A stretch of 64,000 nucleotides of DNA, from NCBI GenBank assembly GCA_027620655.1, contig JAQCDS010000001.1, positions 310,001 through 374,000 of the forward strand, given 5' to 3'. This document shows, in pieces, positions 1 to 64,000 of this stretch. The position numbers and the translations under genes were made by a program. The notes beneath the pieces are model-generated. The model was not told where the DNA came from. It was given only the letters and a program-made list of their open reading frames with translations, and ran no database searches. Positions within the stretch are counted from its first letter, which is position 1. Every line of letters starts with the position of its first letter. The stretch is from Bacteroidota bacterium (GTDB taxonomy: Bacteria; Bacteroidota; Bacteroidia; Flavobacteriales; Flavobacteriaceae).

Positions 1-686
1 CATTTGTTGCTTCAGATAGTATTTTGATTCCTGTACAATGTGAATATTTAGCAATGGAAGGTCTAAATAAATTACTCCAAACGATAAAAGATATAAAAGC
101 AAATTTTAATAATAATCTAGAAATAGAAGGCCTTTTGATTACAATGTATGATCAAAGACTTAAACATAACAATGACATCATAAAACAACTTAAAAATTAT
201 TTTGAGGACATGGTTTTTAAAACCATAATCAAAAGAAATATAAGCCTGAGTGAAGCCCCCAGTTTTGGCACCAATATTTTTGAATATAAAATTGAAAGTG
301 AAGGGTCAAACAACTACCTCAATCTATCTCGTGAAATCATAACAAACCACAATACAATGGGAAAAACCGACATAATACTTGGAAAAACAATCCAACAAGT
401 TTTGGAAAACAATGAAACAATAGCGTTAGAAAAATCTAAGCACAAAAAACATTTACATCATTTTGAACCTTTTGATATCAAAAAGAAAAACTACAACAAG
501 CTTAAAGGTATGCACAAAAAGGAAATTATAAATAGCCTTGGACTTGTATACAACGACATTTACTCTGATATTTGGATGTACCGTGTACCAGGAAGAGCAA
601 CTGTATTTAGAAAAAATTATCTTTATTTATATTTTGTTGATAATCGTGTAAAAACTTTTGAACTAAGGCGATTTAAACGAAGTTAA
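1..686 (+). CDS. ParA-like ATPase with C-terminal BamE/SmpA-like domain (5' partial)
   Basis: The reading frame is open from base 3, so the start and Walker A motif lie before the window. The visible N-terminal part, to about base 353, is the C-terminal third of a ParA/Soj ATPase: it has the IPVQCEYLAMEGL, TMYDQR, MVFKTII-RN and LSEAPS-FG blocks and aligns along its length with the complete ParA encoded next at 783. ParA proteins normally end there. This one continues for about 110 residues: a basic, His-rich linker (bases 354-497), then a compact block at 498-668 with GM-x3-EII-x2-LG, a W-x-Y strand and an L-x-L-x-F-x4-V hairpin. That order matches the SmpA/OmlA/BamE fold, normally found in outer-membrane lipoproteins. 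The ParA assignment is secure; the BamE-like assignment is by eye. It is probably a cytoplasmic positioning ATPase with an added interaction domain. Confidence 0.8.
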   Translation, partial: FVASDSILIPVQCEYLAMEGLNKLLQTIKDIKANFNNNLEIEGLLITMYDQRLKHNNDIIKQLKNYFEDMVFKTIIKRNISLSEAPSFGTNIFEYKIESEGSNNYLNLSREIITNHNTMGKTDIILGKTIQQVLENNETIALEKSKHKKHLHHFEPFDIKKKNYNKLKGMHKKEIINSLGLVYNDIYSDIWMYRVPGRATVFRKNYLYLYFVDNRVKTFELRRFKRS

Positions 687-708
687 ATTTTTACTTTAAA
701 AATTGTTG

Positions 709-735
709 AAAACCTTATAATCATAGGTTTTTATT
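709..735 (+). terminator. weak intrinsic terminator after the ParA paralog
   Basis: A 7-bp stem (aaaacct at 709-715, aggtttt at 725-731) with a 9-nt loop is followed by a short T-rich run. It lies between the two ParA genes and upstream of the second gene's -7 box. The stem is AT-rich, so termination may be partial. Confidence 0.4.
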
Positions 736-750
736 CCACACAAATAATTG

Positions 751-758
751 TATTTTTG
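751..758 (+). promoter_or_regulatory. -7 promoter box of parA
   Basis: TATTTTTG matches the Bacteroidota -7 consensus TAnnTTTG and lies 24 nt before the parA start codon. I see no convincing -33 TTG at the usual 17-23 nt spacing. Confidence 0.5.
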
Positions 759-782
759 AACTTATAAAAAGGTCATGTCTCT

Positions 783-1565
783 ATGGGGAAAATCATAGCT
801 ATTGCAAATCAAAAAGGTGGTGTTGGAAAAACAACCACCACAGTAAATTTAGCAGCTTCCCTTGGTGTTCTGGAAAAAAAAGTCTTGCTTATTGATGCCG
901 ATCCACAAGCCAATGCAAGCTCTGGATTAGGCATAGACGTCGAAAGCGTTGAAAAAGGAACTTATCAATTGCTCGAACATAATTGTACCGCAAAAGAAGC
1001 TATACAAAAAACTACTGCGCCTTATGTTGATGTCATTCCTGCCCACATTGACTTGGTAGCCTCAGAAATTGAACTTGTCCATGTTGAAAAACGAGAATAC
1101 ATGCTTCAAACTGCTCTTGAACCTATCAGAAACAATTATGATTATATACTCATTGATTGCGCGCCTTCTCTTGGATTACTAACCCTAAATGCTCTCACTG
1201 CAGCAGATTCTATTATCATCCCTATTCAATGCGAATATTTTGCGCTTGAAGGTCTTGGAAAACTACTCAATACCATCAAAAGTGTACAAAGAATACACAA
1301 CGCAAATCTGGATATTGAGGGGCTACTCCTTACAATGTACGATTCTAGATTACGTCTTTCAAATCAAGTGGTAGAAGAAGTTCAAAATCACTTTCATGAC
1401 ATGGTTTTTAAAACCATTATTCAACGAAATGTACGACTCAGCGAAGCCCCAAGCTATGGCGAAAGTATAATTAATTACGATGTTAATAGTAAAGGTGCTT
1501 CAAATTACTTAAGTTTGGCTAAAGAAATTATAAGTAAAACAACAGCTAATGGCAAAGGCAATTAA
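783..1565 (+). CDS. parA: chromosome partitioning ATPase ParA (Soj)
   Basis: This is a complete ParA/Soj-family ATPase of 260 aa, the usual chromosomal length. The deviant Walker A motif KGGVGKTT is at residues 11-18, the A' motif LLIDADPQANASS at 35-47 and the Walker B region YILIDCAPSLG at 121-131. The conserved C-terminal LSEAPSYG block is also present. ParA forms ATP-dependent dimers on the nucleoid and, with ParB, moves the origin region apart. The parB gene overlaps its 3' end by 17 bp, so the two are cotranscribed and probably translationally coupled. The neighbouring gene upstream encodes a second ParA-type ATPase with an extra domain, so this locus carries a ParA duplication. Confidence 0.96.
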   Translation: MGKIIAIANQKGGVGKTTTTVNLAASLGVLEKKVLLIDADPQANASSGLGIDVESVEKGTYQLLEHNCTAKEAIQKTTAPYVDVIPAHIDLVASEIELVHVEKREYMLQTALEPIRNNYDYILIDCAPSLGLLTLNALTAADSIIIPIQCEYFALEGLGKLLNTIKSVQRIHNANLDIEGLLLTMYDSRLRLSNQVVEEVQNHFHDMVFKTIIQRNVRLSEAPSYGESIINYDVNSKGASNYLSLAKEIISKTTANGKGN

Positions 1566-2448
1566 GAAACAAGCTCTAGGACGTGGGTTATCTGCACTTT
1601 TGAATGAATCAAAAAATAACCTTTCAGGTGTTGATCAACAAACTGCAAAGCGTGCCATGGGTTCTATTATAGAAATTGATTTAACTTCTATTGAAGTTAA
1701 TCCTTTTCAGCCACGATCACAATTTAACGAAGAGCAACTTAAAGAACTAGCTGGGTCAATAAAAGAATTAGGTGTAATTCAACCCATAACGGTTCGCAAA
1801 ATTGGTCAGAATAAATTTCAACTTGTTTCTGGAGAACGCCGTTTTAGAGCTTCTAAAATGTTAGGCAATAAAACAATTCCAGCATTTTTGCGTCTTGCCA
1901 ACGACCAAGAAGCATTGGAAATGGCTTTGGTTGAAAATATTCAACGCCAAGATTTAGATCCTATTGAAATAGCCATGAGCTATCAGCGATTAATGGATGA
2001 AGTAAAATTAACTCAAGATCAAATGAGTCAACGCGTAGGAAAAAAACGTTCGACCATTGCTAATTACCTTCGTTTATTAAAATTAGACCCCATTATCCAA
2101 ACTGGAATGCGTGATGGATTTATTAGTATGGGACATGGGCGTGCGATTATTAATGTTACAAATTCAACCGATCAGCTTTCTATTTATGAGCAAATTTTAT
2201 CAAAAAAATTATCGGTGAGAGCCACTGAAGAATTAGTAAAAAGTCTTAACAATCCAAAAACAGTTCCTACAAAAACAACAACTGAAACTCCAAAATTTGT
2301 CAAGGATGGCGTAGAGATTATTTCTGATTTCTTCGGTAAAAAAATCGGTATAAAAATGGGAAAAAAAGACAATGGTTCCATTAGTATCCCATTTCATTCC
2401 AAAGAAGACTATAAGCATATTTTAAAACTTTTGAAGGGTGATCAATAA
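1549..2448 (+). CDS. parB: chromosome partitioning protein ParB (Spo0J)
   Basis: ParB is the CTP-dependent clamp that loads at parS and spreads on nearby DNA. The 299-aa product begins with the typical ALGRGLSALL tail that stimulates the ParA ATPase (residues 9-18). The ParB/Sulfiredoxin-fold domain follows, with GERRFRAS at 95-102 and ENIQRQDL at 129-136, and a helix-turn-helix lies near 155-175. The C-terminal dimerisation domain follows residue 240. The start overlaps parA by 17 bp. I found no canonical parS palindrome in the window. A DUF5683 membrane-protein gene follows with an 11-bp overlap. Confidence 0.95.
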   Translation: MAKAIKKQALGRGLSALLNESKNNLSGVDQQTAKRAMGSIIEIDLTSIEVNPFQPRSQFNEEQLKELAGSIKELGVIQPITVRKIGQNKFQLVSGERRFRASKMLGNKTIPAFLRLANDQEALEMALVENIQRQDLDPIEIAMSYQRLMDEVKLTQDQMSQRVGKKRSTIANYLRLLKLDPIIQTGMRDGFISMGHGRAIINVTNSTDQLSIYEQILSKKLSVRATEELVKSLNNPKTVPTKTTTETPKFVKDGVEIISDFFGKKIGIKMGKKDNGSISIPFHSKEDYKHILKLLKGDQ

Positions 2449-3022
2449 AAGTTTGATGACATTATTTTGCTTGCTTTTGTGTATGACAATTCAAGCACAA
2501 GACGACAAGGAAGAACTTGAAGAAGGCGTTGTTATTAGCACAGAAAACACTTCAAGACAACTGGATCCTTTACGTCCAGCAAAAGCAGCATTTTATTCTG
2601 CAATCTTACCAGGACTAGGTCAAGCCTACAACAAAAAATATTGGAAAATTCCAATTGTTTATGCAGCCATTGGAACTGGTCTTTATTTTTACATTGATAA
2701 TAATAATGTTTACAAACGCTATCGCAATGCCTACAAAAGACGCTTGGCTGGATTTACAGACGATGAATTTTATGGTACTGGAGATATTCCTTTTCTATCT
2801 GATGATGCGCTTATTAGAGCACAGCGAAGTCTTAAAAGAAATAAAGAATTGTCGTTGCTAGTTACTGTAGGCCTTTATGTTTTAAATATTATTGAAGCCA
2901 ATGTAAATGCACACTTAATGCAATACAACTTAGACGAAAACTTAGCCCTAAAGCCTTACATAGATTTTAATAATCCAAATTATACAGCCCAAATGGGGCT
3001 AACCTTAAATATTAAATTTTAA
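2438..3022 (+). CDS. DUF5683 domain membrane protein
   Basis: The 194-aa product has a signal-like N-terminus ending in a QAQDD segment, then the DUF5683 core: an AILPGLGQAYN block near residue 55, a hydrophobic helix (IPIVYAAIGTGLYFYI) and a charged YKRYRNAYKRRL segment, with another hydrophobic helix near 145. It is probably an inner-membrane or periplasm-facing protein of unknown function, widespread in Bacteroidota. The GTG start at 2438 overlaps parB by 11 bp and supplies a lysine before the hydrophobic stretch; an in-frame ATG at 2456 is the alternative. It sits between parB and dapB in one operon. Confidence 0.8.
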   Translation: MINKSLMTLFCLLLCMTIQAQDDKEELEEGVVISTENTSRQLDPLRPAKAAFYSAILPGLGQAYNKKYWKIPIVYAAIGTGLYFYIDNNNVYKRYRNAYKRRLAGFTDDEFYGTGDIPFLSDDALIRAQRSLKRNKELSLLVTVGLYVLNIIEANVNAHLMQYNLDENLALKPYIDFNNPNYTAQMGLTLNIKF

Positions 3023-3025
3023 GAT

Positions 3026-3730
3026 ATGAAAATTGCTTTGCTAGGTTATGGAAAGATGGGAAAAGTCATCGAGAAAATTGCAATTGACAGAGGGCACGAA
3101 GTGGTTTTAAGAATTGATAAAGGCGATACAGATTTTAACCTTAGTATTGCCGATGTGGCTATAGATTTTAGCGTTCCTACGGCTGCCGTTGGAAATATTA
3201 GTATGGCCCTAAATCAAAATGTTCCTGTGATTTCTGGAACAACAGGTTGGCTTGATAATTTTGACAAAATTAAAACACTTTGTAAAAAAACAAATGGTGC
3301 TTTTATCTATGCTTCAAACTTTAGTTTGGGAGTAAATTTGTTTTTTGAACTCAATAGGGTTTTAGCAAAACTCATCACTCCTTTTGAAGACTATTCCGTT
3401 CAAATTGAAGAAACACATCACACCCAAAAACAAGACGCGCCATCGGGAACTGCCATAACACTAGCCGAAGGAATCGCAGAAGAATCTAGTTATGACGGTT
3501 GGACATTAAGTCCAGAAAAATCACCCAATAAAATTGAAATCGAAGCCAAACGTATAGAGAACATACCAGGTACACACAAAATCAATTACAATTCAGAAAT
3601 TGACTCCATAGAAATCACACATACAGCACATAACAGACATGGTTTTGGACTAGGAGCTGTTGTGGCTGCAGAATGGATCATTGGCAAAAAAGGTATTTTT
3701 ACGATGAAAGATGTCTTAAATATTAAATAA
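3026..3730 (+). CDS. dapB: 4-hydroxy-tetrahydrodipicolinate reductase
   Basis: DapB reduces 4-hydroxy-tetrahydrodipicolinate with NAD(P)H in the lysine/diaminopimelate pathway, which also feeds peptidoglycan synthesis. The nucleotide-binding motif GYGKMGK is at residues 7-13, SGTTGW at 70-75 and the catalytic signature EETHHTQKQDAPSGTA at 128-143, with the conserved His pair and Lys. At 234 aa it is shorter than the 270-aa enterobacterial enzyme, which I recall as usual for Bacteroidota. It starts 3 bp after the DUF5683 gene, inside the parAB operon. Confidence 0.96.
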   Translation: MKIALLGYGKMGKVIEKIAIDRGHEVVLRIDKGDTDFNLSIADVAIDFSVPTAAVGNISMALNQNVPVISGTTGWLDNFDKIKTLCKKTNGAFIYASNFSLGVNLFFELNRVLAKLITPFEDYSVQIEETHHTQKQDAPSGTAITLAEGIAEESSYDGWTLSPEKSPNKIEIEAKRIENIPGTHKINYNSEIDSIEITHTAHNRHGFGLGAVVAAEWIIGKKGIFTMKDVLNIK

Positions 3731-3780
3731 ATCTGTAACAAATTTAAAGTCCCCACAACAAACATTAAAAGCAAAATAGT

Positions 3781-5382
3781 ATGACATTTATACAGTGGTT
3801 TAATTTTATTTTGGTTATTCAGATCATCCACGGGCTTGGAACGTGGAAATTGTATCAAAAAGCTGGGCGTAAAGCGTGGGAAGCTTTTATACCTGTTTAT
3901 AATGCGCTTGTTCTTTTTAAAATTATGAATAGACCATGGTATTGGATTTTCTTTATCTTTTTACCAGTCATCAATTGTGTGATGTTTCCTGTAATTTGGG
4001 TTGAAACTGCAAGAAGTTTTGGAAAAAACTCCACCACAGACACCATATTTGCCGTTGTTTCACTTGGCTTTTACAATTACTATTTAAATTATTTTCTCGA
4101 CTTAGAACATGTTAAAAACCGTGATGGAGAACCAAAATCAAATGCTGGACAACTTTTGAACTCTATACTTTTTGCAATTGTAGTCGCAAGTGCTGTACAT
4201 ATTTACTTTTTGCAGCCTTTTATCATTCCTTCATCATCATTAGAGAAATCATTACTTGTTGGAGATGCATTGATTGTTAGTAAAATGCATTATGGAGCAC
4301 GAGTGCCTATGACTACAGTAAGTTTACCAATGCTACACGATTCTATTCCATTTAGTGGTATGAAATCATATTTGTTTAATGATAAAATTGAAGAAAAAAA
4401 CACATCTTGGAAAAACAAATTGCAACTCCCCTACCTACGAATTTCAGGATGGGAAAAAATAAAGCTTAATGAAATTGTAGTGTTCAATCAACCTGCTGAT
4501 ACGCTGTTAGACATGAACGATTTTACACCAAATCGAAATTATTATAAACCAATTGACAAAAAAACAAACTTGGTTAAACGTTGTGTTGGAATTGCTGGTG
4601 ATACGCTAGAAATCATTGATGGTTATGTTTACATCAACGGAAAGAAAAACAAACTTCCCGGTAGAGCTCGATTACAGTTTTCTTATATGGGGAACATAAA
4701 GCCTGGAAAAGGTTTTAGTAGAAACATCAATACTCGTTTAAAAACATATTACGATATTACGGACGGTATAAGAAGTAACGCTTCATACTTTGAAATTCCA
4801 GCAGCTACCGAAGAAGCCATAGAATTATTTAAAAAGCATCCAAGCGTTGCCAGTATAGAAAGAAAAATTGTTCCAAAAGGTCAGGCCGATAGAAGTCTTT
4901 TCCCTCAAGACCCTGCATACAATTGGAATATAGACCAATTTGGTCCAATTTATATTCCAAAAAAAGGGGTTACAATTTCTATTGACACAAGCAATTTACC
5001 ATTGTATAAACGTCTAATTTCCGAGTACGAAGGCCATACAATTTATGCTAAAGGCAATCAGATTTATATTGATGGTAAAGTGGCAACAACCTACACCTTT
5101 AAACAAGATTATTATTGGATGATGGGTGATAACCGCAATAGTTCAATTGATGCACGCCGATGGGGGTTTGTACCAGAAAATCACGTGGTTGGAAAGCCTG
5201 TTTTTATTTGGATGAGTTGGAATACAAATGGAAAAGGATTAAACAAAATTCGTTGGGATCGTGTATTTACTACGGTTCATGCCGATGGTCCAAGACGCTC
5301 ATATTTAATTCATTTCGTAGTTTTACTGCTTCTAAATTACGGCTACAGAAAATGGAGGAAACGTAAAAAAGAAGCGGCTTAA
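3781..5382 (+). CDS. lepB: signal peptidase I, long Bacteroidota form
   Basis: Signal peptidase I removes signal peptides from exported preproteins at the inner membrane. The 533-aa product is about twice the minimal length. Residues 1-105 form an extra N-terminal membrane domain with several hydrophobic helices, before the anchor helix at about 127-147. The serine box PSSSLEKSL follows, with predicted nucleophile Ser153, and the general-base Lys266 lies in NLVKRCVGIAGD. Box E reads MMGDNRNSSIDARRWG near residue 445. The catalytic domain carries a large insertion between boxes, and a further hydrophobic helix precedes the basic C-terminus. It follows dapB after 50 bp with no terminator visible. 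Confidence 0.95.
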   Translation: MTFIQWFNFILVIQIIHGLGTWKLYQKAGRKAWEAFIPVYNALVLFKIMNRPWYWIFFIFLPVINCVMFPVIWVETARSFGKNSTTDTIFAVVSLGFYNYYLNYFLDLEHVKNRDGEPKSNAGQLLNSILFAIVVASAVHIYFLQPFIIPSSSLEKSLLVGDALIVSKMHYGARVPMTTVSLPMLHDSIPFSGMKSYLFNDKIEEKNTSWKNKLQLPYLRISGWEKIKLNEIVVFNQPADTLLDMNDFTPNRNYYKPIDKKTNLVKRCVGIAGDTLEIIDGYVYINGKKNKLPGRARLQFSYMGNIKPGKGFSRNINTRLKTYYDITDGIRSNASYFEIPAATEEAIELFKKHPSVASIERKIVPKGQADRSLFPQDPAYNWNIDQFGPIYIPKKGVTISIDTSNLPLYKRLISEYEGHTIYAKGNQIYIDGKVATTYTFKQDYYWMMGDNRNSSIDARRWGFVPENHVVGKPVFIWMSWNTNGKGLNKIRWDRVFTTVHADGPRRSYLIHFVVLLLLNYGYRKWRKRKKEAA

Positions 5383-5391
5383 ATATAGACT

Positions 5392-6006
5392 ATGAGTCTA
5401 ATCTATCCGTCTTATTTTCCAAATATTGCTAGTTGTATTACCATTATACAATCCAAAACAATATGTTTTGAAATTGAAGACAACTACCAAAAACAAACCT
5501 TTAGAAATCGATGTTATATTTATGGCGCTAATGGAAAACTAGGTCTTCATATTCCTGTACATTACACTCAAAAAAAGCGTCAAAAAACAAAAGATATTCG
5601 AATAGATAATAGCTCGAATTGGAAATCAATCCATTGGAAATCAATTGAAAGTGCCTATAGAACTTCACCATTTTTTGAGTTTTATGAAAATGATTTTCAA
5701 TCGCTTTTTAAAAATAAAAGTGAATGGCTAATGGATTATAATTTTGAGTGTTTAGATCTAATTCAACAGTGTTTGGACGTTGATTTTAGTTACAAAACCT
5801 CTACTACTTTTGAAAAAGAAGTTAAGGATGATTTTAGACCATTAATTGATGTAAAAAATCATGAAAACATTCAAACCAATCCTTACATACAAGTTTTTGA
5901 AAACAAACATGGATATATAAATAACTTGAGTATATTGGATGTTTTATTTAATCTTGGTCCAGAGGCACTTTCTTACCTTATAAATCATCCGCCAATAAAC
6001 GTATAA
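5392..6006 (+). CDS. WbqC-like family protein
   Basis: This 204-aa protein belongs to the WbqC-like family. It has the N-terminal YPSYFPNI block, a TFRNRCYI strand, a GLHIPV strand and the W-x3-HW-x-SI-x2-AY-x-TSPFF segment near residues 65-87. Some relatives sit in polysaccharide clusters, but no reaction is firmly assigned to the stand-alone Bacteroidota form. It starts 9 bp after lepB, so it is likely the last gene of the parAB operon. The converging gene begins 12 bp further on, and I see no clear terminator between them. Confidence 0.82.
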   Translation: MSLIYPSYFPNIASCITIIQSKTICFEIEDNYQKQTFRNRCYIYGANGKLGLHIPVHYTQKKRQKTKDIRIDNSSNWKSIHWKSIESAYRTSPFFEFYENDFQSLFKNKSEWLMDYNFECLDLIQQCLDVDFSYKTSTTFEKEVKDDFRPLIDVKNHENIQTNPYIQVFENKHGYINNLSILDVLFNLGPEALSYLINHPPINV

Positions 6007-6018
6007 AACTCTATTCTT

Positions 6019-7032
6019 TTAACGAAGTTCAAGCGTTGTAGAAATTGGAAAATGATCGGAATATCGAACGTTATGCGTTTGAAAATCTACTATTTTTAAG
6101 GTCTTATCTACAAGAATAAAATCGATACGAAGAGGGAAAAAATCAAAAGAATATGTACGCCCAAAACCTTTACCTGCGATATCAAAAGCATCATCAAAAT
6201 TGGATCTTAAAAGACGATAAACATATGAATGCGTTGTGTTGTTAAAATCTCCGTTCAAAATGGTTTTATAAGGAGATTTGCTCATGTGTTTTAGGACTAA
6301 TTCTGCTTGATATTGTTGTGCTTCAAAGGTTTTGCTAATGCGCTTAAAAAGGCGATCTGAGGTTTCAGAGTCTAACTGCTTCACGTTGGGGTTGATGCCA
6401 GAAGATTGCAAATGAATGTTATAAACCCTAAGGGTGTCATTCTTCACTAATATATCGGCAAAAATAGCGCTATTGGCTGAGTTTGGAAATTTTATAATTC
6501 CAGTATTCAAAAATGGAAATTTTGAAAAAATTGCCAATTCAGATTTTGTTTTTGAATTTGAATTAAATACATATGGATAAGCTGTTTTTTTTGCAATTGC
6601 ACTGTTGTATTCTTGAACGGATAAAATATCTATAGTGGCTTGTTCTATAAAGTCATGAATTTTTTCTGGAATTGCATCATCATCAATCCAATCGTAAAGA
6701 TTCAACAATCGTACATTATAACTCATCAAAGAGAGTGTATCGCTAGAAGGTTGTTCGTTTTCTCCAGAAAAATTATACAAAGCGGTTAAATGCCCAAAAC
6801 CAAGAACTAAAACAAGTCCAGAAAGCAAGAACTGCTTTTTTAGCTTTAATACCCAATACAAACAAAATATCAGGTTTATGATAATTAAAAAAGGAACGGC
6901 AAGACTTAAAACAGCTAAAAAGGAAAATGTTTTTGGCGGAACAAAAGGCAACGCATAAGACAACAAAAGAAGTGTTGCAACTAAAGCGTTGATCAGAAAA
7001 ATAAGCTTATCAAAAAAATGCAGTAGTTTCAA
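6019..7032 (-). CDS. membrane-anchored endonuclease/exonuclease/phosphatase family protein
   Basis: About 85 N-terminal residues hold three hydrophobic helices, followed by an endonuclease/exonuclease/phosphatase (DNase I-like) domain. Recognisable elements are MSYNVR at 103-108, a metal-binding Glu in SVQEYN near 140, NGDFN near 262 and SDHFPIS at 327-333 close to the C-terminus. The catalytic domain probably faces the periplasm. The substrate could be DNA, a phospholipid headgroup or another phosphodiester and cannot be told from sequence. It lies 2 bp downstream of two rhomboid protease genes in the same operon. Confidence 0.85.
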   Translation of the reverse strand: MKLLHFFDKLIFLINALVATLLLLSYALPFVPPKTFSFLAVLSLAVPFLIIINLIFCLYWVLKLKKQFLLSGLVLVLGFGHLTALYNFSGENEQPSSDTLSLMSYNVRLLNLYDWIDDDAIPEKIHDFIEQATIDILSVQEYNSAIAKKTAYPYVFNSNSKTKSELAIFSKFPFLNTGIIKFPNSANSAIFADILVKNDTLRVYNIHLQSSGINPNVKQLDSETSDRLFKRISKTFEAQQYQAELVLKHMSKSPYKTILNGDFNNTTHSYVYRLLRSNFDDAFDIAGKGFGRTYSFDFFPLRIDFILVDKTLKIVDFQTHNVRYSDHFPISTTLELR

Positions 7033-7034
7033 AA

Positions 7035-7889
7035 CTATTTATTTTTTCCAGCACGAAACAAAAAATCTTTTTCAGCTTGTGTTAAACTTTCATAACCACT
7101 TTTACTGATTTTATCTAAAATCAAATCAATTTGTTTTTGATGTGTAAAACTGTCAAACTCTTTTCTCTTTTGGCCTGCCATTGTTGAAGTTTTTTTCTTC
7201 TTGTAGACTGTCTTTAGACCTCTATTAGATTTAAAATAATTGAGAATACCATCTAAAAAGCCTCCAAAATCTTTTCCATTATGAAATTGTTTTGCATAAA
7301 AATATCCTGACAAATAGCCCCCAATATGAGCTACTGTTCCCCCAGAATTAACCGACAAAAGTCCTGGTAAGTCCAAAACAACCATTACGATCCCCAAATA
7401 TTTTAATGGAAAACGAAGTGTAAAAAAGCCAATGGATTTGTTTGGTAAATACACACACAAAAATATAATACACGCCCGAACACCAGCTGAAGCACCAACC
7501 AAAGGACCATTGATTTGTAATGCATTTGGCAACAAAAAAGCAACAATAATAAAAGCCAGTCCTCCATAAATTACACCAAGTAGATAAATTTTTAGGGAAA
7601 GACGAGCCGAAAATAAATTAGAAAATGTTTGTGCTATAAAATATAAAACAAGCATATTAAAAAACAGATGACTTATGCTTTTATGTAAAAAACCATAACT
7701 TACAATGCTCCATGGACGACCAAAAAAATCTGATAATACATAAGGTAAAGAAAACCACTCCAAGAGGTTAAATCCAATCAGATTTAAAAAAATACCTGCT
7801 ACAAAAACCATTATATTCGCTACAATTATTTTTTCCAAAATATGGAGTCGTGATAATTTCTCTTTGATATCTTGTGTAAGTGTAGTCAT
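7035..7889 (-). CDS. rhomboid family intramembrane serine protease (second copy)
   Basis: This 284-aa protein has six hydrophobic segments in the rhomboid pattern. The HKSISHLFFNM segment (69-79) corresponds to the conserved oxyanion His-Asn region, the nucleophile is predicted as Ser134 in GASAG, and the base is His188 in VAHIGG. The serine motif is GASAGV rather than the more usual GASGA. A basic C-terminal tail of about 75 residues extends into the cytoplasm and is absent from the neighbouring rhomboid. The gene abuts the upstream rhomboid (7890-8711) with no gap, so the two are probably expressed together. Confidence 0.9.
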   Translation of the reverse strand: MTTLTQDIKEKLSRLHILEKIIVANIMVFVAGIFLNLIGFNLLEWFSLPYVLSDFFGRPWSIVSYGFLHKSISHLFFNMLVLYFIAQTFSNLFSARLSLKIYLLGVIYGGLAFIIVAFLLPNALQINGPLVGASAGVRACIIFLCVYLPNKSIGFFTLRFPLKYLGIVMVVLDLPGLLSVNSGGTVAHIGGYLSGYFYAKQFHNGKDFGGFLDGILNYFKSNRGLKTVYKKKKTSTMAGQKRKEFDSFTHQKQIDLILDKISKSGYESLTQAEKDFLFRAGKNK

Positions 7890-8711
7890 CTAATTCCAGC
7901 GGTATTTGTCAAATTGATTTTTCTTCCAAAAATACATCAATAAAAATCCTGTAAGTGCTCCTCCAATATGCGCAACATAAGCCGTATTGCTAGGACTAAA
8001 AACTGAGACACCAGAGATTGCCGAAAATAAATCAATGGCTATTATTCCAGGGATAAAATACTTAGCTTTGATAGGAATTGGTAAGAAAATTAGCATCAAT
8101 TCCGCATTTGGATTGAGCATCCCAAAGGCCACTAAAACACCAAAAATAGCACCCGAAGCACCAACCATAGAACCATTGCTTTTTACGTTCAAATCAAAAA
8201 ACATTCGAAATGTAGATGTATCAATTTGAGCTAAACTTTTACCATAACTTTCTAAAAGAGGTTGCATTTTTTGAGCCAAAATTTCGCCTTTAAACATGTT
8301 GTTTTCTAGAATATTTAAACTTGAAATCTCTTTAATGATTTCATAGGAAAATCCACGAGCTTCCAAATCGCTTAAAACAGGGTAAATTTGAATAAAATAC
8401 ACCAAAAATGTGAGAGCAACTGCACCCAATCCACAACTGATATAAAACGTGATAAATTTTCGTTGACCAAAAATTTGCTCTACTGCAGTTCCAAACATCC
8501 ATAGCGCAAACATATTAAATAATAAATGCTGAAAACTACCATGCATAAACATATGAGTGATAATTTGCCAAAAGCCAAAATAATCGCTCATTGGATAAAA
8601 TAGCGCTAATAATTTGTAAAACACCTCTTCATTACCCATCAAATAGGTTCCCGCAAAGACGATAACATTTAAAATGAGAAGATGCTTTACTGTGGGTGAT
8701 ATTCTTAGCAT
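7890..8711 (-). CDS. rhomboid family intramembrane serine protease (first copy)
   Basis: The 273-aa product is a second rhomboid protease, with HMFMHGSFQHLLFNM at about 53-67, catalytic Ser186 in GASGAIFG and His248 in AHIGG. Between the second and third conserved helices it carries a soluble loop of about 60 residues (112-175) that is missing in its neighbour. That loop could gate or recruit substrates, which is inference. The start lies 1 bp from the mutL stop, so mutL and both rhomboid genes appear to be read as one transcript. Confidence 0.92.
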   Translation of the reverse strand: MLRISPTVKHLLILNVIVFAGTYLMGNEEVFYKLLALFYPMSDYFGFWQIITHMFMHGSFQHLLFNMFALWMFGTAVEQIFGQRKFITFYISCGLGAVALTFLVYFIQIYPVLSDLEARGFSYEIIKEISSLNILENNMFKGEILAQKMQPLLESYGKSLAQIDTSTFRMFFDLNVKSNGSMVGASGAIFGVLVAFGMLNPNAELMLIFLPIPIKAKYFIPGIIAIDLFSAISGVSVFSPSNTAYVAHIGGALTGFLLMYFWKKNQFDKYRWN

Positions 8712-8712
8712 A

Positions 8713-10542
8713 TTAATTAAATTTAGATTCTATTTCAGAGGTTTCAATTGTTGTAAAAATTGCCTTATTATTCAATGAAATAGCAGGTTCTTTACATGCA
8801 AAAAGTGAGTTCACAATAAATTCTTGTTCTGTAATATTTAGTTTTTTTCCATTTTTAATGGCTAAACTTTTGGCAAAAGTTTTGGCAACTAAGTCGCTTG
8901 AACTAAAGTTAAAATCAGGAACTTCATTTTGAACATCATCAATAAGCTGCACAAATACTTTTAAAACATCATTTTCTTTTAAGGCCACAGGTATTGCAGA
9001 AATAACTGCTTTTTTATTACCCAAAGCATCAAAAACAAAACCTGCTTGTTCCAATTGTTCTTTAATTGTTTGAAGCACTCCCAATTCTTGAGTTGAAAAT
9101 TCTAGCTCTAGAGGAAACATCAATTGCTGACATACAGTATCTTTTACGGTGATTTGCTTTAAAAAGTTTTCGTACAAAATACGTTCATGCGCTCTATTTT
9201 GGTCGATAACCACCATACCAGATTTAATCGTACTAATGATATATTTGTTTTGAAGTTGAAATGTATTTTGAACTTTCTTTCCTTCATCTTCATCAAAAAT
9301 GGACGATTGCAATTCATCTGATTCGAACTGTACTTCACTAAAATCATTTTGATTTTCTGTTGTATCCAAATTTAAACCTGTATAAAGCGCTTCCCAAGCA
9401 GGTGCAGTAGAAGAAGATACTTTAGTATTTGATTTTGAAAAAGGATTGAAATTGGGATCTACTTCTACTTTTGGACTGGAGACTTGCTCATTGTGTTGAT
9501 GATAAGGCGTATCCATTGAAGCATCACGCTGAAAATCGAGAATAGGCGCTATACTGAATTGTCCTAAACTGTGTTTTACAGCTGCTCTTAGAAGTGCATA
9601 AATTGTGGGTTCGTCATCAAATTTGACTTCTGTCTTTGTAGGGTGAATATTGATATCTATTGATTTTGGATCTACTGATAAATTGAGAAAATAACTCGGG
9701 AATTTATCAGTTTGAAGCAAACCTTCAAAAGCCGCTTGAATGGCATGATTGAGATAAGGACTTTTTATAAACCGCTGATTGACAAAGAAAAACTGCTCTC
9801 CTCTAGATTTTTTAGCATATTCTGGTTTGCCAACAAAACCTGAAATTTTTAGAAGTTCTGTATCCTCGTCTACAGGGACTAGTTTTTCATTTGTTTTTTT
9901 TCCAAAAGTATGTACAATACGTTGTCTAAAATTTTCTGAACGCAAGTCAAAAAGATTATTTCCATTGTGATACATTGAAAAATTGATTTTTGGATGCGCT
10001 AATACCACACGGTGAAATTCATCAATAATATGGCGTAATTCTACAGCATCAGATTTTAAAAAATTTCGGCGAGCGGGAATGTTAAAAAATAAATTTTTAA
10101 CTGCAATAGACGTTCCTTTTGGTACAGCAACAGAATTTTGGTCTGTTATTGTACTGCCCTCAATTGTAATGGCTGTACCAAGTTCTGTATATTCTTGTTT
10201 GGTTTTGAGTTCAACATGTGCAATTGCAGCAATACTTGACAGTGCTTCGCCTCTAAACCCTTTTGTATGCAAAGCAAATAAATCTTCTGCAGCTTTAATT
10301 TTTGAGGTGGCATGACGCTCAAAACTAAGGCGTGCATCTGTAACACTCATCCCCTTGCCGTTATCTATAACTTGAATAAGGGTTTTACCAGCGTTTTTGA
10401 TTAGTAATTTTATTTCTGTTGATTCAGCATCTATAGAATTTTCAAGCAATTCTTTTACAACTGAGGAGGGTCTTTGCACGACTTCTCCAGCTGCAATTTG
10501 ATTGGCAACATGATCTGGTAAAAGGTGTATAATATCGGCCAT
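8713..10542 (-). CDS. mutL: DNA mismatch repair protein MutL
   Basis: This is a GHKL ATPase of mismatch repair, 609 aa. Motif I ELLENSIDA is at 31-39, motif II DNGKGM at 60-65 and motif III TKGFRGEAL at 93-101. The C-terminal domain (about 425-609) has a QQLMFP beta-clamp binding motif at 472-477. The metal-dependent endonuclease motif DQHA-x2-E-x4-E is present only in altered form, as DQNRAHERILYE at 447-458. The later ACK motif is kept (Cys583), but I see no C-terminal CPHGRP. It probably still coordinates repair; its nicking activity is uncertain. Confidence 0.96.
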   Translation of the reverse strand: MADIIHLLPDHVANQIAAGEVVQRPSSVVKELLENSIDAESTEIKLLIKNAGKTLIQVIDNGKGMSVTDARLSFERHATSKIKAAEDLFALHTKGFRGEALSSIAAIAHVELKTKQEYTELGTAITIEGSTITDQNSVAVPKGTSIAVKNLFFNIPARRNFLKSDAVELRHIIDEFHRVVLAHPKINFSMYHNGNNLFDLRSENFRQRIVHTFGKKTNEKLVPVDEDTELLKISGFVGKPEYAKKSRGEQFFFVNQRFIKSPYLNHAIQAAFEGLLQTDKFPSYFLNLSVDPKSIDINIHPTKTEVKFDDEPTIYALLRAAVKHSLGQFSIAPILDFQRDASMDTPYHQHNEQVSSPKVEVDPNFNPFSKSNTKVSSSTAPAWEALYTGLNLDTTENQNDFSEVQFESDELQSSIFDEDEGKKVQNTFQLQNKYIISTIKSGMVVIDQNRAHERILYENFLKQITVKDTVCQQLMFPLELEFSTQELGVLQTIKEQLEQAGFVFDALGNKKAVISAIPVALKENDVLKVFVQLIDDVQNEVPDFNFSSSDLVAKTFAKSLAIKNGKKLNITEQEFIVNSLFACKEPAISLNNKAIFTTIETSEIESKFN

Positions 10543-10814
10543 TAGCTAAAAAATAATGAGAGGTCAAAATCTATAAACCATAAAAATATAAAAACGAGAA
10601 TAAGCACTATAATTCTAATTCTATAAGATGTTTGGCGATCTGTACTTTTCATGTCGCTCAAAGCATTTTTTAGAGTTCCATTTAGATTTGTCTTTTGAAC
10701 AGTTACACGTTGATCATCAAATTTATGTTTGATTTCAAAAGGACTAGAATCGCCTTTGTAATAACGAGGATCGTAATTAAATTTTTTATTTTTTCTGAGT
10801 TTAAATAACCCCAT
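10542..10814 (-). CDS. small single-helix membrane protein of unknown function
   Basis: The 90-aa product has a basic, aromatic N-terminus, a soluble middle containing a FEIKHKFDDQRV segment and one C-terminal transmembrane helix (about residues 68-86). Similar proteins in Flavobacteriaceae are often labelled riboflavin synthase subunit beta only because they lie near ribH; nothing in the sequence resembles that enzyme. Its stop overlaps the mutL start by one base, and a 38-aa membrane protein gene ends 3 bp upstream, so it belongs to the ribH-mutL transcription unit. Confidence 0.75.
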   Translation of the reverse strand: MGLFKLRKNKKFNYDPRYYKGDSSPFEIKHKFDDQRVTVQKTNLNGTLKNALSDMKSTDRQTSYRIRIIVLILVFIFLWFIDFDLSLFFS

Positions 10815-10817
10815 GAT

Positions 10818-10934
10818 TTATAAATATTTAGCCTCCAAAATAAACATTCCTATCAATAATAAAGCCAAGGCAACAACAAGCCAAATTAATGAAATTGGTT
10901 GTTTACGGCGTTTATTTAGCTTGAATTTTGACAT
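10818..10934 (-). CDS. 38-aa small membrane protein
   Basis: An ATG at 10934-10932 opens a 38-codon frame ending in TAA at 10818. The product has a strongly basic N-terminus (MSKFKLNKRRKQP), then one hydrophobic helix of about 20 residues (ISLIWLVVALALLLIGMFI) and a short EAKYL tail. The layout of basic tail, single helix and position between coding genes, 3 bp before the next start, argues for a real gene. I know no function. It may partner the adjacent 90-aa membrane protein, which has a similar single helix. Confidence 0.65.
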   Translation of the reverse strand: MSKFKLNKRRKQPISLIWLVVALALLLIGMFILEAKYL

Positions 10935-11013
10935 TAGAATTTAAAAGCTCTACTCCCTCAAAAATACTTAAAAATTACAGGATAAAAAAGAAGAGAGTAA
11001 AATTTAAATACAA

Positions 11014-11499
11014 TTAAATTGATCGATTAAAATCAATCATTTTGAGTGCTGTAACAGCAGCTTCAACACCTTTATTGCCATGTTTCCCACCAGAACGATC
11101 CAAAGACTGTTGCTTGTTATTATCGGTTAGAACACAGAATATGACTGGTGTGGTATGTTGAATATTTAAATCTTTTATTCCTTGAGTAACGCCTGCACAG
11201 ACATAGTCAAAATGTTTTGTTTCGCCTTGAATGACACAACCGATTGTGATGACAGCATCAACACCAGAAGATTGCACTTTTTTTGCGCCAAAAATCAACT
11301 CAAAACTACCAGGGACTTTATGTACAGAAATATTTTGTTGAGAAACTCCACAATCTGTTAATGTTTGAAGTGCTCCTTCTAATAGCCCATTGGTTACATC
11401 TGAATTCCATTCAGAAACAATAATACCAATCTTAAAATCTGTGGCGTTTGGAAGTGCCGATTTATCGTAATTAGAGAGGTTTATGTTTGCCGTTGCCAT
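11014..11499 (-). CDS. ribH: 6,7-dimethyl-8-ribityllumazine synthase
   Basis: RibH condenses 5-amino-6-ribitylamino-uracil with 3,4-dihydroxy-2-butanone 4-phosphate, the penultimate step of riboflavin synthesis. The 161-aa length is typical of the icosahedral-forming enzyme. The substrate-binding VSEWNSDVT segment is near residue 30, VPGSFEL near 65 and the GCVIQGETKHFDYV block carries the catalytic His. KHGNKGVEAA lies near the C-terminus. It ends 79 bp before the 38-aa gene and starts 8 bp after the TPR gene. Confidence 0.97.
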   Translation of the reverse strand: MATANINLSNYDKSALPNATDFKIGIIVSEWNSDVTNGLLEGALQTLTDCGVSQQNISVHKVPGSFELIFGAKKVQSSGVDAVITIGCVIQGETKHFDYVCAGVTQGIKDLNIQHTTPVIFCVLTDNNKQQSLDRSGGKHGNKGVEAAVTALKMIDFNRSI

Positions 11500-11507
11500 T
11501 GGGGTTT

Positions 11508-12272
11508 TTAGTTACTCGCTGCTTGTGCTTTTCCAATAAAAACGTCAATATCTTTGGCTTCTGCACTCTCTGGAAAATCAGCTTTAATAGTTTTAAAGTA
11601 TTCTAAAGCTTTGGTGTTTTTATCGAGTTTTAAACCTAAAACACCCGCTTTGTATAGATACATTGGAGTCGTATAATTATTTGTTTTTGCGGTGGCAGCC
11701 TGAACATAATAATCGTAAGCATCTTCTAATTGCTCCAATTGAACAAAAGCATCTCCAATACCACCTTTGGCAATTGGCCCCAATACATCATCAGTAGATT
11801 CAAATGCGTTTAGGTATTCAATAGCATTCACATAATCTTTCATATTCAAATAGGCCATACCTGCATAGTAATTGGCAAGATTTCCTGCATTAGTTCCACT
11901 GTAAGTGTCCGCAATATCAAGCATTCCATATTTTCCATCGGCACCGTTTAGAGATAATGTAAACAAAGAATCTTGTGCAGTAGCAACAGCTTCATCAAAA
12001 TATTTTTGGGCAGAATACATATCATTCATCGCTTGACTTTCTTTTGGTTGTTGAACGTATTTATCAAAACCTAAAAACCCTAAAACCAAAACAGCGGCCA
12101 ACCCTACAATTATAAAAATGTATTTTTGATTAGCTGCAACCCATTGTTCCGTTTTTGAAACATTTTCATCTAATGTATTAAAAACCTCTGCTGTTGTGGA
12201 TCCCTCTTCAATAGATTGTTGCTTTTCTACTTTTGTTTTTGGCTTACCGCCACGTTTCTTGTATGTTGCCAT
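11508..12272 (-). CDS. single-pass TPR membrane protein (YfgM-like)
   Basis: The 254-aa product has a basic N-terminal tail, a hydrophilic segment, one transmembrane helix at about 50-68 (YIFIIVGLAAVLVLGFLGF) and a periplasmic region of tetratricopeptide-type helical hairpins from about residue 80 to the end. The arrangement resembles the Ancillary SecYEG translocon subunit family (YfgM), which binds periplasmic chaperone systems, but that function is inferred from architecture only. It is the first gene of the leftward ribH-mutL-rhomboid unit and has its own -7 box. Confidence 0.8.
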   Translation of the reverse strand: MATYKKRGGKPKTKVEKQQSIEEGSTTAEVFNTLDENVSKTEQWVAANQKYIFIIVGLAAVLVLGFLGFDKYVQQPKESQAMNDMYSAQKYFDEAVATAQDSLFTLSLNGADGKYGMLDIADTYSGTNAGNLANYYAGMAYLNMKDYVNAIEYLNAFESTDDVLGPIAKGGIGDAFVQLEQLEDAYDYYVQAATAKTNNYTTPMYLYKAGVLGLKLDKNTKALEYFKTIKADFPESAEAKDIDVFIGKAQAASN

Positions 12273-12293
12273 AATGTTCTAAAATATGAGGGG

Positions 12294-12301
12294 CAAAAAT
12301 A
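12294..12301 (-). promoter_or_regulatory. -7 promoter box of the TPR-ribH-mutL unit
   Basis: The complement reads TATTTTTG, a match to TAnnTTTG, 21 nt before the TPR gene start. It is divergent from recF. No -33 TTG is seen at standard spacing. Confidence 0.5.
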
Positions 12302-12411
12302 TAATTTTATTCTTAAAATAATGATAATTTATTTGTTATTTTTCAATATTTTGCAGCTTATTTAGTCGGAATACTTAATCAAGTTTAAATTTAAAACCAA
12401 TTTATACACTA

Positions 12412-13491
12412 ATGCTTCTCAAGTCCATCAGTTTAGTGAATTATAAAAATTTTGACAGTCAATCATTTGAATTTAACCAAAAGGTAAATTGTTTTGTAGG
12501 CCCCAATGGTATTGGTAAAACAAATATTTTGGACGCCATTTATCATCTTTCATTTGGGAAAAGCTACTTCAATCCTATTGCAACACAAAATATAAAACAT
12601 GGAGAAGATTTTTTTGTAGTCGATGGACGTTATACGAAAGACAATAGAGATGAAAAAATAGTTGTTTCTCTCAAAAAAGGGCATAAAAAAATTATTAAAC
12701 GCAACGCTAAAGCCTATGACCGATTTAGTGATCATATTGGTTTTTTACCCCTCGTCATCATATCTCCCGCCGACCGTGATTTAATTACAGAAGGCAGCGA
12801 TATGCGGCGTAAATTTATTGATGGTGTAATATCGCAAAGCGATAAAATTTATCTTGAAAACTTGATTCAATACAATAAAATATTGTGGCAACGCAATGCC
12901 TTGTTAAAGTATTTTTCGAACAACACAACTTTTGATAATGATGCCATTGAGGTCTACAATACTCAACTTTCTGAATTCGGTACAGAAATTCACAAAAAAA
13001 GACAGGCATTTATAGAGGCCTTTACCCCTGTTTTTCTAAAACAATATAAAGCCATCAGCAACCAAAATGAAGCGGTGAGTTTACACTACAAAAGTCAACT
13101 CAACGAACAGCCTTTAGACACATTACTTAAAACACAAATTAACAAAGATCGTGTGTTACAGTATACGAGTGTTGGTATTCATAAAGATGATATAGAGTTT
13201 AATATTGGGGAATATCCTATTAAAAAATTTGGGAGTCAAGGACAGCAAAAATCGTTTCTAATTGCCCTAAAATTAGCACAATTCGATATTATAAAATCTC
13301 AGAGTGGCACCACTCCTATTTTGCTTTTGGATGATATTTTTGATAAATTGGACGAACAACGGGTAGAACGCATTATTGGTATGGTAAATGATGAAAGTTT
13401 TGGACAACTATTCATCTCAGACACCCATGCCGATCGAACCGAAAAAGCGGTAAAAAATACCCACAACTCTTTTGAAATTTTTCAATTATGA
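12412..13491 (+). CDS. recF: DNA replication and repair protein RecF
   Basis: RecF is an SMC-like ATPase that, with RecO and RecR, loads RecA at single-strand gaps. The 359-aa protein has Walker [10 protein letters not shown] at 30-38, a GSQGQQKSF signature in the C-terminal third and the extended Walker [15 protein letters not shown] near residue 303. RecF here is not beside dnaA/dnaN. Instead it heads an operon with a small lipoprotein and a DUF721 gene, each linked by a 4-bp ATGA overlap. Confidence 0.96.
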
Positions 13492-13904
13492 AAAATAGTG
13501 TTTCCTTTTTTCTATTGATGCTATTGAGTTGCAAACCCAATGCAAGGCAGTATGTCAATTTTATTGAGGGCTATTGGGAAATTGAACAGGTCACCAAAAA
13601 CGACCGTGTTATCAAGGAATTTAAAATCAATACAGAGATTGATTACTTTAAAATCAATGCTAATAAAACGGGATTTCGAAAAAAACTAAAGCCAAATTTT
13701 CAAGGCACATTTGAAACTTCGGATGACCAATTAAATTTTAATTTAAAACTTGACAACAATACCCTTTTGTTGGAGTACATTGATAATGGAACTTCATATA
13801 GCGAAGAAATTGTATTGGCGAGTGCAACAGCGCTTGTGATTGCCAATACAGAGGGGTTTGAATACCACTATAAACCTTACGAACCTTTAAACTTGGACGA
13901 ATGA
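13488..13904 (+). CDS. small lipoprotein, lipocalin-like
   Basis: The product of 138 aa has a signal peptide ending in a lipobox (MLLSC, lipidated Cys15). The mature part is rich in beta strands, begins with EGYWEIEQV and resembles the lipocalin-like proteins common in Bacteroidota. It is likely anchored in the periplasm or at the outer membrane. No ligand is known. The start overlaps the recF stop by 4 bp, and the stop overlaps the DUF721 start by 4 bp. Confidence 0.75.
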
Positions 13905-14197
13905 GCAAACGCCACAACGACCATCAAAAAATAGACGAAGTGCTGGCTTCTTTTGTAGAAAACAACAAACTCGAAAAAGGACTAGACAGTGTTAATGTGG
14001 CCAATGCTTGGCGCGAACTGATGGGCAATGGCGTACAAAACTATACCAATAGTATTAAACTCCACAACAGTACTTTGTATGTAAGTTTAAGCTCTTCTGT
14101 ACTTCGAGAAGAACTGAACTATGGTAAAGATAAAATCATTGCTATGATTAACAAAGAACTCGGAAAAGAAGTGGTGACTAAACTGGTTTTGAGGTAA
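13901..14197 (+). CDS. DUF721 domain protein, DciA-like
   Basis: This 98-aa basic protein contains the DUF721 core: an IDEVLASFVENN helix, WRELMGNGV near residue 37 and a NSTLYVSLSSSVLREELNY strand-helix unit. DUF721 includes DciA, the ancestral loader or operator of the DnaB replicative helicase in bacteria without DnaC/DnaI. Its position behind recF supports a DNA-replication role, but the protein is a short version without the KH-plus-extension layout of the longer DciA, so the exact function is inferred. Confidence 0.8.
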   Translation: MSKRHNDHQKIDEVLASFVENNKLEKGLDSVNVANAWRELMGNGVQNYTNSIKLHNSTLYVSLSSSVLREELNYGKDKIIAMINKELGKEVVTKLVLR

Positions 14198-14290
14198 TAT
14201 ACCATTAACGCTCTTGACGTTTGGCTTGTAACAAACGGCCATTTGGCGTAATAAACGGGCGTTTTTATGTCATAAGTGGGAAAATGGGGT
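14198..14290. other. intergenic segment with short G/C-rich repeats
   Basis: The segment has no gene. It contains cgtttg (14219-14224) and a nearby caaacg that could pair, then a second AAACG-GG-CGTTT palindrome. It is richer in G and C than other gaps in the window and may be a remnant of an intergenic repeat family, which I cannot test here. Confidence 0.3.
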
Positions 14291-14295
14291 ATAAA

Positions 14296-14321
14296 AAAAC
14301 CACCTTATAAAAGGTGGTTTT
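14296..14321. terminator. bidirectional intrinsic terminator between DUF721 and ndk
   Basis: A perfect 11-bp inverted repeat (aaaaccacctt at 14296-14306, aaggtggtttt at 14311-14321) has a 4-nt loop. A-runs and T-runs flank it, so it can serve both converging genes. Confidence 0.85.
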
Positions 14322-14346
14322 CTAAGTTTTTATGGTTGTGTTTTAC

Positions 14347-14766
14347 CTAAAACATTTCGCGGCCAGAAAAGTGAAATGCACTTTCAATAGCAGCATTATC
14401 GTCACTATCACTACCATGTACGGCATTTTCGCTAATGGAATCTGCAAACATATTTCGGATGGTGCCTTCAGCTGCTTCTGCAGGATTGGTGGCGCCAATG
14501 AGGGCTCTAAAGTCCTCTACTGCATTGTCTTTTTCTAATATTGCAGCAACAATTGGACCCCGTGTCATATAGGTGACCAAATCGCCAAAAAATGGACGGT
14601 CTTTATGAATTGCATAAAATGCTTCAGCATCAGCTGTTGTCAATTGTGTCAATTTCATTGCCACAATACGAAATCCAGAGGAAGTAATTTTTTCTAAAAT
14701 TGCTCCAATATTGCCTTTCTCAACAGAGTCGGGCTTGAGCATTGTAAAAGTTATATTGTTTGCCAT
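14347..14766 (-). CDS. ndk: nucleoside diphosphate kinase
   Basis: Ndk transfers the gamma-phosphate of ATP to other nucleoside diphosphates through a phosphohistidine. The 139-aa product carries [10 protein letters not shown] at 9-18, [15 protein letters not shown] near 57-71, [13 protein letters not shown] at 92-104 and the active-site His117 in ENAVHGSDS. Length and all blocks are typical. It is a single-gene unit with its own promoter, facing the DUF721 gene across a shared terminator. Confidence 0.98.
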
Positions 14767-14785
14767 TGTAAAAATTTAATTCGTG

Positions 14786-14793
14786 CAAAAGTA
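14786..14793 (-). promoter_or_regulatory. -7 promoter box of ndk
   Basis: The complement reads TACTTTTG, a match to TAnnTTTG, 19 nt before the ndk start codon. It faces away from the DHH gene promoter. Confidence 0.5.
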
Positions 14794-14840
14794 ATCATTT
14801 TGTATAGAAAATCCCTTAATCGCCTATTTATAAAAAGTTG

Positions 14841-14848
14841 TATCTTTG
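14841..14848 (+). promoter_or_regulatory. -7 promoter box close to the DHH gene start
   Basis: TATCTTTG matches TAnnTTTG and ends only 6 nt before the ATG at 14855. If transcription starts at the usual distance, the mRNA would have no or almost no 5' leader. Confidence 0.5.
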
Positions 14849-14854
14849 TTTCTT

Positions 14855-15868
14855 ATGAAAAGTTTAACTTTTGAAGCTGTAAAATCATTGTTACAAACAC
14901 CCAAAAATGTGGTGATTGTACCTCATGTCAACCCCGATGGTGATGCGGTAGGTTCCTCACTTGGCCTATACCATTATTTGATTCAAAAAGGACATCATGT
15001 TTCTGTTGTTGTACCCAACGATTATCCCGATTTCTTGAAATGGATGCCAGGAACTTCAGCAATTATTTATTTTGATTCTCAAACAGAACTTGCACAACAA
15101 AAATTGGAGGATTCAAAACTATTATTCACCTTAGATTTTAATGCACTTCACCGCAGTGGCCCCATGCAAGTTGCTCTTGAAGAAAATAATACGCCAAAAA
15201 TCATGATTGACCATCATCAACAACCAGAAGATTATGCTGCATACAGCTACTCTGATGTTAACATGTGCTCTACTTCTGAGATGATTTATCATTTTATGGA
15301 ACAAATGGGCGATTTGGAGCTGATGAATTCTGATATTGGAACTGCACTCTATACAGGAATCATGACAGACACTGCATCGTTTCGATTTCCAAAAACAACA
15401 AGTACTACGCACCGCGTTGTTGCGCATTTTATTGAAGTTGGAGTGAACCATTCTGAGATTCACAACAAGGTATATGATGCAAACCGTTTTGAACGTATCA
15501 AACTTGTGGGAGTTGCCTTAAATAATTTAAAAGTCATTGAGCATTTAAATACAGCTTACATCACACTTTCGCAACAGGAATTGGATTCTTTTGGACACCA
15601 AAAAGGAGATACAGAAGGGTTGGTTAATTATGGATTATCCATTAAAGGCATCAAATTTGCAGCTATTTTTATTGAAAATAAAGAAGACGATATCATTAAA
15701 ATATCTTTGCGTTCCAAAGGAGATTTTGATGTCAATCAATTGGCACGAGAACATTTTCATGGTGGTGGACACCAAAATGCCGCTGGTGGCAAAAGTATGT
15801 TGTCTCTTGAAAAAACTGTTGAAAAATTCGAAAATTTAGTAGAAACCCTAAAATCAAATTTAGCCTAG
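14855..15868 (+). CDS. DHH-family phosphoesterase, NrnA-like
   Basis: This is a bifunctional oligoribonuclease/pAp-phosphatase (NrnA) type enzyme of the DHH/DHHA1 superfamily, 337 aa. The N-terminal metal site includes HVNPDGDAVGSSLG (24-37) and the DHH triad at 119-121. The C-terminal DHHA1 domain ends in GGGHQNAAGG near residue 306. It would degrade nanoRNA and/or pAp in the cytoplasm; c-di-AMP hydrolysis is an alternative for some relatives. I chose the ATG at 14855 over a TTG at 14846 because the TTG overlaps the -7 box. gldI follows with a 1-bp overlap. Confidence 0.92.
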   Translation: MKSLTFEAVKSLLQTPKNVVIVPHVNPDGDAVGSSLGLYHYLIQKGHHVSVVVPNDYPDFLKWMPGTSAIIYFDSQTELAQQKLEDSKLLFTLDFNALHRSGPMQVALEENNTPKIMIDHHQQPEDYAAYSYSDVNMCSTSEMIYHFMEQMGDLELMNSDIGTALYTGIMTDTASFRFPKTTSTTHRVVAHFIEVGVNHSEIHNKVYDANRFERIKLVGVALNNLKVIEHLNTAYITLSQQELDSFGHQKGDTEGLVNYGLSIKGIKFAAIFIENKEDDIIKISLRSKGDFDVNQLAREHFHGGGHQNAAGGKSMLSLEKTVEKFENLVETLKSNLA

Positions 15869-16401
15869 TGAATGTTTATCGCCTACTTCTAATTCTGCTT
15901 GTTTTCTTTGGATGTAAACCTTCTGAGGCACGGAAACCCGTTCTGCAAAATTCTGGACGCTTTTTTGATACCTCTATCGAACGCAACAAAGCTTTAAATG
16001 AAAAAGAATATAACGTCATCAAAAATCTTGTTGATGAAGCTGAAAATCCCTTTATAGTTTCCGATTATGGATTTTGGTATCAATATGTTCAAAAAAATAA
16101 TCAAAACGAATACACACCAAAATTTGGTGATCAAGTGTTTTACACTTATACTGTAAAAAATTTGGATGGCCATTGGATTTATTCTTCAAATGAAACCACA
16201 GAAAAAACATATTTTGTAGAACAAGAAGAACTTTTTGCTGGACTTAGAGAAGGATTAAAACTGATGAAAGAAAATGAAACCATAACATTTATTTTTCCAT
16301 CGCAACTGGCCTATGGCTATTATGGAGATAACAATAAAATAGGATCGAACACTCCCCTTATTTATGAGGTAACTGTTCAAAAAATACTTCAAAATCAATA
16401 A
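15868..16401 (+). CDS. gldI: gliding motility-associated peptidyl-prolyl isomerase lipoprotein GldI
   Basis: The 177-aa product has a signal peptide with a lipobox at Cys16 (VFFGC), a spacer helix and a C-terminal FKBP-type domain with FGDQVFYTYTV, GLREGLKLMKENET and PSQLAYGYYG, ending in PLIYEVTVQKI. This is the layout of GldI, an FKBP lipoprotein needed for gliding in Flavobacterium and thought to help fold exported gliding or secretion components. A GTG start overlaps the upstream stop by one base. The DHH-gldI-PPIase order is the one I recall from many flavobacteria. Confidence 0.88.
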   Translation: MNVYRLLLILLVFFGCKPSEARKPVLQNSGRFFDTSIERNKALNEKEYNVIKNLVDEAENPFIVSDYGFWYQYVQKNNQNEYTPKFGDQVFYTYTVKNLDGHWIYSSNETTEKTYFVEQEELFAGLREGLKLMKENETITFIFPSQLAYGYYGDNNKIGSNTPLIYEVTVQKILQNQ

Positions 16402-16422
16402 ACTAAAACAAAAAAAAACAAC

Positions 16423-17604
16423 ATGAAACTTACAAAATCTTTAACTTCTGTACTTGGGCTCATATTCTTGCTAAGTACCTTATCTTGTCAAAACAAATAC
16501 CCAGAACTTGGCAATGGATTGTTTGCCGAATTTGCAACGACAAAAGACACTATAATTGTGGAGTTATTTTATGAAAAAACACCACTTACAGTAGCCAATT
16601 TTGTTGGACTTGCAGAAGGAACTCACCCAAAACTTGCTGATTCTTTACAAGGAATACCATTTTATAACGGCACTATTTTTCATAGAGTCATCAATGAATT
16701 TATGATTCAAGGTGGAGACCCTTCGGGGACTGGAATGGGGAAGCCTGGCTTTACATTTGGTGATGAATTTGACGAAACTTTAAAGCATGATAAACCTGGA
16801 GTCTTGTCTATGGCCAACTCTGGCCCTGCAACCAATGGCAGTCAGTTTTTTATTACAGAAGTTCCAACACCATGGTTAGACAATAAGCATAGCATTTTTG
16901 GACAAGTTGTAAAAGGTCAAGAAGTCGTTGATTCCATTTCTAACGTTCAAGTGATGCCTGGTAGCAATAAACCTTTAGAAGATATACGAATTTTATCGTT
17001 AAATATTATAAGACAAGGATTTGGTGCAAAGCGTTTTAATGCTGCCAAAACATGGAATAGAGAATTTCCTTTACTAGAAGAGAAACGATTAAAGAAAATT
17101 GAAGAAGCGAAGCAGGAAGCAGAGCGTCAAAAGAAAATTGCGGAAGAAAAAATGGAAACTGCGGCTGCAGAAATCCTCCCTGTTTTGGAAGACTATAAAA
17201 GCAAAGCAACTACTAGCGATTCAGGATTATTAAGCTATACGATTAAGGAAGGTACAGGTGAAAAACCAAAACAAGGACAGTCCGTTAAACTCTATTATCA
17301 AGGCTACTTTACCGATGGAAAATTGTTTGGTACCAACGTTAAAGACATTGACATAAAATGTGGCACTTATGATGAAAAGAAAGAACAACGTGGTTTTTAT
17401 AATTTGATGCCCATGCAAATTAGTGCCGACGCACAAATGATTCCTGGTTTTAAAGAAGGGGTATTCAATATGAAAAAAGGCGATAAAACCTTTTTATACC
17501 TTCCTTCTCATCTGGCCTATGGCGAAGCTGGCCGAGGTCCTATTGCGCCAAACTCCGATTTGATATTTATTATTGAAATGGTTGATGAAGAACAAGAAAA
17601 CTAA
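16423..17604 (+). CDS. lipoprotein with cyclophilin and FKBP domains
   Basis: This 393-aa lipoprotein (lipobox at Cys22, STLSC) fuses two unrelated peptidyl-prolyl isomerase folds. A cyclophilin domain at about 33-192 has [23 protein letters not shown] and [11 protein letters not shown] charged helical linker at about 210-250 leads to an FKBP domain at about 265-390 with [19 protein letters not shown] and [13 protein letters not shown]. The CYN-FKBP order matches the dual-family immunophilin described in Flavobacterium. The product is probably a periplasmic or outer-membrane foldase. It lies 21 bp behind gldI, so three isomerase domains are made from this operon. Confidence 0.92.
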
Positions 17605-17623
17605 AACTTCACTTATAATAGAT

Positions 17624-17654
17624 AAAAAAACCACGCTATCTGCGTGGTTTTTTT
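17624..17654. terminator. bidirectional intrinsic terminator between the PPIase and pepD
   Basis: The GC-rich core stem ccacgc/gcgtgg (17631-17636, 17642-17647) has a 5-nt loop and is extended by A7 and T7 runs on either side. It can terminate both converging genes and reaches the pepD stop codon. Confidence 0.88.
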
Positions 17655-19117
17655 TATTCTCTTTTTGGAATATCAGCTAAAATCGCTTTTAGAAATATCC
17701 AAAATTTCTGTACCGAAGAGATTTGTGCACGTTCATCTGGAGAGTGTGCACCTTTGATGTTTGGACCAAAACTAATCATTTCCATTTCGGGGTAATGGGT
17801 ACCTAAAATCCCACATTCCAACCCAGCATGACAAGCGGCGACATGAGGTTCAGCATCATTCAGTTTGACATATAAATCTTTTAAAACTTTTAAAATTGAG
17901 GCCTTCATATTGGGAGTCCAACCTGGATAATCCCCTGAAAATTCTACCATACACCCCGCCAATTCAAAAGTAGCACCTAAGACCTGTGCCAGGTTCCACT
18001 TTGAGCTTTCTACTGAAGATCGTGTAAGACAACCTACTTTAAGTTGGCCTTTTTCTACCAAAACCCGAGCTACGTTGTTGGAGGTTTCTACCAAACCTTC
18101 AATATCTGGACTCATACGAAACACTCCATTGTGTGCGACATTCAAGGCTTTAAGTAAGGGTTGTTGTACACCCAATTCCATTACTGTTTCGGGTAAATTT
18201 GTGGGGTTTACAGAAATATTTAAATCGGGTTCTAGCGTTTGGAATTCTTTTTCAATAGCAGAGATTAACGTAGTTGTAGCGTCCTCAAAAGTTGTTTTAT
18301 GTACTGCGTCAACCACAACAATAGCAGTGCTTTCTCTAGGAATGGCATTGCGTAAACTTCCTCCATCTATTTTTGACACGCGTAGACCAAAGCGTTCAAA
18401 ACCATTGTACAACAATCGGCTTAAAATTTTATTGGCATTGCCAAAACCTTTATGAATATCCATACCAGAATGACCACCCTGGAGCCCTTTTACTGATATA
18501 ACATATGGAATCGATGTTTGTGAGGTTGACTCTTCAATATATGATCTTGTGGCAGTAACATCTACTCCACCGGCACAGCCCACCCCTATTTCATCGTCTT
18601 CTTCGGTATCTAAATTGAGTAAAATGTCACCCTTAAGTAGTCCACCCTTTAGTCCCATAGCCCCAGTCATTCCTGTTTCTTCATCAATGGTAAAAAGGGC
18701 TTCAATTGCTGGATGTGATATATCTGTACTTTGTAAGACTGCCATTATTGAGGCCACACCCAAACCATTATCGGCTCCAAGGGTAGTGCCTTTGGCCTTT
18801 ACCCAATCGCGATCGACGTACATTTGAATCCCTTGAGTAAGAAAATCAAAGTCGGTGTCTGCATTTTTTTGGTGCACCATATCCAAGTGCGATTGCAATA
18901 CCACCGTTTTTCGATCTTCCATTCCTGGGGTTGCAGGTTTTTTGATGATGACATTACCAACCTCATCTTCAAGCGTTTCCAAATCTAAAGAAGCGCCAAA
19001 ATCTTTTATAAAAGCAATGACACGTTCCTCTTTTTTGGAGGGACGAGGAACGGCGTTTAAATCGGCAAAATTTGACCAGATTTCTATGGGTTCTAATTGT
19101 CTTATTGCATCACTCAT
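17654..19117 (-). CDS. pepD: aminoacyl-histidine dipeptidase (cytosolic non-specific dipeptidase)
   Basis: PepD is an M20C zinc peptidase that cleaves Xaa-His and other dipeptides. The 487-aa protein has His77-x-Asp79 in LQSHLDMVHQ, the bridging Asp116 in LGADNGLG, the Glu146-Glu147 pair in DEETGMTG and a NLDTEEDDE metal segment near 175. The M20 dimerisation insert occupies the middle. It is a single-gene unit whose promoter is back-to-back with the DUF3810 promoter. Confidence 0.95.
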   Translation of the reverse strand: MSDAIRQLEPIEIWSNFADLNAVPRPSKKEERVIAFIKDFGASLDLETLEDEVGNVIIKKPATPGMEDRKTVVLQSHLDMVHQKNADTDFDFLTQGIQMYVDRDWVKAKGTTLGADNGLGVASIMAVLQSTDISHPAIEALFTIDEETGMTGAMGLKGGLLKGDILLNLDTEEDDEIGVGCAGGVDVTATRSYIEESTSQTSIPYVISVKGLQGGHSGMDIHKGFGNANKILSRLLYNGFERFGLRVSKIDGGSLRNAIPRESTAIVVVDAVHKTTFEDATTTLISAIEKEFQTLEPDLNISVNPTNLPETVMELGVQQPLLKALNVAHNGVFRMSPDIEGLVETSNNVARVLVEKGQLKVGCLTRSSVESSKWNLAQVLGATFELAGCMVEFSGDYPGWTPNMKASILKVLKDLYVKLNDAEPHVAACHAGLECGILGTHYPEMEMISFGPNIKGAHSPDERAQISSVQKFWIFLKAILADIPKRE

Positions 19118-19135
19118 AGCTGTAGTTTTCAGTTA

Positions 19136-19143
19136 CAAAGGTA
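19136..19143 (-). promoter_or_regulatory. -7 promoter box of pepD
   Basis: The complement reads TACCTTTG (TAnnTTTG), 18 nt before the pepD start. It is 32 bp from the oppositely directed DUF3810 -7 box, so the two promoters overlap. Confidence 0.5.
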
Positions 19144-19175
19144 GGCATAACAGTCTAAACCTAAATATTATTTTT

Positions 19176-19183
19176 TATTTTTG
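19176..19183 (+). promoter_or_regulatory. -7 promoter box next to the DUF3810 start
   Basis: TATTTTTG ends 4 nt before the ATG at 19188. The spacing predicts a leaderless transcript. Confidence 0.5.
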
Positions 19184-19187
19184 GATC

Positions 19188-20237
19188 ATGTCAAAAACTT
19201 TAAGACTTTGTATTGCGTTCAGTATTTTGCCCCAAATGCTCATGATCAATCTTTTATCAAAAAATAGAACATGGGTAGAGCAAAATTACAGTGAATGGCT
19301 TTATCCAAAAATTTCGAGTACACTTCGTTTTTTCTATGGATGGATTCCATTTTCGGTAGGTGATTTGCTTTATAGCACTGCAATCGGCTTTGGACTTTGG
19401 TGGGGATTCAAAAACCTAAAACAATTTTTAAAAACACCTATACAATCAATTCTCAATTTATTGTGCGTGGTTTCTGCTTTGTATTTTGTGTTTCATTTAT
19501 TTTGGGGGTTAAATTATTACCGCTTACCACTTCACAAAAAACAAAATATTAACCCCATATACACAACCGAACAACTTTTTAAAACTACGGAACATATCAT
19601 TAAAAAATCCAATACACTTCACCTAAAACTAACAAAGGATAGTAGCGCAGTTGTTAGTTCTTCATATACATTTGAAAAACTCGTTGTATTATCTTTAGAG
19701 GGGTATGAAAATAGTAGTTTTAAGTATGATAATTCTAGTCAAAAATATTCTTTACTAAGCACACCACTCGCCTATATGGGGTTTAGTGGATACTTAAACC
19801 CATTTACCAATGAAGCACAAGTTAATTGTCATCAACCAAAAAATTCAATGCCAATGACATTGGCTCATGAGCAAGCTCATCAAATTGGCTATGCAGCAGA
19901 AAATGAGGCCAATTTTATAGGGTTTTTGATATGTGCTAATCATTTTGACGATTATTTCAAATATAGCGGGTACTCCTTTGCTTTACGCTATTGCTTGAGT
20001 GAAGTATACAAAAGAGATAGAGAAGCATACAAATCATTAAAAGAGCGCGTCAATACTGGTATTTTGATTGATTTTGAAAAAAGAAGTGCCAAATGGGCAC
20101 AATACAACAATCCTTTGGAACCCTTATTCAAATCCATTTACAGCCATTTTTTGAAAGCCAATGCCCAAGATAAGGGTATTGAGAGCTATAGCTATGTTGT
20201 TGGGTTGATTGTTGGGCATTTTGAAGCACAACATTAG
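19188..20237 (+). CDS. DUF3810 family membrane metallopeptidase-like protein
   Basis: The 349-aa protein has three hydrophobic segments in its first 108 residues and then a soluble domain with a zinc-peptidase HExxH motif, HEQAH at 227-231, followed by a candidate third ligand in AENEAN (about 237-242). Flanking blocks PLAYMGFSGYLNPF and NCHQPKNSMPMT are typical of DUF3810. It is likely a membrane-bound zinc metallopeptidase of unknown substrate. The frame stays open far upstream, antisense to pepD, but that extension is not a gene; the ATG at 19188 gives the proper membrane N-terminus and sits behind a -7 box. Confidence 0.85.
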   Translation: MSKTLRLCIAFSILPQMLMINLLSKNRTWVEQNYSEWLYPKISSTLRFFYGWIPFSVGDLLYSTAIGFGLWWGFKNLKQFLKTPIQSILNLLCVVSALYFVFHLFWGLNYYRLPLHKKQNINPIYTTEQLFKTTEHIIKKSNTLHLKLTKDSSAVVSSSYTFEKLVVLSLEGYENSSFKYDNSSQKYSLLSTPLAYMGFSGYLNPFTNEAQVNCHQPKNSMPMTLAHEQAHQIGYAAENEANFIGFLICANHFDDYFKYSGYSFALRYCLSEVYKRDREAYKSLKERVNTGILIDFEKRSAKWAQYNNPLEPLFKSIYSHFLKANAQDKGIESYSYVVGLIVGHFEAQH

Positions 20238-20312
20238 AAAAAGTATACTCCAAAGTTTTATGATTTTCTTTAGAAAGTTTATGCTTATATTTAACAACGA
20301 AAAATTATTACT

Positions 20313-23300
20313 ATGAAAAAAATTCAACTCCTACTCATGGGGATTTTATGTATTTCTACAGCTTATGCACAAGATTATTTCCCCAAAAATGATGGTGTAA
20401 AGTCTGAAATTACAAACTACACTGCCATTATCAACGCAAAACTCTATATCACCCCAACAAAAGTGATCGAAAATGGTACGCTTTTGATAAAAGATGGTAT
20501 GGTAGTACGTAGCGGAAAAAATATTCAAATTCCTGAAAATTCTGAAATTATTGATGCCAATGGCAATAGTGTTTATCCGTCCTTTGTAGATATGTATTCT
20601 ACTTTTGGTGTGGCCAAACCAAAACGTGTTAATGGAAGTGGAAGATCGCCACAGTATGGCCCCTCTAGAGAAGGGTTTTATTGGAATGATCATATCCGCC
20701 CAGAACAAAATGCCATTGATGTATTTAAATTTGATGAAAAAACTGCCAAATCGATGCTCGAGCAAGGGTTTGGAGTCGTAAATACTCATATGGAAGACGG
20801 AATTGTTCGAGGAAGTGGTGCCCTAATCGCACTCGATTTAGATGGTACTGATGCTAATAGAATCATTTCTGGACGTTCTGGACAATATCTTTCATTTTCG
20901 AAAAGTGTACAATCACGACAATCGTACCCGACTTCTATCATGGGAGGTATGGCACTTTTAAGACAATTGTATCACGATGCTGACTGGTATAAAAAAGGAA
21001 ATGCTAAAACAACAGACCGCTCTATTGAGGCTTTTAATAGTAATTCTGATTTGGTACAAATTATGGGAGCAGGAAGCAGAGCCAATGCGCTTAGAGCCGA
21101 TGCCGTAGGTGATCAATTTGGAATTCAATATATCATTCTTGGTGGTGGTGACGAATATGAGCGTATTAATACCATCAAAAACACCAATGCTGCTTTTATT
21201 CTCCCTGTAAATTTTCCAAAACCTTATGATGTTGAGAATAGCTTTCTTGCCAATAAATTGGAATTGGAAAGCATGAAAGAATGGAACCAAAGACCTTCAA
21301 ATCCAAAAGTTTTTGAAGAGCATAATATTAAATTTGCACTCACAACAAATGGTTTAAAATCTGTAAGCGAATTTAAAACCCATGTCAAAAATGCTATCAA
21401 TCATGGTTTAAGTCCAACAAAGGCATTAGAAGCGCTTACAACAGTCCCCTCGCAATTATTGAGAAATAACAAAATCGGAAATCTTCAAAATGGAAGTTAT
21501 GCTAATTTCACCATCACTTCTGGAGATATTTTTGAAACTACAACTTCTATCTATGAGCATTGGATTAGAGGATCTAGAACTGTTTTTGGAGATTTGAATA
21601 GTAAAGATGTTAGAGGATCATATACCTTTAACTTTGATAATAGTGAGTATAAACTTGATATTTCTGGTAAAAAAGAAGCGCCAAAAGCAACACTTAAAGC
21701 AGATAGTCTAAAATTGAGTTGTTCCGTAAAACAAGATAAAGACTGGGTATATCTTTTGTTTACTTCCAAAGATACTTTACAACAAAATTTTATGCGTTTT
21801 AGCGCAAAAGTCAATGAAACAAGTTCTAATTTAAGTGGAATACTTAATTTTTCTGACGGCTCATCGCAAAATCTAACATTGATTAAGGCCGAGAAAAAAG
21901 ACGATAAAACATCTGAAAAAGAGAAAAAGGAAAGTGAAGCGAAAACAATTTTATCTGTTAGTTATCCAAATGGCCCCTATGGCTTTGACAAACTTCCTGA
22001 AGCTGAAACTTTACTTTTTCAAAATGCAACAGTTTGGACCAATGAAAATGATGGAATCCTAACCCATACAGATGTATTAATCAAAGATGGAAAAATTGCA
22101 GCCATCGGTCAAAATCTTAAAAGTAAAAACGCAAAAATTATAGATGCTACGGGCAAGCATTTGACCTCTGGAATTATTGATGAACACTCACATATTGCGG
22201 CAGCAAGCATCAATGAAGCAGGACAAAATTCTTCAGCTGAAGTTAGTATAGAAGATGTTATAGATGCTGATGATGTCAATATTTACAGAAATCTATCAGG
22301 TGGTGTAACAACCATTCAAATCTTACATGGATCTGCCAATCCAATTGGTGGGCGTTCAGCGATTATTAAACTGAAGTGGGGAGAATCCGCTAAAAACCTG
22401 ATTTACAAGAACTCCCCAAAGTTCATCAAATTTGCTTTGGGTGAAAATGTAAAACAATCGAACTGGGGAAGTTATGAACGTTTCCCACAAACACGAATGG
22501 GGGTTGAGCAAACCTACATGGATTACTTTTCTAGAGCTAAAGCCTATGATTTAAAGAAAAAAAGCGGACAAGCCTATAGAGTTGATTTAGAACTAGAGGT
22601 TTTGGCTGAAATTTTAAATAAAGAGCGTTTTATTAGCTGTCATTCATATGTACAAAGTGAAATCAATATGTTAATGAAAGTTGCAGAACGCTTTAATTTC
22701 AACATCAATACGTTTACACATATTTTGGAGGGCTATAAAGTAGCGGATAAAATGAAAGCACACGGCGTTGGTGCTTCAACATTTAGCGATTGGTGGGCCT
22801 ACAAATACGAAGTGAATGATGCCATTCCTTACAACGCAGCAATTTTGAATAATGTGGGGGTAATTACAGCCATCAATAGTGATGATGCCGAAATGTCTCG
22901 CCGTTTGAACCAAGAGGCTGCAAAAGCTGTAAAATATGGTGGTGCTTCAGAAGAAGATGCATGGAAAATGGTAACTCTAAATCCAGCAAAACTTTTACAT
23001 ATTGACGATAAAGTTGGAAGTATAAAAGTTGGTAAAGATGCCGATTTGGTACTGTGGAGCAATCATCCGTTGTCGATTTATGCAAAAGCAGAGCAAACCC
23101 TTATTGAAGGGACTACATATTTTGATATTGCTCGAAACCAAGAGCACCGAAAAAATATTACTACAGAACGTAACACCTTAATTCAAATGATGCTCAAAGC
23201 CAAAAATAAAGGCATGAAAACACAAGCTGTTAAGGTGAATAAGAAACAAGATATGCATTGTGATACACTCGATCACGAACAAAATCACAATCACAATTAA
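20313..23300 (+). CDS. exported double-domain amidohydrolase-like protein
   Basis: The 995-aa protein has a signal peptide (cleavage after AYA near residue 19) and two successive amidohydrolase-superfamily domains. In the first (about 30-440) the place where the HxH metal motif follows PGxxD reads PSFVDMYSTFG, so the ligands are missing. A low-complexity E/K linker at about 530-545 leads to the second domain (about 565-960), which keeps SGIIDEHSHI (His625, His627), SCHSY, THILEGYKV and NSDDAEMSRR. The C-terminus is His-rich. Only the second domain looks catalytic; the substrate is unknown. The next gene encodes a related one-domain protein. Confidence 0.88.
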   Translation: MKKIQLLLMGILCISTAYAQDYFPKNDGVKSEITNYTAIINAKLYITPTKVIENGTLLIKDGMVVRSGKNIQIPENSEIIDANGNSVYPSFVDMYSTFGVAKPKRVNGSGRSPQYGPSREGFYWNDHIRPEQNAIDVFKFDEKTAKSMLEQGFGVVNTHMEDGIVRGSGALIALDLDGTDANRIISGRSGQYLSFSKSVQSRQSYPTSIMGGMALLRQLYHDADWYKKGNAKTTDRSIEAFNSNSDLVQIMGAGSRANALRADAVGDQFGIQYIILGGGDEYERINTIKNTNAAFILPVNFPKPYDVENSFLANKLELESMKEWNQRPSNPKVFEEHNIKFALTTNGLKSVSEFKTHVKNAINHGLSPTKALEALTTVPSQLLRNNKIGNLQNGSYANFTITSGDIFETTTSIYEHWIRGSRTVFGDLNSKDVRGSYTFNFDNSEYKLDISGKKEAPKATLKADSLKLSCSVKQDKDWVYLLFTSKDTLQQNFMRFSAKVNETSSNLSGILNFSDGSSQNLTLIKAEKKDDKTSEKEKKESEAKTILSVSYPNGPYGFDKLPEAETLLFQNATVWTNENDGILTHTDVLIKDGKIAAIGQNLKSKNAKIIDATGKHLTSGIIDEHSHIAAASINEAGQNSSAEVSIEDVIDADDVNIYRNLSGGVTTIQILHGSANPIGGRSAIIKLKWGESAKNLIYKNSPKFIKFALGENVKQSNWGSYERFPQTRMGVEQTYMDYFSRAKAYDLKKKSGQAYRVDLELEVLAEILNKERFISCHSYVQSEINMLMKVAERFNFNINTFTHILEGYKVADKMKAHGVGASTFSDWWAYKYEVNDAIPYNAAILNNVGVITAINSDDAEMSRRLNQEAAKAVKYGGASEEDAWKMVTLNPAKLLHIDDKVGSIKVGKDADLVLWSNHPLSIYAKAEQTLIEGTTYFDIARNQEHRKNITTERNTLIQMMLKAKNKGMKTQAVKVNKKQDMHCDTLDHEQNHNHN

Positions 23301-23311
23301 TACTAAAAGTT

Positions 23312-24613
23312 ATGAAAAGAATTAATACATATATCATTGCGCTTTTAACCATTTCATTTTTGGGAAGCGCACAACAAACCCCTACACCCCAGCAACAAAA
23401 TACAGTTGCAATTGTTGGAGCAACAGCTCATATTGGAAATGGAAGTGTTCTAGAAAATAGCCTTGTCATTTTTAAAGATGGGGTACTTCAATATGTAGGC
23501 GCACATGATGAAGGGAAAATAAATTCTGATAACGAAGTTATCAATGCCAGTGGACAACATGTTTACCCAGGATTTATCATTCCAAATTCTACGTTGGGAC
23601 TTATAGAAATCGATGCTGTTCGTGCTTCTGATGATGATTCAGAAATTGGGACTTGGAATCCACATATTAGAAGTTTAATTGCATACAATACAGAGTCGAA
23701 AGTTGTAGAAACAATGCGTCCAAATGGAGTGCTTTTGGCACAAATTACACCAAGAGGAGGTCGAATTTCTGGAACTTCATCTGTTGTCCAATTGGATGCT
23801 TGGAATTGGGAAGATGCTGTTATAAAAGTTGATGATGGTATTCATATGAATTGGCCTAACTCTTTCTCAAGAGGTCGTTGGTGGGCCGGAGAAGACCCAG
23901 GACTAAAAATCAACAAAAATTACAATGGCGAAATTCAAGAACTTACCTCCTATTTTAACAATGCAAGAGTTCATAATGCCAACGAAAACCCCGGTTTGAA
24001 TCTACCTTTTGAAGCAATGAAAGGAGTATTTGACGGCAATAAAACTTTGTATATTCATGTTGATGATGAAAAAGGAATTATTGATGCTGTTGCATTTTCC
24101 AAAACACAAAACATACAAAAAGTTGTTTTAGTTGGGGCTTATGAAGCTTACAAACAAACTGCTTTGCTAAAAGAAAATGGTATTTCTGTATTACTTAGAC
24201 GCATCCACACTAGACCAGAAAAATCTGATGAAGATTATGATTTGCCTTTCAAACTAGCAAAAATACTTGTAGATGCTGGAGTCACTGTAGCACTTGAAGC
24301 AAGCGGTGATATGGAACGTATGAATTCTAGGAATTTACCATTTTATGCAGGAACAACGGTAGCTTATGGCCTAAGCAAGGAGCAAGCACTTCAACTCATA
24401 ACGTTGAATGCTGCAAAAATTCTTGGAATTGACGCACACTATGGGAGCTTGGAAGTTGGAAAAAGTGCCACGCTATTTATCAGTAAAGGCGATGCTTTGG
24501 ATATGCGTACAAACCATCTGAAAAATGCGTATATTGACGGAAGAAAAATAAGTTTGGAAAGTCATCAAACAAAACTATGGAAAAGATACTCCAACAAGTA
24601 TAAAAATCAATAA
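23312..24613 (+). CDS. exported amidohydrolase-like protein with lost metal motif
   Basis: A signal peptide (to about residue 20) precedes a 433-aa amidohydrolase-superfamily domain. The strand-1 metal motif is lost: after HVYPGF the sequence runs IIPNSTLG with no His pair. Otherwise the fold markers remain, including LNAAKILGID with HYGSLEVGKSATL near the C-terminus. It begins 11 bp after the double-domain protein and resembles that protein's degenerate first domain, so the two products probably work as a complex in the periplasm with one active site. That role is inference. Confidence 0.85.
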   Translation: MKRINTYIIALLTISFLGSAQQTPTPQQQNTVAIVGATAHIGNGSVLENSLVIFKDGVLQYVGAHDEGKINSDNEVINASGQHVYPGFIIPNSTLGLIEIDAVRASDDDSEIGTWNPHIRSLIAYNTESKVVETMRPNGVLLAQITPRGGRISGTSSVVQLDAWNWEDAVIKVDDGIHMNWPNSFSRGRWWAGEDPGLKINKNYNGEIQELTSYFNNARVHNANENPGLNLPFEAMKGVFDGNKTLYIHVDDEKGIIDAVAFSKTQNIQKVVLVGAYEAYKQTALLKENGISVLLRRIHTRPEKSDEDYDLPFKLAKILVDAGVTVALEASGDMERMNSRNLPFYAGTTVAYGLSKEQALQLITLNAAKILGIDAHYGSLEVGKSATLFISKGDALDMRTNHLKNAYIDGRKISLESHQTKLWKRYSNKYKNQ

Positions 24614-24631
24614 AACAAAAAAAATCAACTC

Positions 24632-24663
24632 AAAGTCCAAGCCAATGGTTTGGGCTTTTTTTT
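24632..24663 (+). terminator. intrinsic terminator after the amidohydrolase pair
   Basis: A 12-bp stem with two G-U pairs (24632-24643 against 24647-24658) and a 3-nt loop is followed by a T tract to 24663. Confidence 0.85.
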
Positions 24664-24679
24664 GCATAAAAAATAAACC

Positions 24680-24687
24680 TATTTTTG
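24680..24687 (+). promoter_or_regulatory. -7 promoter box next to the RNA methyltransferase start
   Basis: TATTTTTG ends 4 nt before the ATG at 24692, predicting a leaderless transcript. A TTTG at 24661-24664 could serve as -33, with a slightly short 15-nt spacing. Confidence 0.5.
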
Positions 24688-24691
24688 TGAT

Positions 24692-25489
24692 ATGATACAA
24701 GAAATCACCAGTTTAAAAAACCCTAGAATTAAAAATGTGTTGTTGCTTAAAGAAAAATCAAAGCAACGAAGAGAGCAAGGACTTTTTATTATCGAGGGGA
24801 AACGTGAGGTGTTTCTAGCTATCAAAAGTGGGTATACAATAGAAACCATTTATTTTGACCCTCAATTATTTTTAGAAAATGATCTTTTTCAATTTGAAAA
24901 ATATAATTTTGAATGCATTAGAATTGATGCAAAGATTTATGAAAAAGTGGCCTACCGTGGAAGCACAGAAGGCATTTTTGCAGTTGCAAAATGTAAAGAT
25001 TTATCATTAAATCAATTACAAATTGAATCCCCAAATCCTTTGATACTAATCGCTGAATCGCCTGAAAAACCTGGAAATATTGGGGCATTGCTTAGAACTG
25101 CTGATGCAGCAAAAATTGATGCGGTCATTATTGCAGATCCTCTAACAGATATGTACAATCCAAATATTATTCGCTCGAGTGTTGGTGGTATTTTTTCAAC
25201 TCAAATTGCAACTGCTCCAACAGATGAAGTCATTGCATTTGTAAAACAAAAAAACATTTCGATTTATAGCGCCATTTTACAAGATTCAAAGCCTTATACA
25301 GACATCAATTTTCAAAATTCTAGTGCAATAGTTGTAGGCACAGAATCTAATGGGCTAACAGATAAGTGGCGAACTTTGGCCACCCAATGTATACATATCC
25401 CAATGCTAGGTACTGTAGATTCTATGAACGTTTCTGTTGCTGCCGGTATTATGTTGTATGAAGCCAAGCGGCAACGTAGGTATCAATAA
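24692..25489 (+). CDS. TrmH/SpoU-family RNA 2'-O-methyltransferase
   Basis: This is a SPOUT-class methyltransferase of 265 aa. The N-terminal substrate-binding domain begins with SLKNPRIKNVLLLKEKSK. The knotted catalytic domain shows the three SpoU motifs: ESPEKPGNIGALLRTADA, the VGTESNGL block, and IPMLGTVDSMNVSVAAGIM near the C-terminus. It likely 2'-O-methylates a 23S rRNA or tRNA guanosine; which site cannot be told from sequence. It is a separate unit between a terminator and rel. Confidence 0.92.
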   Translation: MIQEITSLKNPRIKNVLLLKEKSKQRREQGLFIIEGKREVFLAIKSGYTIETIYFDPQLFLENDLFQFEKYNFECIRIDAKIYEKVAYRGSTEGIFAVAKCKDLSLNQLQIESPNPLILIAESPEKPGNIGALLRTADAAKIDAVIIADPLTDMYNPNIIRSSVGGIFSTQIATAPTDEVIAFVKQKNISIYSAILQDSKPYTDINFQNSSAIVVGTESNGLTDKWRTLATQCIHIPMLGTVDSMNVSVAAGIMLYEAKRQRRYQ

Positions 25490-25550
25490 TTGTTTTTAAA
25501 AAGTACTACACACGGTTGGTTGTTACAAATGTTTGTTTTAGTTTTAGGGT

Positions 25551-27767
25551 ATGACTACAGAAGACATCAAAAAAGAAAATGCCGCAATAGCAAAGGAGTA
25601 TAAAGAACTCCTTAGAATCAGCTATAGAAACCTTTCTGCAGCAGAAAAAAAAGTCATTCGAAAAGCCTTTAATGTTGCCGTTGATGCACATAAAAATCAA
25701 CGCCGAAAATCAGGAGAGGCCTATATTTTTCATCCAATTTCGGTTGCAAAAATAGTCGCTTCAAAAATTGGATTGGACGCCACCTCTATTGCTGCAGCAC
25801 TTCTTCATGATGTTGTAGAAGATTGTGAGGACTATAGCATTAGTGATATTGAACAACTTTTTGGAGAAACCATTGCACGCATTGTTAATGGATTGACAAA
25901 AATTTCGAGCTTAAAAAAAGATAAAGACATATCGCTACAAGCCGAGAATTTTCGGAAAATGCTGCTCACTCTAAATGATGATGTTCGTGTGATTATTATT
26001 AAAATCGCCGATCGTTTGCACAACATGCAAACCATCCACTCACTTCGCGAGGACAAACAAATAAAAATCGCTTCTGAAACACTGTATATTTATGCACCTT
26101 TAGCACATAAAATTGGCCTATATAATGTTAAATCAGAGCTTGAAGATTTAGCTCTAAAGTACACAGAACCAGATGTTTATGAGTCTATTTTTCTTAAAAT
26201 AAAAGAAAGCAAAGAAGAACAGGATTTGTATATCAAAGAAATTAGCTCAATACTAGAAGGTGCATTAAAAAAAGAACGTATCAAATATGATATTAAAGGA
26301 CGGCCAAAATCTATATTTTCCATTCGTCGTAAAATGCAAAAACAAGGAGTTTCTTTTGAAGAAGTTTATGACAAATTTGCGGTACGTATCATTTACAATT
26401 CTGGTCTTAAAAATGAAAAATTTCTGGCCTGGAAAATATACTCTATTGTAACTGATTTTTTTAGGCCCAACCCTACTCGACTACGCGATTGGATATCATC
26501 TCCAAAATCCACAGGATACGAAGCCTTACACATTACCGTAATGGGGCCAAAAGGACGTTGGGTAGAAGTTCAAATTCGTAGCGAAAGAATGAATGAAATT
26601 GCTGAAAAAGGGTATGCAGCGCATTATAAATACAAAGAAGGCGATAGTAGTAATGATGAAAACCTAGAAAGTTGGATTGGCAAACTTCAAGAAGTCATGG
26701 ACAACCCGAGTGCCAATGCTGTTGATTTTGTTGAAGAATTCAAATTAAATCTTTATTCAAAAGAAATTTTTGTATTCACACCAGATGGTGACTTAAAATC
26801 TTTACCGAAAGAAGCAACGCCACTGGATTTTGCCTTTAGCATTCATACTGAAGTTGGTCTAAAAACTAGAGGAGCAAAAGTTAACGGAAAGCTTGTTCCA
26901 TTGAGTCATACATTGAATAGCGGAGATCAAGTTAGTATTATTACTTCTGAAAATGCAAAACCAAATTCAAACTGGCTAGATTATGCCACCACTGCACGTG
27001 CACGAAGCAAAATAAAATCTTCACTAAAAGAGGAGAAAAAACTTATTGCAGAAGATGGAAAAGAAATTTTAAGACGAAAACTCAAACAGCTTAAAATTAA
27101 TCTCAATGAACGTTCCATTAATGAATTGGTCAATTTTTTTAAACTACAAACGAGTCTAGATTTATTTTATAGAGTTGGAATTGGCAGCATTGACAACTCC
27201 ATGTTGAAAAAATTTGCCGCATCAAGGAGTAATGTTTTAGTGAGTTTTATCAAAAATAAAATTCAACGAAAAAAAACCACAACTACAGAAACTATTGATG
27301 ATGACGAGATTACCTCAAAATATGATATGCTCGTTTTTGGCAAGGAAGAGGAAAAACTCAACTACAAAGTGGCGTCTTGTTGTAATCCAATTCCTGGTGA
27401 CAAAGTTTTTGGGTTTTTAAGCATTAAAGAGGGGATAAAAGTTCACAAGAAAAACTGTCCAAATGCTGTAAGTTTACAATCCAATTACGCCTACCGAATT
27501 GTATTGGCAAAATGGATTGATTCTAGCCAACAAGTATTTAGAGCAGTAATTAAACTTACAGGAATTGATGAAAAAGGACTCGTAAATGACATTACAAAGC
27601 TTATTTCAGCCAACATGAATGTGAATATAAAAAGTATCAAATTTGACTCTCACAGCGGTACATTCAACGGTGAAATAGCAGTAGAAGTTAACAATACAAG
27701 TTTTGTTTCCAAATTGATGGAACGCCTAAAAAAAATAAATGGCATTGAAAAGGTTACTAGAGTCTAA
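25551..27767 (+). CDS. RelA/SpoT family (p)ppGpp synthetase/hydrolase
   Basis: This 738-aa long RSH protein governs the stringent response. In order it has an HD hydrolase domain (HPISVAK at 61-67, His86-Asp87 in LLHDVVEDC, ADRLHNMQT at 153-161), a synthetase domain (GRPKSIFSIRRKM at 250-262, YDKFAVRI at 273-280, STGYEALHI at 320-328), a TGS domain near 405-465 (FTPDGDLKSLPK), a helical region, a zinc-finger/RIS-like stretch with SCCNPIPGD near 617-625, and a C-terminal ACT domain. Both catalytic sites look intact, so a bifunctional Rel is likely. A Fur-family gene follows after about 25 bp. Confidence 0.96.
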   Translation: MTTEDIKKENAAIAKEYKELLRISYRNLSAAEKKVIRKAFNVAVDAHKNQRRKSGEAYIFHPISVAKIVASKIGLDATSIAAALLHDVVEDCEDYSISDIEQLFGETIARIVNGLTKISSLKKDKDISLQAENFRKMLLTLNDDVRVIIIKIADRLHNMQTIHSLREDKQIKIASETLYIYAPLAHKIGLYNVKSELEDLALKYTEPDVYESIFLKIKESKEEQDLYIKEISSILEGALKKERIKYDIKGRPKSIFSIRRKMQKQGVSFEEVYDKFAVRIIYNSGLKNEKFLAWKIYSIVTDFFRPNPTRLRDWISSPKSTGYEALHITVMGPKGRWVEVQIRSERMNEIAEKGYAAHYKYKEGDSSNDENLESWIGKLQEVMDNPSANAVDFVEEFKLNLYSKEIFVFTPDGDLKSLPKEATPLDFAFSIHTEVGLKTRGAKVNGKLVPLSHTLNSGDQVSIITSENAKPNSNWLDYATTARARSKIKSSLKEEKKLIAEDGKEILRRKLKQLKINLNERSINELVNFFKLQTSLDLFYRVGIGSIDNSMLKKFAASRSNVLVSFIKNKIQRKKTTTTETIDDDEITSKYDMLVFGKEEEKLNYKVASCCNPIPGDKVFGFLSIKEGIKVHKKNCPNAVSLQSNYAYRIVLAKWIDSSQQVFRAVIKLTGIDEKGLVNDITKLISANMNVNIKSIKFDSHSGTFNGEIAVEVNNTSFVSKLMERLKKINGIEKVTRV

Positions 27768-27775
27768 AAATTAGT

Positions 27776-27783
27776 TAAATTTG
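27776..27783 (+). promoter_or_regulatory. -7 promoter box of the Fur-family gene
   Basis: TAAATTTG lies just after the rel stop codon and ends 11 nt before the ATG at 27795, giving a very short predicted leader. Confidence 0.45.
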
Positions 27784-27794
27784 GGATTTTGATC

Positions 27795-28250
27795 ATGAGC
27801 GCTAAAACCAAACATAACGATCAGGAAATTGTAAAAAATGTTTTTACAAAATACCTTGAAGAAAATAGCCAGCGAAAAACGCCTGAGCGCTTTGCTATTC
27901 TACAAGAAATTTATGATAGTGAAGAACATTTTGATATTGAATCACTGTATATTAAAATGAAAAATAAAAAATACCGTGTTTCTCGTGCAACTCTTTATAA
28001 TACAATTGAACTTTTATTAGAATGTGGCCTTGTAAGAAAACATCAATTTGGACTAAACCAAGCACAATACGAAAAATCATATTTTGACAAACAACACGAT
28101 CATGTTATTCTTACAGACACTGGAGAAGTCATAGAGTTTTGTGATCCAAGAATTCAATCCATAAAAAAAACCATTGAAGAAGTGTTTGATATTGATATTC
28201 AAAATCATTCATTATACTTCTATGGAACTAAAAAAAACACTAAAACCTAA
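27795..28250 (+). CDS. Fur-family transcriptional regulator
   Basis: The 151-aa protein has the Fur winged-helix domain ([41 protein letters not shown]) and the HDH metal-site segment. The usual CxxC pair after HDH is absent; the sequence reads [20 protein letters not shown], leaving one Cys. The second CxxC near the C-terminus of typical Fur is also absent, so the structural zinc site is missing. It may respond to iron, zinc or peroxide; which one cannot be decided. ATG 27795 is preferred over the TTG at 27789. purA starts 9 bp downstream. Confidence 0.88.
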
Positions 28251-28259
28251 CGAAACAAT

Positions 28260-29531
28260 ATGGCTGTAGATTTGCTACTAGGACTCCAATGGGGTGATGA
28301 AGGAAAAGGAAAAATTGTTGATGTACTTACCAAAAACTACGATGTTATTGCTCGATTCCAAGGAGGACCAAATGCGGGCCACACCCTTGTTTTCAATGGA
28401 ATGAAACATGTACTACATACAATTCCATCGGGAATTTTTCATGATGACGTAAAAAACCTTGTAGGAAATGGGGTTGTGATTGACCCTGTAATTTTCAAAA
28501 AAGAGTTGGATAAACTTTCAGAACAAGATGTAGACTTTAGAAAAACGTTATTAATTTCTAGAAAAGCCCACCTGATTTTGCCTACACACCGCCTTTTAGA
28601 TGCTGCTTCTGAAACTTCGAAAGGTAAAGCAAAAATTGGCTCTACACTAAAAGGTATTGGCCCTACATATATGGACAAAACAGGAAGAAATGGAATTCGT
28701 GTTGGCGATTTGGAACTTAGTGATTGGAAAGACAAATACCGTAACTTGGCCAATAAACATCAAGCCATGATTGATTTCTACAACGTAGAGCTTGAATATA
28801 ATTTAAAAGAACTTGAAAATGAATTTTTTGAGGCTGTAGAAATGTTAAAGTCATTAGAATTTATTGATTCTGAGGAATATTTACATCAAGCACAACATGA
28901 TAAAAAATCGATACTTGCTGAAGGAGCACAAGGTTCTCTTCTCGATATTGATTTTGGAACATATCCATTTGTAACTTCTTCAAATACCACTGCAGCTGGC
29001 GCTTGTACTGGCCTTGGAGTTGCACCAAACTCCATCAGCGACGTTTTTGGAATTTTTAAGGCCTATACAACACGTGTTGGCTCTGGTCCATTCCCAACAG
29101 AACTTTTTGATGAAAATGGAGAAACGATGAGTCGTGTTGGACATGAATTTGGAGCAACAACAGGAAGACCAAGACGTTGTGGGTGGCTAGATTTGGTTGC
29201 ACTACGTTACGCATGTAAAGTCAATGGTGTTACGCAGCTAATGATGATGAAAGCCGATGTTTTATCTGGGTTTAAAACATTAAAAGTTTGTACAGCATAC
29301 AACTATAAAGGACAAGAAATTAAACATTTACCATACAATATTGAATCTGAAAATGTCACTCCAATTTATACTGATTTTAATGGCTGGAATGAAGATTTAA
29401 CGTCTATGGATAGTGTCGACACACTCCCACAAACATTAATTGAATATATTGAGTTTTTGGAAAATGAATTGCAAATTCCAATTAAAATAGTATCAGTTGG
29501 CCCAGACAGAAAGCAAACTATTTTTAGGTAA
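28260..29531 (+). CDS. purA: adenylosuccinate synthetase
   Basis: PurA makes adenylosuccinate from IMP, aspartate and GTP, the first committed step to AMP. The 423-aa product begins with the P-loop-like GLQWGDEGKGKIVDVL, with the catalytic Asp and His (GPNAGHT at about 38-44) in place. GIGPTYMDKTGRNGIRVGDL, EGAQGSLLDIDFGTYPFVTSSNT and TTGRPRRCGWLDLVALRYA follow. It is probably cotranscribed with the Fur-family gene. Confidence 0.98.
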   Translation: MAVDLLLGLQWGDEGKGKIVDVLTKNYDVIARFQGGPNAGHTLVFNGMKHVLHTIPSGIFHDDVKNLVGNGVVIDPVIFKKELDKLSEQDVDFRKTLLISRKAHLILPTHRLLDAASETSKGKAKIGSTLKGIGPTYMDKTGRNGIRVGDLELSDWKDKYRNLANKHQAMIDFYNVELEYNLKELENEFFEAVEMLKSLEFIDSEEYLHQAQHDKKSILAEGAQGSLLDIDFGTYPFVTSSNTTAAGACTGLGVAPNSISDVFGIFKAYTTRVGSGPFPTELFDENGETMSRVGHEFGATTGRPRRCGWLDLVALRYACKVNGVTQLMMMKADVLSGFKTLKVCTAYNYKGQEIKHLPYNIESENVTPIYTDFNGWNEDLTSMDSVDTLPQTLIEYIEFLENELQIPIKIVSVGPDRKQTIFR

Positions 29532-29602
29532 TTGATTTTTGTTTAAAATAACTAAGTCCATTTAATTTTAGGCGTTATTAAGCTTTAAATTTTGATAATC
29601 CC

Positions 29603-29610
29603 TATTTTTG
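29603..29610 (+). promoter_or_regulatory. -7 promoter box of the OstA-like gene
   Basis: TATTTTTG matches TAnnTTTG and ends 21 nt before the GTG at 29632. Confidence 0.45.
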
Positions 29611-29631
29611 TTAAAATTCGAATTCAAAGTC

Positions 29632-31449
29632 GTGAAAAATAAACAGCTCCTAATTTTATTCATTCTCTCTATATCCTTTCTAACATTTGCTCAAGAACGG
29701 AAACAAATTGAAATTGAATATGCACCATTTATGACTTTTGAAGAGGATAAACCCGATGCTACAATCCTTACTCGTGATGGTTCTGATCAAGTTCACATCA
29801 AACATAAAGGCATTGAAATGTGGTGTGACGAAGCTATTTATTATGGCAAAGAAGATTTCATAGAAGCTTATGGAAGCGTGAGAGTCAAACAAGGAGATAG
29901 CATCAATATGACTTCAAAATACGTTGAATATAGTGGAAAAACACAACTCGCCTATGCAAGTGGCGATGTGGTGCTGATAGACCCTGACTCAAAACTTTAT
30001 ACCGATATATTACATTTTGATCGTGTAAAACAACAAGCCTATTATAATCAAAAAGGCAAAGTAGTTCGTGATACATCAGGGACCATTACAAGTACTGTTG
30101 GGCGTTACTATGTGAATTCCAAAAAGTATCAATTTGTGGATAATGTAAAATTGGTTAATCCAGAATATGAAATTGATACAGAGCGTTTGGATTTTTACAC
30201 CGAATCCGGCTATGCATTTATGTTTGGACCAACAACAATTACGAGTGAAGCAAGTGTAATTTATTGTGAAAGAGGATTTTATAACACAAATAATGACACC
30301 GGATATTTTGTGAAAAAATCAAAAATAAACTACGACGACCGTATTGTTGAAGGCGATAGCGTATACTTTGATCGCAACAAAAATTTTGCTTCCGCAACCA
30401 ATAATATTACGGTAACTGATACCTTAAACAAAAGTATTATAAAGGGTCATTATGCCGAAGTTTTCAGAGAAAAAGACTCTGTTTTTATTACCAAAAGAGC
30501 ACTAGCAATCACAGAAAAAGAAAATGACTCCATTTTTATGCATAGCGATACACTTATGGTAACAGGACCACCTGACGAACGGATTATTCGGGGTTATTAT
30601 AATGCTAAGATGTTTAAATCCAATTTGAGTGGAAAAGCAGATTCTATTCACATGAATCAAAAAACAGGACTCACACAATTGATTAATTTTTATGATGTTG
30701 ATGCCGATGCTTTTTCAAAAAAAGATTACCCAGTTTTATGGCATTTTGAAAGTCAAATTACAGGTGATTCTATTCATATAATTTCAAACACAAAGAATGA
30801 AACTCTAGACTCATTAAAGGTATTCAATAGCGCATTTGTTATTAGTAAGGACAGTTTGGGCGATGGATTTAATCAAATTTCAGGAAAAGTATTATATGGT
30901 TTATTTGAGAATAATGAATTGAACACAATTGATGTTATAAAAAATGCTGAAACTATTTACTACCTAAGAAATAGTGAAAATGAACTTGTTGGTATTGATA
31001 AATCAAAATCTGGCTCGATTAAAATATTCATTTCAGAGAATCAGATAGATGAGTTAAGAAAAATTAATCAAATAGGCGGTAAAACATATCCTGAAGTAGA
31101 ATTTCCAGAGAAAGAAAGAAAACTAAAAGGGTTTATTTGGCGCAACGAAGAACGTCCAAGAACCGTTGATGATTTATTTTCAGATGACCCACCACTAGAA
31201 TTAGTAAAAATTAAAGGTTTAGAACCCTACATTCCCCAATCAGAATTTTTTGATGAAGACCTTATCCAACGTGTTGAAGATGCTGGAAATTCAAAAGAAG
31301 ATTCGAAGAAAAAACAAAAAAATAAACCTTTAGAAAAAAACAATAAAGCGGCAAGAAACTTACCTCTTGAGAAAATCAATAAAATGCAGAAATCTGCTCC
31401 AAAACGCGAAAAAGCATTGAACCCTAAAACATTGAAAAAGCAAATTTGA
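29632..31449 (+). CDS. OstA/LptA-like organic solvent tolerance protein
   Basis: The 605-aa protein has a signal peptide (hydrophobic core LLILFILSISFLTFAQ) and repeated LptA/OstA-type beta strands, such as EAYGSVRVKQGDSINMTSKYVEYSG, ASGDVVLIDPDSKLYTDILHFD and later TERLDFYTESG units. The family carries lipopolysaccharide across the periplasm or assembles it at the outer membrane. The C-terminal 80 residues are Lys-rich and low in complexity. I prefer the GTG at 29632, which gives the correct signal peptide; an upstream TTG at 29608 would overlap the -7 box. The aminotransferase overlaps its 3' end by 4 bp. Confidence 0.85.
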   Translation: MKNKQLLILFILSISFLTFAQERKQIEIEYAPFMTFEEDKPDATILTRDGSDQVHIKHKGIEMWCDEAIYYGKEDFIEAYGSVRVKQGDSINMTSKYVEYSGKTQLAYASGDVVLIDPDSKLYTDILHFDRVKQQAYYNQKGKVVRDTSGTITSTVGRYYVNSKKYQFVDNVKLVNPEYEIDTERLDFYTESGYAFMFGPTTITSEASVIYCERGFYNTNNDTGYFVKKSKINYDDRIVEGDSVYFDRNKNFASATNNITVTDTLNKSIIKGHYAEVFREKDSVFITKRALAITEKENDSIFMHSDTLMVTGPPDERIIRGYYNAKMFKSNLSGKADSIHMNQKTGLTQLINFYDVDADAFSKKDYPVLWHFESQITGDSIHIISNTKNETLDSLKVFNSAFVISKDSLGDGFNQISGKVLYGLFENNELNTIDVIKNAETIYYLRNSENELVGIDKSKSGSIKIFISENQIDELRKINQIGGKTYPEVEFPEKERKLKGFIWRNEERPRTVDDLFSDDPPLELVKIKGLEPYIPQSEFFDEDLIQRVEDAGNSKEDSKKKQKNKPLEKNNKAARNLPLEKINKMQKSAPKREKALNPKTLKKQI

Positions 31450-32636
31450 GTAAAGACGATTTTTTAAGATTTCAAGCACAAACAACACCACACCCTTTGG
31501 CAATGGAAATATCACATGCGGAGGGCAGTTATATTTATGATCAAAATCAAAAGCCCTATTTAGATTTCGTTGCAGGAGTTTCGGCCTGTAGCTTAGGACA
31601 TCGTCATCCAAAAGTTGTGAATGCAATAAAAAAGCAGCTAGACAGCTATATGCACGTTATGGTCTATGGCGAATATATTCAAAAACCTGCTTTGGAACTC
31701 ACGCGATTATTAGCAAAACATTTACCCAATGATATTGAAAAAACATACTTAACTAACTCTGGTACAGAAGCAATAGATGGTGCTCTAAAGCTAGCTAGAC
31801 GGTATACAGGTCGTTCAGAAATAATTGCAGCGCACAAGGCCTATCATGGAAATACTATGGGTGCATTGAGTGTTATGGGCTACGAAGAACGAAAGCAGCC
31901 CTTCCGCCCACTTCTCCCCGATGTGCGTTTTATTCATTTTAACGAAGAAAAAGAATTACAAAAAATTACCACAAAAACAGCGGCAGTTATTTTAGAAACC
32001 ATTCAGGGCGGTGCAGGCTTTATTGAGCCTAAAAACGATTATTTACATAAAGTAGAAAAAAGATGTAAAGCCATGGGTGCTTTACTAATTTTGGATGAAA
32101 TTCAACCAGGTTTTGGCCGAACAGGAAAGGTTTTTGGATTTGATAACTATAACTGCTCCCCCGATATTGTGGTCGTCGGAAAAGGACTCGGTGGTGGAAT
32201 GCCAATTGGTGCATTTTCGGCTTCTGCCAAAATGATGGACAGTTTGTCCAATTTTCCAAAATTAGGGCATATCACTACGTTTGGTGGACACCCCGTCATT
32301 GCAGCTGCAGCATTGGCTACACTCAAAGAAATTACTCAAAGTAGTTTAATGAAAGAGGCTTTAGAAAAAGAAAAATATATTCGTGAGAAATTAAAGCACC
32401 CGCTAATTACAGAAATTCGTGGAAAAGGCCTTATGTTATCTGCAATGACATCAAGTGCCGAAATCACAAACAAAGTTGTTCTTAAAGCCATGGATAAAGG
32501 ATTGATTCTGTTTTGGTTATTATATGAACCAAAAGCCATTAGAATTACGCCTCCACTCACAATTTCATTCAAAGAGTTAGAGGAAGGATGCAATATCATT
32601 CTAAGTATTTTAGACTCTATTCATAAAAACTGTTAA
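31446..32636 (+). CDS. class III PLP-dependent aminotransferase
   Basis: This 396-aa fold-type I enzyme has NSGTEAIDGALKLARRYTG at 104-122, the PLP-ring Asp217 in LDEIQPGFGRTG and the Schiff-base Lys246 in VVGKGLGGGMP. It belongs to the acetylornithine/ornithine/4-aminobutyrate aminotransferase group. The actual substrate cannot be assigned and there is no neighbouring pathway gene to help. The start is TTG in a TTGA overlap with the OstA-like gene. Confidence 0.92.
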   Translation: MSKDDFLRFQAQTTPHPLAMEISHAEGSYIYDQNQKPYLDFVAGVSACSLGHRHPKVVNAIKKQLDSYMHVMVYGEYIQKPALELTRLLAKHLPNDIEKTYLTNSGTEAIDGALKLARRYTGRSEIIAAHKAYHGNTMGALSVMGYEERKQPFRPLLPDVRFIHFNEEKELQKITTKTAAVILETIQGGAGFIEPKNDYLHKVEKRCKAMGALLILDEIQPGFGRTGKVFGFDNYNCSPDIVVVGKGLGGGMPIGAFSASAKMMDSLSNFPKLGHITTFGGHPVIAAAALATLKEITQSSLMKEALEKEKYIREKLKHPLITEIRGKGLMLSAMTSSAEITNKVVLKAMDKGLILFWLLYEPKAIRITPPLTISFKELEEGCNIILSILDSIHKNC

Positions 32637-32716
32637 TTATTTTGTTGAAAACATTCGCATTGATGTATCAACTAAGAGTGATATAATTATAAATTTATTA
32701 TAACAAAAAACACTCT

Positions 32717-34120
32717 ATGGAGTTAAGCCCTTCAAACGAAAGTCAAAATATCTCGTTAAATAAATTCGAGTCAATGTTAAAGACCAATAATGTTTTTTTC
32801 TTTGATTCAGATGAGTTTGAAAACATTATCCACCATTATTTAGAAATCGGAAAAATTGCATTGGCTAAAAAAGCCATCAATTTAGGATTAGACCAACATC
32901 CTTCTTCTGTAAATTTACGCTTATTCAAAGTTGAAATATTAATTTTTGAAAACGATTTTAATGCTGCCGAGCGCTTGCTAAATTCATTATTTGAATTAGA
33001 GCCAAACAATGAAGAGCTTTACATTCAAAGAGCAAATATTTACTCCAAAAAAGATGAACATCAAAAAGCTATTGACACTTTTAAGGAAGCCCTAAAAATA
33101 GCAGAAGATTGTTCTGAAATTCACTCATTAATAGGTATGGAATACCTGTTTATGGATCAATATGAAGACGCAAAAACACATTTCATTAAATGTGTAGATT
33201 TGGATATAGAAGATTATTCATCTCTATACAATATCATTTATTGCTTCGAATTTTTGGATCAAACAAAGGAAGCCATAAAATATTTAAATTGGTATTTAGA
33301 TCAAAATCCATTTTGTGAAGTAGCTTGGCATCAGTTAGGTAAACAATATCTCGTAGAAAAAGAGCTTCAAAAAGCACTAACCGCTTTTGATTTTGCAATC
33401 ATTTCTGATGATACATTTATTGGTGCCTATCTAGAAAAAGCAAAAGTTTTGGAACGCTTGAATCGCCACGAAGAAGCTATTGAACAATACAGTATTTCGA
33501 TGGCTATTGAGGGTGCTACAGCTTATACGCTATTGAAAATTGGGTATTGTTATGAGCAAATAAAAAAAGATGACCAAGCCCTCAAGTTTTATATGAAATC
33601 TGTGGAGGAAGATCCTGCTTTTGACAAAGGTTGGATGGGAATTTCGATATTTTACTTTTCAAAAAAAGACTTTTTTAAATCCTTATTTTACGTCAATAAA
33701 GCTATTGCTATTGACGATGAAAATACAGACTATTGGTTGTTTTATTCAAAAATTAAAGAGCGTTTAAATTATTTAGAAGAAGCAGAGCGAGGTTATAAAA
33801 AAACTCTTGAACTTGGCAACTGTTCTCTAGAAACATGGTTGTCCAGAGGTGATATTTTGATAAAATTGGGGGAATTGGAAGCAGCAAAATACAATTTTAT
33901 ACAAGCATTAGAGCATCACCCAAAAAGTGAGGAGTTAGAATTTAGGATTTCAGGAATTTGCTTTAAACTCAATGAAACAGAAACAGCTTACACGCATTTA
34001 CTCACCGCTTTACACTATAACGCTGAGCACGCTTTCATTCTTGAAGAATTATTTCCTGATGTTTATGCTCAAAAAAAGGTGCTACATTTCATTAAAAGCT
34101 ACAACAAAACGTCCAAGTAA
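32717..34120 (+). CDS. tetratricopeptide repeat protein
   Basis: The 467-aa protein has no signal peptide and is made almost wholly of TPR helical hairpins (about ten), for example NEELYIQRANIYSKKDEHQKA near residues 94-114 and NRHEEAIEQYSISMAIEGAT near 250. It is acidic and probably a cytoplasmic scaffold or adaptor. It lies between an aminotransferase and two DUF368 transporters, 35 bp before the latter. No partner can be inferred from the sequence. Confidence 0.88.
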   Translation: MELSPSNESQNISLNKFESMLKTNNVFFFDSDEFENIIHHYLEIGKIALAKKAINLGLDQHPSSVNLRLFKVEILIFENDFNAAERLLNSLFELEPNNEELYIQRANIYSKKDEHQKAIDTFKEALKIAEDCSEIHSLIGMEYLFMDQYEDAKTHFIKCVDLDIEDYSSLYNIIYCFEFLDQTKEAIKYLNWYLDQNPFCEVAWHQLGKQYLVEKELQKALTAFDFAIISDDTFIGAYLEKAKVLERLNRHEEAIEQYSISMAIEGATAYTLLKIGYCYEQIKKDDQALKFYMKSVEEDPAFDKGWMGISIFYFSKKDFFKSLFYVNKAIAIDDENTDYWLFYSKIKERLNYLEEAERGYKKTLELGNCSLETWLSRGDILIKLGELEAAKYNFIQALEHHPKSEELEFRISGICFKLNETETAYTHLLTALHYNAEHAFILEELFPDVYAQKKVLHFIKSYNKTSK

Positions 34121-34155
34121 AATTAGTTATCTTTAGTGCTCAATACCGCATTGAC

Positions 34156-35085
34156 ATGAAACGTAATTTATTAGATTATTTTGTGCTCATTTTGAAAGGA
34201 ATAGCCATGGGAGCAGCCGACCTAGTTCCAGGTGTGTCAGGAGGAACAATTGCTTTTATTTCTGGAATTTATGAAGAATTAATTTCAAGTTTAAATGCTA
34301 TCAATTTAAGCCTGATAAAAATCATAAAAACAGAAGGATTAAAATCCACTTGGGAAAAAATAAATGGAAATTTCTTAGTTGCGATTCTACTAGGAATTGC
34401 AATAAGTATATTATCACTTTCAAAACTGATTACATGGTTACTTCATGAAAAACATATACTAGTTTGGGCCTTCTTTTTTGGGCTAGTTTTAGCGAGCATT
34501 TTGTTTGTGATCAAAAAAATAAATCAATGGAAATTAGGTGAATTCTTAGGTTTAATCATCGGTGCGTTTTTTGCCTATCAGCTCACAAAACTTGGAGCTT
34601 TAGGCAATTCTGAAAGTATAATATATTTATTTATTTCAGGAGCTATTGCAATTTGTGCAATGATTTTACCAGGAATTTCTGGAGCATTTATTTTAGTGCT
34701 ATTGGGAAGCTATAATACTGTTTTGCAGGCCATAAATGATAAATCTATTGGAAAATTAGCGGTTTTTATGGCTGGGGCAGTTTTTGGAATATTATCATTT
34801 TCAAAATTATTAAAGTGGTTATTCAAGACCTATAAAAGTATAACTTTGGCGGTACTCACAGGGTTTATGGTTGGTGCATTATCAAAAATATGGCCATGGA
34901 AAAAGACACTCACCTACAGACTGAATTCAAAAGGAATCAATGTTCCACTAAATGAAGAATGTGTTTCGCCATTGTCTTTTGATGGAAATCCACAAATTTT
35001 ATCTGCTATTGCACTAATGGTTTTTGGATTTTTAATGATATTGGTCCTCGAAAAAATTGGCTCCAAAAACAAAACAATTGGATAA
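34156..35085 (+). CDS. DUF368 (PopT-type) polyprenyl-phosphate transporter, copy 1
   Basis: The 309-aa polytopic membrane protein has the DUF368 signature KGIAMGAADLVPGVSGGTIAF near its N-terminus, repeated in weaker form as MILPGISGAFILVLLGSY near residue 175, as expected for an inverted-repeat transporter. DUF368 proteins (PopT) have been shown in other bacteria to return undecaprenyl phosphate across the inner membrane for reuse in envelope synthesis. A second, divergent copy overlaps its 3' end, suggesting coupled translation. Confidence 0.92.
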   Translation: MKRNLLDYFVLILKGIAMGAADLVPGVSGGTIAFISGIYEELISSLNAINLSLIKIIKTEGLKSTWEKINGNFLVAILLGIAISILSLSKLITWLLHEKHILVWAFFFGLVLASILFVIKKINQWKLGEFLGLIIGAFFAYQLTKLGALGNSESIIYLFISGAIAICAMILPGISGAFILVLLGSYNTVLQAINDKSIGKLAVFMAGAVFGILSFSKLLKWLFKTYKSITLAVLTGFMVGALSKIWPWKKTLTYRLNSKGINVPLNEECVSPLSFDGNPQILSAIALMVFGFLMILVLEKIGSKNKTIG

Positions 35086-36094
35086 GTATAACACTATAAA
35101 AGACAAAATATTCCTTGTTCTTAAAGGATTAGCAATGGGTACGGCCAACAAAGTCCCAGGCGTTTCTGGTGGAGTCGTAGCATTTGTTGCTGGTTTTTAT
35201 GAAGAATTTATTTATTCGCTTCAAAAGTTTAACCGAAAAGGGTTTAAACTTCTTTTTTCAGGGAAATTTATTTCATTTTACAATTATGTTAATGGACGCT
35301 TCTTGAGTTTATTGTTTTTGGGAATGATTGTCAGTTATTTTAGTATTTCAAAATTACTAGATTTCCTGATTATTAAATATGAATTGTATGTTTGGAGTGT
35401 GTTTTTTGGAATGATTATCGGCTCTGTTATTTATATATTTAACGATTTTAAATCTTGGAACAGAACTACCATTTTTAGTACAATCTTAGGTGTTATTTTG
35501 GGACTGAGCATAAGCTTTCTAAATCCAGCAACCGAAAATGATCATCTTCTATTTGTGTTTTTTTGTGGCATCATCAGTATCACAGGGATGACACTTCCAG
35601 GTTTTTCTGGTTCATTTATACTCATGCTATTGGGAAATTATGTACTCCTATTGGTCGATGCCGTTAATGCTCTTTTTGATGTGTTTTTAGGATTAAGTAC
35701 TGGAGATTTTTCAGTATTATCTGACCCTTACACCAAAAAAATGCTTAAAATATTACTTGTGTTTACAATAGGTTCGGTTGTTGGTCTAGTGAGTTTATCT
35801 CATGTACTAAACTATGTTTTAAAACATTACAAAAGCACAACACTTGCACTAATAATGGGCTTCATTACAGGTTCACTTGGAGTTATCTGGCCATGGAAAA
35901 ACACAATATATAAGAAAAATTTTACGGGTGATTTTTTATTAGACTCGAGAGGTAAACAAATTATAGAAAATTACGAAAGATATATCCCAGAATTTAATAC
36001 TGAAACCATTTATGCCATTATCTTTGCTTTTCTAGGAATAGGTATTGTTTTGGGTTTAGAATGGTACGGAAATCGTCAAAAAAAACGAATATGA
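35078..36094 (+). CDS. DUF368 (PopT-type) polyprenyl-phosphate transporter, copy 2
   Basis: This second DUF368 protein (about 338 aa) has KGLAMGTANKVPGVSGGVVAF near its N-terminus and MTLPGFSGSFILMLLGNY in the second half. It differs from copy 1 at the conserved Asp of the first signature (AD-L-VPG becomes AN-K-VPG). The TTG at 35078 gives an N-terminus equal in length to copy 1 and an 8-bp overlap with it; a TTG at 35057 is the alternative. The aroE start lies in its stop codon (ATGA). Confidence 0.9.
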   Translation: MDKYNTIKDKIFLVLKGLAMGTANKVPGVSGGVVAFVAGFYEEFIYSLQKFNRKGFKLLFSGKFISFYNYVNGRFLSLLFLGMIVSYFSISKLLDFLIIKYELYVWSVFFGMIIGSVIYIFNDFKSWNRTTIFSTILGVILGLSISFLNPATENDHLLFVFFCGIISITGMTLPGFSGSFILMLLGNYVLLLVDAVNALFDVFLGLSTGDFSVLSDPYTKKMLKILLVFTIGSVVGLVSLSHVLNYVLKHYKSTTLALIMGFITGSLGVIWPWKNTIYKKNFTGDFLLDSRGKQIIENYERYIPEFNTETIYAIIFAFLGIGIVLGLEWYGNRQKKRI

Positions 36095-36819
36095 AACTAT
36101 TTGGGTTAATTGGAAAAAATATAGATTACTCTTTTTCAAGAACATATTTTTCTGAAAAATTTAAACAACACCATCTAGAGTGTGTATATCAGAACTTTGA
36201 CTTGAATTCCATTGAAGAATTCCCCCATATTTTTGATCGTAAAAATATCTGTGGACTCAATGTTACTATTCCCTACAAAGAAGCTGTTATCCCATATTTA
36301 GACGCTCTAGACCACGAGGCAGAAGCCATTGGTGCTGTAAACACCATTCATATAAAAAATAACAAGTTCATTGGCTGTAATACAGACCATTATGGATTTA
36401 AAACTAGTCTTATTCCACATTTAAACTCTACACATAAAAAAGCACTCATTTTAGGAACAGGAGGCGCTTCAAAAGCAGTAGTTTATGCATTAGAATCACT
36501 TGGATTTGAAACTAAATTTGTATCAAGATCAAAAAAAAATAAGGGGACTCTAAACTATGACGATTTAAAAACCTCTGATATTCAAGAACATACACTAATT
36601 GTCAACTGTACGCCGCTTGGAACACATCCAAACATAGAAGAATGTCCGCCAATTCCCTACAACGGAATTGAAGAAAACCATTTGCTATACGATCTAATCT
36701 ACAATCCTTGTGAAACTAAATTTTTGAGCTATGGAAAAAAAGCAAATGCAAAGACACTGAATGGACTGAAAATGTTGGAGTTACAAGCAGAAAAGTCTTG
36801 GCAAATTTGGCATTCTTAA
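36091..36819 (+). CDS. aroE: shikimate 5-dehydrogenase
   Basis: AroE reduces 3-dehydroshikimate to shikimate with NADPH. The 242-aa protein has the shikimate-binding N-terminus GLIGKNIDYSFSRTYF, the catalytic Lys in NVTIPYKEAVIPYLD and Asp in GCNTDHYGFK, a LGTGGASKAV nucleotide loop near 122-131 and NGLKMLELQA near the C-terminus. It is slightly shorter than the usual 270 aa. The ATG at 36091 overlaps the DUF368 stop by 4 bp; an earlier in-frame ATG at 36061 lies wholly inside the upstream gene. Confidence 0.95.
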   Translation: MKLFGLIGKNIDYSFSRTYFSEKFKQHHLECVYQNFDLNSIEEFPHIFDRKNICGLNVTIPYKEAVIPYLDALDHEAEAIGAVNTIHIKNNKFIGCNTDHYGFKTSLIPHLNSTHKKALILGTGGASKAVVYALESLGFETKFVSRSKKNKGTLNYDDLKTSDIQEHTLIVNCTPLGTHPNIEECPPIPYNGIEENHLLYDLIYNPCETKFLSYGKKANAKTLNGLKMLELQAEKSWQIWHS

Positions 36820-36845
36820 TTTCTAGAAATAAATTTTTGAATTTG

Positions 36846-36853
36846 TAAATTTG
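36846..36853 (+). promoter_or_regulatory. -7 promoter box of the DUF349 gene
   Basis: TAAATTTG matches TAnnTTTG. It lies 57 nt before the ATG at 36911, giving a leader of about 50 nt. Confidence 0.4.
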
Positions 36854-36910
36854 AGGGATAAGTGTATATTTATAACGTTAAGGAATAAAATAACCCAAAA
36901 CCCTTATATT

Positions 36911-38776
36911 ATGATAACGCTAGACAACCTGCAAGATGCAGACGGAACATTAGAAGAACAAAAAAATAACATTTCAGAAGATAAACCTTCTCAAGAAGAA
37001 GTGGAAAATGATGAAAAAACTCCTGAATCTACACAAGAAACAACTGAAGTTCAAGATGAAGAAAAAGACTTCAACTACGAAGATTTATCTTTAGAGTCTT
37101 TGATATCTGAATTTGAACAACTACTCAAAAACGATGATATTTATAGTATTCGCCCAAAAATTAATACTTTAAAAAAAGTTTTTAATCAGAAATTCTCCAT
37201 AATTCTTAATGAAAAAAATGAGGCCTTTTTGGCTGAAGGTGGAAACAGTATTGATTTTAGTTTCGATAGTTCACTAAAAAAGCAATTCAATGGGCTATCC
37301 AAAATCTTTCGAGAAAAAAACGAAAAATTTGAAAAGAAAAAAACAGAAAATTTACAACAAAATCTAGAATCTAGACTGCAAATAATTGAGGAAATTAAGG
37401 GCTTAATTGACATAAGTCAAAGTAGTAATGCAACCTATAATAAATTCAAGAATTTGCAGGAACAATGGAGAAGTATAGGAAAAGTACCTGTAAAAAATGC
37501 GAATGATGTATGGAACAACTATCGTCATCATGTAGAAAAATTTTATGATTTCCTACATTTGAATAGAGATCTAAGGGAACGAGACTACAAGTACAATTTA
37601 GAGAAAAAACAAAAGCTCATCAAAAGTGTAGAAGCTTTAGCTAACGAGGAAAATCTTGGACGTGCCTTTAGAGAACTTCAAGCAATTCATAAAATATGGA
37701 AAGAGGAATTAGGACCTGTTTCTAAAGAATATCGCGAAGTATTGTGGGAACAATTTAGTGCTGCAACAAAAGTTATCAATGACAAGCGACAGGAGTATAA
37801 TGCGCACATTGAACAAGAATTAATGGCGAATTTTGATAGTAAAAAAGTTATTATTGAAAAAATTAAATCTTTAACTGAAACCGAAAATAGCTCACACGGA
37901 AAATGGCAAAATATAATGAAGGAAGTAGAAGAGTTAAGAGAGAATTTCTTTAAAATTGGTAGCGTTCCAAAAAAGCTAAGAAATCAATCTTGGACAGATT
38001 TTAAAAGTGCTTTAAGAACATTTAATAAAACTAAAAACAACTTCTACAAAGACCTAAAAAAATCTCATTCAGATAACTTAAAAAAGAAAATAGAATTAGT
38101 GGAAATCGCTGTTCAAAATAAAGATAGTGAGGACTTTGAAACCACTGCTGCATTGATGAGAACGATTCAAAATCAATGGAAAAAAATTGGTCATATTTCA
38201 AAAAAAGACAGCAACAAACTGTGGAAAGAATTTAGAGGAGCATGCAACCATTTTTTTGATCGTTATCATGAGCAGAAAAATGCCGGAACTCCTGAAGAAA
38301 TTGAAAATTTAGCACAAAAGGAACAGCTTTTAAAAGAGGTAAAATCTTTTGAAATTGGAGACAATAAAGAAGATAATTTAAAAGCAATAATAGATTTTTC
38401 TAAACAATGGAATGCACTTGGTCGAGTACCAAAAAACAAGCGCCATATCGATCGTGATTTCTTTAAAATAATAAGCAAATTATTTGCAAAAACTGGAGTG
38501 AATGAAGAAGAATTAATTTCTTTGAAATACACAAATAAAATTCAGGAATTGAGCAAAGATCCTAAAGCACTTAACAACGAAATTTCTTTTGTGCGAAAAA
38601 AGATTGATGAAATTAAATCTGAAATGAATCAATTGGAAAATAATCTACAGTTTTTCTCCAATGTAGCAGATGACAATCCTATGGTAATTGATGTACAAAA
38701 GAAAATTGAAAAACATAAAGATCAATTACAGCAGTGGACTAAGAAATTGTCAAACATCAAAAAAGCAATAGACTAA
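36911..38776 (+). CDS. DUF349 repeat protein
   Basis: The 621-aa, mostly helical protein begins with a Glu-rich, disordered segment (to about residue 60) and then carries about five DUF349 repeats. Their markers are the recurring W-x2-IG-x-VP-type turns followed by a Trp-containing helix: EQWRSIGKVPVKNA, KIWKEELGPVSKEY, FFKIGSVPKKLRNQSW, NQWKKIGHISKKDSNKLW and KQWNALGRVPKNK. It ends in a coiled coil. Function is not firmly known; the helical repeat design suggests a nucleic-acid or ribosome-associated scaffold, which is inference. The ATG at 36911 follows a 57-nt leader. Confidence 0.85.
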   Translation: MITLDNLQDADGTLEEQKNNISEDKPSQEEVENDEKTPESTQETTEVQDEEKDFNYEDLSLESLISEFEQLLKNDDIYSIRPKINTLKKVFNQKFSIILNEKNEAFLAEGGNSIDFSFDSSLKKQFNGLSKIFREKNEKFEKKKTENLQQNLESRLQIIEEIKGLIDISQSSNATYNKFKNLQEQWRSIGKVPVKNANDVWNNYRHHVEKFYDFLHLNRDLRERDYKYNLEKKQKLIKSVEALANEENLGRAFRELQAIHKIWKEELGPVSKEYREVLWEQFSAATKVINDKRQEYNAHIEQELMANFDSKKVIIEKIKSLTETENSSHGKWQNIMKEVEELRENFFKIGSVPKKLRNQSWTDFKSALRTFNKTKNNFYKDLKKSHSDNLKKKIELVEIAVQNKDSEDFETTAALMRTIQNQWKKIGHISKKDSNKLWKEFRGACNHFFDRYHEQKNAGTPEEIENLAQKEQLLKEVKSFEIGDNKEDNLKAIIDFSKQWNALGRVPKNKRHIDRDFFKIISKLFAKTGVNEEELISLKYTNKIQELSKDPKALNNEISFVRKKIDEIKSEMNQLENNLQFFSNVADDNPMVIDVQKKIEKHKDQLQQWTKKLSNIKKAID

Positions 38777-38779
38777 GCG

Positions 38780-39556
38780 CTACTTTTGCCTTTTTGCTTC
38801 CTCCCAAATAACATCCATTTCAGAAAGTGACATGTCTGAAAGGGAACGCTTTTTGAGTTTGGATTGTTGCTCTAAATATTGAAATCTTTTGATGAATTTT
38901 TTATTGGTGCGTTCCAAAGCATTTTCAGGATTGATGTTCAAAAAGCGTGCATAATTGATTAACGAGAATAGAACATCACCAAATTCAGATTCAATCGCGT
39001 CTTGGTTTTTTGCTTCTACCTCTGCATTAAATTCTTGTAACTCCTCCTCTACTTTTTCAAAAACTTGTTGGGGTTCTTCCCAATCGAAACCAACACCGGC
39101 TACTTTTTCTTGAATACGTGTTGCTTTAACCAAAGCTGGTAAACTTATTGGGACACCTTGCAAAACACTTGTCTTTCCTTCTTTTAACTTTATTTTTTCC
39201 CAATTTTGTTTAACCTCTTCTTCATTATCAACTTTTACATCTCCATAAATATGGGGATGACGTTGAATTAGTTTTTCACAAATACCATTCAAAACATCTG
39301 CAATATCAAAGGCATTGGTCTCACTTCCAATTTTAGCATAAAACACAATATGGAGTATCAAATCACCTAACTCGCCTTTAATTTCATCTAAATTTTGTTC
39401 CAAGATGGCATCAGCAAGCTCATATGTTTCCTCTATAGTAAGAGGTCGAAGTGTTTCCATGGTTTGTTTTTTGTCCCATGGACATTGTGAGCGCAATTCG
39501 TCCATAATAGTGAGTAAGCGATCAAAAGCTTCTAATTGTTGTGTACGTTTTGTCAT
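38780..39556 (-). CDS. mazG: nucleoside triphosphate pyrophosphohydrolase MazG
   Basis: MazG hydrolyses nucleoside triphosphates to monophosphates and pyrophosphate, cleaning the nucleotide pool and possibly lowering (p)ppGpp. The 258-aa protein has two MazG domains. The first has CPWDKKQT at about 25-32, PLTIEETYELADAI and the metal-binding EIKGELGDLILHIVF. The second has FDWEEPQQVFEKVEEELQEF and EFGDVLFSLINYAR. It lies 3 bp behind the flavin oxidoreductase gene. The stop is 3 bp from the converging DUF349 stop. Confidence 0.95.
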   Translation of the reverse strand: MTKRTQQLEAFDRLLTIMDELRSQCPWDKKQTMETLRPLTIEETYELADAILEQNLDEIKGELGDLILHIVFYAKIGSETNAFDIADVLNGICEKLIQRHPHIYGDVKVDNEEEVKQNWEKIKLKEGKTSVLQGVPISLPALVKATRIQEKVAGVGFDWEEPQQVFEKVEEELQEFNAEVEAKNQDAIESEFGDVLFSLINYARFLNINPENALERTNKKFIKRFQYLEQQSKLKKRSLSDMSLSEMDVIWEEAKRQK

Positions 39557-39559
39557 TGA

Positions 39560-40507
39560 TTAAAGTTTTAGATTGCTCATTTCTTTATTGGTAGCATTAA
39601 ATTCAGTTATAATTTGTTCTACAATTTCTTTTACTGGTAAAATATCATCTATCAATCCTGCTATTTGTCCAATTTCCAATTCTCCTTCTTCCAAATCTCC
39701 CTCAAACATGCCTTTTTTTGCCCTGGCTCTCCCAAGCAATTTTTTTAAATCTTCCAGTGTTGGATGGCTTTGATATAATCGAACAACATCTTGATAAAAT
39801 TTATTTTTTAATAATCTTACAGGTGTTAATTCTTTTAGTGTAAGCTGCGTAGCTCCATCTTTTGCCTTGAGCACTTCGGTTTTGAAATCTTGATGTGCAG
39901 AAGACTCTTTACTAGCTACAAAACGACTTCCTATTTGTACACCTTGTGCACCTAATGTCATTGCAGACAACATTCCTCTTCCTGTTGCAATTCCTCCAGC
40001 GGCAATAACTGGAATAGAAACGGCTTTGCACACCATAGGAATAAGCGTAAAGGTTGTAGTCTCTTCTCGCCCGTTGTGACCTCCTGCTTCAAAACCTTCT
40101 GCTACAATGGCATCTACACCAGCGGTTTCTGCTTTCAAAGCAAATTTTACACTACTCACAACGTGAACAACTGTAATTCCATGATTTTTCAACCAATGTG
40201 TCCACGTTGAAGGATTACCTGCAGATGTGAATACAATTTTCACATCTTCTTCAACAATAATCTGCATTATTTCTTCAATATTTGGATAGAGCAATGGAAC
40301 ATTAACACCAAAAGGTTTATCAGTAGCCAGTGTGCATTTTTGAATATGTTTTCGAAGAACATCGGGGTACATAGACCCTGCACCTATAAGTCCTAAAATC
40401 CCTGAATTTGAAGACGCTGACGCTAATTTCCAACCACTATTCCATACCATACCGGCTTGAATAATTGGATATTGTATACCAAAAAGAATAGTAATAAAAT
40501 TTTTCAT
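39560..40507 (-). CDS. nitronate monooxygenase / FabK-like flavin oxidoreductase
   Basis: The 315-aa TIM-barrel FMN enzyme of the NMO/FabK family has the N-terminal YPIIQAGMVWNSGW block, GVNVPLLYP, VAEGFEAGGHNGR with the catalytic His, and the phosphate-binding PVIAAGGIATGRGM and GAQGVQIGSRF segments. It could be a nitronate monooxygenase or an enoyl-ACP reductase II; the GxEAGGHxG signature is shared, so the choice stays open. It is upstream of mazG and probably cotranscribed with it. Confidence 0.88.
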   Translation of the reverse strand: MKNFITILFGIQYPIIQAGMVWNSGWKLASASSNSGILGLIGAGSMYPDVLRKHIQKCTLATDKPFGVNVPLLYPNIEEIMQIIVEEDVKIVFTSAGNPSTWTHWLKNHGITVVHVVSSVKFALKAETAGVDAIVAEGFEAGGHNGREETTTFTLIPMVCKAVSIPVIAAGGIATGRGMLSAMTLGAQGVQIGSRFVASKESSAHQDFKTEVLKAKDGATQLTLKELTPVRLLKNKFYQDVVRLYQSHPTLEDLKKLLGRARAKKGMFEGDLEEGELEIGQIAGLIDDILPVKEIVEQIITEFNATNKEMSNLKL

Positions 40508-40541
40508 AATGCGTTTATTGTTTTAAAAACAATAATACAAT

Positions 40542-41732
40542 TTAAGAAATTACTCCCGAACCAACTAATTCATAATTTGAATACCACGCCACAAATTGTC
40601 CTTCTGTGATAGCAGTTTGTGGATTTTTAAATGAAACATATAAACCTTTGTTAGATTTAAAAAGCGTTGCTTCCTCTAGAGGTTGTCGATAGCGAATTCG
40701 AGCCATAACATCTAGCTCTTCATTAGGGTTTAATGATAAATCTGGACGAACCCAATGTAGATCATCGTTTGGAACAAATAATGTATTGCGTAGAAGTCCT
40801 GGATGGTTTTTACCTTCCCCTACATAAATTATATTTTCAACAACATCAGTATCTATTATGAATAATGGCTCTTTTGTACCTCCAACTGCCAATCCCTTTC
40901 GCTGACCTTTTGTAAAAAAATGAGCACCCTGATGTGTCCCTATAACCAACCCGTCCTCCTTTTTATACATGATTTTTTTGGACTCAAATTCAAGTCTTTC
41001 TTCCTTAGTATTAAAAACAGGTAGCGTTTGATTATAGGATTCAAATGTACTTGGAATAGCAACAATATCTCCCGATTTCGGTCTAAGTTGTTGTTGTAAA
41101 AAATCTGGTAAGCGTACTTTTCCAATAAAGCAAAGACCTTGAGAATCCTTTTTATCGGCTGTGACTAAATTCAGTTCTTGAGCAATATTCCTAACCTCAG
41201 GTTTTGTTAATTCGCTAATTGGAAAAAGTGTTTTAGCCAATTGTTCTTGAGAAAGTTGACATAAAAAATAGGACTGATCTTTGGTTTTATCTCTACCAGA
41301 TAATAAGCGATAAATTGGTGTGTTTGAATTGGAATTAACCTCAGCTTTTCTACAATAATGGCCTGTGGCAACAAAATCTGCGCCTAAAGAAAGTGCTATT
41401 TTAAGAAAAACATCGAATTTAATTTCTCTATTGCATAAAACATCAGGGTTTGGTGTGCGACCTTGTTCGTATTCTCGAAACATATAATCCACAATACGTT
41501 CCTTATATTCTTCGCTTAAATCAACCGTTTGAAATGGAATTTCCAATTTTTCAGCTACGAGCATAGCATCATTGCTGTCATCTAGCCATGGGCATTCATC
41601 AGAAATTGTAACGGAATCGTCATGCCAATTTTTCATGAACAATCCAATCACATTATAGCCTTGTTTTTTGAGTAAATATGCAGCTACACTAGAATCTACT
41701 CCACCAGAAAGTCCAACAACAACTGTTTTCAT
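40542..41732 (-). CDS. mnmA: tRNA-specific 2-thiouridylase MnmA
   Basis: MnmA adds sulfur to C2 of wobble uridine 34 of tRNA-Lys, -Glu and -Gln. The 396-aa protein has the PP-loop GLSGGVDSS (7-15), the catalytic Cys in [12 protein letters not shown], the [11 protein letters not shown] loop, the second Cys in QGLCFIGKV and a C-terminal beta-barrel tRNA-binding domain with [11 protein letters not shown]. It is the first gene of a leftward pair of units, with its -7 box 4 nt before the start codon. Confidence 0.96.
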
Positions 41733-41736
41733 TTTA

Positions 41737-41744
41737 CAAAGTTA
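41737..41744 (-). promoter_or_regulatory. -7 promoter box next to the mnmA start
   Basis: The complement reads TAACTTTG (TAnnTTTG), 4 nt before the ATG at 41732. A leaderless mnmA transcript is predicted. Confidence 0.5.
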
Positions 41745-41772
41745 TGAAATATAAGTCAAGACGATTATTATC

Positions 41773-43650
41773 TTATCTCTTACGGCGTTCTTGGGCTGCT
41801 TTTTGCTTTTCGGCTTGCTCCATAATTTCGGCCATTTTCTTTTGAAAACGACTTTGTTTTTTGGGCTTTGCCTTACTCACATTAATTTTTGCTAATACCT
41901 TTTCCTCATCAATGATATAGTTCTTGATGACAAGCATAATTCCAATACTAATAAGGTTTGAAACAAAATAATATAAACTCAAACCAGAGGCATAATTATT
42001 GAAGAAAAACAACATCAAAAGTGGTGAAAAATAGATCATATATTTCATCATTTTGGCCATGTCTGGCATACCTTCTTGTTGGGGTTGGCTTGCCATGTTT
42101 TGACCTGTTGTCATTCGCATATAAAAGAATATTGCAATAGAGGCCAAAATTGGAAATAAACTGATATGATCGCCATAAAATGGAATATTGAATGGTAATT
42201 CTGCAATAGTATCATAAGAACTCAAATCTTCTACCCATAGGAATGGTTTTTGGCGTAGTTCAAATGCAATTGGGAAAAACATAAATAAGGAATAAAACAC
42301 TGGAATTTGCAGCAATCCAGGTAAACATCCACTTAGAGGACTTGCGCCTGCTTTGTTTTGCAATGCAAGAGTTTCTTGCTGAGCTTTCATTTTATCTTTT
42401 TTATATTTTTCTCGAATGGCGTCTAATTCAGGCTTCAATATTTTCATTTTTGCCTGAGATAAAAATTGCTTATACTGAACAAATGAAAGCAATATTTTTA
42501 CCATTATGGTCATAACTATAATCGCAATTCCATAGGATAAAAAACTACTGAGCCATGCATACAATGGACTAAATACAGATTTATTGATCCAGCCAAAAAT
42601 ACCCCAACCGAAAGGAATACTACTCTCAAGATTTTTATCATATTTTTTTAGCACTTTGTTATATGTTGGTCCAAAATATAAACTCATGTTTTGTACCAAT
42701 TCACCCGAAGAATATGTCAATGGAAATTTTGTGTTATAGCGTTTTGTAAAGACAGTATCAACAGTTTCATCCTCAACTAAATCATAAGACTTTAATTCTA
42801 CCTTACTTAGAGGAGAATCTGGCACCAAAATAGAGCTAAAAAAATGCTGTCTATAAGAAATCCAAGATACTTTGTCTAAAGTTTCGTCATCCTCGCCAGC
42901 TTGAGAAAGTTTTCCTGTTTTATCACCTTCATATTCATATGAAAGTCGAGTGTAGCGATTTTCAAAAGTAATACTTTGATCTTGTCTAAGAGCTTTTAAA
43001 TCCCATTCAAAATTTGCATTTTTATTTGAATCCAATACCCCTGAAAGCCCTTTAGAACGTATGTTAAAGCCTAACATATAGTCGTCTGGTGTAATTGTAT
43101 ACAGATATTCCAAATATTGATCTTCTGATACTTTCAATTTCATTGATAAGACCTTTTTAGCACCTTCATTTTTCAATGTGGGTTCAAAATAAAGATCTGA
43201 AGTGTTTAAAGTACGATTATCCGAAGTTGAAAAATTCAAATTGAAACGTGCTGTTTGGTCTTTAATAAGATATACAGGAACAGAGTCATAATTTACAAAG
43301 GTTTTGAGCTTAGCTTCTGAAATCCCGCCGCCCTTATTGTTTATTTTTAAAACTAAAACATCATTTTCTAGTAGGGTAAAACTGTCTTTAGCTGAAGGAA
43401 TTTCCAAAGAATATGCAAAATCACCTAGTCTAGATTTTTGCTGAGTATTTGAGGGGGGTTGAGTATTTTCAAGGGTGCTATTCTCAGATTTTTGATTGGA
43501 GGAACTAGTATCAATTTGTTCTTGCTTTGCTTGTTGTTCTGCTGCAAGTTGTTCTGGTGTGGGTTGGTTTTGCCACAACATATACAATAAAATTGCCCCA
43601 ATGAGCAAAAACCCAATGAGTGAATTTGTGTCTAATTTTTTCTCTTCCAT
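41773..43650 (-). CDS. yidC: membrane protein insertase YidC
   Basis: YidC inserts and folds inner-membrane proteins with or without SecYEG. The 625-aa protein has an N-terminal signal-anchor helix (SLIGFLLIGAILLYMLW), a Gln/Ser-rich spacer, the large periplasmic beta-supersandwich domain (about 80-355) and the conserved insertase core with YGIAIIVMTIMVKI, the PLSGCLPGLLQIPVFYSLFM hairpin helix and further helices, ending in a very basic tail typical of ribosome contact. It lies 49 bp behind pyrG and is probably read through from it. Confidence 0.97.
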   Translation of the reverse strand: MEEKKLDTNSLIGFLLIGAILLYMLWQNQPTPEQLAAEQQAKQEQIDTSSSNQKSENSTLENTQPPSNTQQKSRLGDFAYSLEIPSAKDSFTLLENDVLVLKINNKGGGISEAKLKTFVNYDSVPVYLIKDQTARFNLNFSTSDNRTLNTSDLYFEPTLKNEGAKKVLSMKLKVSEDQYLEYLYTITPDDYMLGFNIRSKGLSGVLDSNKNANFEWDLKALRQDQSITFENRYTRLSYEYEGDKTGKLSQAGEDDETLDKVSWISYRQHFFSSILVPDSPLSKVELKSYDLVEDETVDTVFTKRYNTKFPLTYSSGELVQNMSLYFGPTYNKVLKKYDKNLESSIPFGWGIFGWINKSVFSPLYAWLSSFLSYGIAIIVMTIMVKILLSFVQYKQFLSQAKMKILKPELDAIREKYKKDKMKAQQETLALQNKAGASPLSGCLPGLLQIPVFYSLFMFFPIAFELRQKPFLWVEDLSSYDTIAELPFNIPFYGDHISLFPILASIAIFFYMRMTTGQNMASQPQQEGMPDMAKMMKYMIYFSPLLMLFFFNNYASGLSLYYFVSNLISIGIMLVIKNYIIDEEKVLAKINVSKAKPKKQSRFQKKMAEIMEQAEKQKAAQERRKR

Positions 43651-43699
43651 ATTTAGAAACTTAATTGGTCAATTGTATGATCCAAATTAAATATAATTT

Positions 43700-45328
<1,629 letters not shown>

Positions 45329-45333
45329 TTAAA

Positions 45334-45421
45334 CGCAAACAAATTTACAAATAACTATTTAAATTTTAGGAATAAAATCAAGTTGTTTGTAAACAAATGC
45401 GTTTTTTTTTATTTGTTTGCG
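45334..45421 (-). promoter_or_regulatory. nested inverted repeats and -7 box upstream of pyrG
   Basis: The -7 box TAAATTTG (complement of 45340-45347) lies 20 nt before the pyrG start. It overlaps an 11-bp arm, cgcaaacaaat (45334-45344), whose inverse copy is at 45411-45421. Inside lie another aaacaaat (45391-45398) that can pair with 45411-45418, and a ttgttt-gt-aaacaa palindrome (45383-45396). These are mutually exclusive pairings. An operator, or a structure in read-through mRNA from the upstream isomerase gene, is possible. Confidence 0.45.
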
Positions 45422-45451
45422 CTATGAAAACTTTCAAAAGGAATTAAAAAT

Positions 45452-46384
45452 TTATTTTATTCCCATAAGTTCTACATCAAAAATAAGATTTGCGTTTGGA
45501 GGAATAACCCCTCCAGCACCAAGGCTTCCATAGGCCAAAATACTTGGTATTACAAAACGTGCTTTTTCGCCTACATGAAGTAATGCAATACCTTCGTCCC
45601 AACCTGGAATAACTTGGCCTACACCCAGTGTAAATTCAATTGGATCGTTGCGTTTGTATGAGGAATCAAATACAGTTCCATCGGCCAATTGTCCTTTGTA
45701 ATGTACAGAAACAACATCATTTTTTTGAGCTTGTTTACCCTCTCCTTTTTGCAGAATTTGATAGCGAAGTCCACTTTCTGTTTTTTCAAATCCACTAGCT
45801 AATTTTTCGAGCTCTGCTTCAATGGCTGCTTTTTCAGCTTCAAGACGTTTTGCGCGTGAACCTTCAAAAACTCTAAATGACTCAATCGCATTAAATGCTT
45901 CTGCATCTGCTCCAACAGCCAAAATCTCTAAGGATTCTATCGTATCACCTTGAGCTATTGCATCTACAACTGATTGACCTTCAATGGTTTTACCAAAAAC
46001 AGTGTGTTTTCCGTCCAGCCAAGGTGTTGGCGTATGAGTTATAAAAAACTGACTACCATTTGTGCCAGGTCCTGCATTAGCCATTGATAAAATTCCTGGT
46101 TGATCGTGCTTTAATTCTGGGTGAAATTCATCATCAAATTGGTAGCCTGGATTTCCTGTTCCTGTTCCTAGTGGGCAACCGCCTTGAATCATAAAATCTG
46201 GAATAACACGATGGAATTTTAATCCGTCGTAATATGGTTGTCCTTGTTTTTTGATGTCATTCTCTAAATTTCCTTGAGCGAGTGCCACAAAGTTACCAAC
46301 TGTTCCTGGTGTTTTTTGGAATTCTAAATTAACTAAAATCTCTCCTTTTGAAGTTGTAAACTTGGCATATAAACCGTCTTGCAT
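45452..46384 (-). CDS. cytoplasmic cyclophilin-FKBP dual peptidyl-prolyl isomerase
   Basis: The 310-aa protein has no signal peptide. A cyclophilin domain at about 1-160 has [25 protein letters not shown] and WLDGKHTVFG. A short charged helix leads to an FKBP domain at about 200-310 with VSVHYKGQLADGTVFDSSY, PGWDEGIALLHVGEKA and ILAYGSLGAGGVIPPNA. All key active-site residues of both folds appear present. It is a cytoplasmic counterpart of the lipoprotein at 16423. Its own promoter lies upstream; pyrG follows downstream. Confidence 0.94.
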   Translation of the reverse strand: MQDGLYAKFTTSKGEILVNLEFQKTPGTVGNFVALAQGNLENDIKKQGQPYYDGLKFHRVIPDFMIQGGCPLGTGTGNPGYQFDDEFHPELKHDQPGILSMANAGPGTNGSQFFITHTPTPWLDGKHTVFGKTIEGQSVVDAIAQGDTIESLEILAVGADAEAFNAIESFRVFEGSRAKRLEAEKAAIEAELEKLASGFEKTESGLRYQILQKGEGKQAQKNDVVSVHYKGQLADGTVFDSSYKRNDPIEFTLGVGQVIPGWDEGIALLHVGEKARFVIPSILAYGSLGAGGVIPPNANLIFDVELMGIK

Positions 46385-46417
46385 TTGTTTTGTTTTTGGT
46401 TCTAATTTTTAAAGGCA

Positions 46418-46449
46418 CAAAGGTAAGCAGGATTTGAAAAACTTTTCAA
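46418..46449 (-). promoter_or_regulatory. promoter of the cytoplasmic isomerase gene, with palindrome
   Basis: The complement holds a -33 TTG (46447-46449) and a -7 TACCTTTG (46418-46425) separated by 21 nt. The -33 element lies in a palindrome (ttgaaaa-ac-ttttcaa, 46434-46449), which could be an operator. Confidence 0.55.
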
Positions 46450-46474
46450 TTAAAAATGAAAAAATCTATAGAAA

Positions 46475-48664
46475 TTAATTAGCGACTTCACTAAAAAACT
46501 TTATGCGATACAAACGAAGTTCCTCTTCGTCATAATCGCCATCAAATTCTTCAATTGCTTCATCAATATTGTCGGTGTTAGATTCCATAAAATACTCATG
46601 AATTTCTTCTTGTTGATCTTCATCAAAAATTTCATCAATCCAATAATTGATATTCAATTTTGTTCCAGAAAACACAATGGATTCGAGTTCAGTTATAAAT
46701 TCATTCATTTCCATTCCTTTTGCAGACGAAATGTCAGTTAAAGGTAATTTTCTATCAATATTTTGAATAATGTAGAGTTTTAGTGATGAATTTGATCCTG
46801 TGGATTTAATGACTAAATCTTCTACACGAACAATATCATTTTCTTCAACATAACGCGCAATAAGAGCCACAAAATCTTTTCCATATCGTTTTGCTTTTCC
46901 TTCGCCAACACCATGAATGTTATGGAGCTCTTCAATGGTAATTGGATATTTTAGTGCCATATCTTCCAATGAAGGATCCTGAAAAATTGCAAATGGGGGT
47001 ACACCTAATTTTTTTGCATTAGATTTTCTTAAATCTTTAAGCATACGAAACAAGGTTTTGTCTGTTTCAATTTTTGAGTTTTTACTAATTGAATCAGAAT
47101 CATTATCATAATAATGGTCTTCAGCCATCATAAATGACACTGGGGTTTTCAAAAATTCATATCCTTTGTCTGTCATTTTTATTACCCCATAAGACTCTAT
47201 ATCTTTTCTAAGCATCCCTGCAACCAGTATCTGTCGAATAAGTGCCTTCCAATAATGATTTTCCTTTGATTTTCCACATCCAAAAAACGGTTGTTCGTGA
47301 GTTTTATGAGAAATAATTAAAGCATTTTCTTCTCCTGTTAAAACCTTTACAAGATCCTTTATTTTGTATTTTTCTTTGGAGTTTATAACTGTATCAAGAA
47401 CCATTTCAACTTGGTCTTGAGCTTCGACTTGTTTTTTTGGAAAACGAATATTGTCATCCATATCACCACCTTCACCAGTTGTATTATCAAATTCTTCTCC
47501 AAAATAATGTAGAATAAATTTTCGTCTCGAAATGGATGTTTCAGCTAGTGCCACCACTTCTTGTAAAAGTGCAAATCCAATTTCTTGCTCTGCAACAGGT
47601 TTACCATGCATAAATTTTTCAAGCTTTTCTATGTCTTTGTAAGAATAATAAGCTAAACAATGTCCCTCGCCACCATCGCGTCCAGCCCGACCTGTTTCTT
47701 GATAATAACTTTCAATGCTTTTTGGGATATCATGATGGATTACAAAACGTACATCGGGTTTATCAATTCCCATACCAAAAGCTATGGTTGCTACAATAAC
47801 ATCTACATCTTCCATCAAAAACATATCTTGATGGCTATTCCGTGATTTGGCATCTAAACCAGCATGATATGGTAGGGCTTTGATTTCATTAACTTGAAGG
47901 ATTTGAGCCAATTCTTCCACACGTTTTCTACTCAAACAATAGACAATACCTGATTTGCCTTGGTTTTGCTTTATAAAACGAATAATATCATTATCGACTT
48001 GTTGGGTTTTTGGAACAATTTCATAATAAAGATTTGGACGATTAAAGGAGGCTTTAAATGTATTGGCGTTTGTAATTGCTAGATTTTTAAGAATATCTTC
48101 TTGAACTTTTGGTGTAGCTGTTGCGGTAAGTCCAATAATCGGAATATTGTCTCTTATTTTTTGAATGATACGTCTTAGATTTCGATATTCAGGTCTAAAA
48201 TCATGTCCCCATTCACTGATGCAGTGCGCCTCATCAATAGCCATAAAAGAAATGGTTTGATTTTGTAAAAACTCTGTGTTTTCTCCTTTAGATAAAGATT
48301 CTGGAGCAACATAAAGTAATTTTGTAATGCCTGATTCTATATCAGATTTAACTTGTTTTACTTCTGTTTTATTTAATGAAGAATTAAGAACATGAGCAAC
48401 GCCTTCTTTATCAGAAATTCCACGAATGGCATCAACCTGATTTTTCATTAGTGCAATGAGTGGAGAGACAACAATAGCAGTACCATCTTGCATTAGCGCA
48501 GGCAATTGGTAACATAAAGACTTACCTCCACCTGTTGGCATAATAGCAAAGGTGTGTTGCTTTGACATTATACTGGTGATGACTTGCTCTTGCAGGCCCT
48601 TAAATTTATTAAAGCCAAAATATTTTTTTAGTGCTGCGTGTAGTTGATCTGAAGATGTATTCAT
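46475..48664 (-). CDS. recQ: ATP-dependent DNA helicase RecQ
   Basis: RecQ is a 3'-5' helicase of recombination and repair. The 729-aa protein has TGGGKS at 44-49, DEAH at 144-147 with CISEWGHDFRPEYR, and motif VI QETGRAGRDG at 322-331. The RQC region follows, but its four zinc-binding Cys are gone: where other RecQs have CxxCDxC, residues 394-405 read NTTGEGGDMDDN. An HRDC domain at about 530-610 and an acidic C-terminal extension complete the protein. It is a single-gene unit divergent from the KdsD-like gene. Confidence 0.96.
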   Translation of the reverse strand: MNTSSDQLHAALKKYFGFNKFKGLQEQVITSIMSKQHTFAIMPTGGGKSLCYQLPALMQDGTAIVVSPLIALMKNQVDAIRGISDKEGVAHVLNSSLNKTEVKQVKSDIESGITKLLYVAPESLSKGENTEFLQNQTISFMAIDEAHCISEWGHDFRPEYRNLRRIIQKIRDNIPIIGLTATATPKVQEDILKNLAITNANTFKASFNRPNLYYEIVPKTQQVDNDIIRFIKQNQGKSGIVYCLSRKRVEELAQILQVNEIKALPYHAGLDAKSRNSHQDMFLMEDVDVIVATIAFGMGIDKPDVRFVIHHDIPKSIESYYQETGRAGRDGGEGHCLAYYSYKDIEKLEKFMHGKPVAEQEIGFALLQEVVALAETSISRRKFILHYFGEEFDNTTGEGGDMDDNIRFPKKQVEAQDQVEMVLDTVINSKEKYKIKDLVKVLTGEENALIISHKTHEQPFFGCGKSKENHYWKALIRQILVAGMLRKDIESYGVIKMTDKGYEFLKTPVSFMMAEDHYYDNDSDSISKNSKIETDKTLFRMLKDLRKSNAKKLGVPPFAIFQDPSLEDMALKYPITIEELHNIHGVGEGKAKRYGKDFVALIARYVEENDIVRVEDLVIKSTGSNSSLKLYIIQNIDRKLPLTDISSAKGMEMNEFITELESIVFSGTKLNINYWIDEIFDEDQQEEIHEYFMESNTDNIDEAIEEFDGDYDEEELRLYRIKFFSEVAN

Positions 48665-48806
48665 TAAAAGATTTAAATCAAACTAAAAACTATTATTTAC
48701 AATAAAAAGTTAACATAAATTAAAATAGCGTTTTTTACGGTAATTTTTCGTTTTTTTGTATTCCAATTCTAAGATAACTATATTTACTATAGTAGACAAT
48801 AAATTT

Positions 48807-49781
48807 ATGAAAACTTTAATATCAAAAAGCGCTATTGTTGAAACCGCAAAACGTTCTGTAGAAGAACAAAGCCTTGCGGTAAAAAATATCGGTTCTTTTA
48901 TTGATGAATCGTTCGCTGAAGCTGTTGAACTTATTTTTAACTCCAATGGACGTGTCATTATTACTGGAATAGGAAAAAGTGCCATAATAGCTAATAAAAT
49001 TGTTGCTACGCTAAATTCTACAGGTACACCAGCCATTTTTATGCACGCTGCAGATGCCATTCATGGTGATCTTGGTTTGGTTCAAGAAAAAGATGTTGTG
49101 ATTTGTATTTCTAAAAGTGGGAATACACCAGAAATTAAAGTCCTGATTCCTCTTCTAAAAAGAGCAAGTAATCCTTTGATTGCTATCACAGGAAATAAAA
49201 ATTCTTTTTTAGCAGAAGAAGCCGATTTTGTTTTTAATTCTTATGTAGAAAAAGAAGTTTGTCCAAATAATTTAGCGCCAACAACAAGTACAACTGCACA
49301 GCTCGTTTTGGGTGATGCTCTTGCAGTATCTCTTTTGCATATGCGAAATTTTTCTAGTAATGATTTTGCAAAATATCATCCTGGAGGAACTTTAGGTAAA
49401 AAATTGTTTTTGACTGTGAAAGACCTTGTAGAGCAAAATGAAAAACCTAGTGTTGAGCTCAATTCAAACATAAAGGAGGTAATTGTTGAAATCTCTGAAA
49501 AACGCCTAGGGGTAAGTGCTGTTGTAAAACAAAATAAAATTCAGGGAATTATCACCGATGGTGACCTCAGACGTATGCTGGCCAAAACTGATGATTTTTC
49601 AAACCTTTGTGCAGCAGATATCATGTCCAAAAACCCAAAATCAATAGACATTGATGCAATGGCAGTTGATGCTATGCATCTTATGGAAAAACACGAAATC
49701 TCACAATTGTTAGTTACTCAAAACGACACCTATGCTGGTGTCATCCATTTGCATGACTTAGTCAAAGAGGGAATATTGTAG
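48807..49781 (+). CDS. kdsD: KpsF/GutQ family arabinose-5-phosphate isomerase
   Basis: KdsD interconverts ribulose 5-phosphate and arabinose 5-phosphate, the first step towards Kdo for the lipopolysaccharide core. The 324-aa protein has a SIS domain with ITGIGKSAIIANKI, DLGLVQEKDVVICISKSGNTPEI and TTSTTAQLVLGDALA, followed by FAKYHPGGTLGKKL and two CBS repeats (about 205-320). I chose the ATG at 48807; the upstream TTG at 48756 adds 17 residues not expected in the family. tatC follows after 2 bp and lptB lies in the same unit, in keeping with an envelope role. Confidence 0.92.
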   Translation: MKTLISKSAIVETAKRSVEEQSLAVKNIGSFIDESFAEAVELIFNSNGRVIITGIGKSAIIANKIVATLNSTGTPAIFMHAADAIHGDLGLVQEKDVVICISKSGNTPEIKVLIPLLKRASNPLIAITGNKNSFLAEEADFVFNSYVEKEVCPNNLAPTTSTTAQLVLGDALAVSLLHMRNFSSNDFAKYHPGGTLGKKLFLTVKDLVEQNEKPSVELNSNIKEVIVEISEKRLGVSAVVKQNKIQGIITDGDLRRMLAKTDDFSNLCAADIMSKNPKSIDIDAMAVDAMHLMEKHEISQLLVTQNDTYAGVIHLHDLVKEGIL

Positions 49782-49783
49782 TT

Positions 49784-50587
49784 ATGGCACAAGAAAAAGA
49801 AATGTCCTTTCTCGATCATCTTGAAGAATTAAGATGGCATATCATTCGATGTACAATAGCAATCATTGCGGCTGCAACTTTTGCGTTTTTAGGAAAAAGC
49901 TTTTTGTTTGATAAGCTTATTTTTGGCCCAACTAAAACCGATTTTTTTACCTACGATTTGTTGTGTAAAGCATCAACACTTATTGGCTACGATAGTTTTT
50001 GTAACACCTCTTTTGATTTTGAAGTACAAAGCAGAACTATGGCAGGACAATTTTCTGCACATATTTGGACTTCTATTACTTTTGGGTTTATTATCGCTTT
50101 TCCTTATGTCCTCTATGAATTTTGGAAATTTATAAGCCCCGGACTATATTCAAACGAAAGAAAATACTCTAGAGGATTTCTAATAATATCTTCCATTCTT
50201 TTTTTTATTGGAGTTTTATTTGGGTATTATGTCATCTGTCCATTATCCATCAACTTTTTAGGAACTTATAGTGTAGCTGATCAAGTACATAATGATTTTG
50301 ATTTGAATTCATATATAGGATTAGTGCGTGCCTCTGTATTGGCCTCTGGTTTTATTTTTGAACTTCCCATAATCATCTACTTTCTTACCAAAGTTGGGCT
50401 TGTTACGCCAGAATTTTTAATACGAAACAGAAAATATGCGCTAGTTATTGTTTTGATTGTTGCAGCCATCATCACGCCACCAGATGTGGCCAGTCAAATT
50501 ATTGTTGCTATTCCTGTTATTATATTATATCAAGTTAGTATTCTTATTTCAAAAATTGTCATAAAAAAACAAAATCGAAAAACATGA
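49784..50587 (+). CDS. tatC: Sec-independent protein translocase TatC
   Basis: TatC is the receptor for folded twin-arginine preproteins. The 267-aa protein has six predicted transmembrane helices, the N-terminal SFLDHLEELRWHIIRC block, the conserved FWKFISPGLYSNERKYSRG loop and the PDVASQIIVAIPVIILYQ final helix segment. A periplasmic loop of about 45 residues (46-90) precedes the second helix. No tatA is visible in the window. An AhpD-like gene overlaps the 3' end by 4 bp. Confidence 0.96.
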   Translation: MAQEKEMSFLDHLEELRWHIIRCTIAIIAAATFAFLGKSFLFDKLIFGPTKTDFFTYDLLCKASTLIGYDSFCNTSFDFEVQSRTMAGQFSAHIWTSITFGFIIAFPYVLYEFWKFISPGLYSNERKYSRGFLIISSILFFIGVLFGYYVICPLSINFLGTYSVADQVHNDFDLNSYIGLVRASVLASGFIFELPIIIYFLTKVGLVTPEFLIRNRKYALVIVLIVAAIITPPDVASQIIVAIPVIILYQVSILISKIVIKKQNRKT

Positions 50588-50925
50588 GTAACCCTGTAAA
50601 AGAATTTAATGCTTATCGCGAGAAAATGAATGCTCAAATTCTATCGGATAACAATACTGTGATTAAACGTATTTTTAATCTAGATACTAATGCATTTAAA
50701 GAGAGTGCACTAGATGCTACCACAAAGGAGCTTTTGGGTTTAGTAGCCTCTGCCGTATTGCGTTGTGACGACTGTATAAAATACCATCTAGAAAAGTGTC
50801 ATAAAGAAGGACTATCAAGAGAACAAATTGTGGAGGCATTAAGTATTGCTACACTTATTGGTGGGACAATTATGATCCCTCATTTAAGGCGAGCTTATGA
50901 ATTTCTCGAAGCTTTGGAAGCCTAG
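50584..50925 (+). CDS. carboxymuconolactone decarboxylase-like (AhpD-type) protein
   Basis: This 113-aa protein belongs to the CMD/AhpD fold. The motif RCDDCIKYHLEKCHKEGLS has a CxxC pair and downstream His, as in AhpD-type thiol reductases, so a redox role such as peroxide defence is more likely than decarboxylation. The start overlaps the tatC stop (ATGA), and lptB begins 41 bp further on. Confidence 0.87.
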   Translation: MSNPVKEFNAYREKMNAQILSDNNTVIKRIFNLDTNAFKESALDATTKELLGLVASAVLRCDDCIKYHLEKCHKEGLSREQIVEALSIATLIGGTIMIPHLRRAYEFLEALEA

Positions 50926-50966
50926 AAGTATAGATTTAATTATATTTACATCCATATAAATTTACA

Positions 50967-51707
50967 ATGAAGTTAAGCGTTCAAAATCTGATGAAATCCT
51001 ACAGCGGCCGAAAGGTTGTAAAAGACGTTTCTTTTGAAGTCAAACAAGGCGAAATTGTTGGGCTTTTGGGGCCTAATGGCGCTGGGAAAACAACATCGTT
51101 TTACATGACTGTTGGGCTGATTAAACCCAATGGAGGCGCTATATTTTTGGACCATAAAGAAATCACAAATTACCCCATGTACAAAAGAGCACAAAGTGGT
51201 ATTGGGTATCTTGCACAAGAAGCATCGGTGTTCCGAAAATTAAGTATTGAGGACAATATTTTGAGTGTTTTACAAATGACTAAACTGTCTAAAAAAGAAC
51301 AACTCAACAAAATGGAATCTCTTATTGAAGAATTTGGTCTTTCTCATATCCGAAAAAACAGAGGAGATTTGCTGTCGGGTGGAGAACGTAGACGAACAGA
51401 AATTGCTCGTGCTTTGGCAACCGACCCTAGTTTTATTCTTTTGGACGAACCTTTTGCTGGTGTCGACCCCGTTGCAGTAGAAGATATTCAGCGAATTGTA
51501 GCACAACTCACAAAAAAGAATATTGGTATTCTTATAACTGACCACAATGTACAAGAAACGCTTGCCATTACAGACCGAACATATTTGATGTTTGAAGGCA
51601 GTATATTAAAGGCTGGAGACCCAGAAACTTTAGCGAATGACGAAATGGTTAGAAAAGTATATTTAGGTCAAAACTTTGAGTTGAGAAAAAAGAAACTTGA
51701 ATTTTAA
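50967..51707 (+). CDS. lptB: lipopolysaccharide export ABC transporter ATPase LptB
   Basis: LptB powers extraction of lipopolysaccharide from the inner membrane with LptFG. The 246-aa ABC ATPase has Walker A GPNGAGKTT, the Q-loop in YLAQEASVFRKL, the signature LLSGGERRRTEIARALA and Walker B FILLDEPFAGVDP, then the H-loop ITDHNVQETL. The GGERRR signature and the FAGVDPVAV segment are typical of LptB. Its stop overlaps the convergent terC stop by 4 bp. Confidence 0.96.
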   Translation: MKLSVQNLMKSYSGRKVVKDVSFEVKQGEIVGLLGPNGAGKTTSFYMTVGLIKPNGGAIFLDHKEITNYPMYKRAQSGIGYLAQEASVFRKLSIEDNILSVLQMTKLSKKEQLNKMESLIEEFGLSHIRKNRGDLLSGGERRRTEIARALATDPSFILLDEPFAGVDPVAVEDIQRIVAQLTKKNIGILITDHNVQETLAITDRTYLMFEGSILKAGDPETLANDEMVRKVYLGQNFELRKKKLEF

Positions 51708-52480
51708 AATTCGTCCTTATCTAATTCCTGTGCTTTCATAATTTTTTTCTGATAACGCCCTTGAACGATATCAATTAGGACTAATATCGCAATAACAAAG
51801 TAAAAGGTGGTTTTACTCATTGGTACAATTTCTTCGCCAAAAAGTTTGAGGTGTGCCAAATGACCACCTTCTGTTAGCAACATAATCCCAACGATAAACA
51901 AAATAAATAGGCCTAAAACTTCATACATTCTGTTTTTGGTCAAAAAATCTGTGACTTTTTCTGAAAGCCAAATCATAAGAAGACCACCAATGATAATTGC
52001 AGTTGTCATGATCCACAATACATTGGTAAGAGCCATAGCACTAAGAATGGAATCAAATGAAAAAATAACATTCATTACAACAATCATAGTAATTACAATA
52101 GATACAGAACCATTTGATTTTGAGTCTGATACCGTAAAATTCTTGAAACTAACCATATGCCAGATTTCTTTCATGGCTGTAAAAAGAATAAAAATACCAC
52201 CAATCAAAACAATAATACTATGGATATTAAAATGCCCCTCAATAACATCTGTAAAAGGAATATGTAATACTGGGTCTTGAAAATAACTGATCAATTTTAC
52301 TAGAACAAAAAGCAAAATAATACGAAATACAATAGCAAGGCCAATTCCAGTTTTTCGAACAAAAGATTGTCGTTCTTTGGGTGCTTTTTTACTTTCTAAG
52401 GATATATATAATAAGTTGTCGAATCCCAAAACAGCTTGCAACATAACAAGCATAATTAAAGTGATGATGTGATCAAGCAT
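51704..52480 (-). CDS. TerC family integral membrane protein
   Basis: The 258-aa protein has about seven to eight hydrophobic helices with the TerC signatures LQAVLGFDNLLYISL in helix 1-2 and VIFSFDSILSAMALT in a later helix, each with an acidic residue in the membrane. The family is linked to tellurite resistance and, more recently, to metal export (Mn2+), for example with exported metalloenzymes. Substrate here is unknown. Its start overlaps the pssA stop by 8 bp. Confidence 0.92.
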   Translation of the reverse strand: MLDHIITLIMLVMLQAVLGFDNLLYISLESKKAPKERQSFVRKTGIGLAIVFRIILLFVLVKLISYFQDPVLHIPFTDVIEGHFNIHSIIVLIGGIFILFTAMKEIWHMVSFKNFTVSDSKSNGSVSIVITMIVVMNVIFSFDSILSAMALTNVLWIMTTAIIIGGLLMIWLSEKVTDFLTKNRMYEVLGLFILFIVGIMLLTEGGHLAHLKLFGEEIVPMSKTTFYFVIAILVLIDIVQGRYQKKIMKAQELDKDEF

Positions 52481-53177
52481 TATATGGTGGATTTATTATG
52501 GATAAAATAATATAAAATATAATAAGCAACGGAATACCTGCAAATTTAAAAACAATTAAAGCTACGATTGAAAAAATAATAAGAATATATCTCGAGGCAT
52601 TTTCTGAAAATTTCCAAGTTTTGAATTTTAAAGCAATTAATTTTATAGGTGCATTTAATAAAAAACAACTTATGATAGTAACTGTAATCAAAAATATTGG
52701 ATTCAAAATAATAGTATTGTAGCTATCATTGTTTTGATACGCCAAAATAAGAGGTAAACTCATGATAAGCAATGCATTGGCAGGAGTTGGCAAACCTATA
52801 AAATAGCTCGACTGTTCTGTAGAAATATTAAATTTTGCTAATCTGTAGGCAGAGGCCAAAGCAACAAGCAGCCCAAAATAAGGTAAAATGTGATATGTAT
52901 CCCAAGATGGAGCAATGGTCAGTTCCAACAAATGAAATAATACTAATGCAGGTACCAAGCCACTAGTTACCATATCGGCAAGAGAATCTAACTGAAGACC
53001 AAGTTCTGAGGTAACATTTAGTTTACGAGCAAAAAATCCATCTAAAAAATCAAAGAAAATACCCAAAAACACAAAAAGAGCAGCGTTTGTCATATGGCCT
53101 TCAATAGCAAAGATGGTTGCAATTGCTCCCGACAATAGGTTTAAAAGTGTAATAAAATTTGGAACAAAAGTTTTCAA
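52473..53177 (-). CDS. pssA: CDP-diacylglycerol-serine O-phosphatidyltransferase
   Basis: PssA makes phosphatidylserine, the precursor of phosphatidylethanolamine. The 234-aa protein starts with FVPNFITLLNLLSG and has the CDP-alcohol phosphotransferase signature in FLDGFFARKLNVTSELGLQLDSLAD, with the D-G-x2-AR-x8-G-x3-D-x3-D spacing. Eight hydrophobic segments follow. The start codon is TTG at 53177; in-frame stops upstream exclude longer versions and no in-frame ATG fits. terC follows with an overlap. Confidence 0.94.
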   Translation of the reverse strand: MKTFVPNFITLLNLLSGAIATIFAIEGHMTNAALFVFLGIFFDFLDGFFARKLNVTSELGLQLDSLADMVTSGLVPALVLFHLLELTIAPSWDTYHILPYFGLLVALASAYRLAKFNISTEQSSYFIGLPTPANALLIMSLPLILAYQNNDSYNTIILNPIFLITVTIISCFLLNAPIKLIALKFKTWKFSENASRYILIIFSIVALIVFKFAGIPLLIIFYIILSIINPPYNA

Positions 53178-53211
53178 ATCGAATAATATTTATTTAGTAA
53201 AAATAATAAAC

Positions 53212-53219
53212 TATTTTTG
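53212..53219 (+). promoter_or_regulatory. -7 promoter box upstream of the porV2-like gene
   Basis: TATTTTTG matches TAnnTTTG, 68 nt before the TTG start of the porV2-like gene. Leader of about 60 nt. Confidence 0.4.
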
Positions 53220-53287
53220 TTTTTACACAAGCAAAAGACAATATACACTCAAAAATACAGTTTTATAGTTACTCATAATCCATAACA

Positions 53288-54364
53288 TTGAACAGTAAGC
53301 ATTTATTTATCATTTTATTTATTTTAGCTGCTACAGTTGGTAAAAGTCAAACTACACGGAAATATTCGAACGAATTTATGAATATTGGTGTTGATGCTGC
53401 TGCTCTTGCTATGAGTGGTGCAGTAACCGCAACAAGCAACGATGTGAATTCTGGATATTGGAATCCTGCAGGATTGGTCCATTTGGAGGATAATGCCTTG
53501 GCACTGATGCACTCAAGCTATTTTGCAAATATTGCCAATTATAATTACTTAGCGTTTGCAATGCCTTTGAACGATCGCAGTGCCATTGGGATTTCTATGA
53601 TTCGATTTGGTGTCGATGATATTTTGGATACAACAAAACTAATTGACCAACAAGGAAATATTAATTATGATCGAATCAATTTGTTTTCTGCTGTAGATTA
53701 TGGGGTTACATTTTCTTATGCACGAAAACTTCCAATTCCAGGATTAAATTATGGTGTAAATGCAAAAATCATTAGAAGAATTATTGGTGATTTTGCATCA
53801 TCTTGGGGCTTTGGACTTGATGTTGGAATACAATTTGAAACAAAACGATGGAAATTTGGCCTTATGGCACGAGACATCACAACAACTTTTAATTCTTGGG
53901 CATTTGATGATGACCGACTTCAAGACATTCAAAATGCAATTCCAGGACAAAATCAAGAGGAGCCAGAAGCGAGTGAACTTACACTTCCAAAACTTCAATT
54001 TGGTGTGGCAAAAAATTTTATTTTTGATTACGATTATAGCCTAAAAACTGAGTTTGACCTTATTATGCGTTTCGAACAAAACAACGATTTAATTTCTACT
54101 TCATTTGTAAGCATCAACCCTGCACTAGGATTTGAATTTGGATATATCGACTTGGTTTACCTTCGTGGTGGAGTCGGCAATTTTCAAAACGAATTGCAAT
54201 TTGATACAACTATAAAACTGAGTTTTCAACCAAATTTGGGCGTAGGATTCAAATATAAAGGCATTGCAATTGATTATGCTATAACAGATATAGGCGACCA
54301 AAGCGTAGCCTTGTATTCTAATGTGTTTTCGCTTAAAATTGATTTAGGAGTATTTATAAGATAA
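53288..54364 (+). CDS. PorV2-like outer-membrane protein, putative type IX sorting system
   Basis: The 358-aa protein has a signal peptide (start TTG) ending at KSQ, and a beta-barrel N-terminus with ALAMSGAVTATSNDVNSGYWNPAGLV, as in the PorV/PorQ-type family. The rest is alternating amphipathic strands. PorV-type proteins shuttle or receive cargo in type IX secretion; PorV2 is a name used for a related outer-membrane protein, without proof of function. The DUF4105 gene follows after 2 bp, probably one operon. Confidence 0.85.
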   Translation: MNSKHLFIILFILAATVGKSQTTRKYSNEFMNIGVDAAALAMSGAVTATSNDVNSGYWNPAGLVHLEDNALALMHSSYFANIANYNYLAFAMPLNDRSAIGISMIRFGVDDILDTTKLIDQQGNINYDRINLFSAVDYGVTFSYARKLPIPGLNYGVNAKIIRRIIGDFASSWGFGLDVGIQFETKRWKFGLMARDITTTFNSWAFDDDRLQDIQNAIPGQNQEEPEASELTLPKLQFGVAKNFIFDYDYSLKTEFDLIMRFEQNNDLISTSFVSINPALGFEFGYIDLVYLRGGVGNFQNELQFDTTIKLSFQPNLGVGFKYKGIAIDYAITDIGDQSVALYSNVFSLKIDLGVFIR

Positions 54365-54366
54365 AC

Positions 54367-55551
54367 ATGAAAAAATTACATTACTTTTTATTCTTTTTTG
54401 CCACACTATTTTCAATGGCTTATGGACAAATTCAACTGTCTGAATACTCCGAAGTTAGTATTTTAACAATTGGTCCTGGTGCCTCACTAAACGATGCATT
54501 TGGACACAGTGCAATTCATATAAAAGATCCAATGTATCGCTTGGATATTGTTTATGATTATGGTCGATATGATTTTGAAACTGAAGGTTTTTATTTAAAT
54601 TTTGCCAAAGGAAAATTGAATTATGAAATTGGGGCTGCCAATTACAAACCTTTTATTTCGTATTATAAAAGTAAAAGGCGAGAAGTAAAATCACAAACTC
54701 TCAATCTAAGTCTTACTGAAAAACAAGCCCTTTTTCAGAAACTTCAACAAAATATTTTACCACAAAACAAAAGATACCTCTACGACTTTTTTTACAACAA
54801 TTGTGCTACAAAAATAAAAGACAACATAGTTTCTGTGAGCGAAAAACCCATAGAATTTGAACAACCGAAAGACTTTGAACAACACACATTTAGAGCGTTA
54901 ATTCGGTCTCAAGTAGAGCAAAATTCTTGGGGAGGATTTGGAATTGATCTTGCGTTAGGGTCAATCATTGATCAAGTTGCACCAGTTGATGATCATATGT
55001 TTTTGCCAAGATACATTCATCATTTTTTTGAAGTTGCAAAATTTAAAAACACAAATGAACCATTAATCAAAAAGCAAGAAATTTTAAGTGGCCAGCAGTT
55101 GAATGTAACACATTCTTTTTGGAGTAGCCCACTTTTTATATTTAGTATTTTAAGTTTTTTAATTCTTTTAGTAACGTATAAAAATTACAAAAGTAACACA
55201 AGAACAAAATGGCTAGACATCTCAATTTTCTCTGTTACAGGATTAATTGGTGTTCTTCTACTGTTATTGTGGTTTGCTACAGATCATACTGCAACAGCTT
55301 ATAATTATAATCTTTTGTGGGCATTTGCTTTTAATCTTTTATTCATCCCTACCCTTTTGAAAAAAAGAGTGAAAAAACGATTTGTTGGATATCTTAAATT
55401 TCTAATTTTAATGATGTTCCTAATGGCACTTCATTGGAGTACAGGTGTACAATCGTTCAATATAGGTCTGATTCCTGTATGCATTGCAATACTACTTCGC
55501 TATACATTTTTGAGTTATTGGTTTGGGAAAAATTTAACTCAAGAAAAATAA
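54367..55551 (+). CDS. DUF4105 (Lnb-like N-terminal domain) membrane protein
   Basis: The 394-aa protein has a signal peptide (to about residue 20), a periplasmic DUF4105 domain with GASLNDAFGHSAIHI and FFYNNCATKIKDN, where the His and Cys could form a papain-like thiol active site, and then about five C-terminal transmembrane helices. The Lnb protein of Bacteroides, an N-acyltransferase acting on lipoproteins, shares this periplasmic domain. Whether this protein does the same is inference. It is 2 bp behind a PorV2-like gene, and this window also encodes three lipoproteins. Confidence 0.82.
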   Translation: MKKLHYFLFFFATLFSMAYGQIQLSEYSEVSILTIGPGASLNDAFGHSAIHIKDPMYRLDIVYDYGRYDFETEGFYLNFAKGKLNYEIGAANYKPFISYYKSKRREVKSQTLNLSLTEKQALFQKLQQNILPQNKRYLYDFFYNNCATKIKDNIVSVSEKPIEFEQPKDFEQHTFRALIRSQVEQNSWGGFGIDLALGSIIDQVAPVDDHMFLPRYIHHFFEVAKFKNTNEPLIKKQEILSGQQLNVTHSFWSSPLFIFSILSFLILLVTYKNYKSNTRTKWLDISIFSVTGLIGVLLLLLWFATDHTATAYNYNLLWAFAFNLLFIPTLLKKRVKKRFVGYLKFLILMMFLMALHWSTGVQSFNIGLIPVCIAILLRYTFLSYWFGKNLTQEK

Positions 55552-55566
55552 AACTTTAAAATTTGA

Positions 55567-56136
55567 ATGGAAAAGTGGTGGCTTTATATGAAATTTCTTT
55601 GGAGTTCCACCAACCAACATGGGGTACATTCTCCTTTTGTTTTTGCATTGGTCACCAAATGTTTTTACAACAAAAAAAATCTAAAAATTTACAAAAAGTT
55701 CAACGCAGATTATAAGAACTTAAATAAAGCTAAATTCCTTTATCGTTTTGTACATTATTTTGAATTTGAATCTATTTGTATTCCTGAAAATATCAATTCT
55801 AATTATAAATTAGCCATAGCGCTAGAACATCAATCAAATGACATCATAACTTATTCTTCAAAAATTCCAAAAATTAAAAATTTTGAAAAAAAACAGCTCA
55901 TTTATTTTAATCATCAATCACTAAAAAACATTCAAGAAATTGAAAATATTTTAAAAAATTCTAGTAATAATTCTGTTGTTTTAATAGAAAACATAAGACA
56001 GAATTTACTGGTTTATGAGCAGTGGAAAAAACTCAAATCCAACACCGCTATTCGTGTGAGTATTGATACTTTTAATTGGGGAATTTTATGTTTTAGGAAA
56101 GAGCAACACAAAGAGCATTTTGTAATTCGACTTTAG
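55567..56136 (+). CDS. degenerate SAM-methyltransferase-like protein
   Basis: The 189-aa protein starts with FLWSSTNQHGVHSPFVF and ends with VSIDTFNWGILCFRKEQ then KEHFVIR, both hallmarks of a Bacteroidota class I methyltransferase-like family. The middle, where the SAM-binding ELGTG-type loop should lie, instead reads SICIPENINSNYKLAIA and lacks the glycines, and the protein is about 40-50 residues shorter than I would expect. It is probably non-catalytic or binds a different ligand. It lies 15 bp behind the DUF4105 gene. Confidence 0.7.
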   Translation: MEKWWLYMKFLWSSTNQHGVHSPFVFALVTKCFYNKKNLKIYKKFNADYKNLNKAKFLYRFVHYFEFESICIPENINSNYKLAIALEHQSNDIITYSSKIPKIKNFEKKQLIYFNHQSLKNIQEIENILKNSSNNSVVLIENIRQNLLVYEQWKKLKSNTAIRVSIDTFNWGILCFRKEQHKEHFVIRL

Positions 56137-56176
56137 AATATAAAATTTATACTTAACTTTAAGTCCTATTTTAAAA

Positions 56177-56743
56177 ATGATGAAAATATATACTAAAACT
56201 GGTGACAAGGGTTCAACTTCTCTAGTTGGTGGAAAAATAGTTCAAAAACATCATCCATTAGTAGAGGCCTACGGCACTGTTGATGAACTAAACACATACA
56301 TTGGGCTTTTACGTGACAATGTGGAGGATACTGACACTAAAGCAAATCTCATTTCCATTCAAAATGTGCTTTTCGAAATTGGTGCACATTTGGCATCAGA
56401 TTTAGAAAATGATATGAAAAATCAATCTAAAATTCCTGAATTAAAACAAAATTCAATTGAATTTTTAGAACATAAAATTGACCTTATGAACAACACATTA
56501 GCTCCAATGACACATTTTATTTTACCAGGCGGACACACATTGGTGTCGTTTTGTCATATAGCTAGAACGGTATGCAGAAGAGCAGAGCGAAGAGTGTGTC
56601 AAGTTTATGAAAATCAGAATATTAACTCTAAAATTATCATCTATTTGAACCGCTTATCCGACTTTCTTTTTGTGTTGGCACGAAAATTGTCCAATGATTT
56701 GAAAATTGAAGAAATCAAGTGGATTCCGTCAAAAAATACTTAA
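56177..56743 (+). CDS. ATP:cob(I)alamin adenosyltransferase, PduO type
   Basis: The 188-aa protein makes adenosylcobalamin from cob(I)alamin and ATP. It has KIYTKTGDKGSTSLVGG at the N-terminus, the EAYGTVDELNTYIGLLRD block, PGGHTLVSFCHIARTVCRRAERRV and NRLSDFLFVLAR. It makes the cofactor of methylmalonyl-CoA mutase; the mutase chaperone meaB lies 5 kb downstream in this window. Two ATG codons lie in tandem at 56177 and 56180, and either can be the start. Confidence 0.94.
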   Translation: MMKIYTKTGDKGSTSLVGGKIVQKHHPLVEAYGTVDELNTYIGLLRDNVEDTDTKANLISIQNVLFEIGAHLASDLENDMKNQSKIPELKQNSIEFLEHKIDLMNNTLAPMTHFILPGGHTLVSFCHIARTVCRRAERRVCQVYENQNINSKIIIYLNRLSDFLFVLARKLSNDLKIEEIKWIPSKNT

Positions 56744-56801
56744 CAAATAACTGCTTTAAAAACGGTTAATAACTTTGGGTACTAAATAAATGCGATTTTT
56801 C

Positions 56802-56831
56802 TTGACTTTTTCAGGTAAAAATTTATTTTTG
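56802..56831 (+). promoter_or_regulatory. promoter of the DUF2795 gene
   Basis: A -33 TTG (56802-56804) and a -7 TATTTTTG (56824-56831) are separated by 19 nt, a good match to the flavobacterial consensus. The ATG is at 56855. Confidence 0.65.
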
Positions 56832-56854
56832 CAAAAAAATTAAACCTTTTAATT

Positions 56855-57076
56855 ATGTACTGGACACTCGAACTAGCATCGTATTTAAGTGATGCGCCAT
56901 GGCCTGCAACAAAAGATGAGTTGATTGATTACTCTATTAGAACTGGTTCTCCGCTTGAAGTTGTTGAAAACTTACAAGCTATTGAAGACGAAGGAGAAAC
57001 CTACGACTCAATTCAAGAAATATGGCCTGACTATCCTTCAGACGAAGATTATCTTTGGAATGAAGATGAATATTAA
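56855..57076 (+). CDS. DUF2795 small acidic protein
   Basis: The 73-aa acidic protein (MYWTLELASYLSDAPWPATK at the start, NEDEY at the end) has the DUF2795 layout: two helices with DELIDYSIRTGSPLEVVENL and a Tyr/Asp-rich tail. I recall near-identical proteins from across the Flavobacteriia, so it is under strong constraint. No function is known. It has its own consensus promoter and an intrinsic terminator, so it is a stand-alone, probably well-expressed gene just upstream of secA. Confidence 0.88.
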   Translation: MYWTLELASYLSDAPWPATKDELIDYSIRTGSPLEVVENLQAIEDEGETYDSIQEIWPDYPSDEDYLWNEDEY

Positions 57077-57080
57077 TTAA

Positions 57081-57107
57081 AAGTCTCGCAAAAGAGACTT
57101 TTTTTTT
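57081..57107 (+). terminator. intrinsic terminator after the DUF2795 gene
   Basis: A 7-bp stem (aagtctc at 57081-57087, gagactt at 57094-57100) with a 6-nt loop is followed by nine T residues. It isolates the DUF2795 gene from secA. Confidence 0.88.
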
Positions 57108-57117
57108 GGAATAATTA

Positions 57118-57149
57118 TTCTCTAAAAAAGAGAACAAAACGTATATTTG
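57118..57149 (+). promoter_or_regulatory. secA promoter region with inverted repeat
   Basis: The -7 box TATATTTG (57142-57149) ends 49 nt before the secA ATG. Just upstream is a 6-bp inverted repeat, ttctct/agagaa (57118-57123, 57129-57134), with a 5-nt loop at the place where a -33 region would lie. It could be an operator. Confidence 0.45.
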
Positions 57150-57198
57150 ACAGTCCTACATACTAAAATATAAAGACAAAAAATTAGAACAGCACAAA

Positions 57199-60100
57199 AT
57201 GAGTCTACTCAATTCTGTATTAAAAGTATTTGTTGGCGACAAATCTAAACAAGACGTAAAGTCTATCATGCCAATCGTCAAAGAAATTAAACGCTTTGAA
57301 CCCAAAGTATCTAACCTAAGCCACGACGAGCTCAGAGCAAAAACTGAAGAATTCAAATCTAAAATACAATCTGCCTGTGCTCAACATCATACAAAAATTG
57401 AGCAGTTAAGAGAAACTATAACAGTTATTTCTGATATTGATGAAAAAGAAGAAATCTACGAAGAAATAGACCAGATAAATAATGAAATTTACACTACAAC
57501 TCAAGACGTTTTAAACTCAATTTTACCTGAAGCTTTTGCTGTTGTAAAAGAAACAGCAAAACGTTTTGTAAACAATACATCTATAAAAGTCAAAGCCAAT
57601 GCTTTTGATAGAGAAATTGCTGGAGGTAAAGACTATGTAACACTCGATGGAGATTATGCATTGTGGGCAAATTCTTGGGATGCCGCTGGAAAACCTATCA
57701 CATGGGACATGATTCACTATGATGTTCAGCTCATTGGTGGTGTAGCGATGCATCAAGGCAAAATTGCAGAAATGCAAACTGGTGAAGGAAAAACACTTGT
57801 AGCTACCCTACCCGTTTATCTGAATGCTCTTACTGGAAAAGGTGTACATTTGGTTACCGTAAATGATTATTTAGCAAAAAGAGATAGTGCATGGATGGCA
57901 CCTATCTTTCAATTTCACGGTTTAAGTGTCGATTGTATTGATTTGCATAAACCAAATTCTGCTGAGCGAAAAAAAGCATATAACGCAGATATCACATATG
58001 GAACAAATAATGAATTTGGATTTGACTATCTTAGAGATAATATGGCACACACCACAGAAGATTTGGTACAAAAACCACATCACTATGCCATAGTCGATGA
58101 AATTGACTCTGTTTTAATTGATGATGCTCGAACACCATTGATTATATCTGGACCAGTGCCTCAAGGCGATCGACATGAGTTTATGGAACTCAAACCAAAA
58201 ATTCAGGACATCGTAAACGTTCAAAGAAAGTATCTCACTACTGTACTCGCTGAGGCCAAAAAAATCATCGCTAGCGGTGATACAAAAGAAGGAGGGTTCC
58301 AATTGTTGCGCGTATACAGAGGAATGCCAAAAAACAAAGCACTTATTAAATTTTTGAGTGAAGAAGGAATCAAACAACTTTTACAAAAAACAGAAAACTT
58401 CTACATGCAAGACAACAATAGAGAAATGCCAAAAGTGGACGCAGAACTCTATTATGTTATAGATGAAAAAAATAATCAAATCGAATTGTCCGACAAAGGT
58501 GTCGATTATCTTTCTGGAGCAGATGATCCCAACTTTTTTGTTATGCCAGAAATGGGAATGGAGATTTCAAAAATTGAAAGTCAAAATTTAGAGCCCGAAA
58601 AAGAAGCAGAACTCAAAGAAGAATTATTTAGAGAGTTTGGTGTAAAATCTGAACGGATTCACACCATGAGTCAATTACTAAAAGCCTATGCCCTATTTGA
58701 AAAAGACATTCAATATGTGGTTATGGATAACAAAGTTATGATTGTTGATGAGCAAACGGGTCGTATCATGGACGGTCGCCGCTACAGTGATGGATTACAT
58801 CAAGCCATTGAAGCCAAAGAGAATGTAAAAATTGAAGCAGCAACACAAACATTTGCGACAATTACCCTGCAAAATTACTTTCGAATGTACCGTAAACTTT
58901 CAGGAATGACAGGTACGGCTGTAACAGAAGCTGGAGAATTTTGGGAAATTTACAAACTCGATGTTGTTGAAATTCCAACAAATCGTCCAATTGCAAGAGA
59001 TGATCGAAACGATTTAGTCTACAAAACAAAGCGTGAAAAATACAATGCTGTAATTGAAGAAGTTACTAATCTTTCAAAAGTAGGAAGACCGGTTTTAATT
59101 GGAACAACAAGTGTGGAAATTAGTGAATTGTTAGGAAAAATGCTAAGCATTAGAAAAATTCCACACAATGTATTAAATGCAAAACTCCACAAAAAAGAAG
59201 CTGATATTGTTGCAGAAGCAGGAAAGCCTGGACAAGTTACCATTGCTACCAATATGGCAGGACGTGGTACAGACATCAAATTAACTGAAGAAGTAAAAAA
59301 TGCAGGAGGACTTGCTATTGTTGGAACTGAGCGCCACGATTCTCGCCGTGTAGACCGACAATTGAGAGGACGTGCGGGACGACAAGGAGATCCAGGAAGT
59401 TCTCAGTTTTATGTTTCACTTGAAGACAATTTAATGCGTCTTTTTGGAAGTGAACGTATTGCAAAAATGATGGATCGTATGGGACTCGAAGAAGGCGAAG
59501 TGATTCAACATTCCATGATTTCTAAGTCTATTGAAAGAGCACAGAAAAAAGTAGAAGAAAATCAGTTTGGAATTCGAAAACGACTTTTAGAATATGATGA
59601 TGTCATGAATGCTCAGCGCGAAGTGGTATACAAAAGACGTTATAATGCATTGAATGGAGAACGTCTAAGAGTAGATTTGGCTAATATGGTCTACGACACC
59701 GCTGAAATCATTACAGAAAGTAACAAAGAAGCTAATGACTTCAAAAACTTTGAATTTGAATTGATTCGATACTTTTCGATGAGTGCACCAATGGATAAGT
59801 CTGAATTTGAAAACAAAAGCATTCAAGAAATCACAAAAGAAGTTTATAAAGTTGCTTTTGAACACTACGAGGCCAAAATGGAACGTAATGCAGATTTAGC
59901 CTTTCCTGTAATTAAAAATGTATACGAAACACAGCGCGACAAATTCAAGAGAATTGTGGTGCCCTTTACAGATGGTACAAAAACGCTTCAAGTTATTACG
60001 GACTTAGAAAAGTCCTATGAAACTAATGGGAAACAATTAGTGACTGATTTCGAAAAAAATATTTCTTTGGCCATTATTGACGAATCATGGAAAACCCATC

Positions 60101-60552
60101 TTCGAAAAATGGATGAATTAAAACAATCTGTTCAGCTTGCCGTTCACGAGCAAAAAGACCCTCTTTTGATTTATAAATTTGAATCTTTTGAATTGTTCAA
60201 AGCCATGATTGACCAGGTAAACAAAGATGTTATTTCATTTTTATTTAAAGGTGAAATCCCTCATGAAACCGCCAATACAATTCAAGAAGCCAAGGCCAGA
60301 CGTCGCGAAAAAACACAAACTTCAAAAGATGTTATCCCAAATATGGACGAGCGCGCTGCTCAAAGCAGAGCCGCAGGCAATACACAACAAAGAAACCAGC
60401 CGGTTGAAACAATTGTTAGAGAGCAACCAAAAATTGGAAGAAACGATCGCGTGACCATCAAAAATGTAATGAGTGGTGAAAGCAAATCGCTCAAATACAA
60501 ACAAGCTGAACCATTGATTAAAAAAGGAGATTGGATATTGGTAAGAGAATAA
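57199..60552 (+). CDS. secA: preprotein translocase ATPase SecA
   Basis: SecA drives preproteins through SecYEG. The 1117-aa protein is about 215 residues longer than E. coli SecA. Walker A QTGEGKT is near residue 193, VDEIDSVLIDDARTP near 300, and NMAGRGTDIKL and RQLRGRAGRQGDPGSSQFY are present. Most of the extra length lies in the preprotein-crosslinking region (about 315-480). The usual C-terminal Cys/His zinc domain that binds SecB is absent and is replaced by a Gln/Arg-rich stretch and a KSLKYKQAEPLIKKGDWILV module. It has its own promoter. Confidence 0.98.
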   Translation: MSLLNSVLKVFVGDKSKQDVKSIMPIVKEIKRFEPKVSNLSHDELRAKTEEFKSKIQSACAQHHTKIEQLRETITVISDIDEKEEIYEEIDQINNEIYTTTQDVLNSILPEAFAVVKETAKRFVNNTSIKVKANAFDREIAGGKDYVTLDGDYALWANSWDAAGKPITWDMIHYDVQLIGGVAMHQGKIAEMQTGEGKTLVATLPVYLNALTGKGVHLVTVNDYLAKRDSAWMAPIFQFHGLSVDCIDLHKPNSAERKKAYNADITYGTNNEFGFDYLRDNMAHTTEDLVQKPHHYAIVDEIDSVLIDDARTPLIISGPVPQGDRHEFMELKPKIQDIVNVQRKYLTTVLAEAKKIIASGDTKEGGFQLLRVYRGMPKNKALIKFLSEEGIKQLLQKTENFYMQDNNREMPKVDAELYYVIDEKNNQIELSDKGVDYLSGADDPNFFVMPEMGMEISKIESQNLEPEKEAELKEELFREFGVKSERIHTMSQLLKAYALFEKDIQYVVMDNKVMIVDEQTGRIMDGRRYSDGLHQAIEAKENVKIEAATQTFATITLQNYFRMYRKLSGMTGTAVTEAGEFWEIYKLDVVEIPTNRPIARDDRNDLVYKTKREKYNAVIEEVTNLSKVGRPVLIGTTSVEISELLGKMLSIRKIPHNVLNAKLHKKEADIVAEAGKPGQVTIATNMAGRGTDIKLTEEVKNAGGLAIVGTERHDSRRVDRQLRGRAGRQGDPGSSQFYVSLEDNLMRLFGSERIAKMMDRMGLEEGEVIQHSMISKSIERAQKKVEENQFGIRKRLLEYDDVMNAQREVVYKRRYNALNGERLRVDLANMVYDTAEIITESNKEANDFKNFEFELIRYFSMSAPMDKSEFENKSIQEITKEVYKVAFEHYEAKMERNADLAFPVIKNVYETQRDKFKRIVVPFTDGTKTLQVITDLEKSYETNGKQLVTDFEKNISLAIIDESWKTHLRKMDELKQSVQLAVHEQKDPLLIYKFESFELFKAMIDQVNKDVISFLFKGEIPHETANTIQEAKARRREKTQTSKDVIPNMDERAAQSRAAGNTQQRNQPVETIVREQPKIGRNDRVTIKNVMSGESKSLKYKQAEPLIKKGDWILVRE

Positions 60553-60558
60553 AAGTAC

Positions 60559-61242
60559 TTATTTGAGTTTTAAAATCAAGTTTGGATCTGGGCAATTCTC
60601 TTTATAAAAATCAAGTTCATTTGCACTACATACACCAGGGTAATCACCAAAATTTCCTTGAAGATCATTTATAATTTGAAAATGCAAATGTGGAGGATAA
60701 TCTCCGTTGACCTCAGCTGTGCCTAAGTATCCTATAACTTCGGCAGCTTTTACCTTTGTACCAACTCTTAAATTAGTAATAGAATCCAACGAAAGATGGC
60801 CATATAAAGTATAAAATGTGATGCCATCGATGCAATGTTCTAAAATGATTGTTGGCCCGTAATCACCATATGCAGTATTGTTTTTAAAACTATGAATAAC
60901 CCCATTAAGAGCCGCAAAAACAGCGGTGTTTGTCTCGCACCAAAGGTCAATTCCTAAATGAATATCACGTTGATTTTCAGTATTTTGAGTATTAAAATGT
61001 GAACTTCTATTGTAAATCTCTCTTTTCTCCAAAAACCCTCCAAAAGCAATTTTTTTGGAATGGATTTTTAAATAATTATTAATGTAATCCGAAAGAGATT
61101 CGGATGAATTGAGTTTTATTTTTTTAAGCTCAGCATTTTGATGTGATAAATCAATAGAGATATATTTATCAAAATCTATATGTGAAGCCACAACTTTAGT
61201 AGGGAAGTTTGATAGCTCTATCAATTTTTGTTTTAATTTCAT
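60559..61242 (-). CDS. M23 family metallopeptidase
   Basis: The 227-aa product contains a LytM/M23 domain at about 85-215: HLGIDLWCETNTAVFA supplies the first His and Asp ligands, and HLHFQI supplies the last His. Glycines in GYLGTAEVNGDYPPHLH are typical of the fold. There is no obvious signal peptide, which is odd for a peptidoglycan endopeptidase, so export could be atypical or the enzyme could act elsewhere. It converges on secA with 6 bp between the stops. Confidence 0.86.
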   Translation of the reverse strand: MKLKQKLIELSNFPTKVVASHIDFDKYISIDLSHQNAELKKIKLNSSESLSDYINNYLKIHSKKIAFGGFLEKREIYNRSSHFNTQNTENQRDIHLGIDLWCETNTAVFAALNGVIHSFKNNTAYGDYGPTIILEHCIDGITFYTLYGHLSLDSITNLRVGTKVKAAEVIGYLGTAEVNGDYPPHLHFQIINDLQGNFGDYPGVCSANELDFYKENCPDPNLILKLK

Positions 61243-61283
61243 CTGGTAAATATAGTGTATGTGCTTTGGAAATTTAAAAAAGC

Positions 61284-61311
61284 TTGAACATAAAAATATT
61301 GCTTAAATTTG
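61284..61311 (+). promoter_or_regulatory. promoter of meaB
   Basis: A -33 TTG (61284-61286) and -7 TAAATTTG (61304-61311) have a 17-nt spacing. The predicted TTG start of meaB is 24 nt downstream. Confidence 0.6.
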
Positions 61312-61335
61312 ATGTAGCACAATTAAACTTATCCG

Positions 61336-62433
61336 TTGAAAAAAAAGGAAAATAATTTTTTTGGTGTAAAAGAACAAAAAGGCATTTCTAATATAGAAAT
61401 GACCAATGATAATGCTGTAAAAAGACTTAAACAAAAACGGCAAAACAAACGCACTTTTGAAGAATTGTTTTTGGGGATTATACAAGGTGATAGAACTGCA
61501 TTAAGCCAAGGTATCACACTAATTGAAAGCACAAAACAAACCGATAGAACTTTAGCAAATATATTAATAGACAAATGCCTAAATCATCCAAACCCTTCGC
61601 CTACTATTCGAGTTGGAATTACTGGCGTTCCTGGTGTTGGAAAAAGTACATTTATTGAAGCACTTGGTAAACATTTGGTATCTAAACATCATAAAATAGC
61701 GGTGCTCGCCATAGACCCCAGCAGTAGCAAAAGCAAAGGGAGTATTTTAGGAGACAAAACACGAATGACAGCATTGGTACGAGAAGATAATGTGTTTATT
61801 CGACCTACAGCTTCTGGAGCAACTTTAGGTGGTGTGGGACAATATACAAGAGAAGCTATAATTTTGTGTGAGGCCGCTGGATACGACAAAATTTTGGTTG
61901 AAACTGTAGGTGTTGGTCAAGGGGAAACTGCTGTTTATGAAATGGTTGATTTTTTCCTTTTATTGAAATTGGCAGGCGCTGGTGATGAACTTCAAGGTAT
62001 AAAACGAGGAATTATTGAAATGGCCGATGCAGTGCTTATCAATAAAGCAGATGGTACAAACGTAGATGCAGCAAAATTAGCCAGAAATGCTTTTAAGAGC
62101 GCATTGCATCTCTATGCAACAAATCCTTCGGAATGGAACCCAAAAGTGATGCTATGTAGTGCTTTGAAAAACCAAGGCATTGTAGAGGCATGGGATATGA
62201 TTGAATCGTATATAAAACTAACAACATCTAATGCCTTTTTCTTTAAAAAAAGAGAAGAACAAAATATTTTTTGGATGATGCAATCTATTGAAAATCAACT
62301 TCAAATTGATTTTTTTCAACATAAAAACACCAAGAAATTTCTTGAAGGACAAATTCAACTTGTAAAAGAAAATAAGATTTCTCCCTTTGTTGCTGCGCTG
62401 GAGGTTTTAAACTACCACAAGTCTTCGCTCTAA
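61336..62433 (+). CDS. meaB: methylmalonyl-CoA mutase-associated GTPase MeaB
   Basis: MeaB (ArgK family) is a GTPase chaperone that guards the adenosylcobalamin-dependent methylmalonyl-CoA mutase and gates cofactor delivery. The 365-aa protein has Walker A GVPGVGKST near residue 95, DPSSSKSKGSILGDKTRM, RPTASGATLGGVGQYTREA, ETVGVGQGETAV and the NKADG base-recognition motif. The start is TTG at 61336. Its 3' end overlaps the convergent PAP2 gene by 27 bp. The adenosyltransferase gene at 56177 fits the same cobalamin pathway. Confidence 0.95.
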   Translation: MKKKENNFFGVKEQKGISNIEMTNDNAVKRLKQKRQNKRTFEELFLGIIQGDRTALSQGITLIESTKQTDRTLANILIDKCLNHPNPSPTIRVGITGVPGVGKSTFIEALGKHLVSKHHKIAVLAIDPSSSKSKGSILGDKTRMTALVREDNVFIRPTASGATLGGVGQYTREAIILCEAAGYDKILVETVGVGQGETAVYEMVDFFLLLKLAGAGDELQGIKRGIIEMADAVLINKADGTNVDAAKLARNAFKSALHLYATNPSEWNPKVMLCSALKNQGIVEAWDMIESYIKLTTSNAFFFKKREEQNIFWMMQSIENQLQIDFFQHKNTKKFLEGQIQLVKENKISPFVAALEVLNYHKSSL

Positions 62434-62976
62434 ATATTTGAATAAAGTGTAAAACAAGAGCCCTGAAAACACCCCAAAAGTCAAACCACACAAAATATCA
62501 AGTGGATAGTGTAGGCCTAAATAAATACGACTGTAACCAACAACAATACTCCATGGTAACATGAGATAAATCATTTTTCTATTTGGCAATTTTAACATTA
62601 AAATTGTAAAAATAGCAACTGCCATTGTATTGGAAGAATGTCCAGAGAAGAAACCATATCCCCAACATGCACTCTGACGGATTTGCTCCATGACCCCCTC
62701 TTGAGCACAAGGTCTTAATCTTTCAAAACTAAATTTAAAAAGATTGGTAATTTGATCTGTAAATGTAATCATCGCTATGAGTGATAAAACTAAAATTAAA
62801 ATCGCTTTTTTACTCAAGTTTTTACACATCAAATAAAGCAAAAAGATATAAAGAGGAATAAAGTTGAGTTTGTTTGTGACGACTAACCAAAAAGAGTCCC
62901 AGGTTGGACTTCCCAAATTATTGAGATAGACAAGTAAATCACGGTCTAATTCTAAAATTTGATCAATAATTTGCAT
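62407..62976 (-). CDS. PAP2 superfamily membrane phosphatase
   Basis: The 189-aa membrane protein has the three PAP2 phosphatase motifs: the Arg-Pro segment FERLRPCAQEG, GYGFFSGHSSNTMAVA with the catalytic His and SRIYLGLHYPLDILCG. About six helices span the membrane. It may dephosphorylate undecaprenyl pyrophosphate or a lipid phosphate; the substrate is not fixed by sequence. The start codon touches the stop of the small acidic gene upstream (1-bp overlap). Confidence 0.92.
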   Translation of the reverse strand: MQIIDQILELDRDLLVYLNNLGSPTWDSFWLVVTNKLNFIPLYIFLLYLMCKNLSKKAILILVLSLIAMITFTDQITNLFKFSFERLRPCAQEGVMEQIRQSACWGYGFFSGHSSNTMAVAIFTILMLKLPNRKMIYLMLPWSIVVGYSRIYLGLHYPLDILCGLTFGVFSGLLFYTLFKYLERRLVVV

Positions 62977-63206
62977 TACTCATTTTCATATTTGGCAACT
63001 TCTGAATCATAAAAAGAAGTGGCTTGTTGTATGGCATTTTCCGCTTCAGTTTGTAACTCTTTTTCATCTTGCTGATCAAAATCTTCAAGCCATTCTAATT
63101 CATCATTTTCCAAATTTATGACAAATCGTGGGAATTCTGTGTGTATTATAAATATGGCCTCTGGAAATTCAGAGTTGTCTCCAAGAATAAATTTTGGTAA
63201 TGTCAT
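62976..63206 (-). CDS. small acidic hypothetical protein
   Basis: The 76-aa product is very acidic (ENDELEWLEDFDQQDEKELQTEAE) with a hydrophobic N-terminal half containing AIFIIHTEFPRFVINL. There is no signal peptide or membrane helix. I know no function, though similar small proteins accompany MATE genes in flavobacteria as far as I recall. The start overlaps the MATE stop by 4 bp and the stop overlaps the PAP2 start by 1 bp, so it is in the same transcript. Confidence 0.78.
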   Translation of the reverse strand: MTLPKFILGDNSEFPEAIFIIHTEFPRFVINLENDELEWLEDFDQQDEKELQTEAENAIQQATSFYDSEVAKYENE

Positions 63207-64000
63207 GATTGTTCTTGTTTAAGTATAAGTTTCTTCGAAAGATAATCAAAACGAATGTATAAAAAAACTGATGATGCGGTTAACCCTGCCAAAAGCCCTA
63301 TCCAAATCCCTGTACTTCCATACTCTGATGCATTTCCCAAATAATAACTTATAGGAAAACCAATAACCCAATAGGCAATAAATGTGATAAGTGTTGGAAT
63401 TTTTACGTCTTGTAAACCTCGTAATGCTCCCAAAAACACAACTTGAGTACTATCGCTAATTTGAAATAAAGCAGCAATAATAAGCAGTGTTGAAGCAATT
63501 TGGACCACATTTTGATTGTCTGAAAAATGTTTTATATCATTTAAATCTAAATAGAATGTTGGTAAAACTTGATGAAAAGTAAGGAAAATAATCGCAAAAA
63601 TGGTTGCAAAAATAAAGCCCATAAGGAAAATAGATTTGGCAATTCTCCTAAGTTCATTTGGTCGCTTTAGTCCTTTTTGATTGCCAACTCTAATGGTAGC
63701 AGTCACGCTCAAACCTACAGCTATCATGTATGTCATAGACGATAAATTTAGTGCAATTTGATTGGCTGCTTGTGCATTTTTACCCAAAGTTCCACTAAGC
63801 CAAATGGCAGCTGTAAATACGCCAATTTCAAAAAACATTTGCAACGCACTAGGCAATCCCAAACTGATAATTTTTTTTATCATTGAATGTTCTAGAACGA
63901 AAAATTTTAAATCTTTTAAATATGATTTAGTTTTTTTTAATTGAACTAAGAAATACCACATTAGCACTACCATCACAAATCGAGAAATAAGTGTACCTAT
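63203..64000 (-). CDS. MATE family efflux transporter (5' partial)
   Basis: The frame is open to the window end, so the N-terminal half lies outside. The visible 265 residues hold the second MATE bundle: the LGLPSALQMFFEIGVFTAAIWLSG segment is the classic start of the C-lobe. NAQAANQIALNLSSMTYM, SVTATIRVGNQKG and about six transmembrane helices follow. MATE proteins export drugs or metabolites in exchange for Na+ or H+. It is upstream of the small acidic gene and the PAP2 gene. Confidence 0.93.
   Translation of the reverse strand: MGTLISRFVMVVLMWYFLVQLKKTKSYLKDLKFFVLEHSMIKKIISLGLPSALQMFFEIGVFTAAIWLSGTLGKNAQAANQIALNLSSMTYMIAVGLSVTATIRVGNQKGLKRPNELRRIAKSIFLMGFIFATIFAIIFLTFHQVLPTFYLDLNDIKHFSDNQNVVQIASTLLIIAALFQISDSTQVVFLGALRGLQDVKIPTLITFIAYWVIGFPISYYLGNASEYGSTGIWIGLLAGLTASSVFLYIRFDYLSKKLILKQEQS

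Follow-up and report, generated by a model that had tools for sequence, protein, structure and literature searches.

Partners of A/D ATPases consist of a disordered, charged N-terminal peptide and a cargo-binding remainder (PMC10241942). In the ParB of M. xanthus, the peptide that contacts ParA is defined by L11, R13, L15, L18 and I19, i.e. four hydrophobic positions and a central basic residue (PMC12462528). The R13-sensing cluster of canonical ParB-responsive ParAs is made of Y81, E82, D110 and E117. The M. xanthus Y81L variant binds ParB normally and loses most of the stimulation, and D110R/E117R is bound by ParB without being stimulated by ParB clamps (PMC12462528). Many ParA/MinD ATPases remain orphans because their partners are too diverse to be found (PMC10241942).

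The ATPase described here, ParA2, is encoded at the left edge of the window, the 64 000-nucleotide stretch of Flavobacteriaceae DNA that was analysed. It shares with chromosomal ParA/Soj proteins the deviant Walker A motif, the catalytic Asp/Asn set, the whole ATPase fold (8ray, 6iub, 1wcv) and an adjoining parAB pair, but it has a C-terminal extension of 110 residues, and the Y81/D110/E117 cluster and R238 (M. xanthus numbering) are replaced. The extension contains a motif that matches the ParA-binding motif of ParB in spacing and residue classes (L-G-[KR]-x-[LI]-x2-[IV]-[LIM]; PMC12462528); like that motif, it is predicted to form a short helix within disordered sequence. In ParA2, however, it is located at the C-terminus of a ParA and not at the N-terminus of a ParB, and the CTPase and parS-binding domains of ParB are absent from the tail. 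The order of the tail, peptide then domain, is that of A/D-ATPase partners; McdA/McdB and the other A/D ATPase pairs (PMC10241942) also combine a peptide with a cargo-type domain, but ParA2 is a single polypeptide. The last domain resembles BamE/SmpA (PF04355) in its predicted a-a-b-b-b fold and motif order, and differs in being cytoplasmic, fused to an ATPase, devoid of signal peptide and lipobox, and below the Pfam cut-off. BLIP-like proteins (3d4e, BLIP) belong to the same structural neighbourhood, but they are secreted inhibitors and no sequence link to them was found. Literature searches returned no ParA-BamE fusion, which is weak evidence of absence given that they were partly unspecific and that preprints were outside their scope. 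ParA2 is a variant of ParA with an ATPase, a ParB-like peptide and a BamE-like domain in one chain.

The parA2 gene and its neighbours

The 3' part of parA2 occupies positions 1 to 686 of the window (+ strand), with a frame open from 3 to 686 that matches the C-terminal part of ParA, as originally predicted. The full gene was retrieved 5' of the window on the same contig (L004:3595-4686, window positions -405 to 686). Its first 405 bases precede the window, and it forms one unbroken frame of 363 aa, without a stop or a frameshift. It is bordered by a methylmalonyl-CoA mutase gene on one side and, on the other, by the housekeeping parA (ParA1; 783 to 1565, + strand) and then parB (1549 to 2448, + strand). 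The ParA-binding motif at the N-terminus of this ParB, LGRGLSALL (1576 to 1602, + strand), served for comparison with the ParA2 linker. TAnnTTTG is a promoter type of Bacteroidota. Such a box (TATTTTTG) lies between parA2 and parA1 at positions 751-758 (L004:4751), and one was found upstream of parA1 at three of the five loci checked (L014 and L015 have it, L007 and L028 do not); parA1 may have its own promoter, judging from this box.

The ATPase core

The C-terminal part of the ATPase core (residues ~136-247) is encoded at positions 3 to 338 (+ strand). Full-length ParA2 was matched by Pfam AAA_31 (E 6.5e-63), and PDB ParA 8ray was matched at E 1.4e-64 using as query the 75%-identical relative L015. 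The ParA/Soj signature is present: a deviant Walker A motif KGGVGKT(T), a Walker A' motif D-x-D-P-Q-x-N and the Walker B Asp. None of the 24 fused proteins considered below departs from K31, K36, D58, D60, N64 or D145 (M. xanthus numbering), and ParA1 has the same residues. One ParA2 from a metagenome assembly (L014:3260-4354) has an altered P-loop, KVGVGKT for KGGVGKT.

The residues by which ParA senses the basic residue of ParB were not kept in ParA2. Y81 is replaced by L, V, I, K or Q in 24/24 fused proteins. D110 is mostly K, R or N, the Asp being retained only in L043 and L041. At E117 an N prevails, with D, Q, A or G in a few proteins and a gap in L043 and L041. The ParB-adjacent ParA1 proteins, in contrast, conserve Y81, D110, E117 and R238 in 20 cases out of 20, with a Gln at position 82. 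The hydrophobic ParB-binding pocket (V116, L150, L152, L155) aligns in ParA2 mostly with I/V, L/F, Y/L and L/I. R238, needed for non-specific DNA binding in M. xanthus, is S, K or T in every fused protein and Ser in the window copy; where a Lys is present it may act in DNA binding, or other basic residues may compensate. From its residues, ParA2 seems to have escaped control by ParB. Because the basic-residue sensing site is lost, ParA2 may respond differently to its own peptide, possibly binding it without being stimulated, or the peptide may act on ParA1.

The linker and its ParB-like motif

A His/Lys-rich linker, described in the original prediction, was found at positions 339 to 491 (+ strand); it is a variable segment in the alignments. 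It contains a feature which that prediction had overlooked, LGKTIQQVL (residues 262-270, positions 378 to 404, + strand), resembling in sequence the peptide by which ParB switches ParA on. It was recognized by its pattern, by a ParB profile and by the motif definition of PMC12462528.

The pattern L-x-[KR]-x-[LI]-x2-[LIV]-[LIM] in a disordered segment was searched in the linkers and is present in the window copy. Of the 24 linkers, 18 carry it, those of the unlinked lineages L026 and L042 among them, against 0.23 expected from shuffles. This count involves related sequences and a pattern picked after being seen. For this reason, the linkers were also scored with a profile built from ParBs alone (56 sources). 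With this profile, the L042 linker scored above all 64 254 background 9-mers and L029 ranked in the top five. Such scores are expected 0.02-0.03 times per linker for L018 and L026, and about 0.065 times for the window motif, which alone is not significant. The L025, L031, L027, L043 and L041 linkers scored like background.

Conservation of the motif is uneven. L-G-K has disappeared from part of the Flavivirga clade, where the hydrophobic residues are retained, the basic residue is absent from some copies, the second Gly of the ParB motif is not conserved in ParA2 linkers, and the G283/G498 lineage has no motif. Nevertheless, the motif persists in distant lineages (L042, L026, L029 and the window) in which the remaining linker sequence has not been maintained. 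A short, low-confidence helix was predicted at residues 266-271 of L015 (AF2), as expected for a peptide that would fold upon binding.

The BamE-like C-terminal domain

The last domain (residues ~300-363) is encoded at positions 492 to 683 (+ strand). The residue pattern that had drawn attention to it was exact: GMHKKEIINSLG (GM-x3-EII-x2-LG), WMY and YLYLYFVDNRV (L-x-L-x-F-x4-V). It is not due to chance, since fused proteins from many genera have kept this C-terminal domain. The tail of the window copy was modelled with AF2 (m6c811f933bd6; 99 aa, 24 sequences, mean pLDDT 71), which gave the order helix-helix-strand-strand-strand. In a Foldseek search of the PDB with this model, ranks 1-4 were all BamE (E 0.03-0.3, probability 0.84-1.00). 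VIA-align also placed a BamE first (2km7, Z 6.4), with BLIP-like structures (3d4e, Z 5.9; 2g2w, Z 4.7) and BtiO (9uu1, Z 5.4) as other neighbours. The scores of both searches are moderate, although their leading matches agree. In the domain alignment, PF04355 (BamE) matched 4 of 17 members, at best with E 0.0028 and short of the curated Pfam threshold; no other Pfam family matched two or more members, and the tail of the window copy gave no PF04355 match. The predicted BamE-like fold was thus recovered, and on the model the tail has a BamE-like fold without being a BamE.

A link to the outer membrane or BAM found no support. The domain is part of a soluble cytoplasmic protein in which no signal or transmembrane segment was detected, the tail itself has no strongly hydrophobic segment, and relatives are also encoded by small separate genes without a signal, four of which likewise have no strongly hydrophobic segment. 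Nothing in the sequence points to export of the tail, and a true BamE lipoprotein was rejected as there is neither signal peptide nor lipobox. Matches of the tail to NCBIfam YabA and Pfam PMI1 were at chance level, as was the only match of the tail profile to sequences of solved structures. No tail match was obtained in the phage and plasmid collections, and an origin there was rejected.

Distribution, selection and origin of the fusion

When 199 Flavobacteriaceae genomes were searched with the tail only, eight gave matches, five of them in long ParA frames. Scanning GTDB contigs turned up 24 loci: 19 with an intact fused gene, one with a fused gene in pieces (L022) and four with small separate proteins. 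In the full set, 24 distinct intact fused proteins were collected from independent assemblies, named Flavivirga isolates among them. The fusion is genuine; a sequencing error joining a separate gene was rejected since many assemblies, those of isolates among them, contain the fused frame. With a wider profile, the fused form was found in 10 of 397 family genomes and a close separate form in four; outside Flavobacteriaceae this profile gave weak matches only. The L022 gene (L022:3221-4282), from a metagenome-assembled Formosa sp., is in three open pieces and is either a pseudogene or an assembly error.

The proposed association with parAB held for most copies. Of the 24 intact proteins, 20 are encoded in the order mutase-parA2-parA-parB (the L019 contig ends before parA), and four copies are located elsewhere: L026 near an ABC-F gene, L042 near cydAB and argS, L043 and L041 near exbB/exbD-type genes. 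No partner gene recurs near these four copies.

Pairwise dN/dS values, from which dS-saturated pairs were excluded, were 0.03-0.12 for the ATPase core, about 0.07-0.20 for the BamE-like domain and 0.10-0.39 for the linker, which was mostly above its flanking domains (six pairs). These values show purifying selection on the core and the whole tail, and hence a fusion maintained by selection.

In the genomes searched, a second ParA accompanies the fusion, whereas most genomes without it have a single ParA, in agreement with the duplicated ParA that had been proposed. In the phylogeny, the fused ParAs lie on one side of a branch (support 87/49; recovered in 86% of the bootstrap trees). With the ParA1 of the family and one ParA1 of the same order (Flavobacteriales), they make up a starred set (100/98). 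ParA2 evolves faster than ParA1 in this tree. A single clade of fused ParAs is probable. A single duplication with gain of the tail, followed by losses and moves, would fit the tree, in which branches are long and support for a single origin is moderate.

Separate BamE-like relatives

At locus L034, the same BamE-like domain is encoded by a separate gene whose end overlaps the start of a parA by ATGA. This pair is not merely a split fused gene, since the gene order is reversed; for membership of the L034 ParA in the fused clade, the AU p was 0.34. G677 has a distant BamE-like gene ~530 bp away from an orphan second ParA that lacks an adjoining parB; the related G094 has the same BamE-like neighbourhood and no ParA. 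L034 and G677 suggest a functional pairing of ParA with BamE-like proteins beyond the fusion. The linker motif is absent from the separate BamE-like genes.

Signal-transduction genes (TPR-LuxR, HisKA kinases, LytTR regulators, large sensor kinases) were found near the separate relatives at 7/7 loci inspected (L033:3432-3725, L034:3902-4204, L036:3962-4207, L037:3893-4177, L057:98-367, L161:8470-8775 and L162:7013-7540). In the two genus-g94 loci, the separate relative is adjoined by a DUF6876-like gene. More distant BamE-like C-termini occur in small proteins with N-terminal transmembrane helices (L075, L076, L077, L060, L064 and L068); these domains have the pattern LIGKTKxEVxxLLG...W.Y...L.I.F.N..V and are found inside and outside Flavobacteriaceae.

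Possible functions of ParA2

Tentatively, and at somewhat less than even chances, ParA2 may be explained as a diverged chromosomal ParA paralogue in which the ATPase is joined to an adaptor-like module; with the same reserve, this module may be its own adaptor, composed of an activation peptide and a cargo- or partner-binding domain. ATP-bound ParA2 would dimerise. The peptide LGK-x-I-x2-I-L would dock as a short helix into the hydrophobic pocket at the ParA dimer interface, in cis or onto a neighbouring dimer, and would control hydrolysis. The BamE-like domain would bind the cargo or a partner. This is the division of labour of ParB or McdB between a peptide and a cargo domain, here in one polypeptide. 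The role of cargo or self-regulation module originally put forward for the tail is plausible, and the ParB-type motif of the linker adds support to it. The fuller scheme, a one-piece positioning system derived from a duplicated chromosomal ParA, with its ATPase, its own ParB-type peptide and a cytoplasmic BamE fold, which would either pattern a cargo or pass a signal to ParABS, is possible but somewhat more doubtful.

The main rival to an adaptor acting in cis, itself unlikely, is regulation of the housekeeping ParABS system: the LGK peptide would mimic ParB on ParA1, or ParA2 and ParA1 would form mixed dimers, the BamE-like domain bringing another signal into ParABS. The 20 linked copies immediately precede parAB in the same orientation, which favours it. 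So does the sensing cluster, kept by ParA1 and lost by ParA2: a Lys-bearing peptide fits ParA1 better, and the M. xanthus variants altered at these positions bind ParB and are improperly stimulated (PMC12462528). However, four copies are unlinked from parAB, the TAnnTTTG boxes may give parA1 its own promoter, and the motif of some copies no longer has its basic residue. Less probable still is an orphan positioning ATPase with an incidental LGK similarity, in which the BamE-like domain alone would link to the cargo and the linker would be a flexible basic tether. The weakness or absence of the motif in part of the family and a BamE-like domain about as constrained as the ATPase agree with it, and the signal-transduction genes adjoining the separate relatives imply that the domain may have many partners; persistence of the motif in distant lineages whose linkers have otherwise diverged argues against it.

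BLIP inhibits beta-lactamases, and BtiO is a T6SS immunity protein. Their presence with 3d4e among the structural neighbours raises the idea of an inhibitor or immunity-type module that would sequester an enzyme on a ParA2 scaffold. This is very improbable: BamE is the best and most frequent structural match, no toxin or target gene recurs near the parA2 copies examined, and likeness of fold does not show function. The idea that ParA2 is a decaying duplicate whose C-terminal extension arose by chance, or is an artefact of assembly, is largely refuted. The patchy distribution, the fragmented L022 gene and altered L014 P-loop (both from metagenome assemblies) and the faster evolution of ParA2 would agree with decay, but the core shows low dN/dS where measurable, its catalytic residues are invariant, and the same fusion is present in many independent assemblies, isolates included.

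The carriers of ParA2 are some marine Flavobacteriaceae, in which this second ParA usually adjoins the chromosome-segregation genes. They offer a natural test of the recently mapped ParB-sensing site, since changes like Y81L and D110R have evolved in a ParA with its own peptide. If the tail is a partner fused in cis, it would show how such a partner is made, with an activation peptide and a BamE-like domain, and would give a sequence handle for free-standing partners.

Follow-up and report, generated by a model that had tools for sequence, protein, structure and literature searches.

A start-to-AUG hairpin at pyrG as a candidate CTP-responsive start-site switch in Flavobacteriaceae and related Bacteroidota

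In Escherichia coli, the start regions of pyrC and pyrD carry C and then G, and the computed folding of the MG1655 leaders depends on which base is taken as the first, falling from -8.1 to -3.0 kcal/mol over the CCG of pyrC and from -10.3 to -3.1 kcal/mol over the CCCG of pyrD. For these two genes in E. coli and Salmonella, the choice of transcription start is sensitive to nucleotides, with the hairpin form of the transcript arising at low GTP/CTP (PMC7818426, in excerpt), such that high CTP gives the hairpin form and translation is blocked (PMC7818426 and PMC4491880, both in excerpt). The pyrG gene of E. coli is seemingly start-site switched as well (excerpt of PMC7818426, citing Turnbough and Switzer 2008), and its TTTCCCGTC lies downstream of a -10-like TATACT. 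A further mechanism is described for pyrG of Bacillus subtilis and streptococci, where CTP-sensitive reiterative addition of G controls a terminator in the leader (PMC4448216, in excerpt). For Flavobacterium or Bacteroidota, a literature search, with most subscription journals outside it, found no study of CTP synthase or pyrG control.

The window analysed here, a stretch of 64,000 nucleotides from a member of the Flavobacteriaceae, carries pyrG on its minus strand (Table 1), and relatives of the gene are present in 57 of the 60 genomes searched, its own included. A gap of 132 bp with 76.5% A+T separates pyrG from the peptidyl-prolyl isomerase gene that lies 5' of it; judged from the translated sequence alone, the isomerase appears to be a fusion of a cyclophilin-type and an FKBP-type domain. 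The flavobacterial sigma-A -7 box, TAnnTTTG, occupies -12 to -5 (PMC9723704, in excerpt), and this span places the predicted +1 of pyrG at C45335, with a G on either side. On the minus strand, the region reads 5' to 3' as TTG-TAAATTTG-TTTG-CG-TTTAAAAGCGCACA-ATG, with TTTGCGTTT as the start region and a predicted leader of about 16 nt. No E. coli-type sigma-70 promoter was found between positions 45200 and 45600.

Table 1. Features in and around the pyrG upstream region, in positions of the window.
Feature	Position	Strand	Remarks
pyrG, CTP synthase (539 aa)	43700..45319	minus	ATG at 45319-45317; from the ORF list
Predicted leader hairpin UGCGUU-UAAA-AGCGCA	45322..45337	minus	-5.6 kcal/mol; 3' arm stops 2 nt short of the AUG
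Predicted start region G(-1) C(+1) G(+2)	45334..45336	minus	From spacing to the -7 box (PMC9723704, in excerpt)
Proximal arm CGCAAACAAAT	45334..45344	plus	Equals -7 box plus start region; kept in 9/10 same-genus relatives
pyrG promoter -7 box TAAATTTG	45347-45340	minus	TAnnTTTG consensus, TTG before box; from sequence and consensus (PMC9723704, in excerpt)
AAATTTAAATAGTTATT, 5' of the -7 box	45350-45366	minus	
Local palindrome TTGTTTGTAAACAA	45383..45396	plus	Present as TTGTTnnnnAACAA in 4/10 same-genus relatives
Inner copy AAACAAAT	45391-45398		Exact 8-mer, in either orientation, in 3/10 same-genus relatives
Distal inverse copy ATTTGTTTGCG	45411..45421	plus	Exact in 0/10 same-genus relatives
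Peptidyl-prolyl isomerase gene, 5' of pyrG	45452-46384	minus	

The predicted start-site hairpin is conserved and is tied to pyrG. It spans the leader from the predicted transcription start to 2 nt before the AUG, with UGCGUU pairing to AGCGCA across a loop of 4 nt, and is kept in nine of ten same-genus relatives. In the window's family (f1), 37 rows begin with the hairpin sequence, or 35 after removal of two refetched duplicates, the two collections of relatives behind this count possibly overlapping. A pattern combining the box and the hairpin, with at most 3 mismatches, occurs once each in 14 of 40 genomes (own included) and always at pyrG; its reversed control gave no match among the same 40 genomes. 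In 464 kb of this genome, pyrG alone reaches -4 kcal/mol among the 74 leaders of up to 30 nt that follow a TAnnTTTG box, and with a looser fold criterion and leaders of up to 60 nt, 4 of 106 pass, namely pyrG and three others. The leader pattern is single-copy, no second copy being found in this genome, and inspection by eye of the sequences before pyrD, two pyrC-like genes and carA revealed no start-to-AUG hairpin like that of pyrG. Comparison with Rfam yielded six matches in 45200-45600, with E values of up to 5 and all far below the gathering scores, and none above gathering at 20 further pyrG loci.

Within the window's clade, pair changes in the stem are one-sided, and compensatory changes were not found. 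Elsewhere in the window's own family, loops of 11-13 nt replace the one of 4 nt, and the 3' arm keeps its distance of 2-3 nt to the AUG. Maribacter- and Cellulophaga-type loci have an unchanged 5' arm that closes a longer loop (GCGUUA...UAACGC).

Several traits of this leader are those of pyrC and pyrD: alternative C and G bases lie within 2-3 nt (G-C-G at predicted -1, +1 and +2 in the window), the 5' arm begins among them, and computed folding drops when the start is moved 2-3 nt downstream. Unlike in pyrC and pyrD, the gene encodes CTP synthase, the leader is only about 16 nt long, and the promoter is of the Bacteroidota -7 box type; moreover, the 3' arm abuts the AUG, there is no Shine-Dalgarno sequence to cover, and the start sites are predicted ones. 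E. coli pyrG is the same gene, and its TTTCCCGTC is nearly identical to TTTCCCGTA, which several pyrG leaders of the class carry, whereas its promoter is of a different type and its 5' leader is longer. The Gram-positive pyrG genes likewise share the gene and, as proposed here for the window, CTP sensing at initiation. A Gram-positive type of attenuator is rejected, as the predicted start (TTTGCGTTT) has no G run and 45200-45600 contains no terminator-like site. Compared with these systems, the pyrG leader is best read, on its sequence, as a pyrC/pyrD-type switch applied to CTP synthase, and hence as a variant of a known mechanism.

Sequence or computation directly gives the hairpin, its position and its link to pyrG, and likewise the distance of C-then-G from the -7 box and the change in folding with the start position. 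In the window, the computed folding of the leader is -5.2 kcal/mol from G(-1), -0.5 kcal/mol from C(+1) and 0.0 kcal/mol from G(+2), and a computed start 2-3 nt later removes the hairpin. Since the transcript from C(+1) is nearly unfolded, the switch would have to lie between U(-2)/G(-1) and bases further down. Another 18 leaders were selected for their ability to fold; 13 of them pass from -4.9 kcal/mol or better at -1 to -2.2 kcal/mol or weaker at the first downstream G; three (L172, L177 and L181) keep -4.2, -3.5 and -3.3 kcal/mol at that G, and two (L121 and L128) are weak throughout.

Bacteroidetes are without Shine-Dalgarno sequences, and in F. johnsoniae structure near the start codon tunes translation and goes with lower translation (PMC6847099, in excerpt). 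On these grounds, a CTP-sensitive choice of start that yields either a closed or an open transcript is proposed for pyrG. A single sigma-A-type promoter would suffice, with a start region that permits alternative starts and reads G-C-G in the window and C-C-C-G or C-G in other leaders. RNA polymerase would begin either at or just before the C, or else at a G that lies 1-3 nt downstream. The transcript from the upstream start would carry the 5' arm and, with its 3' arm abutting the AUG in a phylum that has no Shine-Dalgarno sequences, would be poorly translated; the transcript from the downstream G would be deprived of the outer stem pairs and would stay open. The upstream start would use CTP as its first or second nucleotide, and the downstream start would not (GTP and UTP in the window), so that the closed form, and with it less CTP synthase, would be favoured when CTP is plentiful, and the open form when it is scarce. 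In the window, a start at G(-1) needs C as the second nucleotide and a start at G(+2) needs U, such that the balance between product and substrate of CTP synthase could be sensed directly. Where transcription starts, how the starts respond to CTP and what this does to translation are inferred here, and a CTP-responsive start-site switch controlling pyrG translation is the best reading of the locus, with a probability of roughly 60%. The switch reading predicts two or three 5' ends of the mRNA, in a ratio that follows CTP.

Across the class, the predicted C-then-G start is widespread and robust, with the hairpin confined to some lineages, the window's among them. The class was inferred from the best 80 relatives of a longer list, all Flavobacteriaceae or Bacteroidota, a sample that leans to close relatives. 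A first set of 118 loci yielded 116 leaders; additional orders and families (where 10 of the 64 added loci gave no start) and then 40 further genomes were read after it. The start-region count used the 158 of 187 pyrG loci with a strict TAnnTTTG box 9-60 nt from the ATG, and the 149 control leaders comprised 94 from this genome and 55 from 20 other genomes. In 26 of 47 families, versus 10 of 149 control leaders, predicted +1 is a C and a G comes after it at +2 or +3, and against the other-genome controls alone (6/55) the excess in families has p = 1.5e-6. In the window's family, C(+1) then G occurs in 18 of 45 distinct leaders, where distinct means collapsed by the first 10 leader bases and the totals include the duplicates L117 and L118 (the L009 and L004 loci). 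The commonest form of the start is TCCCGTA. A search of 119 genomes with TANNTTTGNNTCCCGTA gave 30 matches, 16 of them at pyrG; the other 14 look like background, because the reversed control is equally frequent, with 30 scattered matches.

The 40 further genomes were fetched after the criteria had been fixed. Three gave no start and 13 had no strict box, although four of these 13 (L241, L246, L250 and L272) still have CCCGT, and 24 were usable. C-then-G was found in 16 of the 24 usable leaders (p = 1.6e-10), in a set that falls short of a blind one: TCCCGTA at pyrG had been seen earlier in 8 of the 40 genomes (6 of the 24 usable), 5 of the 40 (4 of the 24) come from a previously used genus, and most genera belong to families already sampled. 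When already-seen genomes and used genera are removed, the recount gives 9 of 15 (p = 1.7e-6).

Many pyrG leaders with a C-then-G start lack the hairpin, and Polaribacter/Tenacibaculum-like leaders (CAAACCTAA) have neither. In the latter, CAAACCTAA stands right after the -7 box in a very short leader (L064, L084, L086, L093, L097, L116, L134, L137 and L160), an arrangement common to Polaribacter/Tenacibaculum/Lutibacter-type genomes and to another family (f5: L134 and L137). Flavobacterium leaders miss the C(+1)-G criterion, some having C-G one position earlier; most of them begin with CCA[AC]G and continue with 5-7 T and an unstructured A/C-rich stretch (L062, L072, L073, L078-L082, L085, L099, L102 and L105). 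The G followed by a T run near the predicted Flavobacterium start recalls the UTP-dependent slippage promoters of E. coli. In other classes of the phylum, 12 of 15 loci were readable, with CCCGT near the start in one (L302) and absent from 11. The L302 locus has TATCTTTG-TAGGA-CCCGT before pyrG, its start-like region being shifted by a base or two.

Hairpins with arms of unrelated sequence are found before pyrG in other families, as evidenced by GCGGUUU/AAACCGC (L122), ACAGUUUU/AAAACUGU (L171), ACUGAAU/AUUCAGU (L169), UCUGUUA/UAACAGA (L174), ACGGC/GCCGU (L177), CCUGAU/AUCAGG (L203) and CCGUAA/UUACGG (L167). Even two genera of one family can differ in this way, the L171 arms ending 0 nt before the AUG and the unrelated CCGAUU/AAUCGG of L266 ending 1 nt before it. 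The 5' arms of these hairpins begin at predicted -1 or +1, and among the 10 families whose stem is 5'-terminal, the 3' arm lies 0-4 nt before the AUG in all but two, L181 (9 nt) and L172 (24 nt). Loop length ranges from 3 to 19 nt across families with both ends anchored, which speaks for pairing in RNA and not for a DNA operator.

Start-to-AUG stems scoring at least 13 occur in 10 of 47 families versus none of the 149 controls (p = 2.8e-7), with L172 counted among the ten by virtue of a stem other than its 5'-terminal one. The window's own stem scores 12, below this threshold; lowering the threshold to 12 gives 12 of 47 versus 5 of 149 (p = 2.6e-5). When the 3' halves were swapped between families at threshold 13, 2000 trials averaged 3.5 and never exceeded 9, versus the 10 observed, and a tighter geometry gave 8 of 47 observed versus a swap mean of 2.0 and a maximum of 7 in 5000 trials. 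In the further genomes, the criterion of an AUG-adjacent hairpin, which had been fixed in advance, failed, with 1 of 24 (p = 0.14) and arm swaps reaching that count in 436 of 5000 trials. After the criterion was relaxed to any 5'-terminal hairpin, with AUG distance ignored, the count was 3 of 24 versus 2 of 149 (p = 0.02).

Other readings of the leader have to be set against the switch. A hairpin at the 5' terminus could protect the mRNA or fix a low rate of translation, and the leader might then be a constitutive stabiliser or damper that senses no nucleotide; the absence of the hairpin from many clades agrees with such a role, which would however leave unexplained the uncommon C-then-G start that is seen with or without the hairpin. 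This reading is unlikely, if the least so of the alternatives. Ranked after it, and also unlikely, is CTP-dependent slippage, whereby reiterative addition of C at a C-rich start would abort pyrG transcription at high CTP and the hairpin would be secondary. The wide distribution of TCCCGTA starts and their linkage to pyrG (16 of the 30 TANNTTTGNNTCCCGTA matches) are in keeping with slippage, as is the reiterative transcription known at Gram-positive pyrG (PMC4448216, in excerpt), but the start of the window, GCGUUU, has no C run, and the same holds for several hairpin families with CAG, CTG or CGG starts. A DNA-binding repressor comes third and is about as unlikely; it would sit on a palindrome covering the start of transcription, and operator symmetry would produce the RNA hairpin as a by-product. 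The arms do form palindromic DNA over the predicted start, and in the window's clade their sequence is conserved with no two-sided compensatory change; across families, however, arms and spacing vary freely while the ends stay at the predicted start and mostly near the AUG, and the lengthening of the loop in the window's family leaves the 3' arm in place. An operator would have no reason to track the AUG, and the AUG-anchored arm thus counts against a repressor.

A further alternative starts from the inverted repeats by which the locus was first noticed. The preliminary description had seen in them an operator array, or an on/off fold of read-through RNA, and its reading of the letters was accurate: the 11-bp proximal arm and its exact inverse, the inner copy and the palindrome are where it placed them (Table 1), the proximal arm overlaps the -7 box, and its four AACAAAT-type boxes are a fair count, there being 3 exact AACAAAT/ATTTGTT and 5 with one mismatch in 45334-45421. 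The read-through RNA folds with a z of -2.48 (2 of 200 shuffles fold as well), and at least 3 exact boxes arise in 1 of 2000 shuffles, for a motif picked after the sequence had been seen. In dinucleotide shuffles of the 132-bp intergenic stretch, however, the longest inverted repeat reaches 11 bp or more in 178 of 2000 (8.9%); in real DNA this length is rarer, at 5 of 417 overlapping 132-bp stretches of at least 70% A+T in the window. The arm CGCAAACAAAT has 4 copies genome-wide, 2 of them here, and its reversed control has 1. The proximal arm is conserved because it equals the -7 box and start region, and its supposed distal partner is not conserved. An operator array or long read-through fold is rejected as a conserved feature, given that the distal arm is exact in none of the relatives (0/10) and the palindrome in 4 of 10 same-genus relatives, and lack of conservation of the boxes was what the preliminary description had itself named as speaking against it. 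Competing repeats acting as an operator or read-through switch are therefore highly improbable, and the array itself is most likely incidental. The idea that pyrG has a cis-acting on/off fold survives, though for another fold: the conserved structure occupies 45337-45322 of the minus strand and lies between the predicted transcription start and the AUG.

Extended to the class, the start-site switch would mean that the CTP synthase gene senses its own product at the first nucleotides of transcription through a C-then-G choice of start, with independently evolved start-to-AUG hairpins adding translational repression in several lineages, and with no repressor, Shine-Dalgarno sequence or riboswitch involved; E. 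coli pyrG would have the CCCGT start in common with the class, either through convergence or through deep ancestry. This wider proposal is tentative, its chances falling somewhat short of even. If true, a large bacterial class would regulate the essential CTP step by choice of start site alone, on short leaders matching no Rfam family here, and the arrangement would show a pyrC-like switch working at start codons that have no Shine-Dalgarno sequence.

Two minor observations concern the surroundings of the leader. Longer pyrG leaders of some other families in which a hairpin lies further downstream or does not abut the AUG (L126, L165, L185, L192 and L210) may represent different devices. In related genera (L010, L012, L013, L036 and L043), the place held in the window by AAATTTAAATAGTTATT is taken by AATAACTATTTAAATTT, its exact reverse complement, and this pair is possibly an orientation-independent element, or a chance outcome of a near-palindromic core.
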